A stretch of DNA of 34,230 bases from a virus: positions 1 through 34,230 of IMG/VR virus record IMGVR_UViG_3300010885_018032; one strand, 5' to 3'. A model generated the notes under the pieces. The model was not told where the DNA came from. It saw only the letters and a program-made list of their open reading frames with translations, and made no database searches. This document shows positions 1 to 34,230 of this stretch, piece by piece. Every line of letters starts with the position of its first letter. Position 1 is the first letter of the stretch. The position numbers and the translations under genes were made by a program.

Positions 1-378
1 CAAGACGGCAATGCCATCTCTGATGGTGCAATGGCCGAATTAAAAGAATTAATGAAAGAACCATTGGCTGTCGGTATAGATGGTAGTGATGCTATCAATG
101 CACTGAATGATACTATTGAAGATGATGCCCTATTCAGTGACATATTGGATTTAAGCAGAAGAGGAGATTCTGATGCTGATGCCCGACCATTGGTAATTCA
201 ATGGATAGAGCAACATCAGACACCAGCCCAATCGTTGGATCCGATTCCAGATATCAACAGTACTCCTGATAATGGGGCCGATGTACCAACTCCACCGGTA
301 GCAACGGGTGAGGCAGCAGAACCCCATCCACAGAATGAAGATATTAATTCAATGAAAAGGTTAGCAGGCCTAAGGTAA
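1..378 (+). CDS. 3' end of an unidentified phage protein (partial)
   Basis: The reading frame is open from the first base, so the gene almost certainly begins upstream of the window; an internal ATG at 31 is available but has no good ribosome binding site. The visible 125 residues are acidic, with a Pro/Thr-rich low-complexity linker (roughly the middle third of the C-terminal half), and end in a short basic tail, SMKRLAGLR. Similar Met-Lys-x-Leu-Ala-Gly-Leu tails occur on several proteins of T4-like aquatic phages (from memory), but I cannot name this one. It is followed directly by a strong terminator, so it is the last gene of its transcript. Function unknown. Confidence 0.6.
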   Translation, partial: QDGNAISDGAMAELKELMKEPLAVGIDGSDAINALNDTIEDDALFSDILDLSRRGDSDADARPLVIQWIEQHQTPAQSLDPIPDINSTPDNGADVPTPPVATGEAAEPHPQNEDINSMKRLAGLR

Positions 379-400
379 TCCTAAAAATTTATGTTAAACA

Positions 401-428
401 AAAAGGCAGAATTAATTCTGCCTTTTCT
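401..428 (+). terminator. Perfect 26-bp palindromic terminator
   Basis: AAAAGGCAGAATT is followed immediately by its exact reverse complement (401-426), giving a 13-bp palindrome ending in a T-rich run. It separates the upstream gene from the gp32 transcription unit. Because A-runs and T-runs flank both sides it could act in both directions. Confidence 0.8.
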
Positions 429-429
429 C

Positions 430-458
430 TTGCAAAGATAAATAAAGTATCGTATACT
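430..458 (+). promoter_or_regulatory. Probable sigma70-type promoter of gp32
   Basis: TTGCAA (430-435) and TATACT (453-458) are separated by exactly 17 bp, downstream of the terminator and about 70 bp upstream of the gp32 start. The match is weaker than in the early-gene array (11.7-14.8 kb). The overlapping GATAAATA at 437-444 differs by one base from the T4 late element, so late expression is also possible. Confidence 0.5.
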
Positions 459-461
459 AGC

Positions 462-492
462 GTTGTGCTGGTATATTGATTAAGCACACAAC
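462..492 (+). promoter_or_regulatory. Stem-loop in the gp32 mRNA leader
   Basis: GTTGTGCT (462-469) can pair with AGCAC-AC-AAC (483-492): six contiguous pairs, then a two-base bulge, then GTT/AAC, with a 13-base loop. It lies in the expected untranslated leader, 38 bases upstream of the start codon. In T4, gp32 represses its own translation by binding a structured leader. The sequence shows a hairpin; an autoregulatory role is inferred. Confidence 0.4.
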
Positions 493-530
493 TAAGACCA
501 TCTTAATTTAACATAAAAGGAAATACTATC

Positions 531-1535
531 ATGGCAACAACTCTCGCAGAAATTCGCGCTCGGCTTCAAGCTAGCGACAACAAGCCACAGGGTGGCAACT
601 CATCAACAGGTGAGTCAGTAATCTATCCATTATGGAACATTGCAGAAGGTACAAGTACGAAAATTCGTTTCTTGCCTGATGCTGACAACAATAACACATT
701 CTTTTGGGTTGAACGATCACTAATTCGTCTCCCATTCTCTGGTATCAAGGGTGACGCAAATAGTCGCCCAACAATCGTACAAATCCCATGTATGGAAATG
801 TATGGCCGTGACACTCCATGTCCAATTCTATCTGAAGTTCGTCCTTGGTTCAAGGATCCTAGTCTTGAAGTCAAGGGTCGCCAATATTGGAAGAAGAAGT
901 CTTACCTTTTCCAGGGTTTCGTTCGTGAAAATCCAATGACAGATGACCGCGCACCAGCGAATCCAATTCGTCGTTTCATCATTAGTCCACAGATTTTCAA
1001 TCTAGTGAAAAGTGCTCTAATGGATCCTGATCTTGAAAATCTACCCACTGATTATGAAAGTGGACTAGACTTCACAGTCACTAAGGGTGCAAAGGGTGGC
1101 TTTGCAGATTATAGCACTAGTAAGTGGGCCCGTAAGGAATCATCACTAACTGCTGCAGAAACTGCTGCAATTGACCAATATGGTCTATTCAATCTAGTTG
1201 ACTTCTTGCCAAAGAAGCCCAATGATGTTGAACTAAAAGTCATCAAGGAGATGTTTGAAGCATCTGTTGATGGTGAAGCATATGATGCTGAACGCTGGGG
1301 TCAATACTTCAAGCCAAGTGGTTTTACAGCAGCACCATCAGCAACTGCTGCTCCTGCAGCGAAGACTACATTTAGTGCTCCTGCAGCTAAGCCAGCAGCT
1401 ACAATTGAGGATGATGATGTCCCTTTTGAAGTCGCGGCTGCTCCAACCCCAGCAGCCGCGTCAGTAGCAGCTAAGCCTTCAAGCCAACGTGCTGAAGACA
1501 TTTTAGCTATGATTCGTAATCGTACTAAGGTTTAA
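531..1535 (+). CDS. 32: Single-stranded DNA binding protein (gp32-like)
   Basis: Coats single-stranded DNA during replication, recombination and repair, and contacts UvsX, UvsY and the replisome. The 334 residues follow the gp32 plan: a basic N-terminal segment (LAEIRARL, 5-12), an OB-fold core of about 30-240 with many aromatic and basic residues (PLWNIAEG, GRQYWKKKSYLFQGFV), then a low-complexity Ala/Pro linker of about 265-315 carrying the acidic patch EDDDVPFE, and a short C-terminal helix. T4 gp32 has 301 residues. The protein has no histidine and only two cysteines (C87, C97), so the four-ligand zinc site of T4 gp32 is not intact. The start has a good ribosome binding site (AAAAGGAAAT). 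It has its own promoter and terminator, consistent with very high independent expression. Confidence 0.9.
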   Translation: MATTLAEIRARLQASDNKPQGGNSSTGESVIYPLWNIAEGTSTKIRFLPDADNNNTFFWVERSLIRLPFSGIKGDANSRPTIVQIPCMEMYGRDTPCPILSEVRPWFKDPSLEVKGRQYWKKKSYLFQGFVRENPMTDDRAPANPIRRFIISPQIFNLVKSALMDPDLENLPTDYESGLDFTVTKGAKGGFADYSTSKWARKESSLTAAETAAIDQYGLFNLVDFLPKKPNDVELKVIKEMFEASVDGEAYDAERWGQYFKPSGFTAAPSATAAPAAKTTFSAPAAKPAATIEDDDVPFEVAAAPTPAAASVAAKPSSQRAEDILAMIRNRTKV

Positions 1536-1547
1536 ACAATCTTATCT

Positions 1548-1583
1548 GGCAGGCTACCACTTGTTAGTGGTGTCTGCCTTTTT
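1548..1583 (+). terminator. Intrinsic terminator after gp32
   Basis: A two-tier stem, GGCAG (1548-1552)/CTGCC (1574-1578) around ACCACT (1556-1561)/AGTGGT (1566-1571) with a TGTT loop, is followed by five Ts. It makes gp32 effectively monocistronic, with read-through needed to reach uvsX unless a further promoter is present; I see no strong one between 1583 and 1604. Confidence 0.8.
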
Positions 1584-1603
1584 GTAATTAAAGGAAATAT
1601 ATA

Positions 1604-2677
1604 ATGGCAACTCGCCCATTTGACCTATCAAAGTTCCGAAAAGGAATCACAAAAAGTATTGAAGGGGTAAGCATTGGATTCAACGACCCCACTGATTGGA
1701 TAAGCACTGGAAATTACGCACTGAATTATCTTATTTCAGGCGATTTCAATCGCGGCATTCCTCTTGGTAAAGTTACAGTATTCGCTGGAGAAAGCGGTGC
1801 TGGAAAAAGTTTTATCTGTTCTGGTAATCTCATCAAGAACGCACAAGCCCAAGGCATCTATGTTATCTTGATTGATACAGAAAACGCACTTGATGAATCT
1901 TGGCTACACGGCCTTGGTGTACAAACATCTGATGATAAACTATTGAAACTGAACATGGCTATGATTGATGATGTAGCCAAAGTTATTAGTGACTTTGTGA
2001 AAGAATACAAGGTTCTTGCAGCAGAAGATCGTCCTAAAGTCCTGTTCGTTATTGATTCATTGGGTATGTTACTAACACCAACTGATGTTAATCAATTTGA
2101 AGCCGGTGAAATGAAGGGTGATATGGGTCGTAAGCCCAAAGCATTGACTGCACTTGTCCGTAATTGTGTTAACATGTTTGGAAGTCTAAACATTGGACTA
2201 GTAGCCACTAACCATTCATATGCATCACAAGATCCGTACAATCCTGATGATAAGATTTCAGGTGGTGCTGGATTCATTTATGCAAGTTCTATTGTAGTTG
2301 CAATGAAGAAGATGAAGTTGAAGGAAGATGAAGCCGGAAACAAAGTCACTGAAGTTCTTGGTATTCGTGCGGGATGCAAGATAATGAAGACAAGGTACAA
2401 CAAACCTTTCGAGGACATTCAGCTCCACATCCCATATTCAACTGGTATGAGTCCGTATAGTGGATTTTTTGATTTGATTGAGAAGAAGGGATTTGTTGCG
2501 AAGGAAGGCAACAGATACACTTATATAGACTTGTCTGGGGAAATTCATAAATATTTTCGTAAAGAATGGAGTCATAATACTAATGGTATCATGGATTTAG
2601 TTATGAGTGAATTTGAGCAGAAGTCTGCCAAAATCTCAGTAACTGAAGATACATTATTAGAAACTGACGCAGAATAA
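1604..2677 (+). CDS. uvsX: RecA-like strand-exchange recombinase UvsX
   Basis: ATP-dependent recombinase that forms filaments on single-stranded DNA and drives strand invasion for recombination-dependent replication. Visible motifs over 357 residues (T4 UvsX has 391): Walker A GESGAGKS at 62-69, a catalytic acidic segment DTENALDE near 91-98, Walker B VLFVIDSLGML starting about 146, and the DNA-binding loop 2 region around ATNHSYASQDPYNPD (about 205-220) followed by a conserved SGG. The start at 1604 is preceded by TTAAAGGAAAT, the same ribosome binding site type as gp32. It sits between gp32 and uvsY; in this phage the three partners of presynaptic filament assembly are encoded together. Confidence 0.95.
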   Translation: MATRPFDLSKFRKGITKSIEGVSIGFNDPTDWISTGNYALNYLISGDFNRGIPLGKVTVFAGESGAGKSFICSGNLIKNAQAQGIYVILIDTENALDESWLHGLGVQTSDDKLLKLNMAMIDDVAKVISDFVKEYKVLAAEDRPKVLFVIDSLGMLLTPTDVNQFEAGEMKGDMGRKPKALTALVRNCVNMFGSLNIGLVATNHSYASQDPYNPDDKISGGAGFIYASSIVVAMKKMKLKEDEAGNKVTEVLGIRAGCKIMKTRYNKPFEDIQLHIPYSTGMSPYSGFFDLIEKKGFVAKEGNRYTYIDLSGEIHKYFRKEWSHNTNGIMDLVMSEFEQKSAKISVTEDTLLETDAE

Positions 2678-2687
2678 CAGGAAAAAT

Positions 2688-2918
2688 ATGAGTTTAGATG
2701 TAGCAGTATTGATTGAGACCTATACCATTTTAAAGCAGTATATCCCATCAAAAGATCGGCAAGAAGCAGCAGATAATTTAATGGGTGCTATGGTAGATAT
2801 GTTGAGTGATGATGAACTCAGTGAGTTTGGCGGCACCGACGCTCCATTAGGCCGAGCATATAAAGAATATGCAGGTGAAGATGAAGATGATGAGATTGAT
2901 CACGGGTTTGAAGATTGA
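2688..2918 (+). CDS. Small acidic protein between uvsX and uvsY
   Basis: A 76-residue protein, 10 bases after uvsX and 6 bases before uvsY, so translated from the same message. The N-terminal half is predicted helical (AVLIETYTILKQYI), the C-terminal third is strongly acidic (EDEDDEIDHGFED). No catalytic motif is visible. A comparable small acidic gene at this place is, as I recall, common in T4-like marine phages, usually unnamed. The position suggests an accessory role in recombination, perhaps binding a basic partner such as UvsY, but that is inference. Confidence 0.75.
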   Translation: MSLDVAVLIETYTILKQYIPSKDRQEAADNLMGAMVDMLSDDELSEFGGTDAPLGRAYKEYAGEDEDDEIDHGFED

Positions 2919-2924
2919 TTTCAT

Positions 2925-3377
2925 ATGTGGTATAACCGAGTAGTCAGTGACATCTCTAACATACCAAATTTTATAACTCATTACGAAGCCGAATTAGTTA
3001 CTGCCAAGAAAGAATGCACAATTTTTGGTAGTATAGAAAAAAGTATTGCTGCATTACCAGGGATAACAGAATTCAGGTTTAATCAGCTACAAGAAATTGA
3101 AGCTGTATTGAATTATTTAAACCTGCAATTGCGCAAGATTCGTCGTAAGCATTTTCAGAAATACCTTGAAGGGTATGCTAGAGCATTAACTAGTCGTGAT
3201 GCTGAGAAATATGTAGACGGTGAAGATGAAGTTATAGATTTTGAGACAATTATCAATGAAGTAGCCTTATTGCGAAATAAGTATCTTGGGATTCTTAAAG
3301 GATTAGAGAGTAAGAATTTTATGCAAGGTCATCTTGTGAAATTGAAGACATCGGGAATGGAAGATTACGCTCTCTAA
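2925..3377 (+). CDS. uvsY: Recombination mediator UvsY
   Basis: Loads UvsX onto gp32-coated single-stranded DNA. The 150 residues are close to T4 UvsY (137). The pattern is a helical protein with the family's basic central segment, NLQLRKIRRKHFQKYLEGY (about 66-84), followed by a conserved ALTSRDAEKYVDGEDEV (about 87-103), then a second long helix. It directly follows uvsX and the small acidic gene, as expected for a recombination operon. I see no clear Shine-Dalgarno sequence before the ATG at 2925; translation may be coupled to the preceding gene, whose stop is only a few bases away. Confidence 0.85.
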   Translation: MWYNRVVSDISNIPNFITHYEAELVTAKKECTIFGSIEKSIAALPGITEFRFNQLQEIEAVLNYLNLQLRKIRRKHFQKYLEGYARALTSRDAEKYVDGEDEVIDFETIINEVALLRNKYLGILKGLESKNFMQGHLVKLKTSGMEDYAL

Positions 3378-3408
3378 CATAATTGATTATCAGCAACATG
3401 CCAGAGAG

Positions 3409-3645
3409 TTGTTGATAGAGTGGCAGACATATAAGTCTGCCCAACCTGTTGCTGAGGTACTTGATATACAACAATACAAAGACCGTATTGAACATTTAGC
3501 CACTGAATTGAATACAGGGTTATTTTGTTTACCTACATCTAGTTCATTGGAACAAAATTGTATTCAATTTGAGACTGAATTTTCTTTATTCAAAGAAAAG
3601 ATTTTTGTGAATATACTAACGGGTCGTTCAAGGCCCTATTTTTAA
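3409..3645 (+). CDS. Unidentified small protein with a non-ATG start
   Basis: A frame of 78 codons from the TTG at 3409; it contains no ATG or GTG between the previous in-frame stop (3343) and position 3409. Candidate starts are TTG at 3409 or 3412, or an ATT at 3364 or 3382 inside or just after the uvsY end. The frame upstream of 3409 (IIDYQQHARELLIEW) reads like protein, so the true start may be one of the rare ATT codons. The product is a mixed-charge, mostly helical protein ending in GRSRPYF. No family recognised. It lies between uvsY and a 521-residue gene, all on one transcript. Confidence 0.55.
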   Translation: MLIEWQTYKSAQPVAEVLDIQQYKDRIEHLATELNTGLFCLPTSSSLEQNCIQFETEFSLFKEKIFVNILTGRSRPYF

Positions 3646-3655
3646 TAAATATATA

Positions 3656-5221
3656 ATGCGTAACTTAATTGATTTAATAACATATAATTCTCTTATTACC
3701 GAAAGTCGTGGCTTAGGTGCAAGACAGTCTGGTGAAGAATTTGTAAGTACTACTGATCCTGAAGATAAAGTCTATGTAAAAAGTGTAGATTTTTATCCAG
3801 AGGATGCTGCTGCTTATGAAACTGAAGAAGAACGGAACATTGAACTGTCAAGAATAGTCCATTTAATTCCTAATGCTTATGTTGATTTAATAGGCAAGTT
3901 TAACAAAAAGCAATTGGCATTTGGTATAGCTATATTTGAGAGACCGGGTGACCCAACTAATATAGCATTTGTAAAGCCATTTGAGGCGATACATCCTGAT
4001 CCTAGTCAGAATAAATGGGACAATCAAAAAGGAATACCTGGATTTAATTACAATAGCAAGAGTGCTAAAAAAGCTAAGTCTAAAATGGCACCTCAGGATA
4101 TTTTGACTACGCAACAAAGCAATCTTAATCCTGATAGTATAGTTGTACAAATTGCAGCAAAATTTGGTGATGATAGTCCATTGACAGGATTTGCTCGTTC
4201 AATTGCAGATGGAGTAAAATTACCAATTTCGTTTGATGCACCTGAAGGTATGCATTTCACTGCATTCAGAGATTATTTTTGTGAATTGTTACATCCTATT
4301 GCATTACAAACTGGAAATTTCAAGGGTAATGCTGGCGAAGCAGCAATGAAATTTTTAGGAAGGGATAACTTCAGTAATACCACTATTAATTTCGGTAAAG
4401 ATAAAACCGAAGGGTTAAGTGATAGTATTCTTATTAGTCCTGAAGGTAAAAAAATCAAAGTAAGTAGTAAAGGTTCTAAAGGAGCAGATGCAAGCACTAT
4501 TAATTTACTTAATGCTATAAATGAGTTGGGTGACTCAGCACTAACAAAAAAACACATAAAAATCATTGACCTGATTAAAAAAGTTTCGGCAGCTGGACAA
4601 GCCAACGCTCCATTATTATTGGGAATAGAATATGGCATTATTAAAGAAGAAGATGCTAATACTATAGTTGGATTTAAAAAAATGGCACAAACTACTTTGC
4701 CAATCGCATTAGGAATGAATCTTAACCCAACTATTAAAAAGTTGATTACTAATAAAGTTACTAAAAAACCTAACAATCTTAATTTGTATTTTCATTGTAT
4801 TGCTGCAGTAGCGCATGAAGTCGCTGATTACATCAACAATAACACAAAATTTAGTGACGCGGCATCAGAAATACTAAACAACGGTGCATTAATACAGGTG
4901 TATACAAAAGCATCTCAATCAGGTGATAAATGGACAGTGAAATCATTTGATTCTATTTGGCCTGGTACCGCAGTTACTGGAGTAGAATTCACTGCAGGTA
5001 AAAATTATTATAGCACTGATATTAAAGGTAACTTTACTTTTAGCATCCTCTTCAATAATGCCACCTATGTAGAACCTGATCAAGAACCCAATGGCCCTAG
5101 TGTTATTTCTCCATCTGATGCTGAAGCGGCTGCTCCTAGAAAAGCACGAACTGAAATCACTCCAACTAAAGAACCAAAAAAACCACCACCTGAATCAATT
5201 ACAGGTAGATCACGCAGATAA
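3656..5221 (+). CDS. 521-residue phage protein, possibly nuclease-like
   Basis: I do not recognise a named family with certainty. The N-terminal 200 residues look globular; the middle contains GNAGEAAMKFLGRDNF (about 224-239), then TEGLSDSILI (251-260), then KKIKVSSKGSKGA (265-277). This order, a helix with Glu228, an Asp256 in a strand and a following strand with a Lys272 two residues after a Ser, is reminiscent of the PD-(D/E)xK nuclease fold, with Ser in place of the usual acidic residue. That is a weak structural guess. The C-terminal 40 residues are a Pro/Lys-rich tail. The start at 3656 follows TTTTTAATAAATATATA with no Shine-Dalgarno sequence. It is the last gene before a strong terminator. 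Confidence 0.7.
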   Translation: MRNLIDLITYNSLITESRGLGARQSGEEFVSTTDPEDKVYVKSVDFYPEDAAAYETEEERNIELSRIVHLIPNAYVDLIGKFNKKQLAFGIAIFERPGDPTNIAFVKPFEAIHPDPSQNKWDNQKGIPGFNYNSKSAKKAKSKMAPQDILTTQQSNLNPDSIVVQIAAKFGDDSPLTGFARSIADGVKLPISFDAPEGMHFTAFRDYFCELLHPIALQTGNFKGNAGEAAMKFLGRDNFSNTTINFGKDKTEGLSDSILISPEGKKIKVSSKGSKGADASTINLLNAINELGDSALTKKHIKIIDLIKKVSAAGQANAPLLLGIEYGIIKEEDANTIVGFKKMAQTTLPIALGMNLNPTIKKLITNKVTKKPNNLNLYFHCIAAVAHEVADYINNNTKFSDAASEILNNGALIQVYTKASQSGDKWTVKSFDSIWPGTAVTGVEFTAGKNYYSTDIKGNFTFSILFNNATYVEPDQEPNGPSVISPSDAEAAAPRKARTEITPTKEPKKPPPESITGRSRR

Positions 5222-5240
5222 CTAACTCTCTTTAATAACT

Positions 5241-5292
5241 AAGCCGTAACGGTGCGAATTCATTGAAATTCTGCACCGAACGGCTTATTTTT
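5241..5292 (+). terminator. Strong terminator with a long interrupted stem
   Basis: AAGCCGT (5241-5247) pairs with ACGGCTT (5280-5286), GGTGC (5251-5255) with GCACC (5273-5277) and GAATT (5256-5260) with AATTC (5267-5271). A T-rich tract follows at 5287-5292. It ends the uvsX-uvsY transcript and insulates the next gene. Confidence 0.85.
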
Positions 5293-5364
5293 ATGCCCTT
5301 TTTAATTGTCCTGGGTGAGTATTTTTGTTAGTATACACTTACCACTAACATAGGTTAAATTAGC

Positions 5365-6303
5365 ATGAAAAATTGGGTACTAGCATTGGGATTAACATTC
5401 GGCTCATTATGTGCAAATGCAGGTGATTTACGATCAGATCACGGACAGTCATACTACGCTACTGGACGAGGTGTCGGAGAACTACAGATGGAAATAAAAT
5501 CTACAACCACCACAATCAATGCATCTATTGTGTTAAGAGTGCAAGGTGGGACAGCTAATAACAATATCAATTATCATGGCGGCCCATTACTTAATAGTCC
5601 TAATGGAACTAATCTGTATTATATCTGGTACGGTGACTGGACAGGAAACACAGCACCATCAATTCTTACGGATCTTGCAAATGGACTCTCTGGATCGCCG
5701 TGGTATAATATCAACACTACATATGCGGACCGTACTGGTAAAAAGATTACAAATTCAGTGCATCTGTTGCAACAAACTTCAGATAATTATTCTCAAGGTA
5801 AGGTGTTGAGTGATGCGCAGATACAAAATGTTGTAGAATCTGCAATCACCACTGGGTATCTACCCAAAGATAGTAATGCAGTTTACTTTGTGTTGACTTC
5901 AGCCGACGTTAATGCAAGTTCAGGTTTCTGTACTAAGTATTGTGCGTGGCATACTAAAGCCAACATTGGTGGTACTACTATCAAATATTCATTCGTTGGA
6001 AATACTGACCGTTGTCCAAATGCATGTTCTCCACAGAATATTGGTCCTAACGGGAATGCAGGTGCTGATAGTATGGCTAATATGATAGCTCATGAATTGA
6101 CAGAGACAGTCACTGATCCTGAATTAAACGCTTGGTATGATACCCGTGGTCTGGAAAACGGTGATAAGTGTGCATGGACATTTGGAACCATGACCAAGTT
6201 GCCCTCAGGCGCAAAGTACAACATGACCCTAGGCAATCGCAAATTCTTGATTCAACAGAACTGGGTCAATGCAAATGGCGGTTATTGTGCATCTAGGTAC
6301 TAA
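5365..6303 (+). CDS. Secreted EXORDIUM/PHI-1-like protein
   Basis: Probably exported: the first 19 residues are a signal peptide (MKNWVLALGL..., cut after ANA), and the mature part has six cysteines (C189, C193, C217, C221, C269, C308), fitting disulfides outside the cytoplasm. The order of motifs matches the plant phosphate-induced protein 1/EXORDIUM family (PHI-1) as I know it: YHGGPLL (70-76), LYYIWYGDW (84-92), YSQGKVLSDAQI (142-153), VYFVLTSADV (173-182), FCTKYCAWH (188-196), SFVGNTDRCPNAC (209-221), PNGNAGADSM (228-237). The stretch HELTETVTDPELNAWYD (243-259) contains an HExxx(x)xxxxDP pattern that could bind metal. Biochemical function of the family is unclear. It has terminators before it and a separate promoter after it, so it is a single-gene insert. 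Plant homologs act in growth; here a role on host envelope or outside the cell is only inference. Confidence 0.75.
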   Translation: MKNWVLALGLTFGSLCANAGDLRSDHGQSYYATGRGVGELQMEIKSTTTTINASIVLRVQGGTANNNINYHGGPLLNSPNGTNLYYIWYGDWTGNTAPSILTDLANGLSGSPWYNINTTYADRTGKKITNSVHLLQQTSDNYSQGKVLSDAQIQNVVESAITTGYLPKDSNAVYFVLTSADVNASSGFCTKYCAWHTKANIGGTTIKYSFVGNTDRCPNACSPQNIGPNGNAGADSMANMIAHELTETVTDPELNAWYDTRGLENGDKCAWTFGTMTKLPSGAKYNMTLGNRKFLIQQNWVNANGGYCASRY

Positions 6304-6318
6304 TTTTGTTAAAAACAG

Positions 6319-6347
6319 TTGACACATCGGTCATCTTGTGTTAAAAT
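6319..6347 (+). promoter_or_regulatory. Sigma70-type promoter for the small membrane-protein genes
   Basis: TTGACA (6319-6324), 17 bp, TAAAAT (6342-6347). The start codon is 32 bases further on, the same distance as in the early-gene array at 11.7-14.8 kb, but the flanking sequence is different from those cassettes. Confidence 0.8.
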
Positions 6348-6378
6348 ACAACTCTCTACTAATTTAGGTTGAATCACC

Positions 6379-6561
6379 ATGAAAAATTCTCATTTTGTTA
6401 CTCCCCGTACTTTGGCAGATTGCCAATTTACTGTAGGTTATACCAATAGCTCAATTGCTGATTCTTCAATCAATCGGCTTAGCTCAATGCTATTCCCAGT
6501 AGCAGCTATTGTTATCTCTTTTCTTTTCCTGGTTATTGTTTGCGCTCTTTATCTAGCATAA
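6379..6561 (+). CDS. 60-residue single-pass membrane protein
   Basis: The N-terminal 35 residues are polar (TPRTLADCQFTVGYTNSS), the C-terminal 24 form one hydrophobic segment (LFPVAAIVISFLFLVIVCAL) with almost no residues after it, so the protein is probably anchored by its tail in the host inner membrane. Small phage proteins with a TPRTLxD(C/A)xF start followed by one membrane helix are known from other tailed phages, from memory, without a function. It is the first gene after a near-consensus promoter and is therefore likely expressed early. Confidence 0.75.
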   Translation: MKNSHFVTPRTLADCQFTVGYTNSSIADSSINRLSSMLFPVAAIVISFLFLVIVCALYLA

Positions 6562-6674
6562 TGAAATCTAGTATTATTAATACAAGATCACGCCCAGGAA
6601 AGGTATTGGTATTGATACCTATCGTTATTAGTATTATTGCTGTAGCAATAGTAGTGTTGAATTCTTTCTCTTAA
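6561..6674 (+). CDS. 37-residue membrane peptide
   Basis: A short frame whose ATG overlaps the stop codon of the preceding gene (TAATG), the signature of translational coupling. After a basic N-terminus (MKSSIINTRSRPGK) it is one Ile/Val-rich membrane helix (VLVLIPIVISIIAVAIVVL) and a five-residue end. The basic residues before the helix predict an inside-out orientation with the N-terminus in the cytoplasm. Its pairing with another single-pass protein suggests the two may form a small membrane complex, which is an inference. No family recognised. Confidence 0.6.
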   Translation: MKSSIINTRSRPGKVLVLIPIVISIIAVAIVVLNSFS

Positions 6675-6684
6675 AGGAAATATA

Positions 6685-6837
6685 ATGTTTGAAACAATTG
6701 AAGTCCGTCGTGTCGCTAATGGATTTATTCTAGTGGTGACAACTGAGGACGATACTAAAGAATATGTGTACGATACTAGTCGTAAAGCATTGCGAGTAAT
6801 TAAAGAATATCTAGAATCAAAATCAGAAATCATATAA
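6685..6837 (+). CDS. 50-residue conserved phage protein
   Basis: Starts at an ATG preceded by TTAAAGGAAATAT, the same strong ribosome binding site used by gp32 and uvsX. The 50 residues (beginning MFETIEVRRVANGF, then a strand-rich segment ILVVTTEDDTKEYVYDT and a C-terminal helix ALRVIKEYLESK) look like a small alpha/beta protein. I recall closely similar small proteins in other T4-like aquatic phages, without known function. It ends 11 bases before the glycan operon and could be part of that transcript. Confidence 0.7.
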   Translation: MFETIEVRRVANGFILVVTTEDDTKEYVYDTSRKALRVIKEYLESKSEII

Positions 6838-6848
6838 TAGGAATATAA

Positions 6849-7883
6849 ATGGTAAAAAGAGTATTAATTACTGGCGGAGCCGGTTTCATCGCGCATCATG
6901 TAATTGATCGCATATTGACAAAAACTGATTGGCATATCGTTAGCCTGGATAGATTGGACATTTCGGGTAACCTAAATAGATTACACGATATGCTGAAGAT
7001 TCATGATCCAGTCATGATATCTAAGCGTATGCGAATCATTTTCCATGATCTGAAGGCAGAACTTAATAGTCAAATCATTGCGGATATAGGTCCCATTGAT
7101 ATCATCTTGCATTTGGCTGCAGGAAGCCATGTTGATCGCAGTATTACATATCCAATGGAATTTGTTCAGGATAATGTTATCGGTACAGTAAATATTTTGG
7201 ATTATGCTAGAAAAAACTTACCCAATCTAGAACGATTAGTCTATTTTAGTACTGACGAAATCTTTGGTGTTGCCCCTGAAGGTGTATCATATAAAGAATA
7301 CGATCGGTATAATAGTACTAATCCATATAGTGCTAGTAAGGCAGCGGCAGAAGAATTCTGTGTGGCATATGAGAATACATACAAAATGCCTATTGTAGTC
7401 ACCCATACAATGAATGTATTTGGGGAAAGACAACATTGTGAAAAGTTTATTCCAAGTACTATTCAAAAAGCACGGGATGGTGAAAAAGTCATTATTCATG
7501 CTGATCCTACTTGTACTCATGCCGGTACTAGAATGTATATCCATGCCCGAGATGTTGCGGAAGGATTGATGTTCATCCTAGGATTACAAAATTATAAACA
7601 CTTGGGCGATTATGGACATGCTCATTGCCCTAAATTCAATCTAGTCGGTACTGAAGAAATTGATAACCTTACCCTGGCAAAACTGATTGCTAGTGCAGTA
7701 GGTCGTGAATTGAACTACGAAATGACAGACTTCCATAGTAGTAGGCCTGGACATGACTTGCGATATGCACTAGATGGCGGTCTATTGCGTAGTCTCGGAT
7801 GGGAACCTACCATTAAACTAACTGAACGCATTACTGAAATGGTGCAATGGACTTTAGTGAATGATAGGTGGTTGCGTAAATGA
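6849..7883 (+). CDS. NAD-dependent sugar epimerase/dehydratase (RmlB-like)
   Basis: An extended short-chain dehydrogenase acting on a nucleotide sugar. Over 344 residues: the NAD-binding glycine motif GGAGFIA at 9-15, LAAGSHVDRS (89-98), the dTDP-glucose 4,6-dehydratase triad context STDEIFG at 134-140 (Thr135, Asp136, Glu137) and the catalytic YSASK at 160-164. TDE rather than a simple Ser-x-x argues for a 4,6-dehydratase (making a 4-keto-6-deoxy sugar) over a plain 4-epimerase. It has a good ribosome binding site (AATAGGAATATAA) and overlaps the next gene by 4 bases. It is the first enzyme of the glycan operon, likely producing the sugar that the other members modify or transfer. Confidence 0.88.
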   Translation: MVKRVLITGGAGFIAHHVIDRILTKTDWHIVSLDRLDISGNLNRLHDMLKIHDPVMISKRMRIIFHDLKAELNSQIIADIGPIDIILHLAAGSHVDRSITYPMEFVQDNVIGTVNILDYARKNLPNLERLVYFSTDEIFGVAPEGVSYKEYDRYNSTNPYSASKAAAEEFCVAYENTYKMPIVVTHTMNVFGERQHCEKFIPSTIQKARDGEKVIIHADPTCTHAGTRMYIHARDVAEGLMFILGLQNYKHLGDYGHAHCPKFNLVGTEEIDNLTLAKLIASAVGRELNYEMTDFHSSRPGHDLRYALDGGLLRSLGWEPTIKLTERITEMVQWTLVNDRWLRK

Positions 7884-8599
7884 ATGACTATGCAGTATTG
7901 GTCACCAGTGCTGTAAACACTAAATTTGGTGTTTATAAAAATGATGTCCGGTTGGCTCAAACCATTGCCACAATCAAAAGTGTCAAACAACAAATCCCCA
8001 ATGCCACTATCTTTGTTTTAGAAATGGCAGGGGTTCCATTGACCACAGAGCAACAGGATGCATTAACTGCCGAATCGGATCATTTGCTTAATTTTACATC
8101 AGATGAGGATGTTGTCAATCTGTATAATAGTACTGACAACTGGGACATCGTTAAAAATGTAACTGAAGTACTTTGTTTTGGTAAAGCATTGAAAACTTTA
8201 AACAATACAGGGCAATTGTCTCAATATAAACGCATATTTAAAATCAGTGGCCGATACTTACTCACTGATGATTTTAACTTGCCATTTTATACTGACTACA
8301 AAAATCAATCAATGATTGTATTAGGCTCTAAAAAAACTAGTCAATTCCCATTCAAAATAACCGAAACCGAATTCCAGTATATGAGTAGGCTTTGGTCATG
8401 GCCTGCCATTTTGACAGAAGAAATTATTCAGGCCTACGATAACAGCCTTAAATACATGAGTCAACGATTAGCAGCAGGTGGGTATGTTGATATTGAACAT
8501 TGTTTGTATAAGTTCATTGATTCTGCTAAAATTGTTGAAAAAAGTCCATTAGGACTAATAGGTAACATAGCACCCAATGGGGTTGCAATTAAAGATTAA
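7880..8599 (+). CDS. Putative glycosyltransferase-like protein
   Basis: Overlaps the preceding dehydratase gene by ATGA, so it is translationally coupled. The 239 residues start with a Rossmann-like strand (YAVLVTSAVNT), followed by a segment rich in Thr and Ile (AQTIATIKSVKQQIPNATIFVLEM), then FKISGRYLLTDDFN (about 133-146), a pattern I associate with nucleotide-sugar transferases of phages and bacteria where a small residue-Gly-Arg-Tyr motif follows a buried strand. No clear DxD can be assigned. The glycan-operon context supports a sugar-transfer or sugar-recognition role. The family is not certain. Confidence 0.6.
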   Translation: MNDYAVLVTSAVNTKFGVYKNDVRLAQTIATIKSVKQQIPNATIFVLEMAGVPLTTEQQDALTAESDHLLNFTSDEDVVNLYNSTDNWDIVKNVTEVLCFGKALKTLNNTGQLSQYKRIFKISGRYLLTDDFNLPFYTDYKNQSMIVLGSKKTSQFPFKITETEFQYMSRLWSWPAILTEEIIQAYDNSLKYMSQRLAAGGYVDIEHCLYKFIDSAKIVEKSPLGLIGNIAPNGVAIKD

Positions 8600-8600
8600 T

Positions 8601-9818
8601 ATGACCATTACGAAACTCAATTCTTGTTTAGCTTGCGGAAGTACTAATTTAAATTTGGTACTTGATCTAAATGATCAACCTCTAGCTAATAATTTCTTAA
8701 ACGATAAACAACAACCAGAATCCCATTATCCATTAGCAGTTAATCTATGTCATAATTGCTGTCATTTGCAATTAACTGATGTAGTAGATCCTGCCTTAAT
8801 ATACACACATTATTTGTATGTAAGTGGAACAAGCAAGACCCAACGTGATTACATGGAATGGTTTGTAGGGCTTGCGAATGAATATTTCATTACTCCTCCA
8901 GTAAGTGTATTAGACATTGGATGCAATGATGGTACACAATTAGATTATTTCAAGAAGTCAGGTGCTATAACATACGGAATTGATCCTGCTGAAAATTTAT
9001 ATCCTACCAGTAGTGGCAATCACAATATCATGTGTGATTTCTTTAATGAAGAAACTGCGCAACAATTTGCTGATAAATTTGGTAAAGTTGATTTGGTAGT
9101 TGCTCAAAATAGTTTTGCACATAATCCTGACCCATTGGGATACCTTACTGCATTACGCAAGATTATTAATCCTGATGGATTGTTTATGATTCAAACAAGT
9201 CAAGCGGATATGGTCCTGAACAATGAGTTTGATACCATTTATCATGAGCATGTAAATTTCTACAATATTAATAGTATGCGTGAACTTTGTACACGGGCTG
9301 GATTTAATCTAGTTGATGTACAAAAGACTCCCATTCATGGGACAAGTTATGTATTTGTTCTAAGTATCAATCAAAGGAAACCTAATCGTGTTGGTAATTT
9401 AATTGACCTTGAAAAACATAAGGGGTTGACTACTCCAGAGACTTATTATGATTGGAGTGAAACTGTTAATGCCACAGTCCAACAATTAAAAGTACAATGT
9501 GAATTGTTTCGCCGACAGGGATTCAAATTGGTAGGTTACGGTGCTGCTGCTAAGGGCAATACTCTATTAAATTTCGCTGACTTACAATTAGATATGATTA
9601 TTGATGATAATCCATTGAAACAAGGATTGTTTAGTCCAGGTAAACATATTCCTGTAGTTGGAATTGATACGCTTAGTAGCATTCCAGAACACCAACCAAT
9701 TTTATTTGTCCCGTTAGCTTGGAATTTTTACACTGAAATCCGTAACCGTGTACTAAGTAAACGATCAGTTAGAAGAGACAAATTTATTAGATATTTCCCT
9801 GAGGTCAGAATTGAATGA
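8601..9818 (+). CDS. SAM-dependent sugar C-methyltransferase (TylCIII/NovU type)
   Basis: Predicted to methylate a keto-deoxy sugar carbon using S-adenosylmethionine. The N-terminus carries a zinc-site with C9, C12 (CLAC) and C50, C53 (CHNC); the Rossmann SAM motif VLDIGCNDGTQLDYF begins at about 103 with a GID acidic partner at 126-128; and IYHEHVNFYN matches the family's conserved HEH catalytic segment. A C-terminal Rossmann-like domain with GYGAAAKGNTLLN follows. I chose ATG 8601 (405 residues), one base after the previous stop, over an in-frame ATG at 8577 lying inside the upstream gene. A 4,6-dehydratase next to such a methyltransferase is the usual arrangement for branched deoxysugars. 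Confidence 0.88.
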   Translation: MTITKLNSCLACGSTNLNLVLDLNDQPLANNFLNDKQQPESHYPLAVNLCHNCCHLQLTDVVDPALIYTHYLYVSGTSKTQRDYMEWFVGLANEYFITPPVSVLDIGCNDGTQLDYFKKSGAITYGIDPAENLYPTSSGNHNIMCDFFNEETAQQFADKFGKVDLVVAQNSFAHNPDPLGYLTALRKIINPDGLFMIQTSQADMVLNNEFDTIYHEHVNFYNINSMRELCTRAGFNLVDVQKTPIHGTSYVFVLSINQRKPNRVGNLIDLEKHKGLTTPETYYDWSETVNATVQQLKVQCELFRRQGFKLVGYGAAAKGNTLLNFADLQLDMIIDDNPLKQGLFSPGKHIPVVGIDTLSSIPEHQPILFVPLAWNFYTEIRNRVLSKRSVRRDKFIRYFPEVRIE

Positions 9819-10558
9819 AACCCTTAAAGGTCGTGTATCAATGTTGCGATTTACCTGGTAGTCAACAACAAAGTATTGAACAAATAAACAGACTGCTAAA
9901 ATCTGATTTAGTAGATAATGCAACTATATTTTTGAGTCTAAATGGTGATTTGACTAAGTTTTTGGATTTGGTTAAGTTAGTTGAAGGGCGAGATAATATA
10001 CGCATAGTACATTCTAGTGATCGTAGCGATTTAATGGAATGGCCTACTTTATCACTAGTTAAATCATTGGCTGATAATGCCACCGAAAGTGAATATATAT
10101 TATATTTTCATTTGAAAGGTATTACTCATCGCAATAATAAAGGCATTCACGATTGGCGTAAATATATGGAATATTGGCATATAGATCGCTGGCGTGATTG
10201 TATTGCTAAATTAGATGAGGGGTTTGACACAGCAGGAACAAACTACATAGATAAACCTTTTGTGGGAATAGACAAGAAACCATGCTTATGGCCTCATTAT
10301 AGTGGTGGATTTTGGTGGGCAAATAGTGATTATGTTAAACGACTTAATCATTTACCACATCCTGATGATTATGTTATGGGATCAAAAAGCATGTATACAG
10401 GATATACAATAGACAAGAATACTTATAGATTTGACCATGAGGCTTGGATAGCTTCAGGTAAGCCAAACTATTGCGAGATTAGTAATTCCCCTGGTGGAAC
10501 AAAAGGTTATCCAGGATGGCATTATCACCACACTTACCCGGAAAATATGTACAAATGA
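9815..10558 (+). CDS. Glycosyltransferase-like protein (GT-A type)
   Basis: Starts within the last codons of the methyltransferase gene (4-base ATGA overlap). The motifs [10 protein letters not shown] (95-104), [10 protein letters not shown] (112-121) and a later [14 protein letters not shown] (about 160-175) match, to my knowledge, a glycosyltransferase-like family found in bacteria, phages and giant viruses, in which a His-x-Lys-Gly and a Ser-Gly-x-Phe-Trp-Trp segment are conserved. The substrate is unknown. It is 247 residues, complete in appearance, with no signal peptide or membrane segment. It most likely transfers a sugar to a lipid, protein or capsular acceptor in the cytoplasm. Confidence 0.75.
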
Positions 10559-11688
10559 TATTTCATATTTTAGGCCTGCCTCACACTGTATCAAGCAAAG
10601 AGTATAATGCTTGTGCCTATACACAAAAAGTTGTAAAATTCGGAAAAATGATGAAGGCCCGTGGGCATACCATCATTCATTACGGTCATGAAGAATCCGA
10701 TCTTATATGCGATGAACATGTAACGGTAGTCAATAACAGTGACTTGGAAAAAGCATACGGCAATTATGATTGGCGTAAAAACTTCTTCAAGTTTGATGTT
10801 AATGATCATGCTTATCAAACATTTTATAAAAATGCCATAGAAGAGATTGGCAAACGCAAACAACCTGGCGATTTCTTATTGCCATTTTGGGGATACGGTC
10901 ATAAAGCAATCTGTGATGCTCATCCTGATATGATTATAGTTGAACCTGGCATTGGTTATGCTGGCGGACACTTTGCAAGATTTAAAATCTTTGAAAGTTA
11001 TGCTATCTATCATGCTTATTATGGTTTACCAGCAGTAGGATCATGCAAACAAGATTGGTATGATGTTGTTATTCCAAATTACTTTGAAATTGAAGATTTT
11101 GAATTTAAACCTGAAGAAAAAGAAGACTATTTTCTATTTCTAGGTAGAGTATATGATGGCAAAGGTGTTAATGTAGCTATTCAAGCTACTGCTGCTATCG
11201 GTGCTAAACTAAAAATTGCTGGTCAAGGTAGTTTATCTGATATGGGATACACAGAAACTCCATCTCATGTTGAATTTATTGGATATGCTGATGTACCTAC
11301 TAGAAAACAATTAATGAGCAAAGCAAAAGGTGCATTTGTTCCTAGTATGTATGTTGAACCATTTGGTGGAGTTCAAATTGAATTACTCCTAAGTGGAACT
11401 CCTACTATATCTACTGATTGGGGATCATTCGCTGAAAATAATATACATGGACTTACTGGATATCGTTGCCGTACATTTGAACAATTTACTTGGGCAGCAA
11501 AAAATATTGATAAAATTGATCCCCATAATTGTCGTAAATGGGCAGTTGATAACTTTAGTTTAGACCGAGTTGCTCTTATGTATGAAGAATATTTCCAATC
11601 TGTTAAAAATATTTATGGTGGAAAAGGCTGGTATGAAGTCAATGATGGTCGCACAGACCTAGATTGGCTAACGAAATACTACCCATAA
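10555..11688 (+). CDS. Glycosyltransferase family 4-like (GT-B)
   Basis: Retaining GT-B glycosyltransferase of the GT4 type. ATG 10555 overlaps the previous gene's stop (ATGA) and gives 377 residues; a longer frame start at 10516 lies inside the upstream gene and is less likely. Diagnostic features are [17 protein letters not shown] (about 195-211), where the nucleotide-sugar domain begins, IAGQGS (221-226), and the EPFGGVQIE motif (268-276), the E-x7-E signature of the family, followed by [17 protein letters not shown]. It is the last gene of the glycan operon, ended by a strong hairpin. It probably uses a nucleotide sugar to elongate the glycan built by the operon; acceptor and linkage cannot be told. 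Confidence 0.9.
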
Positions 11689-11703
11689 ACTGATGAAACT
11701 GAT

Positions 11704-11744
11704 AGCGTGATGTTGTGTAAAAGCAACATCACGCTTACCTTTTT
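11704..11744 (+). terminator. Perfect 12-bp terminator, back to back with an early promoter
   Basis: AGCGTGATGTTG (11704-11715), 8-base loop, CAACATCACGCT (11724-11735), then TACCTTTTT. It ends the glycan operon. The -35 box of the next promoter begins two bases after the T-run, so terminator and promoter form one compact unit, like the promoter/stem-loop cassettes described in T4-type phages. Confidence 0.9.
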
Positions 11745-11745
11745 G

Positions 11746-11773
11746 TTGACAGGTCCTGTTGATGTGCTATAAT
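11746..11773 (+). promoter_or_regulatory. Early promoter 1 of the array
   Basis: TTGACA (11746-11751), 16 bp, TATAAT (11768-11773) with an extended -10 TG. The leader TATAATGTGTTCTTACAGTG is shared almost exactly with promoters at 12542, 12986 and 14400. Full consensus in both hexamers. Confidence 0.92.
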
Positions 11774-11807
11774 GTGTTCTTACAGTGAGCAACAAGGGGA
11801 ACAAATC

Positions 11808-11975
11808 ATGATCCAAGCAATCGTTATCGGTACTGATAGCCAACGCATCACAGTTTTGGAAGGCTCCAACGCTGCCGAAGCTGAAAAAATGGCAAAAGAA
11901 TTCATTTCCAAGGCTGGCTTAAAGTTCATCACTCACATCTTCAGCATGGGCCAATACCGAGTTTGGGCTGAATAA
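11808..11975 (+). CDS. 55-residue early protein
   Basis: ATG 11808 follows AAGGGGAACAAATC, a usable ribosome binding site, 34 bases after the -10 box. An in-frame ATG at 11772 lies within the promoter and is not a real start. The product (MIQAIVIGTDSQRITVLEG, then a helix AAEAEKMAKEFISKAG and a strand KFITHIFSMGQYRVWAE) looks like a small beta-alpha-beta protein. No family recognised; early expression from a consensus promoter suggests a host-takeover peptide, by analogy with other phages. Confidence 0.75.
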   Translation: MIQAIVIGTDSQRITVLEGSNAAEAEKMAKEFISKAGLKFITHIFSMGQYRVWAE

Positions 11976-11983
11976 CCACACGG

Positions 11984-12012
11984 TTGACTTGGTTATTTTT
12001 CGGTGCTATAAT
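11984..12012 (+). promoter_or_regulatory. Early promoter 2 of the array
   Basis: TTGACT (11984-11989), 17 bp, TATAAT (12007-12012), extended -10 TGC. The -35 box overlaps AACCACACGGTT, an inverted repeat of 4-bp arms that directly follows the upstream gene's stop. Confidence 0.9.
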
Positions 12013-12040
12013 GTGTTTTTACGGTGATTAGGAGATCAAT

Positions 12041-12253
12041 ATGAACGCAACGGACTCTACCATGTTTAAATTCACTGAATACCAACTGGGAATCATCCAC
12101 GATATGATGGAATTGAATGGCGGATTTGTTCGCCCGGCCTATCGCTGGTATAATGAACTGCATGAAAGCACTGGTATCAACACCCTCGATGTTGAGGACT
12201 GGGTGATAGAATTCTACAATGCCTACAACAAAATTTATCCAGGCACGTATTAA
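12041..12253 (+). CDS. 70-residue early protein
   Basis: Begins at an ATG preceded by TTAGGAGATCAAT, a good ribosome binding site, 29 bases after the -10 box. The product is acidic and helical, with several aromatics and a pattern of Tyr/Trp pairs (YRWYNEL, EDWVIEFYNAYNKIY) but no catalytic motif. No family recognised. It is a single-gene unit: its own promoter before, the next promoter immediately after. Confidence 0.75.
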   Translation: MNATDSTMFKFTEYQLGIIHDMMELNGGFVRPAYRWYNELHESTGINTLDVEDWVIEFYNAYNKIYPGTY

Positions 12254-12256
12254 GGC

Positions 12257-12284
12257 TTGACAACACCTGAAAAGTTGTTATAAT
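12257..12284 (+). promoter_or_regulatory. Early promoter 3 of the array
   Basis: TTGACA (12257-12262), 16 bp, TATAAT (12279-12284). Both hexamers are perfect, but the flanks differ from the other cassettes (no AACCACACGGTT, no TTACAGTGATTA leader), so it may have arisen separately. Confidence 0.9.
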
Positions 12285-12314
12285 GTACTTACTTTAACGC
12301 AACAGGAGTTCAAG

Positions 12315-12533
12315 ATGGGCTACAAAGTCATAGCAGACAAGTTCCAAATGGATGAAATGCGTACAAAGTACGGCCCTAGGAAAGGCCTTGAAGGTCCCTT
12401 CAATTTTAGTGGGCGAGTGTTGTATTATGACAACATGGAGGGCCAGTACTATGATCCCAGCAGCGATTTTTATGTTGAACAGGATGAAATGGACCTGATC
12501 AACAGTAGGTTCATGGACATTCTGAGTAAATAA
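12315..12533 (+). CDS. 72-residue early protein
   Basis: ATG 12315 is preceded by AACAGGAGTTCAAG, a strong ribosome binding site, 30 bases after promoter 3. The 72 residues are rich in acidic and aromatic amino acids (LYYDNMEGQYYDPSSDFYVEQDEMD), with a basic N-terminal third (KYGPRKG). No catalytic motif or family recognised. The acidic, aromatic surface would fit a protein that imitates nucleic acid or binds a basic host target, but this is only a guess from composition. Confidence 0.75.
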   Translation: MGYKVIADKFQMDEMRTKYGPRKGLEGPFNFSGRVLYYDNMEGQYYDPSSDFYVEQDEMDLINSRFMDILSK

Positions 12534-12541
12534 CCACACGG

Positions 12542-12570
12542 TTGACTCGGATATCGGTCTGTGCTATAAT
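12542..12570 (+). promoter_or_regulatory. Early promoter 4 of the array
   Basis: TTGACT (12542-12547), 17 bp, TATAAT (12565-12570), extended -10 TGC, with the AACCACACGGTT inverted repeat at the -35 and the shared leader TTACAGTGATTAACAAGG. Confidence 0.92.
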
Positions 12571-12602
12571 GTATTCTTACAGTGATTAACAAGGAGCTTG
12601 AA

Positions 12603-12977
12603 ATGAGCAACGAATTCAAAAGCTGGGACGACATGACCGGGCTTGAGCAGGCTGCTAGTATTTATTCAGATATGTACAAAGATGCTTACGGCTTTCGCCC
12701 GCGCGGTAACAACACTGAATCCTGGACTGAAAGCCAGTTTAACAAGGAAATTGACGCCTTGGAGATAGTGATCTGCGATGACGAGACCCGGCGTCTTGAG
12801 GACGAGGCTGCAGCAGTCCTCAAGTTTGAGGACAGCGTGACCAATCTCATGCACTCCGGTACCAATCGTGAGCGGGTCGTTGCTTGGTTGCTGCAGGAAG
12901 CTGATGCTGAAGATGATCCTGAATACTTCTGCTACAAAAAGGGTCTGCCCTACAATTATTTTCACAATGTGAAATAA
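12603..12977 (+). CDS. 124-residue conserved phage protein, YGFRPR motif
   Basis: I prefer ATG 12603, six bases after the AAGGAG ribosome binding site; the in-frame GTG at 12582 belongs to the copied leader and codes for nothing conserved. The N-terminal part contains YSDMYKDAYGFRPRG (about 20-34), a pattern found, from memory, in many hypothetical proteins of phages and bacteria. The rest is acidic and helical, ending DPEYFCYKKGLPYNYF. No catalytic residues are evident. Early expression from promoter 4 and no downstream partner in the same unit suggest a self-contained host-takeover function, not established. Confidence 0.78.
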   Translation: MSNEFKSWDDMTGLEQAASIYSDMYKDAYGFRPRGNNTESWTESQFNKEIDALEIVICDDETRRLEDEAAAVLKFEDSVTNLMHSGTNRERVVAWLLQEADAEDDPEYFCYKKGLPYNYFHNVK

Positions 12978-12985
12978 CCATACGG

Positions 12986-13014
12986 TTGACAAGGGTATTA
13001 TTCGGTGCTATAAT
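12986..13014 (+). promoter_or_regulatory. Early promoter 5 of the array
   Basis: TTGACA (12986-12991), 17 bp, TATAAT (13009-13014), extended -10 TGC, preceded by AACCATACGG (one base changed from the usual inverted repeat). Its spacer AGGGTATTATTCGGTGC is nearly the same as that of promoter 6. Confidence 0.93.
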
Positions 13015-13045
13015 GTGTTCTTACAGTGATTAAAAGGAGTTTGAC

Positions 13046-13429
13046 ATGGCATATGTGAACCAAGCAACCAAGACCAAAATCGCCCCCAAGATCAAGGCCA
13101 TCTGCGCCAAGTACAAGGTCAAGGGATCACTCTCCATCCGTCATCATTCCACTTTGGTGCTGACCATCAAGTCTGGGGCCATTGATTTCATCGGTAACGG
13201 CAATGAAACTTGCGGCCAGGCGAATACTTCTGGTTACGAACAAGTTAATCCTTACCATTATGGTAGCCATTACTCAGGTAAGGCCAAAAAGTTTCTGCAG
13301 GAAGTTCTTGCTGAAATGAATGCAGGTAACCATGACAATAGTAATGCTCACATTGATTACTTTGATGTGGGCTGGTATGTTGATGTCAATATCGGCAAGT
13401 GGAATCAACCGTACGCTCTTTCTGTTTAA
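13046..13429 (+). CDS. 127-residue conserved phage/plasmid protein
   Basis: Strong start: AAAAGGAGTTTGAC then ATG, 31 bases after promoter 5. The sequence begins AYVNQATKTKIAPKIKAICA, then KGSLSIRHHSTLVLTIKSG (about 26-44), and later HIDYFDVGWYVDVNIGKW (about 102-119). I recall this order (a basic N-terminal helix, an S-x-x-x-R-x-H-S-T-x-x-x-x-I strand pair and a YFDVG-Y-V-x-x-x-I-G-x-W end) from a widespread family of phage and plasmid hypothetical proteins without known activity. The codons are more C- and G-rich than in the structural genes of this window. It is followed closely by three more small genes with no promoter between. Confidence 0.8.
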   Translation: MAYVNQATKTKIAPKIKAICAKYKVKGSLSIRHHSTLVLTIKSGAIDFIGNGNETCGQANTSGYEQVNPYHYGSHYSGKAKKFLQEVLAEMNAGNHDNSNAHIDYFDVGWYVDVNIGKWNQPYALSV

Positions 13430-13438
13430 GGAAAAATC

Positions 13439-13615
13439 ATGAAGTTTATTTTTTGGATCGCATTTTTTGTATTTTTAATCGCAATTGGGCCACTGCTGAC
13501 CATCTGGGCATTGAATGCGCTATTCCCAGCATTGGCAATTCCATATTCAATGGAAACATGGGCAGCAGTTGTGATTCTAGGTGGAATTATTTCAGCTAAG
13601 GTCAATGGTAAGTAA
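13439..13615 (+). CDS. 58-residue two-helix membrane protein
   Basis: Starts 10 bases after the preceding stop with the ribosome binding site AAGGAAAAATC. The product has two hydrophobic segments, about 3-26 (FIFWIAFFVFLIAIGPLL) and 41-53 (WAAVVILGGIISA), and a short basic C-terminus (KVNGK), so both ends are probably cytoplasmic or the hairpin sits in the inner membrane. Similar small phage membrane proteins with an Ala-Leu-Phe-Pro turn and a Met-Glu-x-Trp-Ala after it are known to me without function. It is in the promoter 5 transcript. Confidence 0.7.
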   Translation: MKFIFWIAFFVFLIAIGPLLTIWALNALFPALAIPYSMETWAAVVILGGIISAKVNGK

Positions 13616-13629
13616 TACAAAGGCATATC

Positions 13630-13992
13630 ATGCAAGTTCAAGTCCGTGATTACAGATGGGATAAGCGTCATCTTTGGTTCATAGATGTTCCTGAATTCAC
13701 TGTGTATGAAGGGACTGAAGTTAAGCCTGGCAAATGGGAAAATCCTGAGGAAGTTCTCTGTATCACTACTGGTAATCCTAACTTCCCAGTCCGTAGCATC
13801 CGTAGGCAATATATCGTTTCTATTGATGGTGCTGATAGCAAGCCAGTTGAGTCAAGTGTGCGGCAGATCAAGATTCCGGGTAGCAAGCCAGGCAGTGAAT
13901 ATATTGTAACTGTCAGTGGTGGTAAATACCAATGTACTTGCACAGGATTTGGATTCCGTAGGACCTGCAAACATTTAGCAATGGCTAAGTAA
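13630..13992 (+). CDS. Protein with a C-terminal SWIM-type zinc finger
   Basis: A 120-residue protein with a plain N-terminal domain rich in Trp/Tyr strands and, at the end, YQCTCTGFGFRRTCKH (100-115): C102-x-C104-x8-C113-x-H115. This is the SWIM zinc-binding pattern CxCx(n)CxH, a module of DNA- and protein-binding proteins. The Arg-rich loop between the ligands would favour nucleic-acid contact. I do not know a named phage family of this size with it. It belongs to the promoter 5 transcript and may be a small DNA-associated regulator; that is inference. Confidence 0.75.
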   Translation: MQVQVRDYRWDKRHLWFIDVPEFTVYEGTEVKPGKWENPEEVLCITTGNPNFPVRSIRRQYIVSIDGADSKPVESSVRQIKIPGSKPGSEYIVTVSGGKYQCTCTGFGFRRTCKHLAMAK

Positions 13993-14003
13993 AGAGAAAC
14001 ATC

Positions 14004-14162
14004 ATGAATTTTAGGTTTTGGGTTCAACAAATTTGGTATGAGCATCTTGCTGAAGTTGAGGCCTGGGGAATCCCCAATCCAACTTACAATGTGACTGAAT
14101 ATTTTCAAAAATATCGTTGGTGGCTTCGGCGTGAATGGCGACATCAACAATCAATTGGTTAA
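14004..14162 (+). CDS. 52-residue conserved phage protein
   Basis: ATG 14004 follows AAAGAGAAACATC, 12 bases after the upstream stop. The sequence (MNFRFWVQQIWYEHLAEVEAW, then GIPNPTYNVTEYFQKYRWWLRREWRHQ) is rich in Trp, Tyr and basic residues, with a WYEHLxExxAW segment and a YFxKYxWWLxxE segment that I recognise from short phage proteins of many T4-like genomes. No function known. Its C-terminal coding bases form one arm of an inverted repeat with the start of the next gene. Confidence 0.72.
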   Translation: MNFRFWVQQIWYEHLAEVEAWGIPNPTYNVTEYFQKYRWWLRREWRHQQSIG

Positions 14163-14181
14163 CTCTGATGCTACCAATTGA
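14151..14181 (+). repeat. Inverted repeat with the next start codon in its loop
   Basis: TCAATTGGT (14151-14159) and ACCAATTGA (14173-14181) can pair as a 9-bp stem around a 13-base loop that contains the ATG at 14168. A second exact ACCAATTGA copy lies at 14206-14214 and could compete for the same left arm. The structure may affect translation of the 60-residue gene. Confidence 0.5.
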
Positions 14182-14350
14182 AATTAGACTTCAGGAATTA
14201 ATGTTACCAATTGAACGCCAAATAATGATGTGCAATGACACAACTGAAATGATGCTGTTGTGTTTTGGTATGATGAACAAGGCCAAATTAATTCTGGATG
14301 CCCAGTGGGGCGAAGAAAAACGCAAAGAATTGTTCAGGGAACACACTTAA
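14168..14350 (+). CDS. 60-residue Met-rich protein
   Basis: The frame extends to an ATG at 14135 inside the upstream gene, but 14168 is more sensible, being six bases after the upstream stop. It has no Shine-Dalgarno sequence. The first 16 residues contain a repeated MLPIE (residues 1-5 and 12-16), reflecting a 14-15-base direct repeat, so the N-terminus may have been duplicated and Met12 could be the start. The rest is Met-rich and helical (TTEMMLLCFGMMNKAKLILDAQWGEEKRKELF in outline), with a basic end. No family recognised. Confidence 0.6.
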   Translation: MLPIEIRLQELMLPIERQIMMCNDTTEMMLLCFGMMNKAKLILDAQWGEEKRKELFREHT

Positions 14351-14399
14351 ACTGTGTAAACTGATTGTTGTTTTTCAGCAACAGCTAATAACCACACGG

Positions 14400-14428
14400 T
14401 TGACAAGGGTATTATTTGCTGCTATAAT
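14400..14428 (+). promoter_or_regulatory. Early promoter 6 of the array
   Basis: TTGACA (14400-14405), 17 bp, TATAAT (14423-14428), extended -10 TGC, with AACCACACGGTT at the -35 and the shared leader TTACAGTGATTAACAAGG. It is nearly a copy of promoter 5. Confidence 0.93.
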
Positions 14429-14460
14429 GTGTTCTTACAGTGATTAACAAGGGGTTTGAA

Positions 14461-14646
14461 ATGCTTAACACAATCAATGACTTCATTCTGCGGGTTGAAA
14501 CTTTGAGCGACATTTCTGATGCTTTCAAGGTTTTTGAAACTGAATGTTCAAATTACCTCCGTGGTTCAATTTATCTGTTCGCTGATGAAGGCGAACCCGA
14601 ACCATTTCGTGCTGCGATGCACAATCTGGGCTTTGATTCTTACTAA
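14461..14646 (+). CDS. 61-residue acidic early protein
   Basis: ATG 14461 follows AACAAGGGGTTTGAA; the in-frame GTG at 14440 is part of the copied leader, as with the gene at 12603. The product is acidic and probably helical (LNTINDFILRVETLSDISDAF), ending with ADEGEPEPFRAAMHNLGFDSY. No family recognised and no catalytic motif. Early expression from promoter 6; it is followed after 12 bases by a basic 46-residue protein, with opposite charge, which may be functionally paired (inference). Confidence 0.72.
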   Translation: MLNTINDFILRVETLSDISDAFKVFETECSNYLRGSIYLFADEGEPEPFRAAMHNLGFDSY

Positions 14647-14658
14647 AAGGACCGACAA

Positions 14659-14799
14659 ATGACCAAGCAAAACCAAACCATTTCCTCCACTGGCGGCAAG
14701 ATTGTCAAGACTGCCACTGGCCTGATCCACTACTCGGGCAAGGCGTACAGCGGCAAAGCTGTTGCTGTTGAAGCTAAGCAGAAACCCTTCAAGCAGTAA
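14659..14799 (+). CDS. 46-residue basic peptide
   Basis: A short frame with the ribosome binding site AAAAGGACCGACAA. It is strongly basic (nine Lys, no Arg) with little hydrophobic core, and contains a repeated YSGKA(Y/V) pattern (HYSGKAYSGKAVAVEAKQK). It is too small to assign a fold. It could bind nucleic acid or an acidic partner such as the product just upstream. It is cotranscribed with that gene from promoter 6 and stops 10 bases before promoter 7. Confidence 0.65.
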   Translation: MTKQNQTISSTGGKIVKTATGLIHYSGKAYSGKAVAVEAKQKPFKQ

Positions 14800-14808
14800 G
14801 GTCTTTGC

Positions 14809-14837
14809 TTGACAGCACCACTACTAGGTGCTATAAT
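14809..14837 (+). promoter_or_regulatory. Early promoter 7 of the array
   Basis: TTGACA (14809-14814), 17 bp, TATAAT (14832-14837), extended -10 TGC. The leader (ATCTTCTTACACACTGACAC) is a diverged relative of that of promoters 4-6. Confidence 0.92.
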
Positions 14838-14870
14838 ATCTTCTTACACACTGACACATTGGAACAAATT

Positions 14871-15917
14871 ATGTCTAGCAACGCTTTCATTCGTATCAAG
14901 ACTGGCGCATATCGTGGCATCAACGCTGCTGGCATGGTCTTCGCCCTGGTTGAACAATATCGTAAAACGGCAAAGGGTGGGCATGTCACTGTCAAGAATG
15001 GTGGCAACTTCCCTGGTTATACTGATGAGGTCCGTATCAAAGTGACAGGTCCTGCTGCTTATGAATTTGCTAGCGAAAGTGATTTGACTGTGCCGAATAC
15101 TTCTACTTCTGCTGCTGAATATATGGAAGTTCCATCTATGCAAAATGATGAAGAGCGTATGGTTGAAATTGCCGAGCGTTTTGCTATTCTGACTGATATG
15201 ACCAAAGCGGCAATCTCTGGTGAGATTCGTGCAATGATTGTTTCAGGTCCCCCAGGCGTTGGCAAAAGCTACATCATTGAAGATGAAGTTGGCAAGGCTA
15301 CATTGTTTGACCAATTGGCAGGAAAGCGTCTTCGTGCTGAAGTTGTCAAGGGCAGTGCTACTGCTCTCGGACTGTACATGACACTGTATAAGTATTCGGA
15401 TGCCAATAGTGTCCTGGTATTTGATGACTGTGATTCTATTCTGACTGATGATGTTAGCCTGAATCTGTTGAAGGGCGCACTTGACTCTGGCAAGAAGCGG
15501 AAGATTTCTTGGTTGTCTGACAGTCATGCTCTTCGCCGTGACGGTGTCCCTGATAGTTTTGATTTCAAGGGCTCAGTTATCTTCATCACGAATCTGAAGT
15601 TTTCGGGAATGAAGAGCCAGAAGCTTAAGGATCACTTGGATGCTTTGCAATCTCGTTGTCACTATCTGGACTTGACTCTGGATACCATGCGTGACAAAAT
15701 CTTGCGTATCAAGCAAATTGCCCGTGATGGTGAATTGTTTGCTGACTATGAATTTGAAGAAGGTGCGCAAGAAGAGCTTATTGCATTCATGGATGCCAAC
15801 AAGTACAAGTTGCGTGAAATGAGCCTGCGTATGGCAACTAAGTTGGCCGATCTGCGCAAGAGCTTCCCGAATCGTTGGGAAGCAATGGCTCGCGCCACTT
15901 GCATGAAAGAAGTTTAA
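14871..15917 (+). CDS. AAA+ ATPase
   Basis: ATG 14871 follows ATTGGAACAAATT, 34 bases from the -10 box; an in-frame start at 14805 lies upstream of the promoter and is not used. Of 348 residues, about 1-85 form an N-terminal region with a Thr-rich linker, followed by an AAA module: Walker A GPPGVGKS (126-133), Walker B VLVFDDCD (181-188), a sensor 1 FITN (238-241) and an Arg-rich stretch SRCH (261-264) where an arginine finger could lie. A C-terminal helical lid contains MSLRMATKLADLRK. Similar single-domain AAA ATPases occur in many aquatic phages as hypothetical proteins. The target is unknown; it may remodel a protein or DNA complex. Early expression is clear from promoter 7. Confidence 0.88.
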   Translation: MSSNAFIRIKTGAYRGINAAGMVFALVEQYRKTAKGGHVTVKNGGNFPGYTDEVRIKVTGPAAYEFASESDLTVPNTSTSAAEYMEVPSMQNDEERMVEIAERFAILTDMTKAAISGEIRAMIVSGPPGVGKSYIIEDEVGKATLFDQLAGKRLRAEVVKGSATALGLYMTLYKYSDANSVLVFDDCDSILTDDVSLNLLKGALDSGKKRKISWLSDSHALRRDGVPDSFDFKGSVIFITNLKFSGMKSQKLKDHLDALQSRCHYLDLTLDTMRDKILRIKQIARDGELFADYEFEEGAQEELIAFMDANKYKLREMSLRMATKLADLRKSFPNRWEAMARATCMKEV

Positions 15918-15961
15918 TTTCAGGGGCATTGTCAATAAGACCCTATCTAATAAGATCAATT

Positions 15962-16285
15962 ATGACTATAGGATATAACACCATTTTAAGATTGAATCGT
16001 GCAGCAGAAAATGCAAAAGCGTTAGGATTTAAGTTTGGCCCTACTAGAATTGGATCGTCAGATGCATTATCACTTTATCCAAATGATGAGGCGTTGCCAA
16101 ATTATACTAGGGATGCTGAATTGTTTGCAGGTGAGCTTTCCCAAGTTGAATCCTTTCTTGCTGGAGTCCTTTGGTCAAGACAATATCTGAGTATGTTGGG
16201 TCTTGTTAGTATTTCAAAAATTGATCGTAAAGAACAGAATGTACGCCACCGAAAATTGCTGGCACTTTTAAACAAGGCCGCATGA
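15962..16285 (+). CDS. 107-residue conserved phage protein
   Basis: The ATG at 15962 is preceded by AATAAGATCAATT, a weak site. The sequence contains NRAAENAKALGFKFGPTRIG (about 11-30) and a conserved-looking block LPNYTRDAELFAGELSQVESFLAG (outline 46-69) and LWSRQYLSMLGL (about 71-82). I recall proteins with a (L/A)GF(R/K)F, LP-Y-(S/T)RDAE(L/V)F, and W(A/S)R-Y--MLGL pattern in many T4-like phages, with no known function. It overlaps the next gene by ATGA. It belongs to a run of five overlapping small genes that ends at the terminator at 18049. Confidence 0.75.
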   Translation: MTIGYNTILRLNRAAENAKALGFKFGPTRIGSSDALSLYPNDEALPNYTRDAELFAGELSQVESFLAGVLWSRQYLSMLGLVSISKIDRKEQNVRHRKLLALLNKAA

Positions 16286-16743
16286 TGACTAAAGAAGTTT
16301 TTTACCGAAAAGTTGGTCGCAATTATATTGCTATCAGTGAGTACGATAGCGATTACAGTCACAGTTTTCGTGAAGGAGCACACTTGGTAGTTTGTATGCC
16401 TAAGGGTCAAAGTCGGCTGTTCAATATTGAACCAGAATTTGCTCCAATGATTGCTGCTGGTGTATTTGCCAGGGAAGCAATTGCAACAGTTATTGTTAAA
16501 GCTACTGACATTAGGCCTAGTAAGACTCCATTAACTACTGCTCAACTTAAAGCTTGGAATGCCTTATCAAAAGCGTTCGGAGAAGAAAACCATCATCTTC
16601 TATGGCCTAGTGCATATGAGGCATCAGAAGCAGCAGTAAAGGCTTTACAAGATGAGGCAAATGTGTTATTATCTAATCCAGCAGTGCGTAGTTCGTATGA
16701 ACACTTCATGCTAATGTGTAAACTTTCAAAGGAAGAAAAATGA
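16282..16743 (+). CDS. 153-residue conserved phage protein
   Basis: Overlaps the upstream stop (ATGATGA). The N-terminus (EVFYRKVGRNYIAISEYDSD) and the following strand segment (GAHLVVCMPKGQSRLFNIEP) match, in my memory, a common T4-like phage hypothetical protein with KVGR-Y--(V/I)SEYDSD and G-HLV-C-P. The middle has an APMIAAG segment and a helix-rich C-terminal half. No catalytic residues identified. Overlap of 4 bases with the next gene (start 16740) indicates coupled translation. Confidence 0.78.
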   Translation: MMTKEVFYRKVGRNYIAISEYDSDYSHSFREGAHLVVCMPKGQSRLFNIEPEFAPMIAAGVFAREAIATVIVKATDIRPSKTPLTTAQLKAWNALSKAFGEENHHLLWPSAYEASEAAVKALQDEANVLLSNPAVRSSYEHFMLMCKLSKEEK

Positions 16744-17288
16744 TTACTCTCAAAGACTTTTGCGAAACAGTTAATTATCGTATCACCGAAGGATCAGCTT
16801 TCGGATGGAATTGCTATGGTAGCAATGCATATACACTTGACTCATGGGATGGCAATCAAGAAGGACACAATATTAGTGTGGTTTTTGATACCGTCACACA
16901 AACCGTATACGAAATGTCAGCATGTGATTACACCCGCAATCGTGCATATCGGTGGATCAATCCAGACTTTATTGAGTTTTATCGTACTGAAGCAAAGCAA
17001 CGGAATATTTCGTTCACTGATTTCGGATCTACTTCATCAACTGAAGAGGCCTGGGAAGGGGTCAATTATACCACACTTGAGGTCCCTGATGATTTTCTAG
17101 AGAAAGCATCAGCCATTGTTAATGGAGAAGACTACAGTACCAATGTTAGTGTACCGATTGAACTCCCAGATGACGAACTTTTTATGTTGATGAAGATCGC
17201 CCATGAGCGAGACATTACATTCAACCAACTAGTTGAACAAGCATTAGTTGTAGCAATTGAAAGATATGAACGAGATGATTCTTTTTAA
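16740..17288 (+). CDS. 182-residue protein with a C-terminal ribbon-helix-like segment
   Basis: Starts inside the stop of the preceding gene (ATGA overlap). The first 95 residues form an alpha/beta domain rich in Trp/Tyr/Asn (AFGWNCYGSNAYTLDSWDG), and the last 40 (PDDELFMLMKIAHERDITFNQLVEQALVVAIERY) look like the small ribbon-helix-helix fold of phage and antitoxin DNA-binding proteins, with a Thr-Phe-Asn-Gln helix start. I have seen the N-terminal half in T4-like phages as a hypothetical protein. A DNA-binding regulator is a guess. The end of this gene overlaps the next gene by 14 bases. Confidence 0.72.
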   Translation: MITLKDFCETVNYRITEGSAFGWNCYGSNAYTLDSWDGNQEGHNISVVFDTVTQTVYEMSACDYTRNRAYRWINPDFIEFYRTEAKQRNISFTDFGSTSSTEEAWEGVNYTTLEVPDDFLEKASAIVNGEDYSTNVSVPIELPDDELFMLMKIAHERDITFNQLVEQALVVAIERYERDDSF

Positions 17289-17556
17289 ATTAGAAATCAA
17301 AAACCCTTTTGTAAAGTACAATAATTTTAAACATATCTTTGGTTTCTCTGGTAATCTTATCAAGAATAAGGCCTGGGAAATAGAAGCATATCGTTTTGGA
17401 AGCCTTTTCTTTAAAGTAGCAATTGAACTAGAATGGACAGGGTCTGATCATGCTGGACCGAAAATTGAAATTGCATTATTTGGGTATTTAATTTCTGCTC
17501 AAATATATGACGCTCGTCATTGGGATTACACCCATAATTGTTGGAAAACATACTAG
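17275..17556 (+). CDS. 93-residue conserved phage protein
   Basis: ATG 17275 lies 14 bases before the end of the upstream gene in another frame; an alternative start at 17257 adds six residues. The sequence contains FKLEIKNPF, a helix with KAWEIEAYRFGSLFFK (about 37-52), WTGSDHAGPK (60-69) and YDARHWDY (about 79-86). I recall a phage hypothetical family with (L/I)--P-(F/W), HKAWE-Q, R-DHAG and YD-RHW. Function unknown. The three repeated aromatic/acidic motifs suggest a compact enzyme-like or binding domain, but no reaction can be named. Confidence 0.72.
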   Translation: MILFKLEIKNPFVKYNNFKHIFGFSGNLIKNKAWEIEAYRFGSLFFKVAIELEWTGSDHAGPKIEIALFGYLISAQIYDARHWDYTHNCWKTY

Positions 17557-17565
17557 GAGATATAA

Positions 17566-18030
17566 ATGGCTAAAGTAGGATTATCTTTTTCACGCTGTGT
17601 CCTTGATATTGTTGAAGGACGAGTAGACATTGATGATGTTCTTGTCGTAATCGGTCGGACTGATTTTGATCCGCACATTGATAACCAATGGACTCTCATT
17701 TGGTTAGGATATGGTGGTGGAGGATACGAAGTTGACACTTCAAATGCCGGACTGCGTATGGCATTTAGTGGTTCTAATCCTGAATGGGCTGGATATACAG
17801 ACAAGGATGAAGCTAAGTTCCGAGCTATTACAATGCAATTGTGGGATGACGGTAAGTTTCATCAACCACGAAAGTTTGGGGCATATCCTCAACGACGGCC
17901 TGAATTTTGGTTAGAGACTTGCTTGCCGGATAGTGAGCTAGAACGAAATCCTTCTGCTAAGAAAGCATGGGAACAATTTCAGATCATTTCTGGTCTAGCT
18001 GGCATTCATCTTGATAAGACATATAAGTAA
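17566..18030 (+). CDS. 154-residue conserved phage protein
   Basis: ATG 17566 follows CTAGGAGATATAA, a good ribosome binding site. The product starts AKVGLSFSRCVLDIVEGRVD, then DDVLVVIGRTDFDP (about 23-36) and a Gly/Tyr-rich strand (WLGYGGGGYEVD, 46-57), then ends with basic-aromatic segments (QPRKFGAYPQRRPEFWLETC). I recognise similar SLS(L/F)SRCV-DI--G and GRTDF sequences in other phages as hypothetical proteins. No function is known. It is the last gene before a strong terminator. Confidence 0.75.
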   Translation: MAKVGLSFSRCVLDIVEGRVDIDDVLVVIGRTDFDPHIDNQWTLIWLGYGGGGYEVDTSNAGLRMAFSGSNPEWAGYTDKDEAKFRAITMQLWDDGKFHQPRKFGAYPQRRPEFWLETCLPDSELERNPSAKKAWEQFQIISGLAGIHLDKTYK

Positions 18031-18048
18031 ACTATGTAACTGATCACA

Positions 18049-18078
18049 AATACTCGGCTCAGTCCGAGTATTTTTTTT
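18049..18078 (+). terminator. Intrinsic terminator closing the early/middle block
   Basis: AATACTCGG (18049-18057), six-base loop, CCGAGTATT (18064-18072), running into eight Ts. A short palindrome TTGGT-ATA-ACCAA (18077-18089) follows just before the next start codon. Confidence 0.9.
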
Positions 18079-18091
18079 GGTATAACCAAAC

Positions 18092-19213
18092 ATGAAACTA
18101 AAAATATTAGCATTTGTTGAAGACTACTTGGAGTTCATATCTGGGAAAGTATACCTAGCTGGCACTCCACCTGTCAGGTTGGCAAGGTATGATACCACTA
18201 TATTATACAGTCTAGCTAACCAAACAATGCAAGGTACAGCATTTACGGACCGTCAGGCTGAATTGGCAATGACGATGCTATCAAAATACCATCGCCAATT
18301 ACTTAAACTTGGTATTGATACTGCTCATCATATCACTAATCCGGTATATAGATTACCTTTAAGGGTAGTGAATAGAAATAAAACAGTTGAAATTATAAAC
18401 AATCGTATCATTGTAAAATTTCCTTTTTCGCCATCGGTTGTTGATCAAATTTCTACTTATTCACAAAATAGTCCTGGTAAAGTGGAGTTCAACAAAACAT
18501 CCAGGCAGTGGGAAATAGCAATAACAGAACCTAATCTGTATTGGGTAGAAGATTTTGCCAATGAACGCTCATTTGAAATTAGTGATGATTTCAATTCCTT
18601 GATGGAAGAAATTACTAAATGTGACCTGTCAGGCTATGCAATTAGGTTACAAAATAGAAATGGTTCATTAAGTATAGACAATGCCTCTGCAAGTTTAGTT
18701 GAATATATCAACACATCATTGGGTGGATTTGAACTTGATAATCTATTAACACTAGTAGATCATGCCGCAGTGCTTGGATATACAACAGAGCAATCACTAA
18801 TCAATACAGTATCTAGCAATATTAAAACTGTTGATGACTTACTTCTTGGACGGGAACTTAATATTACTACAGTGACAGGAGATGAACTACTATATGTTTT
18901 TAAGTATGCTGAATTAGTAAATAGATGGCCGGTGTATGTATTTGATGCTATTCCAGGATCAGGAACATTAGAAAAATTAAATACTCTGTTTTCACCAAAT
19001 ACAATTAAGATTGTATCAAGCTATGAAAACTTTAATCCGGTACTACCTGATATCAAGTGTGTATATCTTACTCAATGGAATTTAAAATGGGAAATTAAAA
19101 TTCCTTTATTGATAGCTACCAGCACAATGATGTGGGGTGCTAAGAAAAGACACATAGTTCAATGTGCAACCAAGGTTGTATATTATTCAAAAATAGTGTA
19201 TAATCAAGACTAA
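18092..19213 (+). CDS. HARP-like phage protein upstream of UvsW
   Basis: A 373-residue protein with no Shine-Dalgarno sequence (AACCAAAC before the ATG). The N-terminal 80 residues contain RLARYDTTILYSLANQT (29-45) and FTDRQAELAMTMLSKYHRQL (51-70), which I recall from a protein conserved in T4-like marine phages. The segment about 105-160 (IIVKFPFSPSVVDQI, then KVEFNKTSRQWEIAI, then YWVEDFA) resembles the HARP domain of SMARCAL1, which helps annealing helicases bind forked DNA: two strands, a turn with FN-x-x-x-R/K-x-W, then a strand and helix. The rest is unknown. It lies 16 bases before uvsW, so the two are likely cotranslated and could act as one fork-remodelling unit. Confidence 0.65.
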   Translation: MKLKILAFVEDYLEFISGKVYLAGTPPVRLARYDTTILYSLANQTMQGTAFTDRQAELAMTMLSKYHRQLLKLGIDTAHHITNPVYRLPLRVVNRNKTVEIINNRIIVKFPFSPSVVDQISTYSQNSPGKVEFNKTSRQWEIAITEPNLYWVEDFANERSFEISDDFNSLMEEITKCDLSGYAIRLQNRNGSLSIDNASASLVEYINTSLGGFELDNLLTLVDHAAVLGYTTEQSLINTVSSNIKTVDDLLLGRELNITTVTGDELLYVFKYAELVNRWPVYVFDAIPGSGTLEKLNTLFSPNTIKIVSSYENFNPVLPDIKCVYLTQWNLKWEIKIPLLIATSTMMWGAKKRHIVQCATKVVYYSKIVYNQD

Positions 19214-19229
19214 CAGAAATTTAAACAAT

Positions 19230-20693
19230 ATGCCAACTTGTGTTTTAGAAATTGCGGATGAAACTAATGTAAAGATCAAGGGTCTTGATTTAGATACCCG
19301 GAAGAAATTAGTTGCTAAGTTTAAATTTGATGTGCCTGGTGCCCGGTATCTTCCTGCAGTTAGGCTAGGTCGATGGGATGGAAAGGTCTCATTCGTTCAG
19401 CTAAGCGGATCAACTTATATCAATCTATTGCCTCAGATTCTGCCAATGCTTGAATCAGCAGGATATGATATTGAAATTGAAGATACCAGAGACTATGTTA
19501 CTCAATTTGAGTTTGATTCAATCACTGAGGATTCTTTTTCTCATATAAATTGGCCTGTAAAACATGCGGCAGAAGGTAAGCCGATTGTGTTACGAGATTA
19601 TCAAGTAGCGGCAGTTAATCAATTTTTGTCTACTCCACAATGTATCAATGTCTTGGCAACGGGATCAGGTAAAACTTTAATTACGGCAGCAATGAGTTAC
19701 AGTGTACAGAAACATGGTAGGTCAATTGTTATTGTACCAAACAAAACACTAGTAGTACAAACTGAATCTGATTATCGTAACCTTGGATTAGATGTAGGTG
19801 TATACTTTGGTGATAGAAAAGAAATTGGTCGTACTCATACTATTTGTACTTGGCAAAGTTTGAATGTAATTCTAAAGAATACCAAAAGTGGTGAAGGTGA
19901 TACGATAAGTATTGGTGAATTTATTGAGGATGTAGTTTGCGTAATTGTTGACGAAGCACATTCATGTAAAGCCTCAGCATTACAAACTTTATTGACTGGT
20001 GCTATGGCAAAGATTCCATTACGATGGGGTCTTACTGGAACTATTCCTAAAGAACAACATGCTGCATTAACATTGACTTGTACCTTAGGGCCAGTAGTTG
20101 GATATTTAGGTGCAAGTCAATTACAAGACATTGGTGTATTGGCTAATTGCAAAATTAACATTTGTCAATTAGTAGATCATGTTGAATTCAAGGATTATCC
20201 AAGTGAGCTTAAATACCTATTAACCAATGAAGACCGATTAAAGCATATTGCCAGTATGATTGATCAGATCAAGGATACTGGTAATACATTGGTGTTGATG
20301 GATCGTGTTGAGCCTGGAAAGATATTAGCTGATCTTATTCCTGATAGTGTGTTTATCAGTGGTGCTACTAAGTTAACTGACCGACGATCAGAATTTGATG
20401 AAATTGCAGACAATGATAACCGGGTATTAATTGCAACATATGGAATTGCAGCAGTAGGCATTAACATTGTAAGGATTCACAATCTTATTCTTATTGAACC
20501 TGGAAAGAGTTTTGTCCGAGTTATTCAAAGTATTGGGCGAGGGTTGCGAGTTGGGCATGACAAAGATCATGTAGAGATTTATGATATTACCAGTACCTGT
20601 AAGTTTGCCAAAAGGCATCTTACAAAGCGTAAAGAGTTTTACAAAGAAGCAAATTATGAATTTAATGTTCAGAAAATAAATTACATAAAATAA
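19230..20693 (+). CDS. uvsW: DNA helicase UvsW (SF2)
   Basis: Branch-migration and fork-regression helicase, which in T4 unwinds R-loops and resolves recombination intermediates and switches replication to the recombination-dependent mode. The 487 residues (T4 UvsW has 503) show: an N-terminal double-strand-binding-like domain 1-110, the RDYQ motif (122-125), Walker A ATGSGKT (143-149), motif II DEAH (241-244), motif III LTGT (268-271) and motif VI QSIGRGLR (433-440). A C-terminal tail is rich in Lys (RHLTKRKEFYKEANYEFNVQK). It starts 16 bases after the HARP-like gene and has no clear Shine-Dalgarno sequence. The next gene follows within 13 bases. Confidence 0.93.
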   Translation: MPTCVLEIADETNVKIKGLDLDTRKKLVAKFKFDVPGARYLPAVRLGRWDGKVSFVQLSGSTYINLLPQILPMLESAGYDIEIEDTRDYVTQFEFDSITEDSFSHINWPVKHAAEGKPIVLRDYQVAAVNQFLSTPQCINVLATGSGKTLITAAMSYSVQKHGRSIVIVPNKTLVVQTESDYRNLGLDVGVYFGDRKEIGRTHTICTWQSLNVILKNTKSGEGDTISIGEFIEDVVCVIVDEAHSCKASALQTLLTGAMAKIPLRWGLTGTIPKEQHAALTLTCTLGPVVGYLGASQLQDIGVLANCKINICQLVDHVEFKDYPSELKYLLTNEDRLKHIASMIDQIKDTGNTLVLMDRVEPGKILADLIPDSVFISGATKLTDRRSEFDEIADNDNRVLIATYGIAAVGINIVRIHNLILIEPGKSFVRVIQSIGRGLRVGHDKDHVEIYDITSTCKFAKRHLTKRKEFYKEANYEFNVQKINYIK

Positions 20694-20706
20694 CAAAAGG
20701 AAAATT

Positions 20707-21213
20707 GTGCGAATATTAAATTTAGAAACAAACAAAGCGTATGACATGACAGACATACCAGACGAAATTGATGATATTCGTTTTTGTGTATTAGATAATT
20801 CAGACCCAAAAAATCCAGATTATTTTTATATCCCTCTTATTTTCTTGGAGAGTTTTAACAGTCCTGCATTAGTATTAAAGATTGGAAATTGGACATTAAA
20901 GATGCCGGTTGATTGGCAAATTTTAATTGGTGAACCTGATGCTGGAGATTTAGAAGTAGTTCCTTTGACCAGTATTAATGATAGAGGGTTTAGTGCATTT
21001 TGTTTTAATCCTATTAGTAGTTTCAGGCCTGAATTTGCCTTATTGGAGATAGTTGATATATATCAAGATGTAAAGTGGTATTTTCCAAAATTAAAGCCTG
21101 GACAAATGCTTGCAGTTCCTGTAGAATCTGGAACAGACAAACCATTATGTGTATTTTTTGTAAAGGAAATAAGCCGAGTGAGTGAAGTAGTGGACTTCAG
21201 TAAAGCCTGGTAA
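20707..21213 (+). CDS. 168-residue conserved T4-like phage protein (GTG start)
   Basis: Starts with GTG at 20707 preceded by AACAAAAGGAAAATT, a strong ribosome binding site that supports this unusual start. Conserved-looking blocks: FYIPLIFLESFNSPALVLKI (outline 39-58), MPVDWQILIGEPDAGDLEVVPLTS (outline 64-88), AFCFNPISSFRPEFALLEIVD (outline 95-115), DVKWYFPKLKPGQMLAVPV (outline 118-137). I recognise these as a protein conserved in T4-like cyanophages and other aquatic phages whose function is unassigned. All-beta in appearance. Its place right after uvsW and ahead of two other conserved unknowns suggests a replication or transcription role. Confidence 0.8.
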   Translation: MRILNLETNKAYDMTDIPDEIDDIRFCVLDNSDPKNPDYFYIPLIFLESFNSPALVLKIGNWTLKMPVDWQILIGEPDAGDLEVVPLTSINDRGFSAFCFNPISSFRPEFALLEIVDIYQDVKWYFPKLKPGQMLAVPVESGTDKPLCVFFVKEISRVSEVVDFSKAW

Positions 21214-21218
21214 AATAT

Positions 21219-21683
21219 ATGAGCGATAAGTTAACGATACGAAGTGAAATGCGGGCCTTTGATATGAAAGACCGTGGATTTTATGATGAACTCACCGACG
21301 AAGAACGTAAAAAGTTTAGTACTTTTCTTATGCTCAAATATGGTGGAAATGTAAATGGTAGTTATGACATGCAAGCATGGTATTTGCGGGCACATAATGA
21401 ACGTGTCAATATGAACTTTTTTGATTTAGGTAAACATCCAAAATTACAATGGTTGGCTTGCACTACAGTAAGTCCAGAATTAGGTCCACAGAATCATTAT
21501 TGGCTTAGTTCAGTAAAGAAGCAACCAGGAATTAATAAAATCCATAAATTTTTATCTAAGGTATATCCTACTATGAAAAAAGCTGATGTTGAATTGATGG
21601 CCCAGTTGAATACGTTAGCAGACCTCAACGAACTAGCACGGGATCTTGGATATGATGATAAACAAATAAAAGCGGAACTATGA
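21219..21683 (+). CDS. 154-residue conserved T4-like phage protein
   Basis: Starts five bases after the preceding stop. It contains LTIRSEMRAFDMKDRGFYDEL (outline 5-25), LTDEERKKFSTFLMLKYGG (25-43), YYLRAHNE-type segment, NFFDLGKHPKLQWL (outline 67-80), CTTVSPELG and a C-terminal helix repeat ADLNELARDLGYDDKQIKAEL. This is, from memory, a protein conserved in T4-like phages of marine bacteria and cyanobacteria, next to the same neighbours. It is helical and compact. I considered whether it could be the clamp-loader small subunit gp62, but the sequence does not resemble T4 gp62 and I do not claim it. Overlaps the next gene by ATGA. Confidence 0.78.
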   Translation: MSDKLTIRSEMRAFDMKDRGFYDELTDEERKKFSTFLMLKYGGNVNGSYDMQAWYLRAHNERVNMNFFDLGKHPKLQWLACTTVSPELGPQNHYWLSSVKKQPGINKIHKFLSKVYPTMKKADVELMAQLNTLADLNELARDLGYDDKQIKAEL

Positions 21684-22417
21684 TCAACCAAATTATTGCG
21701 GAGTGGCAAAAGAGTAATATGACGAAAGCTGAACAAGCATATACCTGCCGACACTGCAATAAATCTTTCACTAAAGAAACTACCTTAATTTCACATATGT
21801 GTGAGAAAAAGCGTAGGGCTCAACAAGAGAAAGAAATTGGTGTTCAATGGGGAATGCAAGCCTACATGAAATTCTATGAAGTTACTCAAGGTTCTAGTAA
21901 AAATAAAACATACCAAGACTTTGCCAGTAGTTCATATTATATTGCGTTTGTTAAATATGGTAGACATTGTGTTGATATTAAATGTACCAATTTCATATCA
22001 TATACAACCTGGTTATTAAAGAACAACAAAAAACTAGACCAATGGTGTCATGACAGGTTTTATGAAGAATGGCTAAGAGATTATGCCAAAAAAGAATCAG
22101 TGCAAGATGCACTAGAACGAGCCTTAAAGGAAATGAATGATTATGCTGAACTACACCCCGAACTTAAAAATGGTTATGTTGATTATTTTAGGTATGCTGG
22201 TCCTAATGGGATATGCCATCGCATATCAACTGGTAGAATTAGTTCTTGGATTGTGTATAACTGTGAATCGGGAATTGAGTTTCTTAGTAAACTTAATCAA
22301 GAACAAATTGCAATAATAATGCCTTGGATTGATCCTGATCATTGGTATAACCGATTCAAAGAAAATCCTCATGATGTAGAATGGGCTAAATCAATATTGA
22401 GGGCGGCAGGACTATGA
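21680..22417 (+). CDS. 245-residue conserved phage protein with an N-terminal zinc-finger motif
   Basis: Overlaps the previous gene by 4 bases. An N-terminal zinc-finger-like motif is CRHCNKSFTKETTLISHMC (23-41), a Cys-x2-Cys ... His-x-Cys arrangement, followed by a basic KKRRAQQEK segment. The remainder is a helical domain rich in aromatics: GMQAYMKFYEVTQGSSKNKTY, then YYIAFVKYGRHCVDIK, and IDPDHWYNRFKE near the C-terminus. I recall the same layout in T4-like aquatic phages, without known function. The zinc finger together with a basic patch suggests DNA or RNA binding, and the neighbours suggest a replication or late-transcription role. Overlaps the next gene by ATGA. Confidence 0.8.
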   Translation: MINQIIAEWQKSNMTKAEQAYTCRHCNKSFTKETTLISHMCEKKRRAQQEKEIGVQWGMQAYMKFYEVTQGSSKNKTYQDFASSSYYIAFVKYGRHCVDIKCTNFISYTTWLLKNNKKLDQWCHDRFYEEWLRDYAKKESVQDALERALKEMNDYAELHPELKNGYVDYFRYAGPNGICHRISTGRISSWIVYNCESGIEFLSKLNQEQIAIIMPWIDPDHWYNRFKENPHDVEWAKSILRAAGL

Positions 22418-23001
22418 ATTTCAACAGTGATGTAGACATTGATTTTCCTGACCGCCAACAAGTTTTAAATGTAATAAAACATATTGGTGCTAGTATTATC
22501 AAGGATGGTAATAAAATATCCCATAATACAGGAATATATGTTACTGAGATTCCGCATGACCCAATTAACAATAGAGCTACAATAGATTATCATGATGCAG
22601 AGGACCGTGGATACATTAAGTTAGATTTTCTTAATGTTGGATTATATTCTCAAGTTAGAGATGAGAAGCATTTAACTGAATTAATGGATCAAGAACCACC
22701 TTGGCATAGACTATATGAGAAAGAGTTTTGTTCTAGATTGATTCATATTGGTAATCATTATGATATTCTATTACGAATGCCTGAAGCAGTTAATACTATT
22801 GCTAGATTGGCGATGTTTTTAGCAGTTATTAGACCTGCGAAGAGGCATTTAATAGGATTGTCGTGGAATGAAGTAGCGAAGACAGTATGGGAGAAGACAG
22901 ATGAGAGTTATTCATTCAAAATGTCTCATAGTATTTCGTATTCACATTTAGTAGCAGTACATATGAATCTTATTAATGAAGAGGTTAATCAACTTTTCTA
23001 A
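22414..23001 (+). CDS. Miniature DNA polymerase III alpha-like protein
   Basis: A 195-residue protein in which five segments match, in order, the palm-to-fingers region of bacterial DnaE as I recall it: DVDIDFPDR (6-14) corresponds to the FDVDFCMEKRD motif with catalytic Asp-x-Asp (here D8, D10); HNTGIYVTEIP (37-47) to HAGGVVIAP; RGYIKLDFLNV (65-75) to AGLVKFDFLGL with the third catalytic Asp (here D71); YEKEFCSRL and AVIRPAKR (101-109, 137-144) to the FQLES and ALFRPGP motifs; and FKMSHSISYSHLV (168-180) to FNKSHSAAYALV. No PHP, beta-binding or OB domain exists, and the family's usual length is over 1000 residues. It overlaps the previous gene by ATGA and the minus-strand gene by 17 bases. 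Catalytic activity is unproven; it could also be a retired, repurposed remnant. Confidence 0.7.
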   Translation: MNFNSDVDIDFPDRQQVLNVIKHIGASIIKDGNKISHNTGIYVTEIPHDPINNRATIDYHDAEDRGYIKLDFLNVGLYSQVRDEKHLTELMDQEPPWHRLYEKEFCSRLIHIGNHYDILLRMPEAVNTIARLAMFLAVIRPAKRHLIGLSWNEVAKTVWEKTDESYSFKMSHSISYSHLVAVHMNLINEEVNQLF

Positions 23002-23356
23002 CTAGTATTATTGATCTTCTTTTTGATCTACGGGACGCCAATTCTTTTAAAGAAGTTTGGGGTCCCATTTTTATTTCTACATCTCTACTATTCATTGATT
23101 TAACGCTGAATTTAAATTCAGCCCAATCTTGTTTAAGAAACAAATTGATTGGTATAGTGCGTTGGCATTCCCACCACCATTGCTCACCCAATTCCAAGAA
23201 CCTAGTTTTTTGGTCAGCATCTTTTAATGTACCAAAATCATAGATAGTTGTTATTTGTTCGTCTGCATTTTGTATAATCCCAATGTAATCATTACCACCG
23301 TAGGTGATATAGGTTATAAATGGGTATCTAGTTAACAACTGTTTGATTTCTTCCAC
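22985..23356 (-). CDS. 123-residue conserved phage protein, only minus-strand gene
   Basis: Starts with GTG at 23356 (reverse strand). It contains YPFITYITYGGNDYIGIIQ (outline 11-29), a central GEQWWWECQRTIPINLFLKQDW (outline 57-78) and the end MGPQTSLKEL-x-x-RRSKRRSIILVRKV. I recall this LGEQWWWE, IPIN-FL--DW and GPQTSL-E pattern as a protein conserved in T4-like cyanophages, often on the opposite strand from its neighbours, with unknown function. The very basic C-terminus (RRSKRRS) suggests nucleic-acid binding. No Shine-Dalgarno sequence precedes the start. Its 3' end overlaps the polymerase-like gene tail-to-tail, and its 5' end is 33 bases from the late gene on the other strand. Confidence 0.78.
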   Translation of the reverse strand: MEEIKQLLTRYPFITYITYGGNDYIGIIQNADEQITTIYDFGTLKDADQKTRFLELGEQWWWECQRTIPINLFLKQDWAEFKFSVKSMNSRDVEIKMGPQTSLKELASRRSKRRSIILVRKVD

Positions 23357-23363
23357 GCGATTT

Positions 23364-23371
23364 TATAAATA
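23364..23371 (+). promoter_or_regulatory. T4-type late promoter element TATAAATA
   Basis: A perfect eight-base match to the T4 late promoter, recognised by the gp55-type sigma factor, 18 bases before the first structural gene (23390). No -35 box is needed for such promoters. The element lies in the short gap between the divergent minus-strand gene and the late cluster, so both strands can be transcribed from this gap. Confidence 0.75.
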
Positions 23372-23389
23372 TGTTATAAGAGACCCAAT

Positions 23390-23884
23390 ATGCAGGCCAT
23401 CCAAACATATTTATACAGTAATAAAATAGTGGTTCAGATTCTGGACACCACTATATTTAACGTAAGGAACAGACAAGTGTACAGCAGACCCATTAAAATT
23501 TATCAGGGTATAGATAATCCTATACAAGTGGTAATTAAAAATCAAGATCAAAAAGCCGTTAATTTTACTGGTTACCTCATGCAAGCTGGCATACAAGATC
23601 CCTTTAATAAAGTAACTTCATGCAGCTTTCCAGTAATTATGTCAAATATTTCACTGGGACAAGGGTCATTCGTCATAAGTGGTGTAATTGCTAATAGTTT
23701 AGAACAAAGATTTTATAAATTGACATTTAAAACAATACGAGTTAGTGATAATGAAGAATCACCAGTCTATATTGACGATAATTATGGTGTACCACTTGAT
23801 TTAGAAGTATTACCAGCATATTATGAAACTGCTACTATACCTCCAGTATTAATTGAAAATGTAATAGATGCAGGAACAATATGA
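23390..23884 (+). CDS. Small structural protein, baseplate/fibre-associated
   Basis: A 164-residue late protein, first gene after the late promoter. It is almost all beta: IFNVRNRQVYSRPIKIYQG, then DNPIQVVIKNQDQKAVNFTGY (outline 41-61), then strand pairs through LEVLPAYYETATIPP. The IKIYQGIDNPIQV... segment is of the type found in N-terminal domains of phage tail, baseplate and fibre proteins (the upper baseplate protein fold of the BppU kind). A role as a connector between baseplate and fibre is inferred. It overlaps the giant fibre gene by ATGA, so the two are likely made in matched amounts. Confidence 0.7.
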   Translation: MQAIQTYLYSNKIVVQILDTTIFNVRNRQVYSRPIKIYQGIDNPIQVVIKNQDQKAVNFTGYLMQAGIQDPFNKVTSCSFPVIMSNISLGQGSFVISGVIANSLEQRFYKLTFKTIRVSDNEESPVYIDDNYGVPLDLEVLPAYYETATIPPVLIENVIDAGTI

Positions 23885-26800
23885 CTATTTCAAACACCAA
23901 GAATATTTTATTAAAACGTGGAAATACTTCAGTAAGTAGTAATTATATTGGCCCATTGGGCGAAGTTACAATTGATACTGGTCTGAAGACTTTGCGAGTT
24001 CATGACGGTGCAACACCTGGTGGTACATTAATTAGTGGAGTTGGTAGTCGGGGCGCTACAGGGATACAAGGTAATGTTGGTCCTACCGGCATTCAAGGAA
24101 ATGTTGGTTCTACAGGTGCAACAGGCATTCAAGGAAATGTTGGTTCTACAGGTGCAACAGGCATTCAAGGAAATGTTGGTTCTACAGGTGCAACAGGCAT
24201 TCAAGGAAATGTTGGTTCTACTGGTGCTACTGGTATACAAGGAAACGTTGGTTCTACTGGTGCTACAGGCATTCAAGGTAATATCGGTCTTAGAGGGGCC
24301 ACTGGAGCCACTGGTATACAAGGTAATATAGGCATTACTGGTGCTACTGGTCTATTGGGGTCAACAGGAGCTACTGGTACGGCTGGTCATGTTGGATCAA
24401 CTGGATTTACTGGAAATGTTGGAGCTACTGGTCTTAAAGGTGATACTGGTGCAGTTGGTGCAACTGGTATACAAGGCAACGTTGGTATAACAGGGGCTAC
24501 TGGTATAGAAGGAAATGTTGGTCCTAGAGGATTCACTGGAAGTCAAGGGGTCAGTGTAACACTTCAAGGAACAAAACCAACTATTGCATCATTGTTATTA
24601 ATAACAGGCAACCCAGGTGACGGATGGATTGTAACTACTGGTGATGGTGGAACTCATTTAAATGGTAGCTTGTGGTTTTGGAATGTAAGTACCAGTTTAT
24701 GGAATGACATTGGACTTATTGTTGGTCCTCAGGGAGATGTAGGAAATGTTGGTCCTAGAGGCGTTACTGGAAACATTGGGGCTACTGGAGCTACCGGTAT
24801 ACAAGGTAATATAGGTATTACTGGTGCGCCTGGTGCTATTGGAAATACAGGAGCTGTCGGACGAGGTATAGCAACTGGTGGAGCAGAAGGGCAAGTATTA
24901 ACCAAACTAAGTAGTGATGATTACGATACTGGTTGGGTTAATGATGCTAAAGACAGATTGGTCACTGGTAATGTTAGCGTTATACTAGAATCATATGGTA
25001 ATTTAACTGTACCTGGACACATATTACCAATTTCTAGTCTAATGTATGATCTTGGATCACCTGATGCTCGTTTCCGTGATTTATGGTTATCTGGTAATTC
25101 CATCAACATAGGTAATAATACAATTAGTACCACTGCTTCTGGTATTACAATGGGTAATTTGCAAATTAATGGTGTTATAGACTTAAAACCATTAGATAAA
25201 ATTGATACTATTCTTCGTAGTACTACCAACTTAGTTTTCCAAGCTGGAGCTACTGGTATTTACCAATGGACCTTAGGTGCAGATGGTACGACTACCTTCC
25301 CTGATAACACTATTAAAAACAACAATAGCATTTATATAACACCTGGTACTCTATTGGTACCTAATGTTGATGTATATGCTGCTGATACTGGTGGTGCTGG
25401 TGGATCATGGCGGTTGTTCATTGATGATATGGTATATCCTAACATTGGTAATGATGTTTCAATAGGTTCTACTATAACTGTGTCATGGGGTACACAAGTA
25501 ACTGCTAATATCTTATACATTGAACATGATGTAGAGTACGCCAAATGGATATTCACTGTTAATCAAGATGTATATACTGGATTCCCTGGATTTACCCATG
25601 GTACTGCCACATTTGGAGTCGGGCAACCTACCTGGACCTTTGACACAGATGGTACTCTGGTATTGCCAGGTGGACAACTAATTGGAGGTAGTGATAGTAC
25701 TAACGGTATTACTATGACTACAGCACGGGGTACAGTACTGTTTGGTAATCAACCTGAAGTTCAGATAACTTCGGCGCATCACTTCCACATCATGGCGGCA
25801 GATTCTGCTGCTACTGATCTATTCTTTGGTAGTGATGCAAACTTTGTTAAATTACCACGTGGAACTGAGGATGTAGTAATTGGTAACGGTAATAATTATA
25901 ACTGGCAATTTGGCAACTATGGTAACTTGACATTGCCACAGGGTGGAACTATTACTGAAATAGCAAGGGTTACTGAAGGCGGTGATTCACCTGGAACCAT
26001 AGTACTGACACCAAATAATGTTTTCAATCCGTGGAATAATTTAACCATATACAACACAGCATTCAATCCAGAGTCACAACACATACACCTTGCTTCGGGC
26101 GACTTGAATCGTACTGAAATAGTACTTGGTAATGACAACAAGTTTGTCAAAGTGAATATTGATGGGTCTGTGTGTGTTAAAAGCAGTGCTTACTATTTTG
26201 AAGGGGCAATGGCATTTGAGTTCCAAAATACTGACAACACTATTACAGAGATGCATTTTAGCTTTGGTGTGTATCCCCGACTATACTATGTGGCGGTCGG
26301 TGATATCATAACTGATGTCAGCAACGGTAATACAGCAACTATAACTGGCGTTATCCATGATAGTAATGTATCTATAACCTGTAGCATCCCAATGGATACT
26401 GCTGGTACAAGCCCACTAGGTTATAGTTTTTCTAAACCCGAAGCAATGGGTGGTGTTTGGCAGTTTGGCGCGGATGGTGTTTTAACATTACCTAATGGTT
26501 CTACTATAGGTTCCAATGACGCAGATTTCGGTATCCCAATAACCACAGCCCGTGGCAGTATATTCCTAGGCAACCAAGCAGACTGCCTCAATGTAAATCA
26601 TTTCCACATAATGAAATCGGGTCAGCAGGATGTTGATTTATTCTTAGGTGATGACAATAACTATGTGAAACTGCCAAGTGACGGTGGAGTTGAAATTTCC
26701 TCGTCAGAGATTGGTAGCCAACATTATTGGCGTTTTGGCACTGATGGTGTATTAAGAATGCCAGATGGCAATCTTGGCGGTGATGGTCGTATAGATTTCA

Positions 26801-28458
26801 ACTTTGAAGGCTACAACTGGGGACGCATTAGTTCTCACAACAGACATGTTTTCATACACAGCTTGGACGACCGCGGCCCTGGCGATCCACACAATGGCAA
26901 TATACTTACAGAACTCAGTGTTGGCATTGATGTTGTTATCAGCACCAATGTGGACGGGACTGGACAATCTGCTCACAGTTGGCAATTTGGTTATGAAGGT
27001 GGTTTAAGATTCCCCGATGCCACTACACAATATACAGCATGGCAAGGTGCTGTTATGTTCAGTGCAACCGCGCCCACCCCTACAGCTAATTTAGGACGCT
27101 TGTGGTACAATCCTGAAGACGGACGTACCTATGTTATGTACAATGATCAGTGGGTTGATTCTAATCCACCAGTAGTTCCTCATGCCAGTACCTATTTAGA
27201 TGGTCTAGTAGTAGAGGGCACTAGTATCACCACAGTCTCATATGACTCTACGGATATTAAGATACATGATTTAACATTTACTGCTGACGGTCGTATTCAA
27301 CTACCAGTAGGTGGGGACATCATTGATAGTCTAGGAAATAGTGTATTAGCAAATATCAATATTACAGATAGATTAGTCAACGGAAATTACAGTATATTGT
27401 TAGGAGCAGATGGTACGTTAACATTACCTTCAGAAGGTATTATTAGCAGTCCTAACGGTATCAGCATGATTACTAATCGCGGCAGGGTCAACTTTGGAGT
27501 TGATATTGAAAGACCTGGATTAGCTAGTCACTTTCATATTAATGCCGCTGATACAAATGCTACAGATTTATTCTTTGGTGATGATGGTAATTATGTTAAA
27601 TTGCCTAGCACAGGTAACGGTCTTGGTGTAGAGATTGGTGCAGGTGCTTCTGAGATTTGGCGTTTCAGTCCATCTGGTAGTTTAACACTTCCATATGGCG
27701 GTAGAATACTATCACAGGCTAGCGATTACATTGCAATGATCAGTGATCTAGGTGCTGATGTAGGATGGGCTAATCCTGTCATTTTTGCCAACATTGATGG
27801 TGGTGGTGATTACAGTGAGATACAGGCCGGCGACACGGTTGAAGCAATAGTAGGTGCTGATTCTGCTGGTGTATTCCTTAGTGTTGTTGTAGCTAACACA
27901 GACGGTGCTGCGTCCGCGCGAGCAAGCACTTGGAGTGTTGATCGTGAGGGCAATTTTGTCAATGACTCGTTTAACCTTAGTGGTCAAGGAAATCTAGACT
28001 TGCCACCAGGAGATATTGTTGATCGCAATGGCAACAGTTTAATTCGTGCCGCAGTTAGCACAACAGCACCAGGGGCTTGGGCCAAAGAAGGACATCAGTG
28101 GTACAACCTGGTAGACGGTCGCACTTATATTAAATTTAACAATACCTGGATTGATGCTAATCCTCCAATAGTAGCACCTGTCAGCACTTATCTAAGTGGT
28201 TTAACCATAGATGAACAGACTATAAGTTCAGCAGATTACCTACAATCTGATATAAAATTTGCAGGAAATATAATACCAGATGAAGATTTGACTTACAATC
28301 TAGGTAGTATCACTAATCAATGGAATAGTTTGTATGTTAAATCTAGTACAATTTACATGAGTGGTCGTGCAGTTAGTTTAACAGATGAAGGACTAAAGGT
28401 AGACGGACAAAGTCCAATTACTGTGATAGATGGTGGATTCGCTGACAGTTGGGCGTAA
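23881..28458 (+). CDS. Giant tail fibre with collagen-like repeats
   Basis: 1525 residues. The N-terminus (LLKRGNTSVSSNYIGPLGEV, then RVHDGATPGGT) is the virion-attachment domain known from phage fibres and hyaluronidase-type proteins. It is followed by collagen-like Gly-x-x repeats at about 56-224 and 281-328, split by a beta-rich spacer with TLQGTKPTIASLLLI. The remainder is a repeated beta-rich shaft: three copies of a module with HFHI, then DLF(F/L)G(S/D)D(A/N/G)N(F/Y)VKLP, then W(Q/R)F, near 25680-25930, 26500-26790 and 27430-27710; two copies of a module with W(Y)NxxDGRTY and NPP near 27080-27200 and 28060-28190; and twice LG(S)...W..LY/W near the two ends. The start overlaps the preceding gene and has AGGAACA before it. 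Trimeric fibre for receptor binding, late expression. Confidence 0.85.
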   Translation: MTISNTKNILLKRGNTSVSSNYIGPLGEVTIDTGLKTLRVHDGATPGGTLISGVGSRGATGIQGNVGPTGIQGNVGSTGATGIQGNVGSTGATGIQGNVGSTGATGIQGNVGSTGATGIQGNVGSTGATGIQGNIGLRGATGATGIQGNIGITGATGLLGSTGATGTAGHVGSTGFTGNVGATGLKGDTGAVGATGIQGNVGITGATGIEGNVGPRGFTGSQGVSVTLQGTKPTIASLLLITGNPGDGWIVTTGDGGTHLNGSLWFWNVSTSLWNDIGLIVGPQGDVGNVGPRGVTGNIGATGATGIQGNIGITGAPGAIGNTGAVGRGIATGGAEGQVLTKLSSDDYDTGWVNDAKDRLVTGNVSVILESYGNLTVPGHILPISSLMYDLGSPDARFRDLWLSGNSINIGNNTISTTASGITMGNLQINGVIDLKPLDKIDTILRSTTNLVFQAGATGIYQWTLGADGTTTFPDNTIKNNNSIYITPGTLLVPNVDVYAADTGGAGGSWRLFIDDMVYPNIGNDVSIGSTITVSWGTQVTANILYIEHDVEYAKWIFTVNQDVYTGFPGFTHGTATFGVGQPTWTFDTDGTLVLPGGQLIGGSDSTNGITMTTARGTVLFGNQPEVQITSAHHFHIMAADSAATDLFFGSDANFVKLPRGTEDVVIGNGNNYNWQFGNYGNLTLPQGGTITEIARVTEGGDSPGTIVLTPNNVFNPWNNLTIYNTAFNPESQHIHLASGDLNRTEIVLGNDNKFVKVNIDGSVCVKSSAYYFEGAMAFEFQNTDNTITEMHFSFGVYPRLYYVAVGDIITDVSNGNTATITGVIHDSNVSITCSIPMDTAGTSPLGYSFSKPEAMGGVWQFGADGVLTLPNGSTIGSNDADFGIPITTARGSIFLGNQADCLNVNHFHIMKSGQQDVDLFLGDDNNYVKLPSDGGVEISSSEIGSQHYWRFGTDGVLRMPDGNLGGDGRIDFNFEGYNWGRISSHNRHVFIHSLDDRGPGDPHNGNILTELSVGIDVVISTNVDGTGQSAHSWQFGYEGGLRFPDATTQYTAWQGAVMFSATAPTPTANLGRLWYNPEDGRTYVMYNDQWVDSNPPVVPHASTYLDGLVVEGTSITTVSYDSTDIKIHDLTFTADGRIQLPVGGDIIDSLGNSVLANINITDRLVNGNYSILLGADGTLTLPSEGIISSPNGISMITNRGRVNFGVDIERPGLASHFHINAADTNATDLFFGDDGNYVKLPSTGNGLGVEIGAGASEIWRFSPSGSLTLPYGGRILSQASDYIAMISDLGADVGWANPVIFANIDGGGDYSEIQAGDTVEAIVGADSAGVFLSVVVANTDGAASARASTWSVDREGNFVNDSFNLSGQGNLDLPPGDIVDRNGNSLIRAAVSTTAPGAWAKEGHQWYNLVDGRTYIKFNNTWIDANPPIVAPVSTYLSGLTIDEQTISSADYLQSDIKFAGNIIPDEDLTYNLGSITNQWNSLYVKSSTIYMSGRAVSLTDEGLKVDGQSPITVIDGGFADSWA
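24049..24552 (+). repeat. Collagen-like Gly-x-x repeat region 1
   Basis: Codes for a continuous run of Gly-Xaa-Xaa triplets such as GATGIQGNVGST. Gln-Gly-Asn and Ala-Thr-Gly units dominate, unlike animal collagen, where proline is abundant. Such regions form a stiff trimeric rod in phage fibres and are prone to length change by recombination. Confidence 0.9.
24088..24267 (+). repeat. Tandem 36-bp repeat array within the collagen region
   Basis: Starting at 24088 the 36-base unit beginning GGCATTCAAGGAAATG is repeated in three identical copies (24088-24195), followed by two copies changed by synonymous third-base substitutions (24196-24231 and 24232-24267). Each unit codes for 12 residues (GIQGNVGSTGAT). 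The identical copies suggest recent expansion by slippage or unequal recombination. Confidence 0.93.
24724..24870 (+). repeat. Collagen-like Gly-x-x repeat region 2
   Basis: A second shorter run, GPQGDVGNVGPRGVTGNIG and onward to GRG, after a beta-rich spacer. Its unit GATGIQGNIGIT is the same family as in region 1, so the two probably derive from one another. Confidence 0.85.
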
Positions 28459-28483
28459 ATACATTAACTTAATAAATAACATC

Positions 28484-28702
28484 ATGAGCATAACATTTCC
28501 CACTGCCCCTAAATTAGGGGACGACTTTTTGGCAACCAACGGTTCAACATACATATGGATGGGTAATCGTTGGAGTGGTGCGCAAGCTATCCTTACTGGA
28601 CAAGCTCAACCCTTTTTTGATGGTGGAGATTCTTCCCCATACAATTCATCTATAGACAACACCCTTGAAGGTGGTGTAACAAATATTATTGGAGCAAACT
28701 AA
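28484..28702 (+). CDS. 72-residue structural protein
   Basis: ATG 28484 is preferred over an upstream in-frame start at 28430 that lies within the fibre gene. The preceding AATAAATA (28471-28478) is one base off the T4 late element. The product starts SITFPTAPKLGDDFLATNGSTYIWMGNRW, a phage structural pattern (P-x-x-GD-x-x-x-x-NG-x-x-Y-x-W-x-G-x-x-W) that I recall from fibre and tip-attachment modules, and ends with a Gly/Asp-rich segment. It ends directly at the next ATG (28703). It probably caps or joins the fibre, inferred from its place between the two fibre genes. Confidence 0.7.
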   Translation: MSITFPTAPKLGDDFLATNGSTYIWMGNRWSGAQAILTGQAQPFFDGGDSSPYNSSIDNTLEGGVTNIIGAN

Positions 28703-31700
28703 ATGGCAACCAGAATTAAATTAAGACGAGACACATCAGCAAATTGGTTAGAATCTAATCCGATCCTGGCACAAGGTGAAACAGGGTTTGAAACAGATTC
28801 CCGTGCAATGAAGCTGGGTGACGGCACAACTCGTTGGAAAGACCTAAAATATGCGGTGACAGGTAATCTTAAAGTCACTGACAACACCATCCACGGTGAT
28901 GAAGTTGTTAGTATTAGTTCAGGGATGGGAGACCGCTCTAATTGGGTTATGACTACCAATGCCACTGATAGTCTACAACCAACTTCAGCATGGACAACTT
29001 CAGTGGCCTATGACAGCATGGGCAACACATTTAGTAGTATTGTGTATGGTGGACCAGGCCTAGGCGGCCCTAGCGGCACTTCAGGAATGGCTCTAACTAA
29101 AACTGATCCTAACGGCCAAGTTATGTTTAGCAACTACTACTACGAATACTATGCTTTTGGTTGGAGCATGATTGTAGACAACAACGATGATGTTATTTTT
29201 GTCATGGCAGAGTTTGATGCACCTTCAACTGATACCGTATTAGTTAAAGTTTCCGGCGTAGACGGCACGTTTATGTGGCAAAAATATCTAGCAGACACTG
29301 ACGCTGCCAGTGATGATGTCGCTTTATGTGTTGACGTTGATCCACAGAACAACGTGATCATTGCAGGAACAACAACCACTAGTGGTCCAGGTGGGTATGA
29401 TTTCTGGGTCGGTAAATTTCATGGTGATACAGGTATGCCTGTTTGGCAACGACAATATGACAGCGATGGTTGCGATGACGCAGCCAGTGGCATTGCCGTT
29501 GATAGCATGGGAAATATCGGTGTTGCAGGATCTAGCTATGGACCAGGCCAATTTATAGCAGTGTTTAAACTTGACGGCAGCAACGGTGATGTTATTTGGC
29601 AAAAACGAGTGATCAATGCTGAACTACAGTCTGAAGAGTGGAACGTTGGTAATGCATGGGTCGACGGTGACTTATACAGCAGTGATATCTGCGTGGATAG
29701 CAATGATGACTTTTACTTTAACCTAACTGGCGTTTATTGTACAGATTGGACAATAGCTGCCATTCACAAGATCAGTAGCACAGGTGATTGGAAGTGGGCC
29801 AAGGTCATTAGCTATTCTTTCTACTTACAAGGATCAAGCTCACTGATCTGTGATTCAAGCAACAATGTTTATTTGACCAGCACATTATTTAACTATCGTC
29901 AAGTTAACCAACAATCCAATGATAATGTTACATTTGCTACAGTAATAACCAAGTTTAATGCGTCAGGTAGAAAAATCTGGGGCAAATCATTGATTCGCGA
30001 ACAGTCTGAGGTGTATGCTGGCGGTGGTGCGGGTTATGATGGTGAGTTAATTGGTGTCGGACAAACAGTGGCAGTTAACGATGACTACATTCTAGTAGGT
30101 GGTGGATACTTTGAAACCACTGATTACACACTAGGTAACCAAAACTGGTATAATATGCCGTTCTTGGCCCAGTTAGACAAATCAGGTACAGATTTTGTCA
30201 AAGATGGTTGGGTATATAAAGATGACAAATTTAAAATCTTTAACATGTCTGTGGCAACAGATGACGATCATTATCTTAATGACCTAAGTAATAACGTAGC
30301 TGATATTGTGGTCACAACAGGTGATGTATACTTTGAAGAAAATACCGATACTCATGAACTAGCTTACATCAATATGTCACGGGTTAAAACCATGACCCTA
30401 GATGGCCCTAGCCTACACCTACCAGAGAATGGTGGTCTAGCATTGAGTCGTAAACATAAAGGACACATTACCAGCATTGGTAAATTTGACCTAGACGGTA
30501 ATGAAGGTAATAGCACAGAGGGAGATACCTATATCAACGGTATCACCAGCGACGCAGATGGCAACATCTATGCAGCAGGTGGTTGGTATACATACGACAA
30601 TTGGAATGACGGTGACAGTGGCGTACAAATACCACTCGTTTGGAAAATAGACAGCGAAGGTGCTATTGTATGGACTGCGGGCAATAATCTTGACCAATGG
30701 GGCGCAGATATGGTTTCTGTGGCCCACCACACTGCTAATAACACTATCATAGCATTAGGCATGGACCACGAAGATAGTCTAAATAATTACGATGGGGCAG
30801 AAGGCTTTAATCTCTTTACTTTAGATGCTGGTAGTGGTACACTAAAATCAGTGCTACATGTCCAACCTAGTGTTGCTCAACCTTCAGGAAGCATCAACAG
30901 TGGTGCAGATATGAGTCCATTGGCTCTGGCTCTAAAGAGTGATGGATCACCTGTGGTAGTTGGTTATATCAATAACAACTATGATAAGTTTGCGAATGTA
31001 ACTGCCAATATTGGAGGATTACCTGGTAGTAGCACAGGCGTATTGGTAATTAATAAAGCAGTGTTTGATCGTGCAGGGAATAATACAGATATTGAATATC
31101 CAGCCGGCAATGGCGATTGGTACATTAATAACGCTGCTATTCAGTATGTTAACAAATACGCCAACGTAGCACCAACTGTTACCAGTACAGTAGGGTCTGG
31201 TGCTAAGTTTGAGATTGTTATAACATCTGGTTGGTCTATTGAAGCAACAATGACACCTAGCTTTGCTGGCACTAGCTACAAAGTGGGTAACTATATTAAA
31301 GTATTAGGAACATTGATTAGCGGTTCTGATGTACTCAATGATTTGACAATTAAAGTACTAACCGTTGATATCAATGGTGGTATTTTAACTGCGGTGGCTG
31401 ATACTTGGGATCCTACTGGGTATAGTGAATGGGGCACATACAATGCAATAGCTGGTGAGACACTAGTGGGTGCTTCTTCTAGATTTAACGTTATTGCCAA
31501 TCCAACAACTCGGGAATATACCTTATCTAGAACTAACGGTGGTATAAATTATTCAATTGGTGACACTCTAAAAGTTCTTGGTAGCCTATTAGGCGGCGTT
31601 GACAGCGTTAATGATATTATTATCACTGTCACCGGGGTAATAGGCCAAGGTGTCATTGATACAATAACTTCAACTGGTCTAGGTCAGGCTGTAACCATTA

Positions 31701-33202
31701 AACTAGATGTAAGCACTGGTACTGACTTTACACAGGCTGGCACATATAATATATGGCACTACACAGACGGTGATGGATTTATCTGGACACCAGCCTGGCA
31801 TGTGTCGGTAGGAGGCGAAGGTGGCTACGACAGTATTGATTCAGTGGCTATTGACATGGACGATAACATCGTTGTTGGCGGGCGTAGTGAAAACTTAAAT
31901 CTAGGAAGCGAGACTACTAATTGGGGCGGGTATGCCCAAACAGCGTTCATTGCCAAGTACAACTCAGCAGGTGTGCGTCAATGGGCCAAGTCGGTTGACG
32001 GGCATGAAGGCGACAGCACAGTATGGGGTGTAGCCACTGACACAGACAAGAATGTCTACGGTGTTATGACCACTAACTTCTATGCATCTGGTCAAGATCC
32101 GCACGTGATCAAGTTAGACAGCAATGGCAATTTTGTATGGATGACGCAACTCAACTACTACAACTACTACTTTGACACAATTAGTATTGCTATGGATGAT
32201 GATGAAAATATTATCGTCTCAATAAGTTATGAATCAAATGATACTGACTCTGATCGGGTAGGCTATAACAACAATATACAGATAGCTAAATTTGATAAAG
32301 ATGGTAATCACCTATTCCAACGTTTGCTATGGAGCAACAATGGTATGTATACCGGCTATAATGACTGGTATGGTAATAATCTAACAGTTGCAGGAGACAA
32401 GTTCGTATGGGGCGGATATGCTAACTCCTGGAATGATGATGACGCTGACATTGCTGTAGTTGCTCAACTACCATTAGATGGAACAGGCATTGGCAACATT
32501 GGTAACTATTACTATGACGAAGTTGAGGTTTATGTAGAACGCTGGACAGAAAACGACACATTTGGTGGCGGCATATTAATTGTACGTGATGTTGCTGATC
32601 GTCTACCAAGCCGAGAGCATTTATTAATAGCAGCACCATATGGCACTGGACAAAACACAGGGGACCCAACAGGTAGTGGATACTTTGGCGGCACTTCAGG
32701 TCCAATGACTATCTATGCTGACCTTGAAGGCAAGATAGCTGATATCCTTGAAGAGGGCGGTGCTGATATTACTGGCGTTAAAGAAATCGTGTTTGAAGAC
32801 GGTACTCGTCAAAGTACCACTGCTCAGGACATTCCACAAGTTGACATAAGCATAACCAACAGAGGTGATGATGACTACTGGCTAAGGTTAGAAGATCGTG
32901 GACATCACATTTATATGGAAGAGTATGCAGGTGTAGACATTGTTATTCCTCCATACAGCGCAGTGCCATTCCCAGTGGGAACTAGCATTATAATTGTCAC
33001 TGGCAATACCACCAATATTGACATATACAGTTGGAATGATGATGACTTAATGCATGCCGCTGGACTAAATAGTTCATCATATAGTTGGAATATGCCAAAG
33101 TGGTCAATGGCTACCTTGTTGAAAATTAAACAAGGCTATAACAATGATGGATCACCTAACAACGATTGCGAATGGATGATTGCTGGTCCTGGGTTAAATT
33201 AA
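28703..33202 (+). CDS. Giant beta-propeller tail fibre
   Basis: 1499 residues. The N-terminus (RIKLRRDTSANWLESNPILA, then ETGFETDSRAMKLGDGTTRW) is the attachment domain common to phage fibres. Blocks at about 90-460, 590-790 and 1030-1230 consist of repeated strands of the type D..NNVIIAGTT...YDFWVGKF...GDTGMPVWQRQY, where a Gly-rich turn and a Trp-Q/K-x end each blade: a beta-propeller of the SBBP or PQQ-like kind. Between them, about 840-1020, is a duplicated domain with Gly-Ala-x-Phe...Y-x-GD/GN...K-VLG-LxxGxDxxND(L/I)xIxV, which I recall from fibres of marine T4-like phages. The C-terminus contains GVKEIVFEDGTRQSTTAQD and a compact beta tail. Receptor binding is likely. Confidence 0.8.
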   Translation: MATRIKLRRDTSANWLESNPILAQGETGFETDSRAMKLGDGTTRWKDLKYAVTGNLKVTDNTIHGDEVVSISSGMGDRSNWVMTTNATDSLQPTSAWTTSVAYDSMGNTFSSIVYGGPGLGGPSGTSGMALTKTDPNGQVMFSNYYYEYYAFGWSMIVDNNDDVIFVMAEFDAPSTDTVLVKVSGVDGTFMWQKYLADTDAASDDVALCVDVDPQNNVIIAGTTTTSGPGGYDFWVGKFHGDTGMPVWQRQYDSDGCDDAASGIAVDSMGNIGVAGSSYGPGQFIAVFKLDGSNGDVIWQKRVINAELQSEEWNVGNAWVDGDLYSSDICVDSNDDFYFNLTGVYCTDWTIAAIHKISSTGDWKWAKVISYSFYLQGSSSLICDSSNNVYLTSTLFNYRQVNQQSNDNVTFATVITKFNASGRKIWGKSLIREQSEVYAGGGAGYDGELIGVGQTVAVNDDYILVGGGYFETTDYTLGNQNWYNMPFLAQLDKSGTDFVKDGWVYKDDKFKIFNMSVATDDDHYLNDLSNNVADIVVTTGDVYFEENTDTHELAYINMSRVKTMTLDGPSLHLPENGGLALSRKHKGHITSIGKFDLDGNEGNSTEGDTYINGITSDADGNIYAAGGWYTYDNWNDGDSGVQIPLVWKIDSEGAIVWTAGNNLDQWGADMVSVAHHTANNTIIALGMDHEDSLNNYDGAEGFNLFTLDAGSGTLKSVLHVQPSVAQPSGSINSGADMSPLALALKSDGSPVVVGYINNNYDKFANVTANIGGLPGSSTGVLVINKAVFDRAGNNTDIEYPAGNGDWYINNAAIQYVNKYANVAPTVTSTVGSGAKFEIVITSGWSIEATMTPSFAGTSYKVGNYIKVLGTLISGSDVLNDLTIKVLTVDINGGILTAVADTWDPTGYSEWGTYNAIAGETLVGASSRFNVIANPTTREYTLSRTNGGINYSIGDTLKVLGSLLGGVDSVNDIIITVTGVIGQGVIDTITSTGLGQAVTIKLDVSTGTDFTQAGTYNIWHYTDGDGFIWTPAWHVSVGGEGGYDSIDSVAIDMDDNIVVGGRSENLNLGSETTNWGGYAQTAFIAKYNSAGVRQWAKSVDGHEGDSTVWGVATDTDKNVYGVMTTNFYASGQDPHVIKLDSNGNFVWMTQLNYYNYYFDTISIAMDDDENIIVSISYESNDTDSDRVGYNNNIQIAKFDKDGNHLFQRLLWSNNGMYTGYNDWYGNNLTVAGDKFVWGGYANSWNDDDADIAVVAQLPLDGTGIGNIGNYYYDEVEVYVERWTENDTFGGGILIVRDVADRLPSREHLLIAAPYGTGQNTGDPTGSGYFGGTSGPMTIYADLEGKIADILEEGGADITGVKEIVFEDGTRQSTTAQDIPQVDISITNRGDDDYWLRLEDRGHHIYMEEYAGVDIVIPPYSAVPFPVGTSIIIVTGNTTNIDIYSWNDDDLMHAAGLNSSSYSWNMPKWSMATLLKIKQGYNNDGSPNNDCEWMIAGPGLN

Positions 33203-33211
33203 GGAACTACT

Positions 33212-34230
33212 ATGATACTAGCAGGATTAATGGGGTCATTGGCAGCTAGTAGTGGTGGTGTTAAAACCATCACTCAGCAGAGTATATATTTTAGTCCCAT
33301 ACAAGAAGGTCAACAACAAACCATTATTGTTCAGACTGAAAATTGGGACAACAGTGTAGTATATTGGCGTATCACTGACTCGTCTAATACTACACTGACC
33401 AGTCAGCTTGATGCAGCTACCGGTAGTTTTTACGGTGGCGATGGAACTAACTCACATACCATTAACTTTACATTTAATGCAGACGCTACCACCGAAGGAC
33501 CATTAAGTTATTACGTCAAATTTAGTTCCAGTCCAGGTTCTAATGATCTTCTATTCAGCATTGGTCCTGAAACCTGTCGTGACAGTAGTCAGGATCCTGC
33601 ACTGGTATTGGATCTTGACCCTGCTAACTTTGACGTTTTCTGGAATGATACCAGTGGTCTATCCAACAATGCTTCAATGAATGCTCTAGTACCCAGTATT
33701 GATAATGGCGGAGTATTTGTTTTTAACGGTACTTCATCATGTGCCGCAGTTTCATCTTTAAATAATTCAAATTACGGCAGTGTCACTGTTGGTGCTTGGA
33801 TTAAACCAGACGCAGTAAATGTTACACAAACAATTATCAGCAAAGAAGTGTGCTATAAACTAAACATAACCAGTAATGGCAGAATTGTTTGGATGGTGGG
33901 AAGTGCCAGCGACAGCAGTTGGACAACTACTTTCTATTCTGGTTATGATCTTATCCCAGCAGGAGTCTGGTCTCATGTTATGGCTACAGTAGATGCCAAT
34001 GCCACAAAAATATATATCAACGGTGTTCTAGCAGCAAGCGATAGCGGCGTAATTTTAGTTAGTAATGGTCAACCGTTCAACATTGGAACCTATGCTGGTG
34101 CCCAAGGCGATTTCTTTGGTGGACGTATAGGCGAAGTCAAAATGTGGAACTATGCACGGACTGAAGCAAACATTATCAGCGAATACAATGCTACAGCCGC
34201 TCGTTATGGACGATCACCAATACCATACAG
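33212..34230 (+). CDS. LamG/lectin-domain adhesin, partial at the window end
   Basis: Starts at ATG 33212 with AAGGAACTACT before it and stays open to the last base, so the 3' part lies outside. After a short N-terminal hydrophobic stretch (ILAGLMGSLAASSGG, not clearly a signal) comes a beta domain about 28-110 with an EGQQQTIIVQTENWDNSVVYW segment in outline, similar to Calx-beta or phage beta-sandwich domains. From about 165 a concanavalin-like LamG fold follows: VTVGAWIKPDAVN, KLNITSNGRIVWMVGS, GVWSHVMATVDANATKIYI, NGVLAAS, and GRIGEVKMWNYARTEANI. This is a carbohydrate-binding module type. It is probably a third receptor-binding component of the tail. Confidence 0.8.
   Translation, partial: MILAGLMGSLAASSGGVKTITQQSIYFSPIQEGQQQTIIVQTENWDNSVVYWRITDSSNTTLTSQLDAATGSFYGGDGTNSHTINFTFNADATTEGPLSYYVKFSSSPGSNDLLFSIGPETCRDSSQDPALVLDLDPANFDVFWNDTSGLSNNASMNALVPSIDNGGVFVFNGTSSCAAVSSLNNSNYGSVTVGAWIKPDAVNVTQTIISKEVCYKLNITSNGRIVWMVGSASDSSWTTTFYSGYDLIPAGVWSHVMATVDANATKIYINGVLAASDSGVILVSNGQPFNIGTYAGAQGDFFGGRIGEVKMWNYARTEANIISEYNATAARYGRSPIPY

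Follow-up and report, generated by a model that had tools for sequence, protein, structure and literature searches.

The Phi_1 locus and its phage setting

The stretch of DNA analysed here (the window) is a 34,230-base IMG/VR record that encodes a single-strand-binding protein, UvsX, UvsY, a DNA helicase and a DNA-polymerase-like protein. Its UvsX is closest to those of jumbo phages of 310-490 kb, among them Vibrio phage 2.275.O, Sinorhizobium phage Phosso and Atu_ph07, which makes it probable that the window is a piece of a jumbo-like genome of this kind. Two adjacent, very large tail-fibre-like proteins of 1525 and 1499 aa are encoded at 23881-33202; both have an Mtd-type N-terminus, and one has collagen repeats.

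The gene under study, which encodes a member of the Phi_1 family (Table 1), is flanked on one side by the UvsX/UvsY block and on the other by a glycan block (epimerase, methyltransferase and glycosyltransferase). The gene is intact, with phage genes on either side, in four contigs, and the order of UvsX/UvsY, Phi_1 and glycan block is the same in contigs L003 and L004 and, to the end of the locus, in L002. This four-contig synteny rejects the idea that host DNA had contaminated the contig, and it bears out the sequence-only reading, which had taken the gene to be phage-encoded. In L002, UvsX itself looks split by a fractured intein (L002:2838-5319): one ORF holds the N-terminal part of UvsX and the start of the intein, a separate ORF encodes a 334-aa endonuclease-like protein, and the end of the intein (VENAHHYILENGVVSHN) is joined to the C-terminal part of UvsX. 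This intein is absent from the window, L003 and L004.

Table 1. Features at the Phi_1 locus, in window coordinates
Feature	Position	Strand	Basis or remark
Intrinsic terminator between the UvsX/UvsY/521-aa gene block and the Phi_1 gene	5240..5292	+	hairpin followed by T-run
Leader CTAACATAGGTTAAATTAGCATGAAAAA, 28 nt, common to the Phi_1 gene and the next gene	5345..5372	+	repeat search
Phi_1 / EXORDIUM-like secreted protein gene	5365..6303	+	312 aa, ATG start; Pfam PF04674
Signal peptide, residues 1-19, putative ANA/G cleavage	5365..5421	+	sequence, hydropathy; N-terminus has low pLDDT
Phi_1 domain, residues 68-301; metzincin-like fold predicted	5566..6267	+	Pfam and structure searches
Predicted active-site helix, residues 232-250, H243-E244-x-x-E247, with D251 directly after	6058..6114	+	helix in both models
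E264-N-G-D267-K-C269 segment, candidate further ligands and disulfide	6154..6171	+	conservation
Sigma-70-type promoter TTGACA-17-TAAAAT of the next gene	6319..6347	+	11/12 match
60-aa single-span membrane protein, same leader, possible partner	6379..6561	+	hydropathy 2.99 over 19 residues
37-aa single-span membrane protein, possible partner	6561..6674	+	hydropathy 3.41; intact in L003 and L004

The upstream terminator is strong (-25 kcal/mol, z -6.7, with none of 200 shuffles as stable) and is identical across the four contigs. The leader occurs in exactly two copies in the window, at 5345 and 6359, where the chance expectation is 0.00 with 3 mismatches allowed, and that of the Phi_1 gene is conserved in L002-L004. 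An AGG about 10 nt upstream of the Phi_1 ATG may serve as a ribosome-binding site. No promoter was called for the Phi_1 gene itself, and no terminator was found between it and the promoter at 6319, the -35 element of which is retained in L002-L004; the 60-aa membrane protein is 96-97% identical in these same three contigs. The earlier description of a single-gene insert between terminators is thus only half right: the terminator upstream stands, none was found downstream, and the term single-gene is loose for a gene that has its leader in common with the next one.

Family assignment, export signal and cysteines

Pfam Phi_1 (PF04674) is the sole family match of the 312-residue protein (E 2.7e-35). 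The score of 122.5 bits against a gathering score of 25, over profile positions 1-267 of 276, rules out chance, and the domain spans nearly the whole mature part. The sequence-only reading had placed a secreted EXORDIUM/PHI-1-like protein at this gene, and its coordinates and every motif that it quoted are present in the translation. That reading had also named two outcomes that would count against it, the lack of a Phi_1 match or a better match to a metallopeptidase; neither occurred. Among 68 homologues, 55 matched Phi_1 and none matched a metallopeptidase family in Pfam at E up to 1, which rejects a plain metallopeptidase in place of Phi_1. A weak Pfam match of four alignment members to microbial transglutaminase (PF09017; best E 0.0038), which may be due to chance, was set aside because that fold is missing from the results of both fold searches. 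The window protein had no match in NCBIfam, PADLOC or PHROG, and a sequence search for solved structures returned no relative.

At its N-terminus, MKNWVLALGLTFGSLCANAG, the protein carries a signal peptide of the Sec type, in which A17-N-A19 forms the AxA site and the best 11-residue hydropathy is 1.97. Judged from sequence and hydropathy, the signal peptide is MKNWVLALGLTFGSLCANA, with G following the cleavage site, and export is predicted, as had been proposed. The mature protein contains six cysteines, in agreement with the earlier count, at positions 189, 193, 217, 221, 269 and 308. Across 83 aligned homologues, C193, C221, C269 and C308 are invariant, while C189 and C217 covary perfectly, with both present in 44, neither in 39 and a single one never. 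The four invariant cysteines and the all-or-none behaviour of this pair together support three disulfides.

Bacterial origin and distribution among phages

Searching 84,980 species genomes of bacteria and archaea yielded 288 Phi_1 relatives at bacterial loci, 80 of which were kept. They occur in Pseudomonadota, Acidobacteriota, Verrucomicrobiota, Armatimonadota, Gemmatimonadota, Actinomycetota, Chloroflexota and other phyla, with a patchy distribution that is illustrated by the order of Sapientia, where 8 of 200 genomes carry the family. One bacterial member had already been recognised in 2009 (PMC2661892). The nearest bacterial relatives are 53-58% identical to the window protein over its whole length, and the closest full-length ones, L007 and L073 (57-58%), come from proteobacterial MAGs. 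That the family is widespread in bacteria, though patchy, indicates a bacterial source for the phage copy: judged by its sequence relatives, the window gene is an acquisition from bacteria and not from plants. The earlier suggestion that the gene was acquired is upheld. Its framing in terms of the plant family holds for family membership, but the functions known from plants should not be carried over to a copy of bacterial descent.

The family is also present on other IMG/VR contigs: L088, L091/L092, L175, L176 and L005/L006. Some of these are viral by IMG/VR classification only, while L088, L091 and L175 have phage-type genes near Phi_1. L088, L091, L175 and L176 form one clade (support 100/97), and phages therefore appear to be long-time carriers of that branch. 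A single origin of all phage copies was rejected (p 0.012 and 0.005), and at least two acquisitions by phages are consequently likely; a clade uniting the window group with the L088 group was not rejected (p 0.30). L005 was matched by tblastn and has no Pfam Phi_1 match, and its placement in the tree depends on a long branch. By eye, L088 and L005 have signal peptides, and L091, L175 and L176 have lipoprotein-like signals.

No match to the window protein was found in 50,697 phage records, none was found among phage isolates with four different Phi_1 queries, and our literature search found no report of a phage Phi_1 protein or of the family serving as auxiliary genes. What appears to be new is a phage carrier for a known family, with phages of several kinds predicted to export its members.

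Several genes on these contigs are observations in their own right. At L091:7638-9262 (and also in L092), the Phi_1 gene stops before the HExxE helix, and an HNH endonuclease gene on the opposite strand overlaps its end; the missing C-terminal part was not found in the DNA examined there. Also near Phi_1 genes lie those for a protein of 606 aa in which a RoxA-like cytochrome-c domain is present (L091:3500-5320) and for a signal-peptide-bearing alkaline-phosphatase-superfamily protein (L088:1504-2493). Beside the Phi_1-like gene of L005 is that for a 592-aa protein (L005:5574-7352) matching the phage RNA-binding family phrog_850, which presumably resembles Ro60/TROVE proteins.

Cassette exchange and purifying selection

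The Phi_1 gene shows a dN/dS of 0.10-0.13 over dS values of up to 0.56, and the protein is therefore under purifying selection. Between the window and L003, dS is 0.56 for this gene, as compared with 0.017 for the 521-aa gene, 0.017 for UvsX and 0.044 for the 60-aa gene. Up to and including the terminator, the two sequences match exactly; divergence sets in just past the T-run (at about 5298) and gives way to identity again at about 6241, near the 3' end of the gene; within the diverged stretch, the leader and the signal peptide are largely retained. The Phi_1 gene thus looks like a swapped allele of an exchangeable cassette. Unusually fast protein evolution was rejected, since the extra divergence from L003 is mainly synonymous.

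In addition to being present in four contigs, the gene is absent at the corresponding boundary of a relative, L104, whose UvsX is 77% identical and whose related glycosyltransferase is 76% identical; there, the equivalent 495-aa gene is followed by the glycan block after 220 bp. The 80 close UvsX loci likewise yielded no Phi_1 gene; many of them stop short of this boundary. The gene upstream of the terminator (3656-5221), the 521-aa product of which has no family or phage-isolate match, differs between the window and L002 by a dS of 0.51, and it too seems to have been exchanged.

Conserved site and predicted fold

The predicted active-site helix and the D251 directly after it are conserved among the 83 homologues (H243 in 81, E244 in 83, E247 in 80 and D251 in 81), as are E264 (82), D267 (82) and C269 (83) in the downstream segment and H196 (at least 80). 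The window protein therefore carries the same cysteines and the same HExxE..D and E-N-G-D-K-C motifs as the bacterial members.

AlphaFold2 modelled the full protein with a pLDDT of 87 and the core with a pLDDT of 97.4 and a pTM of 0.94, and in structure searches both models give a metzincin picture. Among the best 50 realigned PDB entries for the core, nearly all are metzincins, with Z up to 9.0, a value that slightly exceeds the 7-8 usual for models without a clear match. VIA-align placed ADAM22 first (Z 9.0, rmsd 3.6, 156 aligned), and also aligned a venom metalloproteinase (Z 8.9) and the archaemetzincin 2x7m (Z 8.5, rmsd 3.8, 146 aligned). ADAM22 is a pseudo-protease that is not known to be catalytically active. 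In Foldseek, the best matches, ADAMTS-4 and ADAM10, are weak (E 0.003-0.004, TM-scores 0.3-0.4); nothing fell below E 0.001 for the Phi_1 models, nor did anything in the viral structure library. The conserved HE nevertheless sits in a long helix where metzincins carry theirs, and a metzincin-like fold, resting on these models, is a probable new assignment for a known family.

However, the site reads HExxExx[TS]D, in place of the metzincin zinc motif HExxHxxGxxH/D. The position of the second zinc histidine is glutamate in 80 of the 83 homologues, that of the glycine at +7 is mostly threonine or serine, and no methionine column after residue 251 exceeds 24 of 83. With this motif and no conserved Met-turn methionine, the protein is not filed as a canonical metzincin; it may work like one. 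The metal site earlier suggested at H243 and E244 gains from the predicted fold and the conservation of the HE pair, and loses from the replacement of the second zinc histidine.

Proposed mechanism and alternatives

The reading that we favour, tentatively and at rather less than even probability, is that of a host-derived, Sec-exported metzincin-like metal enzyme with a variant site, which would help the phage by cleaving a polymer in the envelope of the host or around the cell. The computations show family membership, the signal peptide, the pairing of the cysteines, residue conservation, purifying selection, the phage setting, the exchange of the cassette and the likeness of fold, while metal binding, catalysis, the site of action and the benefit are what we infer, as follows. 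The gene, derived from a bacterium, would be carried by a jumbo-like phage as an accessory cassette that follows a terminator and has a leader of its own. The infected cell would make the protein with its Sec signal peptide and export it, whereupon it would be cleaved after ANA and oxidised to three disulfides. The mature domain would adopt a metzincin-like fold and hold a metal ion through H243, E247 and/or D251, and perhaps H196, E264 or D267, with E244 as the general base. The substrate may be a protein or another polymer, and the payoff could be release, spread or the exclusion of rivals. The export signals of the other phage copies (several of them lipoprotein-like), the membrane mini-proteins and the adjoining glycan genes fit a role at the envelope.

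The strongest rival, which we judge rather unlikely, is a non-catalytic scaffold, the acidic site of which would hold a structural ion while the protein, once exported, attaches to glycans or proteins of the envelope and may, for instance, block receptors against competing phages. The loss of the second zinc histidine across the family and the pseudo-protease as best structural match speak for such a binder, as does the position of the gene beside two membrane mini-protein genes and the glycan block; yet the near-complete retention of H243 and the invariance of E244 are most easily explained by a catalytic or metal role. A nutrient-related auxiliary function, in which the exported protein aids the infected cell under phosphate or carbon limitation, as has been suggested for plant EXO, is distinctly less probable. 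The family name, the carbon-response phenotypes in plants (PMC3691544) and the alkaline-phosphatase-superfamily gene about 2 kb from Phi_1 in L088 point toward it, but "phosphate-induced" is a label for expression in plants that implies no mechanism, no comparable case turned up for bacteria, and next to the Phi_1 gene of the window no gene for the uptake of phosphate or sugar was found.

That the protein acts instead on a eukaryote near the bacterium, such as a plant or an alga, is very improbable. Plant members do act extracellularly on cell expansion (PMC2661892), but the closest relatives come from bacteria, members are spread over many phyla and the window holds no hint of a eukaryotic partner. 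Least probable of all is a passenger, be it a recently captured host gene without a phage function or a host fragment misjoined to a phage contig. The lack of matches in the phage records and among the close UvsX loci would suit a passenger, whereas purifying selection, the intact gene amid phage genes in four contigs and the retention of the family by a second phage clade at high divergence argue against it.

The preferred reading, that of an exported metal enzyme, may be extended to the family as a whole. Phi_1/EXORDIUM in general could represent a new, divergent metzincin-fold metalloenzyme branch with an HExxE..D site, members of which phages recruited at least twice as exported, host-surface-acting proteins; we regard this as possible but doubtful. 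In the plant papers (PMC2661892, PMC3691544), what EXORDIUM/PHI-1 proteins do biochemically is given as unknown, and no Phi_1 protein is known to have an activity. A disulfide-rich member borne by a phage, with its fold predicted confidently, leads to a specific hypothesis, a metzincin-like metal enzyme with E244 as its base; this is testable with a single preparation of protein, and the answer would also matter for the plant family. Phages of several kinds are, moreover, found to carry Phi_1 proteins with predicted export.

Comparison with known systems

The plant EXORDIUM, EXORDIUM-LIKE and PHI-1 proteins (PF04674), likened to the window protein via the profile, share its Pfam domain, signal peptide, extracellular destination and length of about 300 residues; the window member differs in being phage-encoded, with bacteria as the source of its nearest relatives. 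The bacterial proteins (among them L007 and L073 from proteobacterial MAGs, L008, L010 and L011) share full-length identity of 53-58% and the conserved residues, but lie on bacterial contigs without phage neighbours. The Phi_1-like proteins of the other phage-like contigs (L088, L091/L092, L175, L176 and L005/L006) also have export signals, although those of L091, L175 and L176 are lipoprotein-like, and L005 has an added Ig-like domain and lacks a Pfam Phi_1 match. Metzincins such as ADAM/reprolysin and archaemetzincin resemble the window protein in its predicted fold and its predicted active-site helix with HE, whereas Phi_1 has HExxE and not HExxH, no glycine at +7, no conserved Met-turn methionine and no Pfam sequence similarity. 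A working analogue of the putative exported phage enzyme may be the Mtz-Tim pair of Listeria monocytogenes, in which a metzincin-type protein of phage origin is secreted, works outside the cytoplasm and, with its partner, raises the sensitivity to phage lysis and virion release (PMC8235301). Unlike the window protein, the pair is described as a metzincin with a lipoprotein partner and belongs to a Gram-positive host, and the likeness is one of how the two might work.
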